This document shows, piece by piece, positions 1-37,983 of a stretch of DNA of 37,983 bases (position 1 is its first letter; each line of letters begins with the position of its first letter). The position numbers and the translations under genes are program-made. Below the pieces are notes generated by a model, which did no database searches, had not been told where the DNA came from, and saw only the letters and a list, made by a program, of their open reading frames with translations. The DNA is taken from IMG/VR virus record IMGVR_UViG_3300042691_011349, positions 1 to 37,983 of that record, one strand, 5' to 3'. The DNA comes from a virus.

Positions 1-81
1 GTAGGAGGCACGGCCTTTAGCATTGAGCCCACCTTTGGGATCTTTGCCTTCAGCCCGTTGCCATGCCGGGGACTTAGCCAT
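1..81 (-). CDS. N-terminus of a small phage protein (cut by window edge)
   Basis: Only the first 27 codons are in the window; the gene runs off the left end. The peptide begins MAKSPAWQRAEGK and continues with a KGGLNAKGRAS stretch. That 'EGK(N/D)PKGGLNAKGRASY' style is familiar from small conserved proteins of unknown function in marine and alphaproteobacterial phages (DUF6321-like, from memory). The ATG at 79-81 has no Shine-Dalgarno, but a near-consensus promoter ends 5 nt upstream, so the message may be leaderless. Function unknown. Confidence 0.6.
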   Translation of the reverse strand, partial: MAKSPAWQRAEGKDPKGGLNAKGRASY

Positions 82-86
82 ACCCC

Positions 87-115
87 ATTATACTACAGTT
101 AGCCCAATCTTTCAA
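87..115 (-). promoter_or_regulatory. sigma-70-like promoter, TTGAAA-17-TATAAT
   Basis: On the minus strand a TTGAAA box (110-115) is followed by a 17-nt spacer and a perfect TATAAT (87-92). Transcription would start around 80-81, at the ATG of the gene that runs off the left edge. The promoter lies across the stop codon of the metallophosphoesterase gene. Confidence 0.6.
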
Positions 116-863
116 GACTGACAGACTCGACGTCGAACTCACCGGGCGCATAGAAGTGCAACAGATGGAAGCCATTCCACCACAGCTTCTTGGCCGCCTT
201 CGCATAGGCGAAGTCCCCGTTCGGATCGACAAAGCAACCACCCACCAACGCATGGATCTTGCTGCCGTCGCCCTTGGTTCGCGTCGAAGTAGACAGCAGA
301 TGCGAATGTCCACACACCGCCGACACATGCTGCGACCTTAGCAAGTTGTTCGCATGATGTTCTCCGCCCTGCGGCCTGCCCATAACCCCGCTAACAAAGT
401 AGTGCTGGAAGACAGCACCATGAATAGTGACCGGCTTCAGGAAGCTATGGTACTTCACGTTCAGCGTCGGCCGCCGCTGGGCCACCAACTGCTTGACGGT
501 CTTCGGGAAGTCCGACGTCAGCAACCTGTTGTCCGACTTCATCCACTTGTTGTAGCGGTCCTCGTGGTTGCCCTCGATGAAGTCGATGGGGGCACCCCCG
601 TAAGCGGCAGCAATGGAGGCGATCCAGTCCAGCGCATCGAAGCCCGCATCAATGTCAGCCTGTAAAGACCTATGCGACCAGCGCGGGTCATCCATGTCAT
701 GCGTGCATAGCGAACCGAAGTCCCACAGATCCCCGATGTGAACGACCCTGTCCAGATAGACGTTGCGGTCTTCCAGAAAGGCCATCATCTTGGCGAACCG
801 ATCCAGCTTGTCGCCCGGCATCGCATGGGTGTCAGGGATTAGCAGCACAGTCTTGCGTGTCAC
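99..863 (-). CDS. Calcineurin-like metallophosphoesterase
   Basis: 254 aa with the metal-binding signature of the calcineurin-like fold in order: D11-x-H13, GDLWD (44-48), GNHE (98-101), H149 and H154, and GHSH (185-188). These residues hold two divalent metals and cleave phosphoesters; the substrate (nucleotide, nucleic acid or protein phosphate) cannot be read from sequence. The GTG start at 861-863 overlaps the stop of the upstream gene (GTGA) and has a GGAGG seven bases ahead. It follows a putative nucleotide pyrophosphohydrolase and a dUTPase, so a nucleotide-processing role is plausible but not shown. Confidence 0.88.
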   Translation of the reverse strand: MTRKTVLLIPDTHAMPGDKLDRFAKMMAFLEDRNVYLDRVVHIGDLWDFGSLCTHDMDDPRWSHRSLQADIDAGFDALDWIASIAAAYGGAPIDFIEGNHEDRYNKWMKSDNRLLTSDFPKTVKQLVAQRRPTLNVKYHSFLKPVTIHGAVFQHYFVSGVMGRPQGGEHHANNLLRSQHVSAVCGHSHLLSTSTRTKGDGSKIHALVGGCFVDPNGDFAYAKAAKKLWWNGFHLLHFYAPGEFDVESVSLERLG

Positions 864-1252
864 GACGCTGCCTCCAGCTTGCGGGTTGCGTGGGCTATGT
901 GCCCAGCCGTCAAGCCGACACGGGGACGGTCATCGTTCAGGTCGTCCGTCAGTCGCGCATCCATCAGAATCATAAGGCACGCAACCGCATGAGCCAGATG
1001 GGGCTGTCCGCTTTCGAGGTCGTTGTTCTGCCCGTCCCACCACGAGAAGATATGGCGCATCGCCGCATTGTAATAGACGGACGCAGAGATGGGTTCGTGC
1101 CGCCAGTTGGTCAGACCATACTTCCGGATGCCTAGTCGCATGACCTCGCCCACCATGAAGAGGGGAGCAGGCGGTACGCCCTCGATGCCAGGCTTCGACA
1201 TGCCATGCACCGTCTTGGGATTGCCGTCAGGCAACTCCAGTGCCGGGTCCAT
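860..1252 (-). CDS. dATP/dGTP diphosphohydrolase-like protein (MazG-like, MazZ/DUF5664 family)
   Basis: 130 aa, all-alpha. It carries the pattern I associate with the phage dATP/dGTP diphosphohydrolase N-terminal family: KYG..NW at 44-50, then A.RH...W..G with D.ESG..HLAHA and a hydrophobic helix ending in D99. Family members (MazZ in 2-aminoadenine phages) hydrolyse dGTP/GTP to the monophosphate, but many relatives occur in phages without modified bases. The ATG at 1250-1252 overlaps the stop of the upstream membrane gene (TGATG); an adjacent GTG at 1255 would add one residue. No PurZ or HD-type DatZ gene is in the window, so diaminopurine DNA cannot be claimed. Confidence 0.7.
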   Translation of the reverse strand: MDPALELPDGNPKTVHGMSKPGIEGVPPAPLFMVGEVMRLGIRKYGLTNWRHEPISASVYYNAAMRHIFSWWDGQNNDLESGQPHLAHAVACLMILMDARLTDDLNDDRPRVGLTAGHIAHATRKLEAAS

Positions 1253-1449
1253 CACACCCCCCAGATAAAGGCGAGCGTGCCGACGAACAGCGCCACCATG
1301 CCCACAACCATGATTAGGACCAGCGCCTTGTCCAGCCGACCAAGCGAGAGCCAGTTGCTAGGGCGGATCTTTTCCTCAATCACCACCAGCGCAAGGGACA
1401 GCGCGACCAGCAGGATGATCGTCGTAAATGCAATCTGCGTAACAATCAT
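1252..1449 (-). CDS. Small two-helix membrane protein
   Basis: 65 aa with two hydrophobic helices (about residues 5-24 and 43-64) separated by a short charged loop containing EEKIRPSNW and R.DK. I chose the ATG at 1447-1449 because it has AGGAG seven bases upstream; an upstream in-frame start (1482) would run into the dUTPase coding region. Two-TM proteins of this size include class II holins, but it sits between a dUTPase and a nucleotide hydrolase, away from the lysin at 5707-6153, so holin is only a possibility. No family recognised. Confidence 0.7.
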   Translation of the reverse strand: MIVTQIAFTTIILLVALSLALVVIEEKIRPSNWLSLGRLDKALVLIMVVGMVALFVGTLAFIWGV

Positions 1450-1450
1450 G

Positions 1451-1909
1451 TTAGACTCCTGTTGAACCAAGGCCGCCTTCACCGCGAGCCGTTGTTGTGA
1501 GATCGGTAACTTCCATGACGGGAAGGTGAGTGACCGGCATAATCATAAGTTGGGCGATCCGCATGCCCGGTTCCACCAGCGTGTAGTTTTCGCTAGGCCA
1601 TTGCGGCGTGTAGGGCAGCCGCCCCAAGATCACCTTCAGTTCACCCCGGTAGTCTTCGTCAATGACACCCGGCGCATTCAGTACGAAGATGCCGTACTTG
1701 GCAGCAAGCCCGGAGCGGGAGCAGATCAGCCCCACATAGCCGGGCGGCAACTCGATGGCGACACCCGTGCCGATGACCTTGAAGGTCCGCATGTCGTCGA
1801 TGCAGATAGTATCGCTGGCAAACAAATCGTAACAGGCCGCGCCCGACGTAGCCTTCATAGGCATATGCGCGTCAGGCTTCAGCTTCTTGAACTTTACGGT
1901 CGGCTGCAT
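1451..1909 (-). CDS. dut: dUTP diphosphatase (dUTPase)
   Basis: 152 aa, the usual length of trimeric dUTPase. All five motifs are present: I at 22-31 (SGAACYDLFA), II at 65-73 (RSGLAAKYG), III at 78-92 (NAPGVIDEDYRGELK), IV at 115-122 (GMRIAQLM) and V at 141-151 (ARGEGGLGSTG), the Gly-rich arm that closes over a neighbouring subunit. It hydrolyses dUTP to dUMP and PPi, limiting uracil in phage DNA and feeding the phage-encoded ThyX with dUMP. ATG 1907-1909 is preferred because GGGAG lies five bases ahead; ATGs at 1921 and 1924 are alternatives. Confidence 0.95.
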   Translation of the reverse strand: MQPTVKFKKLKPDAHMPMKATSGAACYDLFASDTICIDDMRTFKVIGTGVAIELPPGYVGLICSRSGLAAKYGIFVLNAPGVIDEDYRGELKVILGRLPYTPQWPSENYTLVEPGMRIAQLMIMPVTHLPVMEVTDLTTTARGEGGLGSTGV

Positions 1910-1920
1910 GGCGTCTCCCA

Positions 1921-2406
1921 TCATATGCCTAGCCACTGGCATTCCTTGTACTTGCCTTGTGGCATATCGTCAAGCGAATAAATGCTTAGGGCTTTCTTGT
2001 GCGAGCCCGTCTTCGCATTCTTATAGACCTGCAAGTAGGACAGCTTCGCATCCTTGTGGATAGCTGCTACTACAGGGCCGTAGAATTGCATGAGCTTCTG
2101 CCTGACGGGACGCATCCACGACAGCTTGATCTCGACGATACAGATGTGATCGTCGGCCAGCCACAACAGGGCGTCAGGCTGACAGATGCCGCTGCGCTTT
2201 GGCGTCTTGTAGTACAGCCATGGCGACGGCTCGACCTTCCCGTAGATGGAAGTCAGCTTCTTGAGAACAGCCTTCTCATATGAGATGCCCGCCTGCTGGG
2301 CGGCAGTCCGCTTCGTCTTCTGGAACTCGGGAACGAAGTCAGCATACCGCCCCTCAACCGGGGAACCCAGCCGTATCGGGGCCGGGCGTTTACTACCGTA
2401 GTACAT
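1921..2406 (-). CDS. PD-(D/E)XK superfamily nuclease (VRR-NUC/Hjc-like)
   Basis: 161 aa. A basic N-terminus leads into a helix with E44, then the catalytic pattern QPDALL (77-82) and VEIKLS (91-96), giving D79, E92 and K94 of the PD-(D/E)XK fold. Small single-domain phage nucleases of this type act on branched or damaged DNA. It lies between dUTPase and the polymerase block; its ATG overlaps the stop of the upstream gene by one base. The nuclease fold is well supported, the exact substrate is not. Confidence 0.78.
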   Translation of the reverse strand: MYYGSKRPAPIRLGSPVEGRYADFVPEFQKTKRTAAQQAGISYEKAVLKKLTSIYGKVEPSPWLYYKTPKRSGICQPDALLWLADDHICIVEIKLSWMRPVRQKLMQFYGPVVAAIHKDAKLSYLQVYKNAKTGSHKKALSIYSLDDMPQGKYKECQWLGI

Positions 2407-2717
2407 CAGTCCGGATCGGGCAGGTATCGGCGGAACCCGTCCTCCAGAAAGCGCAGCGACAATGCAAAGTCGGCCACATCAATCGGCGTGGTCAGCATGT
2501 GGAAAGCGAAGTCACTCGACTTGGGATCAATGTCGTCCTTCGCCATCACCCCGCACACCACATTCCTAATGTTGTCCTTGTTGTCCAGCAGGAACGTAGC
2601 GATGTACACCAGCGACGCTTCCAGTTCGCTCTGCTCCTGCGACACAAGCTCTACGTCCGACGAGGCTGGCGCAGCGGGCGTACCCCTGAACGAAACGATC
2701 TTATCGGTCGGTGACAT
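2406..2717 (-). CDS. Hypothetical protein
   Basis: 103 aa, acidic, mostly helical by composition, with a low-complexity TPAAPASSD segment near residues 13-21 followed by a long helix rich in Glu and hydrophobics. No motif recognised. The ATG at 2715-2717 has AAGGA six bases upstream. It overlaps the preceding small gene by 17 nt and the following nuclease by 1 nt, so it is translationally coupled in the replication operon. Confidence 0.65.
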   Translation of the reverse strand: MSPTDKIVSFRGTPAAPASSDVELVSQEQSELEASLVYIATFLLDNKDNIRNVVCGVMAKDDIDPKSSDFAFHMLTTPIDVADFALSLRFLEDGFRRYLPDPD

Positions 2718-2910
2718 AGCGAGTCCTTGCGTTGTCGGTGTTCTGCACGATGTTGGTGCGGATCACATGGATGCTGGTGCCGTTCGAGGGGTCGATGCCC
2801 CGCTCAAGCCACGCCTTCACCACGAAGCCCCGCTTCATCCACCAGTTCTTGATGTCGGCCATCAGCTTGTAGTTGGCTGCCTTGTCCGACAGGTAGTCAT
2901 GCTTTGCCAT
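2701..2910 (-). CDS. Small hypothetical protein downstream of DNA polymerase
   Basis: 69 aa, basic, with an aromatic patch NWWMKRGF (22-29) and then a strand-like IHVIRTNIVQN segment (47-57). It starts 14 nt inside the end of the polymerase gene, with GGAGG just ahead of the ATG (2908-2910), so it is co-expressed with the polymerase. No known domain. The size, charge and position would suit a small nucleic-acid-binding or polymerase-accessory protein, but that is inference. Confidence 0.65.
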   Translation of the reverse strand: MAKHDYLSDKAANYKLMADIKNWWMKRGFVVKAWLERGIDPSNGTSIHVIRTNIVQNTDNARTRYVTDR

Positions 2911-4336
2911 GGGGCCTCCACTTCTTCAAGCCATCCGGATTTCCCGGTCCTGCCTTGAGCCAGTTGTACCCCACTTCTACATCAAATGGAATAATAATCT
3001 CACGCGATATCCCCTTGATGTCAGTGACAGGGAAGGGGAAGCGCAGGCACTCCAACACCTGCGGCAGCATCTCATCGGCCTTGTCGATGCGGACCTGGCC
3101 CAGCACCGCATCATGCAAGTTCAGCAGGATCTGCACATCTGCGCCAGGCTTACCCTCGAACTTCTCCCACAGATTGTAGATGCCAATGTTCATCAGCACA
3201 CCCACGCAATGCTGGGGCACGAAGGCAATCGCCTCCCGCAGCGTGGCATCGTCCCACCTCCGGTTCCAGAAGTTGCGCCGAATACCGAACGGCGTAGTCA
3301 GGCAGCCCTTCGTCTGCAACTGCTTGGCTACCCACACATGCCAGTCGCTGATGCCGGGGAACCTCCTGAAGTACTGGTTCTGGAAAGCCTCGGCCACCGC
3401 AGTCTCGACCTTCATCTGCTGCGCCAGCGTGAACGGCTTGCCATAGTAGTTGCTGCCGTGTGCGCCCTTCTTCGTGATGTCCCGGTACGAGTAGCCCCGA
3501 TAGTACTCGCGCTCCGCCAACTCCCTATCGGGTGGGAAGCCGAACACCATGCTGGCCACCATCGTATGCGAGTCGCCACCTTCGACGGCTGCGATGTAGT
3601 TCTCATCGCCCGACAGGTAGGCCACGATGCGAGCCTCGGCACCTTGTTGGTCCGAGTAGAACATGACGTAGCCGGGGTCAGCCGTGAAGCAGGAGCGGGC
3701 TTCCTTCGGTATGTTCTGAAGGTTGCTGCCGATCCGGAAGGGATGCTCACTGGACGAGAGGCGGAACGTCTCGGTGCCCGCAATGTTGAAGGAGGCATGG
3801 AAGCGGTTCGTCGGGGACAGCTTCTTCGAGAGGAACTCGACCTGCTTCTCAAGGTCGCGGATGCGGAGGATATGGTTGGCGAAGAACGCGCCTCGCGTGT
3901 AGTTGGCAGCGATCCGTTCGAGGATTTCCCGGTCGGTGCCGACCTTGGTTTCGCCCTTCTTGGACTTGGTCTGTTCCGGAATGGCAAGCAGCGTGTAGAA
4001 CAAGTAGATCAGTTGGGGCGTGGAGTTGTGGTTGACAGTCGTGCCCCAGAGCGCCTCGCACACATGGTCGAAGTTGGCTTGCACCTTGTTGGCGCGGGCA
4101 CGCAACCCAGCGACCAAGCCGTCCCGCTTGACCGTGTCGATCTGGACACCACGCCGCATCATGGTGAGGATCGGACCCAGCATCAGTTCGCTATATTCAT
4201 GGGTGGTCTTGGCCCACGCAGGCAATAGGCCCCCATCATAGATTTCCTTGAGGGCCATAGTCTGCATGGTGTCGAGCGAGTTATATACGATCTCCTGGTT
4301 CTCAGGAGTTGGCGTCATGTCCGTGATTGTTCGCAC
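2897..4336 (-). CDS. Family A DNA polymerase, polymerase-domain subunit (also carries ExoIII motif)
   Basis: 479 aa; replicative Pol I-like polymerase domain. Motif A is SDQQGAEAR (D229, E234, R236), motif B is RDITKKGAHGSNYYG (285-299), motif C is LHDAV (H408, D409; Ala where Pol I has Glu). The first 25 residues hold YNSLD (18-22), the YxxxD ExoIII motif that normally ends the proofreading domain, while ExoI and ExoII lie on the separate gene at 4625-5566. The proofreading site is therefore divided between two polypeptides. I chose the GTG at 4334-4336: it has AAGG eight bases ahead, whereas the in-frame ATG at 4318 has no ribosome site. Confidence 0.93.
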   Translation of the reverse strand: MRTITDMTPTPENQEIVYNSLDTMQTMALKEIYDGGLLPAWAKTTHEYSELMLGPILTMMRRGVQIDTVKRDGLVAGLRARANKVQANFDHVCEALWGTTVNHNSTPQLIYLFYTLLAIPEQTKSKKGETKVGTDREILERIAANYTRGAFFANHILRIRDLEKQVEFLSKKLSPTNRFHASFNIAGTETFRLSSSEHPFRIGSNLQNIPKEARSCFTADPGYVMFYSDQQGAEARIVAYLSGDENYIAAVEGGDSHTMVASMVFGFPPDRELAEREYYRGYSYRDITKKGAHGSNYYGKPFTLAQQMKVETAVAEAFQNQYFRRFPGISDWHVWVAKQLQTKGCLTTPFGIRRNFWNRRWDDATLREAIAFVPQHCVGVLMNIGIYNLWEKFEGKPGADVQILLNLHDAVLGQVRIDKADEMLPQVLECLRFPFPVTDIKGISREIIIPFDVEVGYNWLKAGPGNPDGLKKWRPHGKA

Positions 4337-4628
4337 TGACGTTACCTTTCAGGAAGGCGTCCCGCATACGAGACAGAATGTGCAGCGTCAAGGGCGGCCC
4401 CTCATACGCCTTGAAGAAGTTGCGTACCCGCGACGGATCAATGTCCGCAGCCAGACACACCTCGTCGAAGTTCTGGGCGGTGGTGCCATACTCGACCGTC
4501 AGCCAAGCACGGGCCTGTCTCTTGTGGGCTGCGGCTGCCGGTGTCTGGGTGGCAGCCGTCGCATCTATCAGCGCCTGGATTATAACGCTGGCCCACAAGC
4601 GCCGCAGGGACGCATCATCTTCGCTCAT
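4302..4628 (-). CDS. Small helical, HTH-like protein inserted between the two polymerase genes
   Basis: 108 aa. After a variable Ala-rich segment comes the pattern W..VEYG....NFDEVCLAADIDP followed by SRVRNFF, which reads like a short DNA-binding helical domain; similar 'F..VC..A.ldP..VR' proteins are common in alphaproteobacterial phages as far as I recall. It overlaps the exonuclease stop by 4 nt (ATGA) and the polymerase GTG by 35 nt, so it is fully embedded between the halves of the polymerase. Function unknown; it shows no homing-endonuclease or intein motif. Confidence 0.7.
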   Translation of the reverse strand: MSEDDASLRRLWASVIIQALIDATAATQTPAAAAHKRQARAWLTVEYGTTAQNFDEVCLAADIDPSRVRNFFKAYEGPPLTLHILSRMRDAFLKGNVSANNHGHDANS

Positions 4629-5566
4629 AAAGCTCCGCTCTTATTGAAGTCCTTCTTGGCCTTGGTCCGCAGATGCTTCCATGCTCGGGTCGGAATATGG
4701 AGTGAAGCTAGGAAGCCCAGCGACTTCTCCCATTCCGGTTGCCACGCATGGTGCCGAAGCATCGTGTCGAAGATCGGGCCTTTGGGTCGTATAGTATAAG
4801 CGTCGAGGTAGGTCAAGTCATACGTTGCGTTATGGAAACCCCACGCCAGATCCTTCCGATCCGCCAGAAAGCGCAGCCACAACCAGATATCCAGTTCGTC
4901 TTGCTCCGACCACTGCGACCGGTAGCCCATGTCCTCTAGCTGCACATACAGACAGCAGGCCGACGACGTAGCCACGGAGAACTCCGTGATCCGGCACGAC
5001 TTGTTCGTCTCCACATCGAAGACGATCTGGTCCCCGATGTGCTGCGTCGAGAACGCATACAGATCAGCAATGCTGTCGGGCAGGTAGATCGTCCTCGGCT
5101 TATCGACGAACCGCTGCTTCGCCTTCCGCATAGCTGACACCACGACGGGCCGCTCGTTCCACGCCATGCGCGCATACAGGTAGGGCGCATAGGTCGGCAC
5201 CACCTGAAGGCCCTCGACATGTGGGCTGTCAACGTGGGTGCCACGGAAGGTGTCGATCTTGTACTCGCCGGTCAGGCAGAACATGGCGTGCGCGCCCAGC
5301 GTCAGCACCACATCATAGCCCTTCAACTTCTCGGCCAGCGTGTCGCGGCAAGACTTGGCGAAGGGCAGCAGTTCGCCGCCCACCTTGCCGCCCACAAACA
5401 GCGTGCCCCACTTCTGCACATAGGCAGGGTGCGCGCATGTGATGAGGTCAGGCTTGAAGTCGGCCAGCTTCATCAGTTCGCTGGTGACTTGCCACTCCCA
5501 CTCCGACATGACGCCACCGGCAGCGGCATCGACGGAGGGCCAATCAATTACGAGGGCGGTCTTCAA
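4625..5566 (-). CDS. 3'-5' exonuclease half of DNA polymerase with UDG-like N-terminal domain
   Basis: 313 aa. Residues about 84-150 resemble the uracil-DNA-glycosylase-like fold fused to many phage Pol A enzymes (LTLGAHAMFCLTG, FRGTH, VVPTYAPYLY). Then come ExoI FDVET (D184, E186) and ExoII HNATYDLTYL (N246, D250), then D267 and the SLGFLAS...AWKH helix. The protein stops before the ExoIII YxxxD motif, which is on the polymerase gene. The TTG start at 5564-5566 has GGAG seven bases upstream; a TTG at 5593 has none. It should pair with the polymerase subunit to proofread. Confidence 0.82.
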   Translation of the reverse strand: MKTALVIDWPSVDAAAGGVMSEWEWQVTSELMKLADFKPDLITCAHPAYVQKWGTLFVGGKVGGELLPFAKSCRDTLAEKLKGYDVVLTLGAHAMFCLTGEYKIDTFRGTHVDSPHVEGLQVVPTYAPYLYARMAWNERPVVVSAMRKAKQRFVDKPRTIYLPDSIADLYAFSTQHIGDQIVFDVETNKSCRITEFSVATSSACCLYVQLEDMGYRSQWSEQDELDIWLWLRFLADRKDLAWGFHNATYDLTYLDAYTIRPKGPIFDTMLRHHAWQPEWEKSLGFLASLHIPTRAWKHLRTKAKKDFNKSGAL

Positions 5567-5705
5567 GGGGAAGCTCCATCTGCACGGGGGCAATCACGAC
5601 GAAGGGGCTGCGCCGCTCAGGCTTCGGCATCTCGGTGCCATGCTCCTTCCGCCATTCCTCCTGCACGATATCTAGGCGGGCCGAAGGGTTGTAGTTCCTA
5701 CACAT
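5544..5705 (-). CDS. Small hypothetical protein (53 aa)
   Basis: An ORF of 53 codons from ATG 5703-5705 with an excellent GGGAG seven bases upstream. The peptide starts MCRNYNPSARLDIV, continues with a charged helix and ends in RSPFVVIAPVQMELPLED. It begins one base after the lysin stop and overlaps the exonuclease start by 23 nt, the spacing expected for coupled translation. The Met-Cys start recalls SRAP (HMCES/YedK) proteins, but nothing else of that fold is present. No function assigned. Confidence 0.6.
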   Translation of the reverse strand: MCRNYNPSARLDIVQEEWRKEHGTEMPKPERRSPFVVIAPVQMELPLEDRPRN

Positions 5706-5706
5706 A

Positions 5707-6153
5707 CTAACGCTCCCTGTAGAAGATGAGGTCGCCTATCCTAGCAGTTCTGTGCAGATGGGACCAGCGCCGGATGCTGGTATCATGGAAGAAGATCGCC
5801 CCCTTCACCAGATCATCGTGATCGAAGACAGCCAGATAGGCAGCGTAGGTGGCAACCTCCCATGCAGCTTGATCGCGAGGCCGCCGGTTGGGATGCGTGC
5901 ATACCCATGAGAACTGGCAGAGCCGCCCGTTCCTCTGATAGACGACGGCGCACAGCGTGTTGCCGAAGCGCCCATCCTCTGCCCTGTTCAGTACGACCTG
6001 GGCCACAGCCACCTGCGCCTCGAAGGGCTGGTTGCGCGCTTCCCAATAGATCGTCCTAGTCAGGCACGCCATCTCGCGCACAGGGTCCGCAGCCTTCGCC
6101 GCAGCCGGGAGCAACGACGCCAGCAGGGCCAGCGCCGCCAGCCCCCACCTCAC
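5707..6153 (-). CDS. Exported cell-wall hydrolase, SleB family (endolysin)
   Basis: 148 aa. A classic signal peptide (residues 1-21, MRWGLAALALLASLLPAAAKA) precedes a SleB/Hydrolase_2 domain: LTRTIYWEARNQP with the catalytic-type E38, VAVAQVVLNR, then CAVVYQ and CQFSW. The family cleaves peptidoglycan glycan strands. The signal peptide implies Sec export, so lysis may need only membrane depolarisation. The GTG start (6151-6153) overlaps the stop of a 34-aa membrane protein and has GGGA ahead. I take this as the phage lysin; it lies inside the replication block, not with structural genes. Confidence 0.88.
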   Translation of the reverse strand: MRWGLAALALLASLLPAAAKAADPVREMACLTRTIYWEARNQPFEAQVAVAQVVLNRAEDGRFGNTLCAVVYQRNGRLCQFSWVCTHPNRRPRDQAAWEVATYAAYLAVFDHDDLVKGAIFFHDTSIRRWSHLHRTARIGDLIFYRER

Positions 6154-6254
6154 CGTCCCTCTCCTACGTCGTCGTCAGGGTCATCCCAAACTCCGAACAC
6201 GAACATGCACACGACAACCACCGTCACCAGCACGAACAGTCCTTCGTACCACAT
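6150..6254 (-). CDS. 34-aa single-span membrane protein upstream of lysin (holin-like candidate)
   Basis: A short ORF coupled on both sides: its ATG (6252-6254) overlaps the upstream stop (TGATG) and its TGA overlaps the lysin GTG (GTGA), with AAAGG just ahead. The peptide is almost entirely one transmembrane helix (residues 5-23, rich in Val, Leu, Phe) followed by a very acidic tail, DDPDDD. Position and topology fit a tiny holin or pinholin partner for the signal-peptide-bearing lysin. This is inference; no family match is claimed. Confidence 0.6.
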   Translation of the reverse strand: MWYEGLFVLVTVVVVCMFVFGVWDDPDDDVGEGR

Positions 6255-6619
6255 CACACCTTTTCTCCCATGAGGATCGCCTTCATGCCATCCGCTGCCG
6301 CCGGATACCCGGCCTCGCGCAGCGCATCTTCCGCCGTCTTCACCGCCCTGCGAAGCCTGCCAATCTCAGCGACCTGCGCGCAGGCACCCGGTGCCGGGCA
6401 GCCAATGGGTTCCGGAATGGAGGCGCTGAAGGTACGCCCGCCCAGCGTGAGTCGCAGGCTGGCAACCTCGGCCCGCAGCTTGTCACGCGATGCGAGGATC
6501 GCTTGGAAATCCTCGACTGTCAGAACAGGCCGCTCGCCCGCAGCCACGAGGATCTCGGTCACGCGCTGCCGCAGTTCATGCGACGGAGTGGACTCGGTGT
6601 GGAAGACTTCGAGGATCAT
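6254..6619 (-). CDS. Hypothetical coiled-coil protein
   Basis: 121 aa with two helical segments (about 40-58 and 82-103; SRDKLRAEVASLRLTL and IGRLRRAVKTAEDALREAG) likely to form coiled coils, joined by a Pro/Cys/Gly-rich linker. The ATG at 6617-6619 has AGGAG eight bases upstream. It is the first gene after a hairpin terminator following the ssDNA-binding-protein gene, and it leads into the membrane-protein/lysin pair by a TGATG overlap. It may belong to the lysis unit, but nothing in the sequence proves this. Confidence 0.65.
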   Translation of the reverse strand: MILEVFHTESTPSHELRQRVTEILVAAGERPVLTVEDFQAILASRDKLRAEVASLRLTLGGRTFSASIPEPIGCPAPGACAQVAEIGRLRRAVKTAEDALREAGYPAAADGMKAILMGEKV

Positions 6620-6644
6620 AGCGTCATCTCCTAGACAGCGGAAA

Positions 6645-6666
6645 GGGGCAGACCGAAGCCCGCCCC
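6645..6666 (-). terminator. UUCG-loop hairpin after ssDNA-binding-protein gene
   Basis: On the minus strand a 9-bp stem (two G-U pairs) closes a TTCG tetraloop with a C-G closing pair, followed by CTTTCC. It lies 28 nt after the stop of the gene at 6694-7152. The U tract is short, so it may be a partial terminator or a 3'-end stabiliser. Confidence 0.55.
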
Positions 6667-6693
6667 TCCCCTACCCTACTGGTTAGCGCATGC

Positions 6694-7152
6694 TCAGGCC
6701 GCCTTCTTGTTGTTGTTGTACCAGTCCACCGAGTAGTAGCGGTCCACCTTCAGGCGCGGCGTGTTCAGCGGGGTGCCGTCCCGGTTGGCAGTCTCATGCG
6801 AGACAGTCACCACCACATCGTTGCCCGGCAGAATGTCTGCCGTGTCACGGATGGTTTCGCCCACCACATCGGCGGAGATACGCGCGAGCCGCTCCTGCAC
6901 ATAGCCGATGGTCTTCTCAGTAATCCACTGCGTGTCACGGAGGCGGCACTTCGCCAGCTCCACACCTTCCATATCCTCACCATGCATCGGCTCGACCATC
7001 GTGTAGGTCAGCTCGATACCCTGCGTACCGGAGTTCGCCTTGACGAACTTGACGGACTGCACCGTCACCAGATAGTCACCCGCCGGAGCCTGCCGGAAAG
7101 CCGGGCGCTCGGAAGCGGTGTTCTCAATGACGGTATCGAAAAGGTCAGCCAC
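6694..7152 (-). CDS. Putative ssDNA-binding protein (DUF669-like)
   Basis: 152 aa, beta-rich. The order PAGDYLVTVQSVKFVKANSG (24-43), then GIELTYTMVEP, a helical insert, then NDVVVTVSHETANRDG and a basic tail resembles phage DUF669/OB-fold proteins that act as single-strand binding proteins next to Sak4-type recombinases and RecB-like nucleases, as here. The GTG start has GGAG seven bases upstream. The gene stands alone between its own promoter/palindrome (7173-7225) and a UUCG hairpin (6645-6666), as expected for a protein needed in large amounts. The assignment rests on pattern and context. Confidence 0.6.
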   Translation of the reverse strand: MADLFDTVIENTASERPAFRQAPAGDYLVTVQSVKFVKANSGTQGIELTYTMVEPMHGEDMEGVELAKCRLRDTQWITEKTIGYVQERLARISADVVGETIRDTADILPGNDVVVTVSHETANRDGTPLNTPRLKVDRYYSVDWYNNNKKAA

Positions 7153-7172
7153 TTGTCTTCTCCACTTGAGTT

Positions 7173-7190
7173 TGTCACTACGAGGTGACA
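7173..7190. promoter_or_regulatory. Operator-like palindrome TGTCAC-N6-GTGACA
   Basis: A perfect 6-bp inverted repeat with a 6-bp spacer lies just downstream of a putative -10 box and 21 nt before the start of the ssDNA-binding-protein gene. The geometry fits a dimeric repressor site or an RNA hairpin in the leader. Confidence 0.45.
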
Positions 7191-7196
7191 GGGATA

Positions 7197-7225
7197 CAAA
7201 TACATCTGGAGGGCGTCCCCGTCAA
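7197..7225 (-). promoter_or_regulatory. Putative promoter, TTGACG-17-TATTTG
   Basis: On the minus strand a strong -35 (TTGACG, 7220-7225) with a 17-nt spacer is followed by a weak -10 (TATTTG, 7197-7202). It lies in one of the few real intergenic gaps of the left block and would drive the ssDNA-binding-protein gene. Confidence 0.45.
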
Positions 7226-7245
7226 GCACCTTCTCCAGAAATCTT

Positions 7246-7434
7246 TTAGGGCTTAAGCTTCAGGTCCACGCCGGGTCCGATCTTGAAGCCCGCCTGCTCC
7301 AGATGTGCCTTTGCATACGCTGCCTGCTCGCTCGGGGCAACGGGCTTGTGAGCATAGTTGACAAGGCCGCGAGCCTCTTTGCTCATAAGAAAACTCTTGG
7401 CGGTGCGTTTCGCAAAGCCAATCGGACGTCCCAT
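7246..7434 (-). CDS. Small basic hypothetical protein
   Basis: 62 aa, strongly basic (AKRTAKSF near the N-terminus and a KLKP tail), no recognised domain. The ATG at 7432-7434 has GGGAG eight bases upstream and begins two bases after the stop of the Sak4-like gene, so it is the last gene of that transcript. A nucleic-acid-binding role would suit its charge but is unproven. Confidence 0.6.
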   Translation of the reverse strand: MGRPIGFAKRTAKSFLMSKEARGLVNYAHKPVAPSEQAAYAKAHLEQAGFKIGPGVDLKLKP

Positions 7435-7435
7435 G

Positions 7436-8236
7436 TTAGTGGCTCCCGGTCAGGCGGTCAAGCATGGAGGCGAGGTCGAAGTCTTCGACCGGCTTGATGA
7501 GGTTGGGCGCAGAGGTACGGAGCGAAGCCTTGTCAGTGGCGCCGGTCTTGAAGAAACGCTTGCCATCACGCCCGACTTCGAGGTGCCAGATGTCAGAGAA
7601 GTAGGTCTGCATCTTCTTCGAGAACTTCTCCCCGATGCCGACCGGAATGTCACGGGCCTTGCCCACGATCTTCCCTTGGTCATCCTTCTCACCGGTCTGC
7701 ATCAGATGCGTCAGCACGATGACGGAGGCGCCGACCTTGGGTCCGGTCAGGTGATCGAGGATCGCACCGTAGTAGCGGCCCGCCACATTGTAGAGCGAGC
7801 GCAGATCACGCTTCGTCTCGGGGTCTTCGTGTGCGGCCAGCAGCAGCATCTCGCCGAGGAAGGTGCCGCTGTCGATCACGATGACGTCCTTCGGCGTCAG
7901 GCCCAGCACCGGACCCAGGTCCTCGGTCGGCGTCTTCCAATGTTCCAGCAGCTTGCAGAACTGGCGCATGGAATCGACAGCCTGCTTCGGCGCAACGGAG
8001 GTGCCCGCGAACAGGTTGGTGTTGGTGATCTTCGCCACCGCATAGGTGTTGATGTAGACGTCGGCAGCGCCCGGCTTCAAATAGGAGCCGATGACGCGGC
8101 TGTTGCTGTCGAAGTCATGGATCAGCAGGCGATAGCCAGCGTTGGCAAGCTGGGCCAGAGCGCCCGTCTTACCGGAAGCAGGTTCACCGCAGATCAGGAT
8201 GCGAGGCGGCAACGTGGTTGCTTCGAACTTAGGCAC
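7436..8236 (-). CDS. Sak4-like RecA-fold ATPase (phage nucleotide-binding protein)
   Basis: 266 aa. The P-loop GEPASGKTG (17-25) sits at the N-terminus, a DFDSN strand follows (41-45), and VIVIDS (118-123) is Walker B. This is the compact AAA_24/Sak4 architecture, a RecA-like core that works with a phage SSB in single-strand annealing or recombination-dependent replication. It is flanked by a RecB/Cas4-like nuclease upstream and a DUF669-like SSB downstream, the arrangement typical of such recombination modules. GTG start at 8234-8236, overlapping the nuclease gene by 8 nt. Confidence 0.82.
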   Translation of the reverse strand: MPKFEATTLPPRILICGEPASGKTGALAQLANAGYRLLIHDFDSNSRVIGSYLKPGAADVYINTYAVAKITNTNLFAGTSVAPKQAVDSMRQFCKLLEHWKTPTEDLGPVLGLTPKDVIVIDSGTFLGEMLLLAAHEDPETKRDLRSLYNVAGRYYGAILDHLTGPKVGASVIVLTHLMQTGEKDDQGKIVGKARDIPVGIGEKFSKKMQTYFSDIWHLEVGRDGKRFFKTGATDKASLRTSAPNLIKPVEDFDLASMLDRLTGSH

Positions 8237-9116
8237 TGAAGAGGGACTCCTCTACGGAAGGGATACGATTGTTGCGTGGATCTGTTTGCCATTGCGGACA
8301 CAGGTGCGCCACCTGACACCAGTCTTGGCATCGGACAGCTTCACCTGGCCGGTGTTCTACATACAGGGCGGCGCTCGTACTTGCAAGCTGTTCCGCTTCG
8401 ACCGGATTGTCGAACAGCTTGACGGCCTTGACGTTGCCCCGCTTCATCACCGCCCACTTGGCAGGGCGTGCCCACACATCCTGCTCCGAACAGGACTGCG
8501 GTTCGGCTGCCTGATGTAGGCGGATGCGTTCCTCGATGAAAGCGTCAGCCTGCTCCGCTGTCCATAACGGGATGGGCATGTTGAGGACCGGAGCTTGAGG
8601 GTAGTCTTGAGTCTGCTTGCTGCGACTCTTCGACCAGTCACGCAAGATCGCGATGACTGACATGGCTGGTATGACCATGCCCTTCTCACGCTCCAGCATG
8701 CGCCGATAGATGTTGGTCTGCTGCTCCCATTCACGAGGCACCTGTCCCGCCTTGATCTTGGCGACCGACGTCAGCTTGAAGTCCAGCAGTTCGCCGGTCC
8801 CCAGCAACAAGTGATCGACCTGGCCCTTCACCTTCCAGCCGAGATACTCCGCATACAGCGTGGCCTCCACCATGACGAAGGCATCCCCATCCGCAGCACG
8901 CTCGATGATGTGGTGCATCGACTGGCCCTGCAACGAATAGATCCGGTCGCTCACATCCTCTTCAAGCTCATCGTCATGTTCGAGCTTGAGCTTCCGCATC
9001 TGAGGCGGGACCAACAATTCCGTCACCGAAATGTCAGCCTCGCCCTTCGTATACGAATCATTCTGCACCGCCCTGACAATCGCCTCGGGCAGCCGCAACT
9101 TATTGGTCAGCTTCAT
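8229..9116 (-). CDS. RecB/Cas4-like PD-(D/E)XK exonuclease
   Basis: 295 aa. GQSMHHIIE (64-72) matches the GxxxH element of RecB-type nucleases, followed by GQVDHLL (D101) and LLDFKLTS (D112, K114), giving the metal site. Near the C-terminus lie C263, C267 and C273, recalling the Fe-S cluster cysteines of Cas4/AddB nucleases; an N-terminal fourth Cys is not evident, so the cluster is uncertain. It probably makes single-stranded DNA for the adjacent Sak4-like protein. The ATG overlaps the upstream gene by 17 nt. Confidence 0.82.
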   Translation of the reverse strand: MKLTNKLRLPEAIVRAVQNDSYTKGEADISVTELLVPPQMRKLKLEHDDELEEDVSDRIYSLQGQSMHHIIERAADGDAFVMVEATLYAEYLGWKVKGQVDHLLLGTGELLDFKLTSVAKIKAGQVPREWEQQTNIYRRMLEREKGMVIPAMSVIAILRDWSKSRSKQTQDYPQAPVLNMPIPLWTAEQADAFIEERIRLHQAAEPQSCSEQDVWARPAKWAVMKRGNVKAVKLFDNPVEAEQLASTSAALYVEHRPGEAVRCQDWCQVAHLCPQWQTDPRNNRIPSVEESLFSA

Positions 9117-9366
9117 ACGTCACCTCGCGCTCCTCCTGCCGCGCCGCCTCGACCAGCGCAGAGACTTCGGCGGGGGTGAGGCAGAGACCGAGATAGCGCC
9201 AGCCAGCCGCCACAACCCCGACGCAGCTTTCGTCGCCGCCAGCCCACGACCAGTCGGCTGACGCGGCATCCCATTCAGCGACAAACGGCGTGCCATTCCA
9301 TCCAAGAAGCCAGTGGCACCCATCCCGCCCCGGGTTCTGCGGGCGCCCGTCCCATGCGTCAGCCAT
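9100..9366 (-). CDS. Hypothetical Trp-rich protein
   Basis: 88 aa. I use the ATG at 9364-9366 because AAGGAG lies seven bases upstream; the longer frame to 9435 has no ribosome site and overlaps more of the upstream gene. Many Trp residues (CHWLLGWNG, VAEWD, WSWAGG) and a RYLGLCLTPAE motif near the C-terminal helix recall small single-domain phage proteins of unknown function. It is coupled to the RecB-like nuclease by a 17-nt overlap. Confidence 0.62.
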   Translation of the reverse strand: MADAWDGRPQNPGRDGCHWLLGWNGTPFVAEWDAASADWSWAGGDESCVGVVAAGWRYLGLCLTPAEVSALVEAARQEEREVTYEADQ

Positions 9367-9826
9367 GTCCCGTCTCCTTGAGTGCTGCGCGGGCGATTTC
9401 TTCCATTTCGGTGTCGAGCAAACGATCTCTGGCAATCTTCTTCAGCGCCCACCGCAGCCGGTCCCGCTCGTCTCGCAACTTGCGGGCTTGATCGCACCAG
9501 TCGTTGCCCCGCTGGATAGCTTCGTCAAGCTCGGCTTCAAGGCTGCTGATCCGACGCGCAGCTTCTGCCGCAATGGTTTCGGCTACATGCTCGCCTGTGC
9601 AGACGCCGCTTTCCTCCGTCGCACCAGGAAAGTTTTCCTGGTCATCCTTGAACCACGGATAGCCGAGGGCTTTGCCGAGACGCTGGCAAACCTCATCGTT
9701 CAGCGTGGTGTAGCCCATCCGTAGCCGCTCGATCTCGTCGGCAGCTAGGCGTGCTACTGGACTGGTCATCCCACCCATGTCGATGAATACCTCGGGCGAC
9801 CGCAACCGCTCTATGATGTCGGTCAT
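9359..9826 (-). CDS. Hypothetical coiled-coil protein
   Basis: 155 aa. It starts MTDIIERLRSPEV, has a second ADEIERLR helix (29-36), then a long coiled coil (about 86-130) and a closing ALKKIA...MEEIARAALKE segment. This helical layout is common in phage proteins of unknown role. It overlaps the upstream gene by 4 nt (ATGA) and the downstream gene by 8 nt. The middle holds two Cys (VCQRLG, GVCTGEH) with no clear metal-site spacing. Confidence 0.62.
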   Translation of the reverse strand: MTDIIERLRSPEVFIDMGGMTSPVARLAADEIERLRMGYTTLNDEVCQRLGKALGYPWFKDDQENFPGATEESGVCTGEHVAETIAAEAARRISSLEAELDEAIQRGNDWCDQARKLRDERDRLRWALKKIARDRLLDTEMEEIARAALKETGHG

Positions 9827-10116
9827 AGCTTGGCGTCCAGCAGGTCGGTGGGGAGGGGACCAGCCTTCTTCTTCTTCTTGGCTGCGACGTTGGCCTTCTT
9901 GATCTTGGCGGTACCCTCGGCAACAGCCGCGTCGTCACGGCGGGCACGCCGGTTGCGCTCGTTGATCTTACGAAGCTCGGCCACGATGAAGTCGATGTCT
10001 TCCTGCGTGGTTTCCTCGGGATCGCGCGCGAAGACTTGCGCCCTCGTGAGACGGTTCAGAACAGGAGGATTATCCACAGTCCCAGCAGCAGGTGTATCAG
10101 TCGCATCGCTACTCAT
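9823..10116 (-). CDS. Hypothetical protein with Lys-rich tail
   Basis: 97 aa from ATG 10114-10116, which has GGAG eight bases upstream; the nearby ATG at 10122 would sit only two bases from that site. The first half is acidic (DPEETTQEDIDFIVAEL). The second holds ERNRRARRD and a KKANVAAKKKKKAG tract, so it could bind nucleic acid non-specifically. No domain recognised. It follows a UUCG hairpin behind rIIB. Confidence 0.62.
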   Translation of the reverse strand: MSSDATDTPAAGTVDNPPVLNRLTRAQVFARDPEETTQEDIDFIVAELRKINERNRRARRDDAAVAEGTAKIKKANVAAKKKKKAGPLPTDLLDAKL

Positions 10117-10143
10117 CTTCATGTCTCCGGAAAGAGGTGAGAA

Positions 10144-10165
10144 GGGGAGAGCCGAAGCCCTCCCC
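10144..10165 (-). terminator. UUCG-loop hairpin after rIIB
   Basis: On the minus strand a 9-bp GC-rich stem with one mismatch closes a TTCG tetraloop, followed by CTTCTC, 11 nt after the rIIB-like stop. It matches the hairpin after the ssDNA-binding-protein gene in size and loop. Confidence 0.5.
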
Positions 10166-10175
10166 AACCTGTACG

Positions 10176-10979
10176 TTAGTCTTCGCTATCCTGACCCAGC
10201 CAGAACAGGAAGTCTTCCTCTTCCTGCGCTGCGTGTGCCGCGTCCATGTCGTAGATCGGCTTGTCCTTGAAGATATCGGCGGCGTCGGGCACCTCGAACA
10301 TCACCTCATAGGAAGTGCAGCGCAGCTTCTGGTTGCCATAGTCAGAGGGCACAGACACCACGTTGGCCGGGTCGATCTTGACCGCGACCAGCTTGTCGCC
10401 GGGCGACATGAAGCCCCGCGCATATTCGTAGGCAGCAGCATGGAAGCCATAGCTGCAAGTCTTGTTGCGGTCGTCATCGACGTCGTGGCGCGGCATGGAG
10501 TGGACGCTGCCGGGTGAGTTGTCGAAGCGACCGGAGTGCTTGTCCTTGAAATCGGAACGCACCGCCTTGTATGCGAGGAAGTAACCGTCCGGGGTGATCG
10601 GCAGGTTAGCCGCTTCGAGGAACAGGAACAACTCGTTGCGGCTGGTCATAGACGGGTTCGCCATGAGGTTGTCGAGGAACTTGCAGTAGTGGTCGAGGGG
10701 CAAGCCCTCGCGAAAGAACAGCATCATCTTGTCCACAAGGTAGCCGGTGATGGAATGGCCCTTGTAGGTCACGCCATCGTCGGTGACGGCCACGTCGCCC
10801 GCCGTCATGGCATTGATGAAGGACTTGACAGAGCCAAGCTCAATGGCCTTGTCGAAGTCATGCGCCTTGATGGCCTCGACGACAGCCTCGAAGTTCATGT
10901 GCGAGGCATCGACCACGAGGGGCGGCTCCCCGAAGGGGAACAGCGTGACGGACTTGGAGGTGAGAACGAACGGAACCAT
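10176..10979 (-). CDS. rIIB: rIIB-like protein
   Basis: 267 aa. The middle and C-terminal part carry the conserved rIIB-like run: KFLDNLMANPSMTSRNEL, FLEAANLPITPDGYFLAYKA, FDNSPGSVHSMPRHDVDDDR, CSYGFHAAAYEYA, then VAVKIDPANVVSVPSDYG. T4 rIIB acts with rIIA in membrane-associated defence against the lambda Rex system; the role here is unknown. The ATG at 10977-10979 has AAGGAG nine bases upstream. It directly follows the rIIA homologue, keeping the classic pair. Confidence 0.85.
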   Translation of the reverse strand: MVPFVLTSKSVTLFPFGEPPLVVDASHMNFEAVVEAIKAHDFDKAIELGSVKSFINAMTAGDVAVTDDGVTYKGHSITGYLVDKMMLFFREGLPLDHYCKFLDNLMANPSMTSRNELFLFLEAANLPITPDGYFLAYKAVRSDFKDKHSGRFDNSPGSVHSMPRHDVDDDRNKTCSYGFHAAAYEYARGFMSPGDKLVAVKIDPANVVSVPSDYGNQKLRCTSYEVMFEVPDAADIFKDKPIYDMDAAHAAQEEEDFLFWLGQDSED

Positions 10980-10997
10980 TGCTGCTATCTCCTTGGA

Positions 10998-13124
10998 TCA
11001 GCGGTTGATGTAGTCGTTGAGGGTAGCTTCAGGAACATTCTGGAAGTTGATGTGGTGCAGCATCGGGTGCATGTCGAGGAACTTCTTCCACTCTGCTGCC
11101 AGTTGGTAGCCTACATTCCTGCCCCGCTCCTTCGCCTTCGTCTGACCGGCAGACATCATAACATCGAGGCCCATGTGTTCGCCGTACCGGTGGTAGTCAT
11201 AGTTGCGCTTGAAGTAGGGGCGCACAATCTGTAGCACAGGATCGAGGCCCTTCCAAGTAGCTTTTTCAATGATCGCACGGCGAGGTGACATGCCCTGCGC
11301 CAGCCAAGTAAGGGCGGCACCAGCCTTGTAGTGTTCCTCGATGAAAGCCTCGGGCACATTGGCGGCCACCCAGTCGGGATCGAAGCGGACCCAGCCATGC
11401 TTGGCAAGGTTAGCCTGCAAGGTCTTGGACCTGTTCAACTCCGCAGCCGATACCCCAATGACACGGGGGTTCATGGATACCCCAAGGAAGCCGATAGCAT
11501 GGAGCGACCGCAGCGCCCGGTGGTAGTTGCCGGGAGGCTGCCCCTCCACGAACTCCAGATAGATGCCGCCCCCTGCCAGATTGATAGGCGAGGTTGTCCT
11601 GTCATAACTGTAGTCGTTGGCATCGTTGAAGACGTAGCCTCGGGTCTTGGGTGCAGTCGAGGTAGGTGCCGCCGCATTGGAAGGCGGAGCAGCCAGATCG
11701 GTGTCGATGTTGACGGGCTTGGGGATGCCGCGCTTCTCACACAGATCGCAGAAGTCTTGGTATGGAACGCCGCTAACGACAGTCAGCTTGACGTCCGTCC
11801 TCGGCGTGACCTTCGGATAGGCGTGCTTCAGCTTGGCATAGACCGCAGCCGTAACCTTCGAGGTCCACATCACCTTCCATGTCACGTTCTTGAAGCGCGG
11901 AATGGCGTGTTCGAGGCGATAGTCTTTGTCACCGTAGGGTTCGCGGCGGAAGCCATTCCAATGGGCGTGCCGCGTGTAGTCGAACAGCTTCGGCGGGGCA
12001 TCCGGCTTGGCGAGGGGAGCCAGATCCACAATCTCCCGCACGTTGATGACCTGCCCCTTCCAAGTAAGCGTCATGCTGTCCTTCAGGGCAGCCAGCACCT
12101 TGCTTGCGCCACGAGCCAACCCCTCGGGGCCGTGCAGGTATTGGCGGGCATCGGCCAGCGTCGGCTGGCTTGCAACCTCGGCCTCGACCGCCAGCCGAAC
12201 GTCACGCAGCACCTCGGCCAGGCGCAGGGTCAGGAACTTGATGGTGGCCGGGTCATAGGACAGCGCCTCCCGTGAAGGGCTGATAGACACGCTGCCCATA
12301 GGCACCCGGATCGCCAGCCACAACAGGGCCAGCACCTTCTTGGCAGGGTCGGGCAAGTCCGGAAGCGAGTTGTAGTCCAGCCGATAGGGCACGTTGCCCA
12401 TGACGACAGTCGTCTCGGACCCAATGCTCTCCCGCACCAGCCACGCCGGGCCGCCGTCCACCTGTTGCTCAGACTTGAAGGTGAGGACGTCGGAGGTGAA
12501 GCGCCATGCAGACAGATCGACGTTGTGACTAGGCATGGTCGGCCACCAGCGGAACAACTTGCCTGCCTGTTCATACCAGTCACCGAAGGTGCCGCTGGAA
12601 CGGGTGAGGGGGACGCGCACCTCGATGCCGCTGTCCGTGCCGCACTTCTCCGTGCCGACATGATTGACGCGCGGCAGTCCGTCCTGCCGATAGCAGACAT
12701 AGGTCCGCTTCTCGCCAGCGTGCCACGATGTGACCGTGAACTGGTCGGTCACGGCGAAGGGAGACTTGGAGCCAAGCCCGAAGCCGCCGATCTGGGTGTT
12801 GTCTTGGTCCTTAGTCGAGCGGAAGTAGGTGGTGTAGAGGGACAGCACATCGTCATGGGACAGGCCGTGCCCGTAGTCGCGGACATAGAAGACAGGGTCC
12901 GCATAGGTCGGCAGATGCACCTTGATGCTGCTGATCGAGTGACCGGCCTGCGTGTGTGCATCCACCGCATTGCAAGTGATCTCGCGGATCACAGCCAGCG
13001 TCTTGTTCTGGTAGAGGTTGGACGACAGGATCTCGAAGGCTTTGCTGCTGGCGGCAATGGTGAATGCGCCGCCGCTGCCAAGGCCACCAGCCTCTACAGT
13101 CTCGTGTTCACGCATCATAAGCAT
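10998..13124 (-). CDS. rIIA: rIIA-like protein with GHKL ATPase domain
   Basis: 708 aa. The N-terminal GHKL ATP-binding fold is clear: REITCNAVDAH (N box, about 47-57), VRDYGHGLS (G1, about 81-89) and IGGFGLGSKSPFA (G2, about 112-124). This matches T4 rIIA and relatives, with a long, less conserved C-terminal region containing a Pro/Ala/Thr-rich linker (about 495-510). It is paired with rIIB and probably guards against host exclusion. The start at 13122-13124 has AAGGA eight bases ahead. Confidence 0.87.
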   Translation of the reverse strand: MLMMREHETVEAGGLGSGGAFTIAASSKAFEILSSNLYQNKTLAVIREITCNAVDAHTQAGHSISSIKVHLPTYADPVFYVRDYGHGLSHDDVLSLYTTYFRSTKDQDNTQIGGFGLGSKSPFAVTDQFTVTSWHAGEKRTYVCYRQDGLPRVNHVGTEKCGTDSGIEVRVPLTRSSGTFGDWYEQAGKLFRWWPTMPSHNVDLSAWRFTSDVLTFKSEQQVDGGPAWLVRESIGSETTVVMGNVPYRLDYNSLPDLPDPAKKVLALLWLAIRVPMGSVSISPSREALSYDPATIKFLTLRLAEVLRDVRLAVEAEVASQPTLADARQYLHGPEGLARGASKVLAALKDSMTLTWKGQVINVREIVDLAPLAKPDAPPKLFDYTRHAHWNGFRREPYGDKDYRLEHAIPRFKNVTWKVMWTSKVTAAVYAKLKHAYPKVTPRTDVKLTVVSGVPYQDFCDLCEKRGIPKPVNIDTDLAAPPSNAAAPTSTAPKTRGYVFNDANDYSYDRTTSPINLAGGGIYLEFVEGQPPGNYHRALRSLHAIGFLGVSMNPRVIGVSAAELNRSKTLQANLAKHGWVRFDPDWVAANVPEAFIEEHYKAGAALTWLAQGMSPRRAIIEKATWKGLDPVLQIVRPYFKRNYDYHRYGEHMGLDVMMSAGQTKAKERGRNVGYQLAAEWKKFLDMHPMLHHINFQNVPEATLNDYINR

Positions 13125-13128
13125 TGGA

Positions 13129-13359
13129 TCAGTCCTTCTTCGCTCGGGTGTTGTGGACGAAGTTATGTGCTGACTTCATAGACGATGCGACCTTGACCAA
13201 GTCCCATCGGGGAGGCGACTGCCCCCATACAGGTGCCCATACTTTTACGGTGCCGTCAAGCTGCCGCACCATGCGACAGCCCAGATATGTCTTGCTCATG
13301 CGGACGCCCGGCTTCAATGCAGGACGGACGGGGCCTCGATCATCGACAACGCAATCCAT
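13129..13359 (-). CDS. Hypothetical protein
   Basis: 76 aa, basic. The ATG at 13357-13359 with GAGGAG eight bases upstream is favoured, although it overlaps the preceding gene by 46 nt; an internal Met at 13299 would give a 56-aa form. The body reads CRMVRQLDGTVKVWAPVWG and then a Lys/His-rich tail. No family recognised. It ends five bases before rIIA. Confidence 0.58.
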   Translation of the reverse strand: MDCVVDDRGPVRPALKPGVRMSKTYLGCRMVRQLDGTVKVWAPVWGQSPPRWDLVKVASSMKSAHNFVHNTRAKKD

Positions 13360-13598
13360 TCTAGTGTCTCCTCATAGAAGGGGCGGAACGTATCCTCGAA
13401 GCGGCGCAGTTGCTCGTCCGTCAACTCGTTGCCATCCACAACGGCGCCGACTAGTGCGACCTGTTCGAGTGCGGCCAAAGCATCGTCGCCTTCCTGCCAC
13501 TCCCGCCATACCGCAACGGCCTGGCCCTCGATGTCATGCTCCGTCCCGTCATGCAGTCGCAGGGGGAACGATACCCGGAACGCCTGTTCGCGCGTCAT
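13314..13598 (-). CDS. Hypothetical protein
   Basis: 94 aa with an excellent AGGAGG five bases before the ATG (13596-13598). It begins with a strand pair (FRVSFPLRLHDGTEHD) and continues in acidic helices. No domain recognised. Second or third gene of the long leftward operon that starts at 13910. Confidence 0.62.
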   Translation of the reverse strand: MTREQAFRVSFPLRLHDGTEHDIEGQAVAVWREWQEGDDALAALEQVALVGAVVDGNELTDEQLRRFEDTFRPFYEETLEWIALSMIEAPSVLH

Positions 13599-13610
13599 GC
13601 AATCCTCCTA

Positions 13611-13706
13611 TCACAGCATCCAGAGCTTGCGGCCCCAGCGAATATAGATCCACCCCAGCGCACCACGCTTGAAGCGGGGCAGGATATAGAACGGACGCGG
13701 CGTCAT
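13611..13706 (-). CDS. 31-aa basic aromatic peptide
   Basis: A micro-ORF with GGGAG eight bases before the ATG (13704-13706), fitted tightly between the stop at 13710 and the AGGAGG of the next gene. The product (MTPRPFYILPRFKRGALGW then IYIRWGRKLWML) is highly basic and aromatic and amphipathic enough to associate with a membrane or with RNA. The ribosome site and spacing argue that it is translated; the function is unknown. Confidence 0.5.
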   Translation of the reverse strand: MTPRPFYILPRFKRGALGWIYIRWGRKLWML

Positions 13707-13709
13707 GGC

Positions 13710-13910
13710 TCAGGCTCCCGTGTGGTTGGGGGGCAGGGTGTTGAAGGCTTCTTCCTCGGTGCGGAGGGTGTCGAGGTAGGTGGCGAAGTCGAGGCGGGCA
13801 TGGTGGCCCTGCGATGCGATGAAGTTGAGGGTGACAAGCAGCATGATGGAGGTGTCCCACCCCAGCCCATCAGCTACCTGTTGTAGTGCCCGTTGCGGAT
13901 CACGTTCCAT
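13710..13910 (-). CDS. Hypothetical protein, first gene of the left operon
   Basis: 66 aa: a short charged N-terminus, a hydrophobic helix (TSIMLLVTLNFIASQG, 20-35) and an acidic helix (DTLRTEEEAFN). The ATG at 13908-13910 follows CATAGAAGG. It lies at the divergence point with the HNH gene, so transcription of the whole rIIA-to-left block may begin just upstream. No family recognised. Confidence 0.6.
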   Translation of the reverse strand: MERDPQRALQQVADGLGWDTSIMLLVTLNFIASQGHHARLDFATYLDTLRTEEEAFNTLPPNHTGA

Positions 13911-13933
13911 GGTTGCGTTCCTTCTATGGAAGA

Positions 13934-13962
13934 TTGATTTCCTACGTGACTTCTGGTATTAT
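13934..13962 (+). promoter_or_regulatory. sigma-70-like promoter for the HNH gene, TTGATT-17-TATTAT
   Basis: TTGATT (13934-13939) and TATTAT (13957-13962) are separated by exactly 17 nt, 34 nt before the GTG of the HNH gene. The same gap may hold a leftward promoter (TAGTTA-17-TATAAA, minus strand, 13978-14006), which would overlap the start of the HNH gene; that one is weaker. Confidence 0.55.
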
Positions 13963-13995
13963 TTCCTATGGAAACTTTTTATAGGAAGTACACCT

Positions 13996-14397
13996 GTGGA
14001 TAACTACAAAGCCCTTCACCTAGAGTCGATAACCAAACTGGAAGAATCCAATCCGGATATCTGGAAAGAAGTTTATAAGAGGTCTCGTCTTTTAGCCATG
14101 CTTGCTCGCCTAAAATGTTCAGCGAAACGCAAGAAAGTTCCTTTCAACTTGAATCCGGACAACATTACTTTACCTGAATACTGTCCTGTCTTGGGAATTA
14201 AACTTGTATTCAACACTGTGGCACCTGACGACAACTCCTATAGCATGGATCGTATCGACAATACAAAAGGATACACAATGGATAATATCTGCGTCATGTC
14301 CTTAAAGGCTAACAAGATGAAATCAAACGGGACACTGACAGAACTGGTCAAGCTGGGCAAGTGGGCCGAAGCGCAGTTGAAATTTCAACCGGATTAA
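13996..14397 (+). CDS. HNH-like endonuclease (AT-rich, probably acquired)
   Basis: 133 aa from GTG 13996-13998, with AGGAAG nine bases ahead. The C-terminal half has the HNH-like layout of phage enzymes: CPVLG (63-67), SMDRIDNTKGYTMDN (83-97, with DRID and GYT..N) and MSLKANKMKSNGTL. These usually nick or cut DNA and often act in homing. It is the only rightward gene in the left 20 kb and is visibly richer in A+T than its neighbours, with AAA/AAT/TTA codons, so recent transfer is likely. Only one Cys is present, so no zinc knuckle is predicted. Confidence 0.72.
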   Translation: MDNYKALHLESITKLEESNPDIWKEVYKRSRLLAMLARLKCSAKRKKVPFNLNPDNITLPEYCPVLGIKLVFNTVAPDDNSYSMDRIDNTKGYTMDNICVMSLKANKMKSNGTLTELVKLGKWAEAQLKFQPD

Positions 14398-14467
14398 TAT
14401 AGAGTGCTGATAGTCTGCCACCCGTCTGTGCTTCTAGCTGGGCGGTGTTTCGTGTGTCAAGCCCTTG

Positions 14468-14625
14468 CTCACCAGATGCTCACCGGAAACTCACCAGCAA
14501 TTCGATAATGATTTCAATGAGATGCACCAGCGAGAGAGAAAGGTGAGCGTGGTGAGCAACCATCTTTCCTATAGAAGAAAAGAATATATAGGAAAAGGTT
14601 GGCAACATCGTTCACTTCCTCACCG
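14468..14625. repeat. CTCACC/GGTGAG element, copy A
   Basis: Three CTCACC hexamers start at 14468, 14479 and 14490 (11-nt period). About 50 nt later come two GGTGAG hexamers at 9-nt period (14542, 14551), an AT-rich stretch and CACTTCCTCACCG (14613-14625). The same order recurs at 19486-19635. It lies between convergent genes (HNH and 14612-14902), in a gap of 214 nt that holds no other gene I can support. Confidence 0.6.
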
Positions 14626-14902
14626 TCATGCGTATGTGTATGATTTCATTCAGCTTTTCCGGTGAGCTTCCCTTCTGTAGCATCCGATCGGCTTCACCCT
14701 CCTTCAACCGCGCCTGCCTTTTGAGCCGGGCGATCCGGTGCAGATTGCGGCATGAGTGGGGGCCAGCCTCCAACACATCAGCCTCCTGCCGGGCGAGCGT
14801 CGCCGTCCTGCGAAGGTAGTTGATACGCTCGGCCACAGTCACCTTACCCTGCACCATCACGAAGGGTGGGTTAGGTAGTGACCACATGCGCCTGCTTGTC
14901 AT
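14612..14902 (-). CDS. Hypothetical basic helical protein
   Basis: 96 aa from ATG 14900-14902 (GGAGGG seven bases ahead; the ATG at 14908 is too close to it). A long basic coiled-coil region (about 34-85: ERINYLRRTATLARQEA, then HRIARLKRQARLKEGEAD) suggests a rod-like, possibly nucleic-acid-binding protein. Last gene of the second leftward block; its 3' end lies inside the CTCACC/GGTGAG element. No family assigned. Confidence 0.58.
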   Translation of the reverse strand: MTSRRMWSLPNPPFVMVQGKVTVAERINYLRRTATLARQEADVLEAGPHSCRNLHRIARLKRQARLKEGEADRMLQKGSSPEKLNEIIHIRMTVRK

Positions 14903-14918
14903 CGACATACCCTCCCCG

Positions 14919-15464
14919 TCAGCCCCATTGTGCGGCCATGGCATCCGCGATCCCTTGATAGGTGCGGCTGCGTTCCTTCCACCGGTCAGGGCCGGGCGAC
15001 ATCTTGTGGATGCGCGCCTCGCGACCCCCTACAATTTGTGTCGGCACCAGATTGGGCAGGCCCTTCAACCACAGGCAGGTGGCCTTGGTTTCCCCGTGTC
15101 CAAACTGCCACGGCTGCACGATCTGATCCGGCTTGCGGATGGCGGTGCTGATCTTGCTGACCGGGTTCTCGATGGCGATGCGCGGGATAGGTGCGGCCAT
15201 CAGCATTCGCACGAAGTCGAGCGCCATAGCCTGCTCATGGAGCTTGTCCTTCCACCAGCGGGCACCGCTCACGGCGAGGTGGGTGCGAGGCGGGTGGGCG
15301 ATCATCAAATCCCACCCATCATCGAGGATGCCCAGCACGCTGCCTTGGTAGTGGGGGCCGGGCCTCTCGGTCGGCAGCAGGTCGCATGACATGGCGTCAT
15401 GGCCTCGGGCACGGAAGGCATCACGCACGGTGCCGCTGTATTCGCAAGCTACCAGAACACGCAT
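14919..15464 (-). CDS. DNA methyltransferase-like protein with altered Pro-Cys motif
   Basis: 181 aa from ATG 15462-15464 (AGGAG eight bases ahead). The start MRVLVACEYSGTVRDAF is the SAM-binding first strand and loop of a well-known phage family often annotated as DNA cytosine methyltransferase, and ENPVSKIS, QPWQFGHGETKATCLWLKG and KERSRTYQGIADA follow. In that family the catalytic motif is expected as HPPCT; here it reads HPPRT, with Arg (codon at 15285-15287) in place of Cys. Either activity is lost or the protein does something else, for example bind SAM or DNA. The expected family motif is from memory. Confidence 0.75.
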   Translation of the reverse strand: MRVLVACEYSGTVRDAFRARGHDAMSCDLLPTERPGPHYQGSVLGILDDGWDLMIAHPPRTHLAVSGARWWKDKLHEQAMALDFVRMLMAAPIPRIAIENPVSKISTAIRKPDQIVQPWQFGHGETKATCLWLKGLPNLVPTQIVGGREARIHKMSPGPDRWKERSRTYQGIADAMAAQWG

Positions 15465-15495
15465 TGGCGTGTCTCCTATGTTGGCGGTTGAAGTC

Positions 15496-15738
15496 TTACA
15501 GGTTCTCGGGGCGGGGCACAAGCCCCCCGTTGGGCAGACGGATGCGCGGCGCGCCAATCTCCCGCTTAATATGGGCGGCCATCACCAGCAGCCGGTCACG
15601 CCATGCGAGGATCATCTCGGCATCGTCTCCGCTGTCACCCCAATGACGGTCGAGCAGGGCCAGCAAGTCCTCGCCTGCCTCGAAGGCTTCACGCATGGCT
15701 TGATAGGCGTCTTCGTGCTTGTCGTGGTTGTCGCACAT
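15496..15738 (-). CDS. Hypothetical protein
   Basis: 80 aa from ATG 15736-15738 with AAGGAGG eight bases upstream. Begins MCDNHDKHEDAY, then an acidic helix (MREAFEAGEDLLALLDRHW), a hydrophobic/basic helix (AWRDRLLVMAAHIKREIG) and a Pro-rich end. Likely all-alpha; no known domain. Sits between two other unknown genes upstream of the methyltransferase-like gene. Confidence 0.6.
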   Translation of the reverse strand: MCDNHDKHEDAYQAMREAFEAGEDLLALLDRHWGDSGDDAEMILAWRDRLLVMAAHIKREIGAPRIRLPNGGLVPRPENL

Positions 15739-15752
15739 GGCGGGGGCCTCCT

Positions 15753-16064
15753 TCACTTGGTTGCGGCGCGAGCGTATGCGCCAAGGCGTGCGTCGTCAAC
15801 GCTGTCGGGCGCTCGTTTCACTAGCGTTTCGACGCCGAGGTGGCGATGAACGAGGTGCCAGCGGGCGCGGGCGAAGCGTTGTGTGCGGTCAGCGAAGGAC
15901 TCGCCGCGCGCGGTGCGGCAGAAATGCAGGGCAACGGTGCCCGAGGGGCAGCGCCGGGTGCCCACAAACTGGGCAAGCTTGCCGTCAGGGCGGATTACCC
16001 ATTGGCCTGGCTGGGCACAAGCGGGATCGAAGGCTGCCAGCGGCAGCGCGGTGCGAAACTGCAT
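15753..16064 (-). CDS. Hypothetical Arg-rich protein
   Basis: 103 aa. The first half is beta-like (MQFRTALPLAAFDPACAQPG, then QWVIRPDGKLAQFVG and TVALHFC). The second half is strongly basic, rich in Arg and His (DRTQRFARARWHLVHRHLG). The ATG (16062-16064) has CGGAG eight bases upstream. No family recognised; the basic tail would suit nucleic-acid binding. Confidence 0.58.
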   Translation of the reverse strand: MQFRTALPLAAFDPACAQPGQWVIRPDGKLAQFVGTRRCPSGTVALHFCRTARGESFADRTQRFARARWHLVHRHLGVETLVKRAPDSVDDARLGAYARAATK

Positions 16065-16078
16065 TGAAGTTGCTCCGG

Positions 16079-16507
16079 TTAGGCGGGGTTGGAAACTGTT
16101 ACCCCGGCAGGGGTGAACAGGGTTTGTGAAGCTGCACGCAAGGCGCGGGTCTCAGCTACGCACCCGCCAACGCGGAAGGTGAAGCTGCCGCACTTGTGCG
16201 GGTTGTATGACGCGGCATAGGGCAGGCGGTCACAGGCAGCGGCGGAAGGCAGCCCCGCCAGCGTGTCGCGTGACCAGCCGGGGCGCATCGTGCCATCGCA
16301 CGCAACTAGCTCGCCCTGTATCCACGCATGGACCACCTTGCGCCCCGTCTTTAGCACGCGCTGCCGCCCAGCCTCCGACACATGGAAAGAGGGCGAGTCT
16401 AGCAGCACATGCGAGGCATGAGCGACGGTGCGCCACCCCTTGGGGGTCTTTTCCATGACGGACCAACAGTTGCGCGTAAGGTTGCGGAACACACGCACGG
16501 CGGACAT
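16079..16507 (-). CDS. Conserved phage protein of unknown function
   Basis: 142 aa from ATG 16505-16507 (AGGAG seven bases ahead); the 188-aa frame upstream is not supported. The sequence MSAVRVFRNLTRNCWSVMEK, HASHVLLDSPSFHVSEAGR and RKVVHAWIQGELV, with a later AASYNPHKCGSF, resembles a small family seen in several proteobacterial phages ('NLTR.CWSV...AGR.RVL...K.VHA'), from memory. No catalytic residues stand out. The start codon is embedded in a CATAG...CTATG inverted repeat. Confidence 0.62.
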   Translation of the reverse strand: MSAVRVFRNLTRNCWSVMEKTPKGWRTVAHASHVLLDSPSFHVSEAGRQRVLKTGRKVVHAWIQGELVACDGTMRPGWSRDTLAGLPSAAACDRLPYAASYNPHKCGSFTFRVGGCVAETRALRAASQTLFTPAGVTVSNPA

Positions 16508-16538
16508 AGGGCTGCTCCTATGCGGGAGGGTGGATGGA

Positions 16539-16841
16539 TTACCAGACGCCGCAGGCTTCGAGGCAGGCGCGATCCTTGTCGAAGGTGATGCGGTCAGCCT
16601 TGGGCATAGCGTCGAAGTGTTCTTGCACTTGCTTGGCGATGGCACGCTGTTCGTCCGTCATCATAACAAGCCCAAAGATGGACGCCTTGTAAGGATTGAC
16701 GGACAGCATCGCGCCTTGCCATGCGGCATAGGCAAGGGTGGTAGAGGGTGGCGCGGCCTTCAGCAACCGGCCTCTGTTGGGGCCTCGGGTGCAGATGGCG
16801 GAGGCGAGCGCAGCTTGCGCGGTAGCTGACAGGATGGACAT
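16539..16841 (-). CDS. Hypothetical protein
   Basis: 100 aa from ATG 16839-16841, preceded by GAAGG within the CATAG...CTATG module. Ala-rich helical N-terminus (ATAQAALASAICTRG), then a segment with SVNPYKASIFGLVMMTDEQ and an acidic C-terminus with two Cys (ACLEACGVW). No family recognised. Separated from the upstream micro-gene by 89 nt that contain two perfect hairpins. Confidence 0.58.
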   Translation of the reverse strand: MSILSATAQAALASAICTRGPNRGRLLKAAPPSTTLAYAAWQGAMLSVNPYKASIFGLVMMTDEQRAIAKQVQEHFDAMPKADRITFDKDRACLEACGVW

Positions 16842-16872
16842 AGGGCAGGGCCTTCTATGCTGGGTTGCGGGG

Positions 16873-16919
16873 GAGTGTCTAGCACTCGGGCGATCCCATG
16901 GCAAGCCGATACCATGGGA
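16873..16919. other. Two short perfect hairpins in an intergenic gap
   Basis: GAGTG-TCTAG-CACTC (16873-16887) and TCCCATGG-N10-CCATGGGA (16894-16919) lie between the stop at 16931 and the start at 16841. Neither has a U tract on the minus strand, so they are more likely RNA structure, processing or protein-binding sites than terminators. Confidence 0.4.
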
Positions 16920-16930
16920 AAGCCGGAAGG

Positions 16931-17071
16931 CTAGAAGGTTCCGTTCAAGCGGATACGCCAGCGCAGGTCATGCATTATTTCGACCTCGAATCCGTGGCCG
17001 CGCTCGGTTAAGCCGGTCACGATCCGGAGCATAGTGTCTAGCTCGAAGACGAAGATATCACGGGCTTGCAT
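16931..17071 (-). CDS. 46-aa hypothetical protein
   Basis: Short ORF from ATG 17069-17071, with CATAGGA about ten bases upstream as in neighbouring genes. Reads MQARDIFVFELDTMLRIVTG, then TERGHGFEVEIMHDLRWRIRLNGTF: an alternating pattern that could form a small alpha-beta fold. It fills what would otherwise be a 290-nt gap in a dense gene block, and its ribosome site matches the neighbours'. Function unknown. Confidence 0.55.
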   Translation of the reverse strand: MQARDIFVFELDTMLRIVTGLTERGHGFEVEIMHDLRWRIRLNGTF

Positions 17072-17102
17072 GGCAGGGGTTTCCTATGGGCGAGAGGGGA
17101 AG

Positions 17103-17120
17103 CCTCCCCCGAGGGGGAGG
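17103..17120 (-). terminator. GC-rich hairpin after gp88-like gene
   Basis: CCTCCCCC (17103-17110) and GGGGGAGG (17113-17120) form a perfect short hairpin just after the gp88-like stop (17129). On the minus strand it is followed by CTTCCCC, so it is a weak terminator at best. Confidence 0.35.
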
Positions 17121-17128
17121 GGAGGGGA

Positions 17129-17809
17129 TTAGTGGCGGGGATAGGCGACCTCGGCAACGTCATGCGACCAGCAGGCACGGCATGAGCCACACTTGCCGCC
17201 CTGCGTGTAGGCAGGACACACATGCGCGCCGGGGCGAGGGGGCGCCTTGTCATACACGGTGGAAGTCAGCGGCCATTTGTTCGTGGGCGCCTCGTCAATC
17301 TTGTATCCGGACAAGCGGACAGTGAGGTTGGAGGGGATATCGCCACCGGTTGCCACATAGGACAGCCACATGGCTAATTCCTTGGACGGAATCCAATGCT
17401 TAATCTCGGGCGTTTGCCGGGCGACTTCGCAGATGGCGGCGATGTGCTTGCGACTTTGCGTGTCGCCAGCGTCGTGCCAGCGGTGCCAGCCCGGATCGGT
17501 GACGCTGGAGTGCACCTTGCCGCCATCCAAGCCATGCGCCTTGCGAAGCATGGACACCATAGCAGGCACCCATCGCTCATGCTCGATAGCGGCAAGGCGT
17601 GTGGCTTGGGCTTTCTTGACAGAAGGGTACTGGTAGTTAGCCTTCAGGGCGTAGCAGTCGGAGCAGACGGTATCGGGGACAGCGTGCAGCTTTGCGCCCG
17701 TGATGCAGGCTTGCGCGGGGAGGCCATAAGCGGTCCCCGGCATCTTGGACGGGAAGCCTAGGGAACCGGCAATTTCTGCCGCTGCTTTGGCAGTCATGAC
17801 ATGGGACAT
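17129..17809 (-). CDS. gp88-family phage protein
   Basis: 226 aa. KMPGTAYGLPAQACITGAKL, VCSDCYALKANYQYPSVKKA, WHRWHDAGDTQSRKHIAAIC, then IPSNLTVRLSGYKIDEAP and a Cys-rich end (CPAYTQGGKC, CRACW) match the conserved layout of the phage GP88 family (mycobacteriophage gp88-like), from memory. The conserved Cys pairs suggest metal or Fe-S binding, but the molecular role of the family is not established. The ATG (17807-17809) lies in the CATAG...CTATG module and has a long leader duplicated at the next gene upstream. Confidence 0.8.
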   Translation of the reverse strand: MSHVMTAKAAAEIAGSLGFPSKMPGTAYGLPAQACITGAKLHAVPDTVCSDCYALKANYQYPSVKKAQATRLAAIEHERWVPAMVSMLRKAHGLDGGKVHSSVTDPGWHRWHDAGDTQSRKHIAAICEVARQTPEIKHWIPSKELAMWLSYVATGGDIPSNLTVRLSGYKIDEAPTNKWPLTSTVYDKAPPRPGAHVCPAYTQGGKCGSCRACWSHDVAEVAYPRH

Positions 17810-17917
17810 AGGGCGGGGCCTTCTATGCTAGGGCGGGGCGGGGTGCCCTGCCGTGATTTGGAAGGTAGATCGGGGCGTTCCGGATTAGAAGCCCCGATTT
17901 TGCATGGCTGCTATGCG
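17807..17917 (-). repeat. Repeated 5' leader, copy 1 (gp88-like gene)
   Basis: The leader shares with copy 2 (18121-18234), in the same order, a 20-nt block (TTTTGCATGGCWGCTATGCG on the plus strand, 17898-17917, one mismatch), a GC hairpin (here 17869-17876 with 17891-17898), GGCGGGGTGCC (17837-17847), and the start module GCATAG(A)AGG...CCCTATG. Two neighbouring genes thus carry homologous untranslated leaders. Confidence 0.6.
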
Positions 17918-18123
17918 TTGGGCAGGATGCCTGCGAGGCAGTCGGCGAGCATGTCAACCGCGCGGTCAATCTGGGCGGCGCGGGTGCGGTAGGCGTGGCC
18001 GGTTGCGTAGTCGCCGCGCTCATCTGCTTCGCGAGCAAGGTCCATGTCAAATCGCGACTTGCGGATCAGGATATCGCGGGCGGCGCTCATCTCGGTGGCG
18101 TTGGGTGCGATGGTGTAGGACAT
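17911..18123 (-). CDS. Hypothetical protein, first gene of second leftward block
   Basis: 70 aa, helical: MSYTIAPNATEMSAARDIL, then a charged helix (RFDMDLAREADERGDYATGHAY) and a C-terminal amphipathic helix. No family recognised. The ATG (18121-18123) lies in the CATAG...CTATG module with GAGG ahead. It is the gene closest to the iteron/heptamer region and the likely promoter-proximal gene of the block. Confidence 0.58.
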   Translation of the reverse strand: MSYTIAPNATEMSAARDILIRKSRFDMDLAREADERGDYATGHAYRTRAAQIDRAVDMLADCLAGILPNA

Positions 18124-18234
18124 AGGGTGGAGCCTCTATGCGGTTGGGGCTTGGCGGGGTGCCTTGCCTGTGACGAAGGATTAGCCCCATGCCGGGGGCG
18201 GGCGGAAGTGACAGTTTTGCATGGCAGCTATGCG
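18121..18234 (-). repeat. Repeated 5' leader, copy 2
   Basis: Counterpart of 17807-17917. The 20-nt block is at 18215-18234, a GC hairpin at 18184-18199, the GGCGGGGTGCC block at 18153-18163 and the start module at 18121-18141. Confidence 0.6.
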
Positions 18235-18406
18235 AGGGGCGCGGGGCTTTGGCGCACACGCACACACGCACGCAGGGGCGCGCACGCATGGGCATGGGGG
18301 CGGGGGCGCATGGGCGCGCGAGCATTCCTTGCGTGGGAGGGGATAGGTCCGGATCGGTCCTAATGGGTGCGGGGCGTGGGGCGCGCGGGTGCCGTAGGAT
18401 TTCCTG

Positions 18407-18490
18407 TTGAGTATTTGTTAGGCAGGAAGAATTGCGGTTGCCTATTTGCTAGGCAGGAAAGTCTCCGGTTGCCTATTATATAGGCAGGAA
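18407..18490. repeat. 31-bp tandem iteron-like array (three copies)
   Basis: Copies start at 18407, 18438 and 18469, exactly 31 nt apart. The conserved 22-nt part of each unit ends in TAGGCAGGAA; copies 2 and 3 also contain the inverted repeat GCCTA-N5-TAGGC. The remaining 9 nt per unit vary. A degenerate AGCTAGGCA follows at about 18502-18510. Consistent with binding sites for an initiator or regulator. Confidence 0.7.
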
Positions 18491-18562
18491 AAACGCCAGG
18501 CAGCTAGGCATAGATTCCTGTCAAGTGGGATTCCGCATCCAGAACAATTGCCAACCGGATCA

Positions 18563-18708
18563 GAACGCAAACGGCTCGTTGGGAAGAAAGAACAATGCAA
18601 GCCCGGCTCGGCTCGGCTACAGCTTGTTCCGACTTGGCATCGTTGCAGCTGCGGCTCGGCATCACGGCGCAACGGCTCGGCTGCGGGACGGAACGCAAGC
18701 GGCTTGTT
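18563..18708. repeat. CGGCTCG heptamer cluster and 18-bp direct repeat
   Basis: CGGCTCG occurs at 18572, 18604, 18609, 18652 and 18673, all in one orientation, plus CGGCTTG at 18700. GAACGCAARCGGCTYGTT occurs at 18563-18580 and 18691-18708 (two differences). A TTGTATA tandem lies just to the right. Confidence 0.6.
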
Positions 18709-18982
18709 ACGCCAGGCCATTGTATATTGTATATTGGATTTTGTAGGGGGTAGGCCATAGGGGGGGGCTGGAAAATCTGGGGGTGGCTGTGTTGTAGTCA
18801 GAATACCCCTACCAGATTCGCGCGTATTTTTCGAGTTTGTCACATTTCTGCCATAAAGTGCGGGCCTTCCACCCGCCGGGGTACTGCGCGCGTACCTCTT
18901 TCCCGGCTGCGATCCTTCTGCGCTCGGGCCGGGACCCCCGGAGACAACCTGCCGCCTCGCAAGGGCAAAACGGCCAACTGCC

Positions 18983-19183
18983 TCAACACTTCATAACATA
19001 CTCCCCACCCACCGCAATGTCAACCATTTCTCGATCTGCCCCCTCTTCTTTCTCGCGCCGATAAATTACAGGCACATTCGCCCACCCCTCCGCCGTCTTT
19101 ACCTGGAGCTTGTAGTCCGTATAAACCCGCTCATCCTGCTCATCAAGCCGATAGAACTGAATCACCCTAAGCGGAATCGTCAT
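18983..19183 (-). CDS. Hypothetical protein isolated in the control region
   Basis: 66 aa with AGGAGG five bases before the ATG (19181-19183). Beta-rich start (MTIPLRVIQFYRLDEQDERV), then YKLQVKTAEGWANVPVIYRR, an acidic stretch EKEEGADREMVDIAVGGEY and a VMKC end. It is the only gene in about 2.1 kb and has its own promoter (TGGACG-17-TATAGT, 19207-19235). Its position suggests an early or regulatory product, but no DNA-binding motif is visible. Confidence 0.65.
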   Translation of the reverse strand: MTIPLRVIQFYRLDEQDERVYTDYKLQVKTAEGWANVPVIYRREKEEGADREMVDIAVGGEYVMKC

Positions 19184-19206
19184 CGCTACCTCCTATAGCC
19201 GAACTA

Positions 19207-19235
19207 ACTATACCCAGTTCCCCGCGCCCCGTCCA
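19207..19235 (-). promoter_or_regulatory. Promoter, TGGACG-17-TATAGT
   Basis: On the minus strand TGGACG (19230-19235), a 17-nt spacer and TATAGT (19207-19212) precede the 66-aa gene. The sequence after GGTATAGT (...TAGTTC) is shared with the RNR promoter, whose boxes are TAGACT and TATAGT. Confidence 0.5.
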
Positions 19236-19485
19236 GCAATAACTCATTCCGCATTCGTAACGTCCCTAACCCCTTGCGCCCCCTTCCAACCCCTGCTACA
19301 CACCCCATTCCTCAAAACTACCCCCAATCCACCCATCATCCCGCTCAGTAAGAAAACACCCCAAAACCCCCTCCACACGCAATAATCTTACCGAGGGGGA
19401 AGGCCGCAGAACGTGTTAGTAAAACGCCATTCCATTAACACGACGTCGGCAACATGTTAGCGGGGGTGAGCGTGCCAAACCGATT

Positions 19486-19635
19486 CTCACCAGACTCTCA
19501 CCTAGAAAAGCCTTATATATCAAGGGCGTAAGCCCAAAGTGAGGGTGGTGAGCGTGGTGAGCACCTACTTCTTATAAGGAAGAAAGAATAATAATATAAG
19601 AAAATTGTTGGAAAACAATTCTCACTTCCTCACCG
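19486..19635. repeat. CTCACC/GGTGAG element, copy B
   Basis: CTCACC at 19486 and 19497 (11-nt period), then GGTGAG at 19547 and 19556, preceded by a third in-phase GTGAG (9-nt period), an AT-rich stretch (ACTTCTTATAAGG, AATAATAATATAAG) and CACTTCCTCACCG. Same order and similar spacing as copy A at 14468-14625. Confidence 0.6.
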
Positions 19636-19848
19636 CGACCAAGAAATCCAATGATATCAATGACTTAGCTGGCGCCGGGGGGTGATAAAGCCATTTCCCA
19701 CCTCACCTACTCTCACTGCCAAACTACGCTACAGGATTTCGGGTGTTCTTCTGGAAGGTAGACTACATATTATGATAAGTCTAGCTAGAATACAACTGTG
19801 GTATTTTTGCCACACCCTCTGCTCCCGACGGGTCCCGCGCGTAGCGCC

Positions 19849-19874
19849 CTTGATTATCAAGTTGTAGCGCGCTA
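19849..19874. promoter_or_regulatory. Adjacent operator-like palindromes
   Basis: CTTGATTATCAAG (19849-19861, perfect 6-1-6 palindrome) is followed three bases later by TAGCGCGCTA (19865-19874, perfect 10-bp palindrome), with GTAGCGC also on the left side. They lie in the non-coding region about 240 nt upstream of the thyX promoter. Confidence 0.45.
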
Positions 19875-20115
19875 TACAAGTGGTGTTGCGGCAGCGAGCG
19901 GAAGCGGGCTAACCACCCACCCTAGTTGCCGGGGAGGTCACGATCCTGCTTTACCGCTGTGGTGGCGGTGGACTGAGGTCAGGAGGGCGCTTAAGGCGCT
20001 CTTAAACGTGGGCAAAGGCCGCAACATGTTTGATCTGGATACGGACTGCATAGCGGACGTCGTTCATTGGTAATGCCAGACAACATTCGGCCCAAGGACG
20101 TGAGGGCCAGCTTCC

Positions 20116-20144
20116 TTGACAACCCCCTTCTGACATCCTATGTT
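20116..20144 (+). promoter_or_regulatory. Promoter for the thyX operon, TTGACA-17-TATGTT
   Basis: A perfect -35 (20116-20121), a 17-nt spacer and TATGTT (20139-20144) lie about 100 nt before thyX. The leader ends in a CTTATATAAGGAG segment that contains the ribosome site. Confidence 0.6.
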
Positions 20145-20242
20145 CCTTCTCCGCTCGTAAGACCCCGTGGATTGGGGCGGATAACGGGGGATAAGGATTG
20201 GCTGCGTCGGTCGGCGGCCCCCACTTATATAAGGAGAAGGCA

Positions 20243-20881
20243 GTGGAAGTAACCTACCTAGACCATATGGGCAGTGACCTGTCGGTCGTCAATGCGGCCC
20301 GCGTTTCGTTCGGCAAGCAGGTGCAAGAGTTCCGGCCTGAGAAGGACGGTCGCCTACTCCGCTTCCTCGCCAAGCACAAGCACGAACTGCCGTTCGCCCA
20401 CCCCCACGTTAGCTTCCACTTCAAGGCACCCATCTTCGTGGCCCGGCAGCTTGCCAAGCACCAAGTGGGCTTCGTGTGGTCGGAGATCAGCCGCCGCTAT
20501 GTCAAGGACACCCCCGAACTCTACTGGCCCCAGCAGTGGCGCAAGGGCTCCGAAGACATCAAGCAGGGCAGTACGGACGAGTCTTGGAATGACAAGTTTG
20601 GCGTAACTGAGCGGATCGACGTAGCTGCCCGGTCGCTGGTGTGGGACTACAAGCGCATGGTGGCGGAAGGCTGCTGCGCGGAGCAGGCCCGCATGATCCT
20701 ACCTCAAAATATGTACACTGAGTGGCACTGGACGGGTAGCCTGCTGGGTTGGGCTCGTGTATGGGGTCTGCGCGTCAAGCCCGACGCCCAGCGCGAGACG
20801 CGCGAAATCGTGGAGAAGATCGGCTCCAAGATGGCAGATCTGTTTCCGTTCTCATGGGAGGCTTTGACCAATGTCAAGTGA
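20243..20881 (+). CDS. thyX: FAD-dependent thymidylate synthase ThyX
   Basis: 212 aa from GTG 20243-20245, with AAGGAG six bases ahead; a longer frame from 20198 has no ribosome site. The body has NAARVSFGK (about 17-25), FRPEKDGRLL, the phage-type ThyX signature KHQVGFVWSEISRRY (72-86, variant of RHRxxSxNExSxRY), and ARMILPQNMYTEW, the C-terminal substrate and FAD region. It makes dTMP from dUMP using FAD and methylene-tetrahydrofolate, complementing the phage dUTPase and RNR. Overlaps the next small gene by 11 nt. Confidence 0.93.
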   Translation: MEVTYLDHMGSDLSVVNAARVSFGKQVQEFRPEKDGRLLRFLAKHKHELPFAHPHVSFHFKAPIFVARQLAKHQVGFVWSEISRRYVKDTPELYWPQQWRKGSEDIKQGSTDESWNDKFGVTERIDVAARSLVWDYKRMVAEGCCAEQARMILPQNMYTEWHWTGSLLGWARVWGLRVKPDAQRETREIVEKIGSKMADLFPFSWEALTNVK

Positions 20882-21029
20882 TGTCGCGGAACTGATGGGC
20901 AAGCTGTTCAAGCGCGGCTTCAATCCAGATGGGATTGTCTATATTTTGAGACTGCTGGCAGCGGAGCATGAAAAAGGAACTGATCGGCGGCGTGATCTAG
21001 AGCTTGCAGCCGAAAGCCTTCTGGAGTAG
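20871..21029 (+). CDS. 52-aa hypothetical protein between thyX and the RNR gene
   Basis: ATG at 20871, inside the end of thyX, with GGGAG ten bases ahead. Reads MSSDVAELMGKLFKRGFNPD, GIVYILRLLAAEHEKG and a charged helix ending AAESLLE; mostly alpha-helical. Coupled to thyX by overlap, so probably expressed with it. No family recognised. Confidence 0.55.
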   Translation: MSSDVAELMGKLFKRGFNPDGIVYILRLLAAEHEKGTDRRRDLELAAESLLE

Positions 21030-21040
21030 GGAAGGGGCGA

Positions 21041-21068
21041 CCGGCGCCGCCTAGACTTTTAGCGCCGG
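21041..21068. promoter_or_regulatory. GC hairpin overlapping the RNR promoter
   Basis: CCGGCGC (21041-21047) and GCGCCGG (21062-21068) form a 7-bp inverted repeat whose loop contains the -35 box (21052-21057) of the RNR promoter. It could be a weak terminator for the thyX unit or an operator. Confidence 0.4.
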
Positions 21069-21080
21069 GTTTGGTATAGT
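21052..21080 (+). promoter_or_regulatory. Promoter for the ribonucleotide reductase gene, TAGACT-17-TATAGT
   Basis: TAGACT (21052-21057), a 17-nt spacer and TATAGT (21075-21080), 27 nt before the ATG. Shares the -10 and the first transcribed bases (GGTATAGT...TAGTTC) with the promoter at 19207-19235. Confidence 0.55.
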
Positions 21081-21107
21081 GGTAGTTCACCCCAAGAGGA
21101 GCTATTG

Positions 21108-23132
21108 ATGCGTAATTATGAAGATGCGCCGACCCCGTCCGCGCGTGCGGCCACTATTATTCGCCGCACCTATGCCCGTCCGACCGAGGGCGGCTTCGAG
21201 TCGTGGGACGATATTGTTGGGCGCGTCGTCAGCCATCAGCGTTGGCTGTGGCAGCGGGCTCTGGGCGACAAGCCCCTTTCCAGCATGCAGGAAGAGGAAC
21301 TGGAGGAACTGCGTGAAGTCCTGCTGAAGCGGGAAGGCTCTGTCTCCGGGCGCACCCTGTGGCTGGGCGGCACTGCCGTGGCCAAGAAGCGCGAAGCCTC
21401 CATGTTTAACTGCGCCTTCACCAAGGTCGAGACGGTCCACGACGTCGTCGATGCGTTCTGGCTGCTGTTGCAGGGCTGCGGCGTCGGCTTCGAGCCGGTG
21501 GTTGGCACGCTGAATGGCTTTACGCAACCGATGGAGATCGAACTGATTCGTAGCCAGCGGGCCAAGCTGGAGCAGAAGAAGGGCCGCGAAACCAATGTCG
21601 AGACGTTCACGCAGGAAAGCGGGAAGACGGTTTGGACTATTAGTATTGGTGACAGCGCAGAAGCCTGGGCCAAGTCGGTGGGTAAGGTGCTGGCTGGCAA
21701 GCGGAAGGCTGATGTGCTTCGACTTGACTTCGGGCAGATTCGTCCAGCCGGGGAGCGTCTTGCTGGGTACGGCTGGATTTCGAGCGGCGACGAGACTTTT
21801 GCTCCCGCGCTTGAGAGGATCGCGCAACTTCTTAACGCGCGTGCCGGTCAGCTTCTTACCCGCATCGACATCCTCGATCTTCTTAACCACCTCGGCACCA
21901 CCCTCTCCTCACGACGTTCGGCGGAGATTGCACTGGTTCCGTTTGGCGACCCGGAATGGGTGGAGTTCGCCAAGGCGAAGAAGGACTTCTGGGTCCATAA
22001 CAACTTCCATCGCCAGCAGAGCAACAACTCGGTGATGTTCAAGTCGCATCCCACGCATGCGGACATCACTCAGCTTTTTGATCTGATGCAGGAAGCAGGC
22101 GGCTCTGAGCCTGGCTTCATCAACATGGTGGAAGGCAAGCGTCGCGCCCCGTGGATTTCGGGCGTGAATCCGTGCGCCGAAATCTTGCTGCCGAACAAGG
22201 GCTTCTGTAACCTTGTGGAAATCAATCTGAGCCGCTTCAACGACGAGAATCTGCATCGCCTGTTCAGGACTGCGGAACTGCTGGCCCGCGCCAACTACCG
22301 CCAGACCTGCGTCAATCTGGTGGACGGCGTGCTTCAGCGGGCGTGGCACGAGAACAACGAGTTCCTGCGTCTGTGCGGCGTGGGTGTGACGGGTGTGGCC
22401 GAGTGGAAGTACGGCGACAATCCGCTGTCGTGGGCGGCCCTGAAGTCGGTTGTCAAGGATGCCGCGCATGGTATGGCCGACGAACTTGGCCTGCCGCGTC
22501 CCAAGGCAGTCACCACGGTCAAGCCGTCGGGCACTCTGAGCAAGATTATGGACACTACCGAAGGTGTGCATAAGCCGCTGGGCAAGTACATCTTCAACAA
22601 TGTGCGGTTCAGCAAGCATGATCCCTACGTTGAGAAGCTGATTGCCGCGAACTACCGCGTCTTTCAGGACCCGTCCAGCCCGGATGCGGTGCTGGTGACG
22701 TTCCCAGTGGCCTACGAGAACGTCCAGTTCGACGTTGTCGACGGTAAGCATGTCAATCTGGAGCCCGCTCAGGCCCAGCTTGACCGCTACAAAATGCTCA
22801 TGGACTACTATGTGGACCACAATTGCTCTGTCACGATCAGCTACAGCCCGGAAGAAGCGCCGGAAATCGTCGATTGGCTTGCTGATAACTGGAATAACTA
22901 CGTCGGCGTCAGCTTTCTGTACCGGACTGACCCCACCAAGACCGCCAAGGACCTCGGCTACCTGTATTTGCCGCAGGAAGTCGTGGATGAGGCGGCCTAT
23001 ACGGCCTACGCAAGCACGCTGAAGCCGCTGGATGGGGGGTGCATGACCTGTCAGCAGGCTCAAACTGATGAGCAGGAGTTCGAAATTGACACCGGAAGCG
23101 AATGTGCGACCGGCGCCTGCCCTATCCGATAA
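21108..23132 (+). CDS. nrdJ: Class II (B12-dependent) ribonucleoside-triphosphate reductase, monomeric
   Basis: 674 aa from ATG 21108 (GAGGAG six bases ahead). FNCAFTKV (C102, redox Cys), GCGVGFEPV, NPCAEILLPNKGFCNLVE (N354, C356, E358: radical-site triad), GVTGVAEWKYG, and KPSGTLSKIMDTTEG phosphate-binding region. The C-terminus ends CATGACPIR, with C666 and C671 spaced CX4C as in monomeric Lactobacillus-type RTPR. It reduces NTPs to dNTPs with adenosylcobalamin and needs no oxygen or second subunit, so it supplies phage DNA synthesis. It has its own promoter. Confidence 0.93.
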   Translation: MRNYEDAPTPSARAATIIRRTYARPTEGGFESWDDIVGRVVSHQRWLWQRALGDKPLSSMQEEELEELREVLLKREGSVSGRTLWLGGTAVAKKREASMFNCAFTKVETVHDVVDAFWLLLQGCGVGFEPVVGTLNGFTQPMEIELIRSQRAKLEQKKGRETNVETFTQESGKTVWTISIGDSAEAWAKSVGKVLAGKRKADVLRLDFGQIRPAGERLAGYGWISSGDETFAPALERIAQLLNARAGQLLTRIDILDLLNHLGTTLSSRRSAEIALVPFGDPEWVEFAKAKKDFWVHNNFHRQQSNNSVMFKSHPTHADITQLFDLMQEAGGSEPGFINMVEGKRRAPWISGVNPCAEILLPNKGFCNLVEINLSRFNDENLHRLFRTAELLARANYRQTCVNLVDGVLQRAWHENNEFLRLCGVGVTGVAEWKYGDNPLSWAALKSVVKDAAHGMADELGLPRPKAVTTVKPSGTLSKIMDTTEGVHKPLGKYIFNNVRFSKHDPYVEKLIAANYRVFQDPSSPDAVLVTFPVAYENVQFDVVDGKHVNLEPAQAQLDRYKMLMDYYVDHNCSVTISYSPEEAPEIVDWLADNWNNYVGVSFLYRTDPTKTAKDLGYLYLPQEVVDEAAYTAYASTLKPLDGGCMTCQQAQTDEQEFEIDTGSECATGACPIR

Positions 23133-23301
23133 GGTAAGGAGCCCGTGCCGTGGAGAATGTAGTGTTTTTGCTACCCCTGCTGGTTACTTTTGCTCTGGTT
23201 GCGGGCGTAGTCTTGAAGAAATTGCTGGCTGGCGATCCTACTCTGAGGAAGAAAAGTCAGATGTACTCAGAGCCGTAGCGCAACGTAGACTGAGTGCTTG
23301 A
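23068..23301 (+). CDS. DUF1289-family small Cys4 (Fe-S or Zn) protein
   Basis: 77 aa. The core SPCRGECSVFATPAGYFCSG, CGRSLEEIAGW and EEEKSDVLRAV matches DUF1289, with four Cys (CX3C...CX2C, residues 27-46) that likely bind a metal centre. It overlaps the end of the RNR gene by 65 nt from this ATG, or 29 nt from a GTG at 23104; both ribosome sites are weak. DUF1289 proteins are widespread in proteobacteria with unknown function. The coupling to the RNR suggests a redox or cofactor role, which is inference. Confidence 0.75.
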   Translation: MSRSSKLTPEANVRPAPALSDKVRSPCRGECSVFATPAGYFCSGCGRSLEEIAGWRSYSEEEKSDVLRAVAQRRLSA

Positions 23302-23308
23302 TTTATGG

Positions 23309-23345
23309 GGGCTGGTAGGGTAGTATTCCTATCAGCCCTTCTTTT
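23309..23345 (+). terminator. Rho-independent terminator after RNR/DUF1289
   Basis: An 11-bp stem (GGGCTG-G-TAGG with CCTA-T-CAGCCC, one G-U) with an 8-nt loop is followed directly by TTCTTTTT. It lies a few bases after the stop of the DUF1289 gene and ends the RNR transcript. Confidence 0.85.
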
Positions 23346-23357
23346 TAGGACCCTGAC

Positions 23358-23582
23358 ATGCAGTTTACGGTCGAATACGACGATGGCGTGTGGATTTTCA
23401 CGGTAACTTCGGACGATGACGAGCCAGACTACCTTGAAGAGTTCGAAATCACCAACCCTGCTGATGCAAAAGCTGCTGCTAAGGATCTAATCGAGGAGAT
23501 TATGGAGGCTGCCGAGGCTGAGGACGAGGAAGATGAGGATGCCGACCCTCTCGAAGGGTTCCTAGACGAACTTGAGGAGTAG
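23358..23582 (+). CDS. Very acidic small protein
   Basis: 74 aa, of which about 30 are Asp/Glu and only two are Lys. A beta-like N-terminus (MQFTVEYDDGVWIFTVT) is followed by a helical, extremely acidic C-terminal half (AAEAEDEEDEDADPLEG). ATG 23358 with AGGA ahead, immediately after the terminator. The charge and size resemble DNA-mimic or anti-restriction proteins, but so do unrelated acidic phage proteins; no family match. Confidence 0.65.
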   Translation: MQFTVEYDDGVWIFTVTSDDDEPDYLEEFEITNPADAKAAAKDLIEEIMEAAEAEDEEDEDADPLEGFLDELEE

Positions 23583-23590
23583 GGCGTGCC

Positions 23591-23842
23591 GTGTCCAGCG
23601 ACCGCGACGAGGCTGTCCAGAACTTCCTAGAGTCTACGGACATTGACCGCAAAGTCTTGGAGGCAGTCGCAAAGGTGCTGTCCAGATCCCCGCGCGCTGT
23701 CTTGATTGCGTGGGAAACTGACGAGTCCTTCGGCATTACGGCGATACCCTTCTCAACAAGCCTTATCAAGGGCATGGTCGACACAGCATTTGACGCTGTA
23801 TTCGGGGATCAAGACGAGGAACATGGCGAAGACCCTAACTGA
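23591..23842 (+). CDS. Hypothetical protein
   Basis: 83 aa from GTG 23591, with GGAG about eleven bases ahead. Charged helical start (SSDRDEAVQNFLESTDIDRK), VLEAVAKVLSRSPRAVLIAW, then a hydrophobic stretch (ITAIPFSTSLIKGMVDTAF) and an acidic tail. No domain recognised. Last gene before the promoter of the fibre cluster. Confidence 0.6.
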   Translation: MSSDRDEAVQNFLESTDIDRKVLEAVAKVLSRSPRAVLIAWETDESFGITAIPFSTSLIKGMVDTAFDAVFGDQDEEHGEDPN

Positions 23843-23867
23843 GGGGCTGCTAGAGGGCTGGCATATC

Positions 23868-23896
23868 TTGACTGTACTGTCAATGTATGTTATACT
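23868..23896 (+). promoter_or_regulatory. Near-consensus promoter for the fibre cluster, TTGACT-17-TATACT
   Basis: TTGACT (23868-23873), a 17-nt spacer and TATACT (23891-23896) lie 25 nt before the TTG start of the first fibre gene, with GAGGAG between. One of the strongest host-type promoters in the window. Confidence 0.65.
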
Positions 23897-23921
23897 TTTC
23901 CGCTAAAGAGGAGTAGCTCTC

Positions 23922-25292
23922 TTGCCGACATTTAAGATTTCGCAGCTTACGACGGCGGTCGCCGTCTCGGCTACAAATCAGTTCGAAATCAATCAGAACG
24001 CTGCCTCCCGCAGCCTTGAGGTGTCCGTGCTGTCCTCGTATGTGCGCGGACTGGACACCTTGGTTCCGGTGAATGTGTCGGTCAGTTCGGCAACAGCAGC
24101 AGTCAGCATTACGCAGACGGGCACTGGCCCCGGCATGAACGTGCTGGGCGGCGTTCGGTTTCGTGGCGCAACCGCAGGCTTCGTTGGTCTTGTAGCGCCC
24201 GCCAGTGTCAGTTCCGTGACCTACACCCTCCCTGCCGCAGACGGCACCAACGGGCAGGTCCTCACCACTAACGGCACCAATATCCTCTCCTTCACATCCG
24301 TCGCAGGCGGCGGCGGCCTCACCAACTTCACTGACAGTGCTACCTCTGCCACGCCGAATGCGACAGTTCCGGTCAATTCGCTGGCGGCTTCTGGTGGGGC
24401 GACTAACATCGACGTAGCCATTGTCCCCAAGGGTACGGGTGCCTTTACCCTTCAGGTCGCAGATAATACGACTACAGGAGGCAACAAGCGCGGGACCAAC
24501 TCCGTTGATCTCCAAACCCTTCGCACCAATGCTAATCAAGTTGCATCGGGGGCTAGAGCCGTTGCGATTGGCACCAGTAATCGTGCGGACGGCAGTAGAG
24601 CAGTAGCTATTGGAGAGGCAAACATTGCGGACGGCTTGTACGCCTTTGCAATAGGTTCCAGCAATACAGCTTCCGCCAGCGCCCAAGCATTTGGATCTAG
24701 CAATACCGCCAGCAGTACTGGCTCCACCGCAATAGGAAATAGTTTAACCGTAAGCGGCCAGTATGCGTTCGGGGCTGGTTTTTTGAATACGGTGTCGGGT
24801 AATTTCTCGTCGGCGCTAGGTGGGTCCCGCGCAACAACGAATAGCATTCTAGGGCTGCTTGCTTACGGCTTTAACGGCACAAGCACGGGCCAAAACCAGA
24901 TGTCTTACTTCGGTGCCCGGCCTATCACGACGGACGGTGCCGCACGCCGCGCCACAGCAGACGACGCCGCCGCCTCAGCGACTAACCAGCTAACCCTCCG
25001 CAACAGTTCTGCCTTCACGTTTGAAGGTAAGGTGATCGCCCGCGACACCTCGACAGGCGACATCAAGTCTTGGATTTTCACGGGCGCTATAAAGCGGGGA
25101 GCTAACGCGGCGGCCACTGCGCTTGTAGGTACGCCAACCGTGACAGTCGTGGCGGAAGACACCGCCGCATCAACGTGGGCTGTCGCGTTGGCCGCCGATA
25201 CAACGAACGGGGCTTTGGCCGTGAATGTGACCGGGCAGGCGACTAAGACGATCCGCTGGACGGTTGTGATTCACAGCGCGGAGGTCAACTAA
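23922..25292 (+). CDS. Tail fibre/adhesin with YadA-head-like repeats
   Basis: 456 aa from TTG 23922 (GAGGAG eight bases ahead). The N-terminus FKISQLTTA is shared with the next fibre. A TYTLPAADGTNGQVLTTNGT segment (about 99-118) is typical of phage fibre stalks. Residues about 213-290 repeat the 14-16-residue VAIGxxNxAxGxxA pattern of the trimeric YadA-type left-handed beta-roll. The C-terminal part ends with a beta-rich domain (ITVRWT-like TIRWTVVIHSAEVN). Likely a trimeric structural adhesin attached via the KISQLT N-terminus. Confidence 0.75.
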   Translation: MPTFKISQLTTAVAVSATNQFEINQNAASRSLEVSVLSSYVRGLDTLVPVNVSVSSATAAVSITQTGTGPGMNVLGGVRFRGATAGFVGLVAPASVSSVTYTLPAADGTNGQVLTTNGTNILSFTSVAGGGGLTNFTDSATSATPNATVPVNSLAASGGATNIDVAIVPKGTGAFTLQVADNTTTGGNKRGTNSVDLQTLRTNANQVASGARAVAIGTSNRADGSRAVAIGEANIADGLYAFAIGSSNTASASAQAFGSSNTASSTGSTAIGNSLTVSGQYAFGAGFLNTVSGNFSSALGGSRATTNSILGLLAYGFNGTSTGQNQMSYFGARPITTDGAARRATADDAAASATNQLTLRNSSAFTFEGKVIARDTSTGDIKSWIFTGAIKRGANAAATALVGTPTVTVVAEDTAASTWAVALAADTTNGALAVNVTGQATKTIRWTVVIHSAEVN

Positions 25293-25468
25293 TGTGGGTT
25301 TTGAAGTTCGCTACCCAAGAGCAAGCTGAAGCTAGGTCATTCCAAGAGGCTGCTGCGCGATTGGGCGCTCTCCACACCACCGAACTCTGGTGGGGCTGGA
25401 TTGAGCGTGACGGTCAGTTTTGGCTTCTTTGTGACGAGGGAACTCCAAACGCTGAACAGGTCGCCTAA
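25292..25468 (+). CDS. 58-aa protein between the two fibre genes
   Basis: ATG 25292 overlaps the stop of fibre 1 by one base (TAATG). Reads MWVLKFATQEQAEARSFQEA, then LGALHTTELWWGWIERDGQF and WLLCDEGTPNA: a Trp-rich alpha-beta layout. Small genes in this position often encode fibre-assembly or cap proteins, but there is no motif to support that here. Confidence 0.6.
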   Translation: MWVLKFATQEQAEARSFQEAAARLGALHTTELWWGWIERDGQFWLLCDEGTPNAEQVA

Positions 25469-25498
25469 TAAAGAAACTTAACGGCGGGGGCAATCTGC

Positions 25499-27667
25499 GT
25501 GGCAACGGCATCTAAGATTTCGCAGCTTACGACTGCTGGCCCCCTCACCGGGGCTGAGTTGGTGCCTGTTGTCCAGAGCGGGGGCACCCTCCAGACCACT
25601 GTATCCGCGCTCAAGGTCTTCAGCCTGGGCAATGTGGTAGCCGAGGTGTCCAGCCTCGATGCGCGTGTGGCAGCCGTCTCGGCCCTCGCCACCCAGAATG
25701 CCACTGCGATTGCGTCCGTCCAAACCGACCTAGCCGACCTGACGACTCGCGTCGCCAATGTCTCGGCTTCGGTGTCGGTGCTTAACACTCAGATGACGCA
25801 GGTTCAAGCGTCCATCTCCGCGATCAATTCGCTACTCGCTGCCATCGACGTATCCGCCATCAACACGCTGCTGCCCGCTGTCTCGGCTCTCGAAATCCGG
25901 GTCAGTGCCGTGTCGGCTGCCGTCTCTGTCAACACCGCTGATATCGCCAGCCTAAACATCACGGTCGCCAATGTCTCCGCGCGCACCTCTGTCAACGCGG
26001 CGGCCATTACCTCCGTCAACAATGTGGTGTCCGCGCAGGGCATCCGTCTTGACGCTGTCTCCGCTGCCACAGTCTCTCTAGCCTTCTCCGTCTCCATTGT
26101 CGAGACTCGCGTCAGTGCCGTCTCGGCGGTTGCCGCCGCAAACACGCTGGCGATCACTTCAGTCAATGCGGTCGTCTCGGCGCTTGACGTAAGAGTCGCG
26201 AGTGTTTCGGCTCAAACGTCCGTCAATGCTGCGGCAATTACCTCGATCAACGCCTATGTGTCTGTAATCGCAGTCACGGTTGCTAATCTATATGTGCGCG
26301 TCGACAACACTCAAGCTTCCGTGTCCGCGCTCCAGACTCAAGTTGCCAACGTCTCGACATCTGTGTCTGCCCTCAATGTTCAGATGGCAGCAGTACAGGC
26401 TTCCGTCTCCGCCATCAACTCGGTGCTGGCAGCCATTGATGCCTCTGCGCTGGCGTCCCTTGAGCCCCGCGTGTCGGCGCTTGAGATTCGCGTTACCAAT
26501 GTGTCAGCTTCCGTGTCGGTTCTTAATGTGCAGATGCTGGCAGTCCAAACCTCCATCTCCACCATCAACTCTGTACTCAACAACATCGACGCTTCCGCCC
26601 TAGCCTCCTTGGAGCCTCGTGTCTCGGCGCTGGAGATTCGCGTTGGTGTTGTTTCCGCCGCAACCTCTGTCAATGCCGCCGCTATCACCTCCCTTAACGC
26701 GGTCGTGTCGACTAAAGCCAATCGCAACGGCGACCACCTTACCAACGTCCAATACATCGACTTCAACACCACCACCAGTTACGCGCCCCTGCCGGGTCGC
26801 CTGACATGGGACATTGAGTCAGGCACTCTTGATCTGGGCCTGACCGGCACCGTCAACCTGCTCATAGGCCAGCGCACCGTCGCCCAAGTCTACAACAACA
26901 GTGGCGTTACCCTGCCCAAGGGCAAGGCTGTCCGCGTCACGGGCTCTCAAGGCCAGCGCCTCACGGGCGCCCTTGCCCAGGCCGACAGCGATGCCGACAG
27001 CCTCACCATCTTCGGCATTATGCTGGAGACGGTTTCCGTCAACAATTCCGGCTATGTCGCCACCGACGGCCTCGTCAGAAACGTCAACACCCTCGGCTTC
27101 ACTGACGGCGCTGTTGTGTTCCTTTCTCCGGTATCGGCTGGCGAACTGACGCCCATTAAGCCTGTGGCCCCGCAGCATCTGGTGCAGATGGGTTACATCG
27201 TCAAGGGCGGCTCTGGCGGCGCGGGCGAAATCTACGTCAAGGTGCAGAACGGTTACGAGTTGGGCGAACTGCACGACGTCAAAGTTTCTGCTAGCACTTC
27301 CCTCGCTGACGGTGAAGTTCTCGCCTACAATGTCAGTGCCCAAGTCTGGACCAACTCCCCTGCCCTCATTAACGCGCAGGCATCCATCTCAGCCCTGAAC
27401 ATTCAAGTCGCTGCCGTCTCCGCCCTTGTCTCTTCCAACACCGCCGCCATCACCTCTATTAACAATGCGGTCAGTGCTGCCCTGACCAGCCTGAATGCCA
27501 GCAACCTGACTACCGGCCTTGTGCCCACTGCCCGTCTCGCAAGCGGCACCGCCAATTCCACCACCTTCCTTCGGGGCGACCAGACCTGGGCCGTTCCTAC
27601 CAGTGGCGGGGGCGGCGGCGGCGGGGCAGGCGAAACTTTCAACGCATTTCTACTGATGGGAGGCTGA
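25499..27667 (+). CDS. Long coiled-coil tail fibre
   Basis: 722 aa from GTG 25499. N-terminal SKISQLTTA matches fibre 1. Residues about 45-410 are a long Ser/Ala/Val-rich trimeric coiled-coil or beta-helical shaft built from repeated 'VSALxxRV...VSV.N..I.SIN..VSA' units. A globular region follows (about 420-620: LPKGKAVRVTGSQG, GFTDGAVVFLSPVSAGELTP). The end carries GTANSTTFLRGDQTWAVPTS and a Gly-rich tail, a layout common in phage fibre C-termini. Probably the main shaft of the host-recognition fibre. Confidence 0.78.
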   Translation: MATASKISQLTTAGPLTGAELVPVVQSGGTLQTTVSALKVFSLGNVVAEVSSLDARVAAVSALATQNATAIASVQTDLADLTTRVANVSASVSVLNTQMTQVQASISAINSLLAAIDVSAINTLLPAVSALEIRVSAVSAAVSVNTADIASLNITVANVSARTSVNAAAITSVNNVVSAQGIRLDAVSAATVSLAFSVSIVETRVSAVSAVAAANTLAITSVNAVVSALDVRVASVSAQTSVNAAAITSINAYVSVIAVTVANLYVRVDNTQASVSALQTQVANVSTSVSALNVQMAAVQASVSAINSVLAAIDASALASLEPRVSALEIRVTNVSASVSVLNVQMLAVQTSISTINSVLNNIDASALASLEPRVSALEIRVGVVSAATSVNAAAITSLNAVVSTKANRNGDHLTNVQYIDFNTTTSYAPLPGRLTWDIESGTLDLGLTGTVNLLIGQRTVAQVYNNSGVTLPKGKAVRVTGSQGQRLTGALAQADSDADSLTIFGIMLETVSVNNSGYVATDGLVRNVNTLGFTDGAVVFLSPVSAGELTPIKPVAPQHLVQMGYIVKGGSGGAGEIYVKVQNGYELGELHDVKVSASTSLADGEVLAYNVSAQVWTNSPALINAQASISALNIQVAAVSALVSSNTAAITSINNAVSAALTSLNASNLTTGLVPTARLASGTANSTTFLRGDQTWAVPTSGGGGGGGAGETFNAFLLMGG

Positions 27668-27668
27668 C

Positions 27669-27995
27669 ATGGCTACCGCTTACAAAGTTCTGGGCCAGAG
27701 CGCCCCCGCTGCTACAACTCTGACAACTCTTTATACGGTGCCCGCTGCCACACAAGCCGTGGCCTCTACGCTGGTGGTCGGTAACAGGGGTGTCTCGGCC
27801 ACCTACCGGATCGCCATTCGCCCTGGCGGCGCGTCCATCGCGAACCAGCATTACATCGTCTTCGACGCTGCCGTGAACCAGTATGACAGCGCGTTCTTCA
27901 CGCTGGGTATCTCGCTGGCGGCTGGCGATGTGGTGTCGGTCCAAGCGTCCACCGCCGATGTCAGCTTTTCGCTCTTTGGAGCGGAGATCACCTAA
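27669..27995 (+). CDS. Small conserved tail/structural protein
   Basis: 108 aa, beta-rich: MATAYKVLGQSAPAATTLTT, LYTVPAATQAVASTLVVGN, YRIAIRPGGA, AGDVVSVQASTADVSFSLFG. This is a recurrent small protein next to fibres in podoviruses of alphaproteobacteria, usually annotated as structural or unknown. It overlaps the following fibre gene by one base and lies one base after the previous stop, so it is part of the fibre operon. Confidence 0.7.
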   Translation: MATAYKVLGQSAPAATTLTTLYTVPAATQAVASTLVVGNRGVSATYRIAIRPGGASIANQHYIVFDAAVNQYDSAFFTLGISLAAGDVVSVQASTADVSFSLFGAEIT

Positions 27996-29935
27996 TGAGC
28001 GTCCGTAACATCGCGGACTCGGGGGTAGTCAATATTCCGTTTGGTGGGTCGCCGCAGCCGTGGGTACGTAATCCGTCGTGGGTCGCGATGCCCAGCGTCA
28101 CGAACACCGAGCAGAAGTTTGTAGCACTGTTTGCGGTGTACCCAAGCGGCAATCTGGTCGCGTTCACCGCTGCCGGTAACTACACGGTAGACTGGGGCGA
28201 CGGCACCACACAAAACTTTACAAGTGGCACGACGGCAGAACGTGAAATTAATTATACGGCTGCCGCGTTGGCCAACACCGATGCGCCGGTTACGCTGACG
28301 GATGCGGGCGATTTGGTCGGGCGCACGGCCCACGGCTACACCAACGGCATGGCGGTGCAGTTCTACAACATCGTCACCACCACCGGCCTCACGGCAGGGC
28401 AGACCTATTTCGTCATCAATGCGACAGCAAATAACTTCCAAGTGTCGTTGACGGCGGGCGGATCTGCTGTGGCGTTGACGGGCAATGGCTCCGCGACGCT
28501 TTTGCAATTCAGGCAAACGCTCATCACCGTGACGCCGCAGGCCGGTCAGAACCTGACGAGCCTTAACCTCCAAGTGCGCCACAGCGCAGCGGGCACTACG
28601 ACCTACACAGTGAACTACCTCGATGCGGTGCTGTCGGCACCCAACATGACCGCGCTATTTATTGGCAGCGCAAGCGCCACTGCCAGCACGATCAATGTAC
28701 GCCCGGTTATGATGGAGCGGTGCCTCATTCTCAGCATGGGAAGCGTGGGGACAGGGCTTGGCTTTCTTTTTAACGAGTGCCGCAGCCTGCGTGTCGCGCA
28801 GCTACAAGGCCTTAATGGGGCTACCGATCTAAATTCTATGTTCAACCTCTGTTCATCACTCACATCTCTCTCATTAATGGACACTTCGGCTGTTACCAGC
28901 ACAGCCTCTATGTTTAGCTCCTGCTCATCTCTTCCATCTGTCCCGCTGTTTAACACCGTAGCAGTGACAAACATGACTAGCATGTTCAGTGGCTGTCGCG
29001 ATCTCGTCTCTGTACCGCTACTTAACACCGCTGCGGTAACGAATATGCAGAGTATGTTTTTCGGCTGCTCTGCTCTCATCACCGTACCACTATTCAACAC
29101 CGCAGCAGTGACGAATATGACTAGCATGTTTCAGGGCTGCACTGCCCTCACTTCTGTGCCAAGGCTTAACACTGCTGTTGCAACAAATATGACCAGCATG
29201 TTCAGCGGGTGCACTGCCCTCATCACCGTACCGCCGTTCAACACCGCATTAGTGACAAACATGACGCAGATGTTCAATGGTTGTTCTGCCTTAACCGCCG
29301 TGCCGCTGTTCAACACCGCAGCAGTAACAAACATGTTTTTAATGTTTGCCAACTGTCAAGCTCTTACCTCAGTACCGCCGTTCAACACTGCTGCGGTGAC
29401 AAACATGCAGCAAATGTTCCAAGGCTGCATTAATATAACTAGTGTGCCTTTATTTAACACCGCCGCTGTCAGTAACGCAAGCAGCATGTTCACCGGTTGT
29501 GTGTCGCTTGTATCGGTCCCTCTTTTCAACTGGGCGTCAGGGTTGGGCGTCAACCTTTCAAGCATGTTTAATGGGTGTTCCGCGCTTAAAATTGTACCTG
29601 CCTTCAGCACAAGCGTCGTCAACAATATGTCCGGCATGTTTAACAATTGTTCGTCTTTGACAACCATACCGGCATTCACTGGCAGCGGATCGTCAAGCTC
29701 TGCGTTCTACACTAACATATTTCAAAATTGCTTTGCGCTTGCCCGCTCTGAGGTCACTAACTTTAGGTTCAGCCATAGCTACGCCAATTGCAAACTTAGC
29801 GCCGCTGAACTAGACGCGATCTACACACGCCTGCCGACTGTCACCGGCCAGACCATTACGGTCACGGGCAACTATGGAACGGCGGGTGATAACCCGGCAA
29901 TTGCAACCGCCAAGGGCTGGACTGTAACAGGATGA
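27995..29935 (+). CDS. Fibre protein with BspA-like (DUF285) repeats
   Basis: 646 aa. The N-terminal part has a PKD-like GNYTVDWGDGTT (about 56-67). From about residue 282 to 585 lie roughly 12 tandem 24-residue units of the form VPLFNTAAVTNMxSMFxGCxAL, the BspA-like/DUF285 surface repeat, each with one Cys. The C-terminus (LDAIYTRLPTVTGQTITVTG and GDNPAIATAKGW) is the usual end of DUF285 proteins. Such repeats mediate adhesion in bacteria and protists; in a phage they most likely form the receptor-binding tip. Confidence 0.82.
   Translation: MSVRNIADSGVVNIPFGGSPQPWVRNPSWVAMPSVTNTEQKFVALFAVYPSGNLVAFTAAGNYTVDWGDGTTQNFTSGTTAEREINYTAAALANTDAPVTLTDAGDLVGRTAHGYTNGMAVQFYNIVTTTGLTAGQTYFVINATANNFQVSLTAGGSAVALTGNGSATLLQFRQTLITVTPQAGQNLTSLNLQVRHSAAGTTTYTVNYLDAVLSAPNMTALFIGSASATASTINVRPVMMERCLILSMGSVGTGLGFLFNECRSLRVAQLQGLNGATDLNSMFNLCSSLTSLSLMDTSAVTSTASMFSSCSSLPSVPLFNTVAVTNMTSMFSGCRDLVSVPLLNTAAVTNMQSMFFGCSALITVPLFNTAAVTNMTSMFQGCTALTSVPRLNTAVATNMTSMFSGCTALITVPPFNTALVTNMTQMFNGCSALTAVPLFNTAAVTNMFLMFANCQALTSVPPFNTAAVTNMQQMFQGCINITSVPLFNTAAVSNASSMFTGCVSLVSVPLFNWASGLGVNLSSMFNGCSALKIVPAFSTSVVNNMSGMFNNCSSLTTIPAFTGSGSSSSAFYTNIFQNCFALARSEVTNFRFSHSYANCKLSAAELDAIYTRLPTVTGQTITVTGNYGTAGDNPAIATAKGWTVTG
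28838..29750 (+). repeat. 72-nt tandem coding repeats (24-residue units)
   Basis: About 12 imperfect 72-nt units encode the VPxFNTxxVTNMxxMFxGC repeats. Neighbouring units share long near-identical stretches at DNA level, so unit number could change by recombination. Confidence 0.75.
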
Positions 29936-30150
29936 GCGATATGCCCGATACCAGCGGCTTTTACCGAGTAGACCCGAACGGCGACTTTCAATACGCGCCC
30001 AACTTCGTTTTCGCGCCCGGCTATGCGTTGAGGCGGGAGGACCGGGAGTTCTACGACTATCCGACTGACGGCGGGTGGGCGTGGTTCGATACCGAGGCCG
30101 CCGCGCGCGAGCATTTCGGAATACCGGTTACGCCCGACGAAGAGGGGTGA
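29932..30150 (+). CDS. Small conserved fibre-adjacent protein
   Basis: 72 aa, starting by ATGA overlap with the fibre gene. GFYRVDPNGDFQYAPNFVFA, YDYPTDGGWAWFDTEAAARE and FGIPVTPDEEG: a small protein with many aromatic residues, often found directly after tail-fibre genes. Could be a fibre chaperone or cap; function not established. Confidence 0.65.
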   Translation: MSDMPDTSGFYRVDPNGDFQYAPNFVFAPGYALRREDREFYDYPTDGGWAWFDTEAAAREHFGIPVTPDEEG

Positions 30151-30187
30151 GGAAGGTGAGAATCTATGTTGCATCCCTTCCTCACCC
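30145..30187 (+). promoter_or_regulatory. 12-bp perfect stem-loop (GGTGAG-type element, copy C)
   Basis: GGGTGAGGAAGG (30145-30156) and CCTTCCTCACCC (30176-30187) form a perfect 12-bp stem with a 19-nt loop. The left arm has the 9-nt-spaced GTGAG repeat of copies A and B. No U tract follows, so it is not a canonical terminator. It starts inside the last codons of the previous gene. Confidence 0.55.
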
Positions 30188-30199
30188 GGTATAGGATGG

Positions 30200-30216
30200 G
30201 CTCCTAGCCAAGGAGC
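30200..30216 (+). promoter_or_regulatory. Hairpin that can hide the ribosome site of the ATPase gene
   Basis: GCTCCT (30200-30205) and AGGAGC (30211-30216) form a 6-bp hairpin with a 5-nt loop; the right arm is the Shine-Dalgarno of the ATPase gene whose ATG is at 30221. Confidence 0.5.
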
Positions 30217-30220
30217 AACC

Positions 30221-31693
30221 ATGAGCGACAAGATCAACCGCGTCCAACTCCTCAATGACGCGAAGCTCCACCTCACGCCGTGGACTACTGAAGACGGGCG
30301 TCTCTTCCTCGACTACACCGAAGCTGGCGTCCGTCGTACCCTGTCTGTCACGCCTGCCGGTCACTGCGACTTCCGTGGTTGGTTCTCGGCATTCTGCGTG
30401 GACACGGCGGGCCACCTGCCCAACGGCGACCTGTTCGCTGCGGCCCAGACCTACTTCTCGCATTGGGTCCGTTCGAAGGGCCAGAAGGTCAAGGACTACA
30501 TTCGCGTCGGTGGCAAGCTGGGCGACCTCTATCTGGACATTGGCAACGATGCTAACGATGCGTGGCACATCAGCGCCAACGGCATAATTCGCGTGCCAGG
30601 CGGTCCCACCCACATCCGTATGCTTCGTGGCGCGGGCATGCTGCCCCTCGTCGACCCTGACCTCTCCGTTCCCGCCTCCGAGTTTCCGACCCTCCTGAAG
30701 CAGTTCGTGGCCGCCGACGATGACACCCTCATGCTGCTCGTGGCGTGGCTTCTCGGCTGCCTGCGTCCGGAAGGCCCCTATCCTGTCCTCACCATTTCCG
30801 GCGAGCAGGGCTCTGGCAAGTCCACCATCCTGCGTCTGATGCGCCGCATCATTGATCCCCACGCCCTCGACATGCGGACCCCGCCCGAAGACCAGCGCGA
30901 TCTGCAAGCCATGGTCCGCAACTCGTTCGTCCTCGCCTATGACAACGTTTCGCACATCTCCAACAAGATGTCCGATGCTCTCTGTGTCATTAGCACCGGC
31001 ACCGGGGCGCAGGGCGGTCGTGCCCTCTACACCAATGCGGAAGAGTCCGCAGTCCGCGTCTGCCGTCCCGTGGCCATGAACGGTATCCCTGACGTCGTCG
31101 AGCGTGGCGACCTTGTTGACCGCTCTATCCACGTTCATCTGCCTCGCATTGACCCGCGCCACCGTCGCGATGACAGCGAGTTCTGGGACATGTTCCACGC
31201 CAACCATGCCAAGTTGCTGGGCTCCCTTATGAATGCCGCATTGATTGCTACGCAGAACTATGGTAATGTAGTGCTAGCTGAAAAGCCGCGCATGTCTGCC
31301 TTTGCCGTGTGGGCCGTCGCCGCCGAGAAGTCTTTCGGGTGGCCCGAAGGTCGTCTCATGGAAGTCTACAAGCGCAACCGTTCAGCCGCCGAGAGCCACA
31401 TGCTCGAATTTCATGGGATGGCCTCTGCTATGTTGCGAATGATGGAAAAGCAAAAGGAGTTCTCCGGAACCTACTCGGACCTTATCGGTCAACTGGAGAT
31501 GAACATCGGTCCCCGCGAGAAGCTGCCCCAGACCTCGCATAGCTTTGCCGCCGAACTGCGCCGTATCCGGCCTGCTCTGGAACGGCAGGGCCTCCGCTTC
31601 TACAGCGCGGGTCGGTCGGGCAGCAACAATCAGAAGGGCCGGTCCCGCATTTCCATTGTTCGCGTCGACGAGGAAGAGACGGCACCAGCATGA
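30221..31693 (+). CDS. P-loop ATPase (SF3/D5-type helicase-like)
   Basis: 490 aa. The Walker A motif GEQGSGKST (about 194-202) and Walker B-like FVLAYDNVS (about 236-244), with an Asp-Arg-rich RGDLVDRSIHVHLPRIDPRHRR segment (about 296-317, arginine-finger region), match the helicase-like ATPase often annotated 'ATP-binding protein' or primase-associated helicase in phages. The N-terminal about 170 residues lack a zinc-binding primase motif. It is transcribed with the terminase genes (ATGA overlap with the small subunit), an unusual place for a replication helicase; a packaging or late DNA role is possible. Confidence 0.78.
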   Translation: MSDKINRVQLLNDAKLHLTPWTTEDGRLFLDYTEAGVRRTLSVTPAGHCDFRGWFSAFCVDTAGHLPNGDLFAAAQTYFSHWVRSKGQKVKDYIRVGGKLGDLYLDIGNDANDAWHISANGIIRVPGGPTHIRMLRGAGMLPLVDPDLSVPASEFPTLLKQFVAADDDTLMLLVAWLLGCLRPEGPYPVLTISGEQGSGKSTILRLMRRIIDPHALDMRTPPEDQRDLQAMVRNSFVLAYDNVSHISNKMSDALCVISTGTGAQGGRALYTNAEESAVRVCRPVAMNGIPDVVERGDLVDRSIHVHLPRIDPRHRRDDSEFWDMFHANHAKLLGSLMNAALIATQNYGNVVLAEKPRMSAFAVWAVAAEKSFGWPEGRLMEVYKRNRSAAESHMLEFHGMASAMLRMMEKQKEFSGTYSDLIGQLEMNIGPREKLPQTSHSFAAELRRIRPALERQGLRFYSAGRSGSNNQKGRSRISIVRVDEEETAPA

Positions 31694-32409
31694 GTGAAGA
31701 CGAACCTTACGTTCCCAAAGTTTCGACTAAGCCCAAGCCAGACCATCTGAAGCGAAAGGAGAAGGCGGATCGGGAGCGCAAACCCAACCGCCCCTCCCAG
31801 GGCATGCGGCAACGCAAGTACCGTCGCGAACTGCGGGAACTCAACATCCATCAGCCCAAGCGCGTCGTCACCAAACAACACGTGGAGGCGATCCGTTCTA
31901 TCAAGGATCAACTTCGCGAAACGTGGCAGGCGCATTGGGACAAGGTGGAACGCTTCAAGAACCTGACGCCCAAGCAAGTCGAGTTCGCCCGCCAGTACGC
32001 CATCAACGGGCGAACCAACAAGTGTGGTGCGGCCCGTCTCGCTGGATACGACAGTGGCAACTACAACATACTGCTTCGTATTGCCAACAAGAATCTAGCC
32101 CTTCCGCACTTCCACGATCTAGTAACCGCATTCGAAATTGAGGAGAAGGCCCGTATGAAAATCAATATCGAAGACGTCGTCAAATGGTTCAACGACATTG
32201 CCACCGCTGCCATGCAGACCGGCGACTTCACCAACGCCAACCGCGCCATGGAGAACCTCGCCAAGTACTTGGGCATGTTCGTAGACAAGAAGGAAATTGT
32301 CCATCGCACTGTCCATTCCAAGGAAGAACTTGATACCCGGATTGGCGAACTGACTGCCATTCTGCGTGAAGCCGAGCCGGATCTTGAGCGCAAACTCCGC
32401 ATCAACTAA
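31690..32409 (+). CDS. Terminase small subunit
   Basis: 239 aa. A basic N-terminus (about 1-90, rich in Lys/Arg) is followed by LTPKQVEFARQYAINGRTNK and AARLAGYDSGNYN, the helix-turn-helix of Terminase_2-type small subunits, then a helical oligomerisation region (VKWFNDIATAAMQTGDFTNA, NRAMENLAKYLGMF). It binds the packaging site and presents DNA to the large subunit encoded next, which it overlaps by 44 nt. Start ATG 31690 overlaps the ATPase stop. Confidence 0.85.
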   Translation: MSEDEPYVPKVSTKPKPDHLKRKEKADRERKPNRPSQGMRQRKYRRELRELNIHQPKRVVTKQHVEAIRSIKDQLRETWQAHWDKVERFKNLTPKQVEFARQYAINGRTNKCGAARLAGYDSGNYNILLRIANKNLALPHFHDLVTAFEIEEKARMKINIEDVVKWFNDIATAAMQTGDFTNANRAMENLAKYLGMFVDKKEIVHRTVHSKEELDTRIGELTAILREAEPDLERKLRIN

Positions 32410-33940
32410 TCCGGACGCTCTCCTTCAACTCAAGGCAGAGCTAGCAGAGGCCCTCCAACAGAAGGCCATCATCGAAGCCCGCGACGACTTCTACGTCTTC
32501 GTCAAACTGCTAGCTCACCTTATGCTCGACGGCAATGACTACCGCGATGGCCGTCACATTCAAGCCATCGCTGCCACGCTGGCCGACGTTGAGGAAGGTT
32601 CTATCCCCCGCCTCATGCTGGCCCTACCTCCCGGCTCCATGAAGTCCGTCCTCCTCATGCTGTTCGCCGCATGGTCCTTCGGGCGCAACCCGACTTGGCG
32701 CGTCATGTGGATCTCGCATACCACCGACAAGGCGGTCGAATGTTCGGGCCGCATCCGCGACCTCGTCCGCTCCACTGAGTATCTGGAAATCTTCCCCGGT
32801 GTCCAGATTCGCGACGACATGTCGGGCGTCACCGGTTGGAAGCTAACAGCGGGCGGCTCCTTCCTCCCTGCCGGTGCAGGCAAGTCCATCGCAGGCTACC
32901 GCTTCAACTTGGGCATCCTCGATGACCCCCTCTCGGAACAGACCGCCAAGTCCGACACCGAGCGCGAGCGGGTCAACAACTGGTACGGTCCCGGTTTCCG
33001 TTCCCGTAAGTTGCCCGACTCTCGGATCATCCTCGTCAACACGCGATGGCATGTCCGCGACTTGTCAGGCTTCCTTCTAGATAAGGCTGCCCGCAATGGC
33101 AAGGTCGATCAGTGGGAGGTCATCTCCATTCCGGCCATCCTCGACCAGCCCGCCGCCGAGTACCTCATGCTGCCCGAGGCCGCCTCCTACTGGCCCGAAT
33201 ACATCACCATGGAAGACCTGACGGCTACCCGCGAAAGTCTGGCTCGCTCCGATTGGGGCGCCCTCTACATGCAGACGCCGGTCGGTGACGACGGCAATGT
33301 CTTCACGAAGGACGACTTCCAAGACTGGGACGAGGAAGACCCGCCCGAGTGCGACGAAATCATTCAGACCCTCGACACCGCCTTCTCCACCAAGGCCACC
33401 GCTGACTACTCCGTCATCCAGACATGGGGCATCTTCCATCTCACCTACACCGATGACAAGGGCCACGAGTACGATGAGCCCAACGCCATCCTGCTCAACC
33501 AAGTGCGCGGGCGCTGGACCTTCCCCCAACTCCGCAACATTGCCAAAGAACAGTACGAGGCATTCAGGCCCGACAAAATGGTAATCGAGAACAAAGCGTC
33601 TGGTCAGTCCCTAATTCAGGACCTCAAGCTAAATAAGCTGCCAGTATTGCCTTTCCAGCCTGATCGTGATAAGCTAGCCCGCGCTCATGCAGTAACTGGC
33701 ATTATCGAGCGGCAGCGCGTGTGGATACCTCTCAAGAAGAAGTATGCCGCCGAACTGCTGCAAGAAGCGTTGGAGTTTCCCAAGGGCGCCCATGACGACT
33801 CTGTCGACGCTATGGTGATGGCGCTCCTGTATTTGCGTCGTCGCTATGAACTGACACAAGAAACTGTCAGCCGCCCGGAGAAGTTCTCTAAGCGGCGCCC
33901 CTTCCGTAGCTATTGGAGCCAAGTGACCCATGTCCGATAA
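32366..33940 (+). CDS. terL: Terminase large subunit
   Basis: 524 aa. The ATPase half has a deviant Walker A, ALPPGSMKS (86-94), and Walker B GILDDP (about 182-187); the nuclease half has TLDTAFS (about 336-342), VIENKASGQ and AHDDSVDAMV (about 476-485), giving the acidic metal site. It powers DNA packaging and cuts the concatemer. The start is uncertain: GTG 32366 has no clear ribosome site and overlaps the small subunit by 44 nt; TTG 32384 is an alternative. It overlaps the portal gene by 11 nt. Confidence 0.93.
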   Translation: MKPSRILSANSASTNPDALLQLKAELAEALQQKAIIEARDDFYVFVKLLAHLMLDGNDYRDGRHIQAIAATLADVEEGSIPRLMLALPPGSMKSVLLMLFAAWSFGRNPTWRVMWISHTTDKAVECSGRIRDLVRSTEYLEIFPGVQIRDDMSGVTGWKLTAGGSFLPAGAGKSIAGYRFNLGILDDPLSEQTAKSDTERERVNNWYGPGFRSRKLPDSRIILVNTRWHVRDLSGFLLDKAARNGKVDQWEVISIPAILDQPAAEYLMLPEAASYWPEYITMEDLTATRESLARSDWGALYMQTPVGDDGNVFTKDDFQDWDEEDPPECDEIIQTLDTAFSTKATADYSVIQTWGIFHLTYTDDKGHEYDEPNAILLNQVRGRWTFPQLRNIAKEQYEAFRPDKMVIENKASGQSLIQDLKLNKLPVLPFQPDRDKLARAHAVTGIIERQRVWIPLKKKYAAELLQEALEFPKGAHDDSVDAMVMALLYLRRRYELTQETVSRPEKFSKRRPFRSYWSQVTHVR

Positions 33941-36293
33941 TCCGATGATCCCCGACGATGACGACGCGACCGAAGCGCCCGAAATCGAGTTCGAGTTCTC
34001 CGAGGAAACTCTTCTGCTCATCCCAGAGGACGAGGTCATCGAGGTCGACATGTCGTTCGGCGCCAACCTGGCTGCCAGCCTAGAAGACAGCATCCTCCGT
34101 GATATCGGCTCTGCCCGGCAGGACGCCCTCCAAAACTACAAGAACGGGCGTCAAGAGTGGGAAGAGAAAATCAAGCTGGGCGTTAAGTGGCTTGGTCTGA
34201 ATACGGACGGGGAGGGCAACTCCGAAATCGAAGGTGCCTGTACTGCCGTCCATCCGCTCCTCATTGAGAACGTCGTCAAGTTCCAGGCCAAGGCCATTCA
34301 GGAACTGTGGCCCGCGAAGGGTCCTGTCCGTACCAAGGTCAAGGGCTACGTCGACATTCCTCGCGAACAGGCCGCCACCCGCGTCCGCTCCTACATGAAC
34401 TACCAGCTTACGGAGCAGGTTGCGGGCTTCTACAATGACCTCGAACGCAACCTGTTCCGCGTCGGCTTCATGGGCGTCGGCATCCGCAAGGTCGGTTGGA
34501 ACAGCCTCTCTGAGGTGCCCGACCCCACCATCGTCTACGTCGAAAACTTCTATGTCGATCCGGCTGTCGCCCATCTTCGCGATGCCGAAGAGTACATCGA
34601 GATCATGGAACTGTCCGTCCGCAAGATGGACAACCTCGTAGTCAGCAACACCTTCCTAGCCGTCAGCGAAGACGACTCTGAAGAGACGCTCGACACCAAC
34701 GAGATTACCGAAGCCATCGCCCGCGCGCAAGGCTTTGACATGTCGCTGGAGCGGAAAGGCTACACGGTTGGTGAGTCCCACTGCTACCTCGATCTGCTGG
34801 GCGATGACCCCCTACTGCCCGACGGTGGCTATGCCCCCTACATCGTCCACTTCAATGTCAAGACGGGCAACGTCTACTCCATCAAGCGCAACTGGCGGGA
34901 AGACGATACCGCTAAGAAGAAGCGCATGTGGTACACCGTCGACCAGTTCATCCCCGCCTTCGGCTTCTATGCGCTGGGCTACGTCCATCTGATTGGCGAC
35001 CTTGCCGCATCCTCCACTGCCGCGCTGCGCTCGCTCGTCGACGCGGGCCAATACAGCAATTGGCAGGGCGGCTTCAAGTCCCAAGACGCCAAGTTCTCCG
35101 ACACTGATACTCCGCTTGGCTTCGGTGAGTGGCGCGACGTCAACTTGTCGCCCGAGGAAATCTCCAAGGCGTTCTTCCCGCTGCCCGCCAAGCCGCCCTC
35201 CGAAACCCTCTTCGGCCTGCTTAAGTTCATGGTGGACAGCGGCCAGAAGTTCGCTGACGCTACCGACGAGGTCGCCTCTAACGCCACGAACTACGGGCCG
35301 GTCGGCACCACCCTCGCGTTGCTGGAGGCGTCGCAGCGTTTCTACTCCTCTATTCATAAGCGGCTGCACCATTCGCAGGGCGAGTTCCTGAAGCAGATCG
35401 GGGAACTCAACTTCGAGAACCTGCCCGACCTCGTCAACTTTGTGGCCGGTGCAGAGAACGAGTTTGTGCGGCGCACGGACTTCGATCCGCAGATGGTCGA
35501 CGTTATCCCGGCCTCCGACCCGAATGCCCTGACCGAATCGCAGCGAGTTGCCCGCGCCCAGATCGAACTGGAGATGGCTGCCCGCTTCCCCCAGATGCAC
35601 AATATGGAAGAGGCGCTGCGCCGGTTCTATGCGGCTATGGGCACGGAAGGCGTCGACAAGCTTCTTGTGGACCCGGCGGCTTCCGCCATCAGTGCTGACC
35701 CGCTGACCGAAGTCCAAGTGGCTATGAGCGGCAAGCCGATCAAGGCCCAGCTTGGCCAGAACCATGCGGCCCACATCGCCGTCAAGGAAGCTTTCCTGAA
35801 GGCCCCTCAGATGCAGGGCGTCAATGACCCAACCGTCGCTCTCGGCATGCAATTGCTGGTGGCCAACATCTCGGAACATAAGGTGCTGATGTTCGTGGCG
35901 CAAGCCATGCTGCTGGCCCAGCAGATGGGTATGCCCATCCAAGATGAGAACGTCCAAGCCCAGATCACCACCCAGCTTCTGATGATGTCGGCACAGTCGG
36001 GCATGGGCGGGGAGCAGGGACCGAGCGTCGAGCAGCAGATGGTCCAACTGAACCAACAGGAGCTTCAGCTTTCGGCGGCCCGCATCCAGTCGCAGGATAC
36101 TCGTGAGGCGGCCAAGATTGCGCTCAAGAATCGCGAACTGGACCTGAAGGAAACCAACATGCTGATGGATGCTGCGGACAAGAACAAGAAGAACCAGATC
36201 GCGGCATCTGGGAAAATACTTGATAGTTCTGCCAAACTAGCCGATCTTCAGGCTACGAAACTGGCAGAGAGAGCTAACCTCGCAGGGCAATGA
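33930..36293 (+). CDS. Portal protein
   Basis: 787 aa, the length of long podovirus portals. After an acidic N-terminus come GSARQDALQNYKNGRQEWEE, VHPLLIENVVKFQAKAIQEL, RVGFMGVGIRKVGWN and VENFYVDPAVAHLRDAEEYI, familiar from P22-like/podoviral portals. The last about 250 residues are a long helical, Gln/Met-rich barrel (QIELEMAARFPQMHNMEEAL; QQMVQLNQQELQLSAARIQ). It forms the dodecameric ring through which the terminase loads DNA and to which the tail attaches. Confidence 0.88.
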   Translation: MSDNPMIPDDDDATEAPEIEFEFSEETLLLIPEDEVIEVDMSFGANLAASLEDSILRDIGSARQDALQNYKNGRQEWEEKIKLGVKWLGLNTDGEGNSEIEGACTAVHPLLIENVVKFQAKAIQELWPAKGPVRTKVKGYVDIPREQAATRVRSYMNYQLTEQVAGFYNDLERNLFRVGFMGVGIRKVGWNSLSEVPDPTIVYVENFYVDPAVAHLRDAEEYIEIMELSVRKMDNLVVSNTFLAVSEDDSEETLDTNEITEAIARAQGFDMSLERKGYTVGESHCYLDLLGDDPLLPDGGYAPYIVHFNVKTGNVYSIKRNWREDDTAKKKRMWYTVDQFIPAFGFYALGYVHLIGDLAASSTAALRSLVDAGQYSNWQGGFKSQDAKFSDTDTPLGFGEWRDVNLSPEEISKAFFPLPAKPPSETLFGLLKFMVDSGQKFADATDEVASNATNYGPVGTTLALLEASQRFYSSIHKRLHHSQGEFLKQIGELNFENLPDLVNFVAGAENEFVRRTDFDPQMVDVIPASDPNALTESQRVARAQIELEMAARFPQMHNMEEALRRFYAAMGTEGVDKLLVDPAASAISADPLTEVQVAMSGKPIKAQLGQNHAAHIAVKEAFLKAPQMQGVNDPTVALGMQLLVANISEHKVLMFVAQAMLLAQQMGMPIQDENVQAQITTQLLMMSAQSGMGGEQGPSVEQQMVQLNQQELQLSAARIQSQDTREAAKIALKNRELDLKETNMLMDAADKNKKNQIAASGKILDSSAKLADLQATKLAERANLAGQ

Positions 36294-36481
36294 GAATCCT
36301 ATCTGAGTATGTAGCCGAGGTACAAAAGAGGATAGATAGGGAGAAGGACTCTCTGTCTAGGGGTGCCGCCAAGTCCTACGACGAATACACCAAAACTTGC
36401 GGCACCATCCATGGGCTTAACACCGCAGTCGAACTGCTGAAGTCGCTGTTCGAAAAAACTCCAATGGAAGAAAGGGACTAA
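36290..36481 (+). CDS. Small hypothetical protein between portal and GroES-like gene
   Basis: 63 aa starting by ATGA overlap with the portal stop. Helical: SEYVAEVQKRIDREKDSLSR, then KTCGTIHGLNTAVELLKSLFE. Small helical genes in this position are common in related podoviruses, role unknown. Its TAA shares a base with the next ATG. Confidence 0.65.
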   Translation: MRILSEYVAEVQKRIDREKDSLSRGAAKSYDEYTKTCGTIHGLNTAVELLKSLFEKTPMEERD

Positions 36482-36897
36482 TGATTACCGCTCGCACGCC
36501 TCTTGATGGGGCGCTTACCAACGACCAGTGGGTGTCCCAGGACGAAATTCCTGATCCGAGCCCGCTGCCTAGGATTCCTGGCGTGGGGATTCTTGTCCGA
36601 CCGGTGCCGATTCGGCGCAAGTCTGCGGGCGGAATCATCATCCCGGATACCTTTCGCGAAGACCGTGAACACCTGAACACTGTGGGGCGCGTCCTTGCCC
36701 TCGGTGACTTGGCGTTCGTAGACGAGGACATTTACCGGAAAGGCCCGTGGGTCAAGCCCGGTGACTACATCGTCTATGCCAAGTTCGCGGGTCAGAAGAT
36801 TTGGTGGAAGGGCGTCAAGCTGCTGCTGGTCAAGGCTCCGTCCATCGAACTGGTGGTCGACAAGCCCGAATATCTTGACGCCAATTTCAAGGAATAA
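36481..36897 (+). CDS. GroES-like co-chaperonin
   Basis: 138 aa. VGILVRPVPIRRKSAGGIII with PDTF (36-59) has the Cpn10 first strand and mobile loop (K.AGGI..P). Then comes GRVLALGDLAFVDEDIYRKG, WVKPGDYIVYAKFAGQKI (the GD.V.Y strand) and the C-terminal KLLLVKAPSIELVV. Phage GroES homologues replace or adapt the host co-chaperonin for capsid folding. It sits right before the scaffold-like gene, the usual place in podoviruses with such a gene. Confidence 0.85.
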   Translation: MITARTPLDGALTNDQWVSQDEIPDPSPLPRIPGVGILVRPVPIRRKSAGGIIIPDTFREDREHLNTVGRVLALGDLAFVDEDIYRKGPWVKPGDYIVYAKFAGQKIWWKGVKLLLVKAPSIELVVDKPEYLDANFKE

Positions 36898-36903
36898 AAT
36901 CCC

Positions 36904-37914
36904 ATGTCTGACGGTTACAAGGAACTCGACCTTAGCGATCCGGGCAAAGCCTCCGCAGAGGCAGCCTCCGATATCGAGATCGTCCACGAAGGTCTAGAGC
37001 CAAACGAAGTCGAGATCGTCCAAGAAGCGGAAGCCCCTAAGAAGGCCGCCGCCGCCGAACCGGAAGCTGATGACGATGACGACGACTCTGGCACGGAAGC
37101 CTCTCCAAGCGAACGCACTAAGAAGCTGACGCGCAGCCAGCGGCTCAAGGCGCAGCGGGATGCTTATGCCCGACAACTGGCGGAGACGCAATCCCGTCTT
37201 GCCCAGGCCGAACAGCGTGCCCGCAAATTCGAGCAGGACGCCAACGACGGCGCAGCCATCGGCTTCGACCTGTACGTTAAGGGCCTCGACGCCTCGATGC
37301 AGGCGCTCCGCCGAGACTTCGACCAAGCCTTCGACGCGGGCGACCGCGAGCGCATCTTCGAAGTTCAGCAGAAGATGGCGACCCTTGCCGCCGAAAAGCA
37401 GCAAGTTGAAAGGGACCGCCGCTCGATCCCTACGAAGCCGACTCAGCAATCTGGGTCGGCCACCCCGCAGCAGACCCCGCAGACACGGCCTAACCAGCCT
37501 GCCCGCAAGACGCCCTCGCCTGCTGCCGTCGAGTGGTATGACCGCAACAAGACATGGTTCAACAAGGACCCTGTGATGACAGCCGGTGCCCGTGTCATCG
37601 ACCAGCAGATGGTTGCTGACGGCTACCAGCCCACCGACCCAGACTACTTCGAGGAACTGGACAAGCGCCTCAAAGCTGAGTTCCCCTCCAAGCTGGGTGG
37701 GCGCACTGCCGCTAGCCGCCCGGCTGCCGCCAACCCCACCATCCAGAACCGGACGTCGCCTGCTGCTGCGCCCGGCAAGGTCCGCGTCACCATTACCCAG
37801 TCGGATCGCGAGATGGCCAACCACCTTGGCATTTCGGTTGAGTCGTATGCGCGCGAAAAGGCCCGCTCTGAACGTGCCGCTCAGACTACCAGCCAATACA
37901 CGGAGATTATGTGA
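36904..37914 (+). CDS. Scaffold-like head assembly protein
   Basis: 336 aa. Strongly acidic N-terminus with a DDDDDD run (about 57-62), a basic coiled-coil helix (RTKKLTRSQRLKAQRDAYAR, then QLAETQSRLAQAEQRARKFE), a Pro/Gln/Thr-rich linker (about 178-202) and a C-terminal basic region. This charge pattern and the position after portal and GroES and before the expected capsid gene fit a scaffolding protein. No sequence signature proves it. Confidence 0.7.
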   Translation: MSDGYKELDLSDPGKASAEAASDIEIVHEGLEPNEVEIVQEAEAPKKAAAAEPEADDDDDDSGTEASPSERTKKLTRSQRLKAQRDAYARQLAETQSRLAQAEQRARKFEQDANDGAAIGFDLYVKGLDASMQALRRDFDQAFDAGDRERIFEVQQKMATLAAEKQQVERDRRSIPTKPTQQSGSATPQQTPQTRPNQPARKTPSPAAVEWYDRNKTWFNKDPVMTAGARVIDQQMVADGYQPTDPDYFEELDKRLKAEFPSKLGGRTAASRPAAANPTIQNRTSPAAAPGKVRVTITQSDREMANHLGISVESYAREKARSERAAQTTSQYTEIM

Positions 37915-37983
37915 TGCCCCGCAAGACTACGGCTTCTGACAATTCGTTTGATGAGCCTCTTGAAAATTCCCTTGACATGGAGT
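37914..37983 (+). CDS. Start of the next gene (cut by window edge)
   Basis: The ATG at 37914-37916 overlaps the scaffold stop (TGATG). The visible 23 residues, MPRKTTASDNSFDEPLENSL then DME, are acidic and not diagnostic. By position this could be the major capsid protein or a small gene before it. Confidence 0.5.
   Translation, partial: MPRKTTASDNSFDEPLENSLDME

Follow-up and report, generated by a model that had tools for sequence, protein, structure and literature searches.

A phage family A DNA polymerase divided within its exonuclease site, and the probable completion of proofreading in trans

Family A DNA polymerases normally have their proofreading site on one chain. In the viral DNA considered here (the window: the whole analysed stretch of 37,983 nucleotides, IMG/VR record IMGVR_UViG_3300042691_011349), the motifs of such a site are divided between two genes with a third one between them. 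This raises the question of whether a proofreading exonuclease could still be formed, and from which parts. The genes are arranged on the minus strand in the order exonuclease (exo), 108-aa ORF, polymerase (pol), and the features of the locus are as follows.

5574..5577, minus strand: Shine-Dalgarno-like GGAG of exo, read from the sequence
4625..5566, minus strand: exo gene, uracil-DNA glycosylase (UDG)-like N-terminal domain followed by the ExoI- and ExoII-bearing core of a DEDD 3'-5' exonuclease; 313 aa, TTG start at 5566, TGA stop
5117..5566, minus strand: N-terminal domain of exo related to UDG family 4, eroded in the window lineage (profile and structure matches)
5006..5020, minus strand: ExoI motif FDVET with Asp184 and Glu186, exo residues 183-187
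4805..4834, minus strand: ExoII motif HNATYDLTYL with Asp250, exo residues 245-254
4302..4628, minus strand: junction gene for a 108-aa helical protein, in all close relatives reaching that region
4345..4349, minus strand: Shine-Dalgarno-like AAAGG of pol, read from the sequence
2897..4336, minus strand: pol gene, family A DNA polymerase without ExoI or ExoII; 479 aa, GTG start at 4336, Pfam DNA_pol_A
4271..4285, minus strand: ExoIII motif YNSLD with Tyr18 and Asp22 at the N-terminus of pol, residues 18-22; the point of HNH gene insertion in relatives

ORF and sequence reading bore out the coordinates, motif positions and gene order proposed in an earlier sequence-only reading of this DNA, including the location of ExoI and ExoII on the 313-aa protein and of ExoIII on pol, the separate ribosome sites upstream of exo and pol, and the overlap of the 108-aa ORF with both neighbours (4 nt with exo, 35 nt with pol). 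In the window, exo and pol share one frame by chance, with 7 stops separating them. Elsewhere in the window, rIIB-like and rIIA-like genes are adjacent at 10176-13124 (PHROG_609, E=1.5e-67; PHROG_612, E=9e-105), and another free-standing endonuclease ORF is found at 13780-14397 (PHROG_3322, E=3e-24).

The two proteins correspond to consecutive parts of one polymerase. Pol is a family A enzyme by its match to Pfam DNA_pol_A (E=7.6e-42, 144 bits against a cut-off of 34.3), and exo matches DNA_pol_A_exo1 with E=8e-4, under the Pfam cut-off. Together they match successive segments of PHROG_17, 552-779 (E=1e-12) and 807-1232 (E=2e-57); as in split polymerases of the gp43A/43B type, two ORFs cover one ancestral enzyme. 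Of the elements of a PolA-type DEDD(y) exonuclease, the ExoI D-x-E and the ExoII aspartate are present on the exo protein, and the ExoIII Y-x3-D, expected on the same chain, is on the pol chain. Exo has no ExoIII of its own: it ends 16 residues past a conserved Trp-Lys, the residues that precede ExoIII in unsplit polymerases, and pol starts 17 residues ahead of the ExoIII tyrosine. In the unsplit relative L046 a loop of about 20 residues joins the same two points, which indicates that no protein segment was lost and that the cut lies in a loop. The N-terminal domain of exo resembles UDG, as judged from the match of profile A5 to UDG structures (E=7e-27) and of the homologue from Caulobacter phage Kuura to TIGR00758 (E=1e-19); the window protein itself gives a weak UDG-family match. 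A GExPG-like motif of this domain is kept in Kuura and others and lost in the window lineage (5117-5566).

The split is not peculiar to the window. A cut at the same point was found in about 64 viral contigs or records, Kuura (OQ067476) being the sole isolate among them in a tblastn search of 50,697 phage records with four exo proteins. The IMG/VR scans gave 43 pol relatives, nearly all close, and exo, the 108-aa ORF and pol are separate genes in 36 of 36 close relatives with both parts, a set in which some contigs are near-duplicates and L002 is possibly the window's own population. A later scan added one further case (L078). The same split was seen in another 28 records beyond the 36; a profile search reached contigs at 31-42% pol identity, and the split lies at this point in all 25 of these with both parts. 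The BFVD structure library contains a stand-alone uncultured-phage exo of 82% identity, and in L083 exo lies about 6 kb away from pol with its catalytic residues intact. A scan of genome contigs for hosts or prophages found no relative.

The search for an unsplit homologue in related phages, which the sequence-only reading had called for, was successful (L046, for example): unsplit forms are carried by contigs at about 29-31% identity (L110, L111, L113-L116, L118-L121) and by phages MW202489 and Mel-JY34. In a tree of 50 polymerases, built without two long-branch outgroups that had made an earlier tree unstable, the 36 split rows occupy one side of a branch and the 14 unsplit rows the other (support 86/96), and this branch is present in 84% of bootstrap trees. 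Monophyly of the split forms is thus supported, if not decisively, and a single origin of the split would be the simplest reading. On these sequence comparisons, the fission of a family A polymerase into two independently translated genes seems to be old and clade-wide, and the phage group that bears it, large and mostly uncultured, appears not to have been described before as a whole.

Both parts have been preserved. All 45 aligned exo rows keep Asp184, Glu186, Asn246 and Asp250, and all 49 pol rows keep Tyr18 and Asp22, unsplit rows included; invariance of single residues could in part reflect a constraint of the fold. Over 20 close genomes pol has the lowest median dN/dS, about 0.066, against about 0.13 in exo and 0.12 in the 108-aa ORF; the values are rough because synonymous sites are near saturation. 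These estimates indicate purifying selection on both exo and pol, the rate of exo being about double that of pol. Distances between genomes calculated from exo and from pol are correlated (r=0.90; 0 of 2000 shuffles as high), thus the two halves travel together.

For prediction of a joint fold, the window region from exo to pol was submitted to AlphaFold2 as one chain, with stops replaced by glycine and the out-of-frame gap serving as linker. The resulting model of exo, linker and pol has a mean pLDDT of 85.9 and a pTM of 0.81, values below a pLDDT of 50 being confined to the linker (313-408) and the three C-terminal residues. It is a proxy: its linker is artificial and its alignment held 10 unsplit homologues, both of which favour the fused arrangement. 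The PDB structures that it matches best are Klenow-type enzymes; the alignments cover about 730-760 columns, the TM-score to the target is 0.72-0.78, and in the model the superposition spans exo and pol together. The composite model also superposes on the Klenow fragment of E. coli, which is a single chain.

The most plausible explanation, to which we assign a probability of roughly 77%, is an old and clade-wide fission whose products reassemble into a Klenow-like enzyme with a shared proofreading site. The ancestral polymerase would have been cut in the loop that connects ExoII to the ExoIII helix; the exo and pol products would then associate non-covalently, and one site would be built from Asp184, Glu186 and Asp250 of exo and Asp22, with Tyr18, of pol. 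Physical association and nuclease activity in trans are what we infer, and the joint fold is predicted. Invariant residues, purifying selection and a confident joint fold, taken together, make an exonuclease completed in trans much the likeliest reading of the locus, its activity being a prediction from sequence and model. The earlier proposal that a working exonuclease would have to assemble in trans is supported as well.

What made the cut is a separate problem. The sequence-only reading had considered the gene to be split by insertion, with the 108-aa gene lying in the gap. Searched for in relatives, this ORF was present in every close one reaching the junction; outside the window's lineage the one similar ORF is that preceding pol in L085 (E=8e-6), and other split relatives and named phages gave no match. 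Kuura and the IMG/VR relatives L083-L109 and L112 share the split point, with ExoI and ExoII on one gene and ExoIII at the pol N-terminus, and differ from the window in their junction genes. Relatives at 31-42% identity carry other genes there, or none (L096, L101); the occupants include a nucleoside deoxyribosyltransferase-like protein (PHROG_355), dNMP kinase, pyrophosphatase, RNase H, a zinc-finger protein and ORFs of no known function. Since the split is common to relatives with differing or no junction genes, it predates the presence of the 108-aa ORF, which, on this comparison of sequences, is one of many later junction occupants and not the cause of the split. Nucleotide-metabolism genes (DUF1937/DUF4406 deoxyribosyltransferase-like, dNMP kinase, pyrophosphatase) are frequent at the junctions of L084-L108, and in L019, L021, L022 and L040 exo is separated from the 108-aa ORF by an endonuclease-like ORF (PHROG_1035, endonuclease VII group).

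The idea of splitting by insertion may nevertheless hold for another element, since lost, because in some relatives an endonuclease gene is inserted at exactly this site. An HNH_3/AP2 gene (L004:5460-6008, L031:5460-6008, L043:5460-6008; PHROG_99, E=2e-30 for the L004 ORF) lies between the 108-aa ORF and pol in three contigs, precisely between the YN and SLD codons of ExoIII. Upstream of it the old 5' end of pol is retained without mismatch to relatives over 56 nt (L004) or 57 nt (L043) as far as the YN codons, where the match breaks off, as it also does in L031 at this position. Beyond the HNH gene, pol begins anew with another 5' sequence, in which the motif is restored as YNAGD or YNASD. 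The break and the new 5' end together indicate that the HNH element interrupts precisely the ExoIII codons and brings with it a recoded version of them. Recoded pol 5' ends are found also in L011 and L017, which have no HNH gene, and an altered pol start with YNALD kept is common to L026, L028-L030 and L039; from their sequences, these recoded ends and altered starts look like scars of element loss or of transfer of a resistant allele. Homing endonucleases favour functionally critical codons, and split products can reassemble (PMC2988022). The original fission could have been initiated by a homing endonuclease inserted at the ExoIII codons and later lost, a proposal weaker than the main reading and with rather less than an even chance of being right. 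Similarly tentative, and somewhat short of even odds, is the broader picture of a metal site shared by two proteins throughout the clade, in which fidelity could be set by their ratio or association and the cut would have been made and revisited by homing endonucleases targeting the ExoIII codons.

Other explanations of the divided site have to be considered. Proofreading might have been lost, and exo kept for another role, through its UDG-like domain or as a structural part of the polymerase. The faster evolution of exo and the very presence of a UDG-related N-terminal domain would agree with this; however, the metal ligands of both proteins are without exception invariant down to about 30% identity, Tyr18 and Asp22 could change freely if pol did not proofread, and the UDG-like domain is just the part eroded in the window lineage. 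Loss, which had been raised as an option before, is argued against by the invariance of the catalytic residues in exo and pol alike and by the purifying selection on the two genes, and we regard it as improbable. A dedicated third subunit in the window lineage, the 108-aa protein clamping exo to pol or regulating proofreading, is unlikely too, if slightly less so. Its ORF occurs in all close relatives that reach the region, has a dN/dS of 0.12, overlaps both genes in the window and has a similar ORF preceding pol in L085. On the other hand, other split relatives have no match to it, from which it follows that assembly in trans does not need it in general, and the structure model of the protein alone is poor (pLDDT 53), below the quality needed for a structure search.

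Two further possibilities would remove the division altogether. The exo and pol ORFs could be joined at the RNA or protein level, by intron, intein, readthrough or frameshift, into a full-length polymerase. Phage polymerase genes often carry inteins. Group I introns are frequent in them as well (PMC10580990, PMC2993671), and in-frame intein-like insertions of about 300 aa (starting with C and ending with GN before S) are present inside pol of two relatives at two different sites (L040:1114-3462, with Pfam Intein_splicing at E=1e-3, and L112:3375-5819). At the junction, by contrast, neither a group I intron core nor any other Rfam family was matched at the gathering threshold in the window or in six relatives, and the exo C-termini and pol N-termini showed no intein motifs, in agreement with the sequence-only reading. 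Exo has its own stop and pol its own start and Shine-Dalgarno sequence; in close relatives start codons of both genes vary among ATG, GTG and TTG, and the purine-rich upstream site is mostly kept. No segment is missing between the end of exo and the beginning of pol. Junctions extend from adjacent genes to about 6 kb, and frame offsets of 0, 1 or 2 among relatives exclude frame error, readthrough and programmed frameshifting as a general joining route. Such joining thus seems very improbable. A sequencing or assembly error, conceivable for a single metagenomic contig, is refuted by some 64 records cut at the same point, an isolate genome included, and its probability is negligible.

A trans-assembled exonuclease, the preferred reading, can be compared with several known systems. 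Gene 43 (43A/43B) of Aeromonas phages 25 and 44RR and nrdA of Aeh1 are split in two with a homing endonuclease or a spacer between, and their products are reported to assemble and work (PMC2988022). The likeness is that of a phage replication enzyme in two polypeptides; the difference is that the enzyme is a family B polymerase or a reductase. Closer in family are the MEP401-type OM43 phages (PMC10580990) and Vibrio phage vB_VspS_VS-ABTNL-3 (MF497422; L126:2456-5590), in which a family A polymerase is encoded by two ORFs with a small ORF between. Unlike in the window, they are cut inside the polymerase domain, with the entire exonuclease on the first ORF. PolA relatives in two ORFs were also found in phage MW202554 (L128:1727-4364), cut after ExoIII, and in L117 (L117:679-3380), cut between the UDG-like and exonuclease domains, both of which leave the active site on one chain. 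ExnV1 (PDB 7r0t), a stand-alone phage PolA-type 3'-5' exonuclease and in its authors' view a truncated polymerase, has all catalytic residues including the ExoIII aspartate, unlike the window exo (PMC9629493). In the open-licence papers searched, no description of a polymerase split dividing ExoII from ExoIII was found, and a word search of the Kuura paper (PMC9959647) turned up neither a split nor an exonuclease. Set against the PolA precedents, which leave the exonuclease whole, the novelty here is that an entire clade has its cut running through the exonuclease site; gp43 enters this comparison as a polymerase in two polypeptides.

In this clade the exonuclease half may end up annotated as hypothetical, as in Kuura (OQ067476). 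A long-lived natural split of this kind provides a ready-made two-component system in which the coupling of proofreading to synthesis can be tested; it would allow one to ask whether phages tune fidelity by the supply of subunits, and may inform how homing endonucleases drive gene fission.
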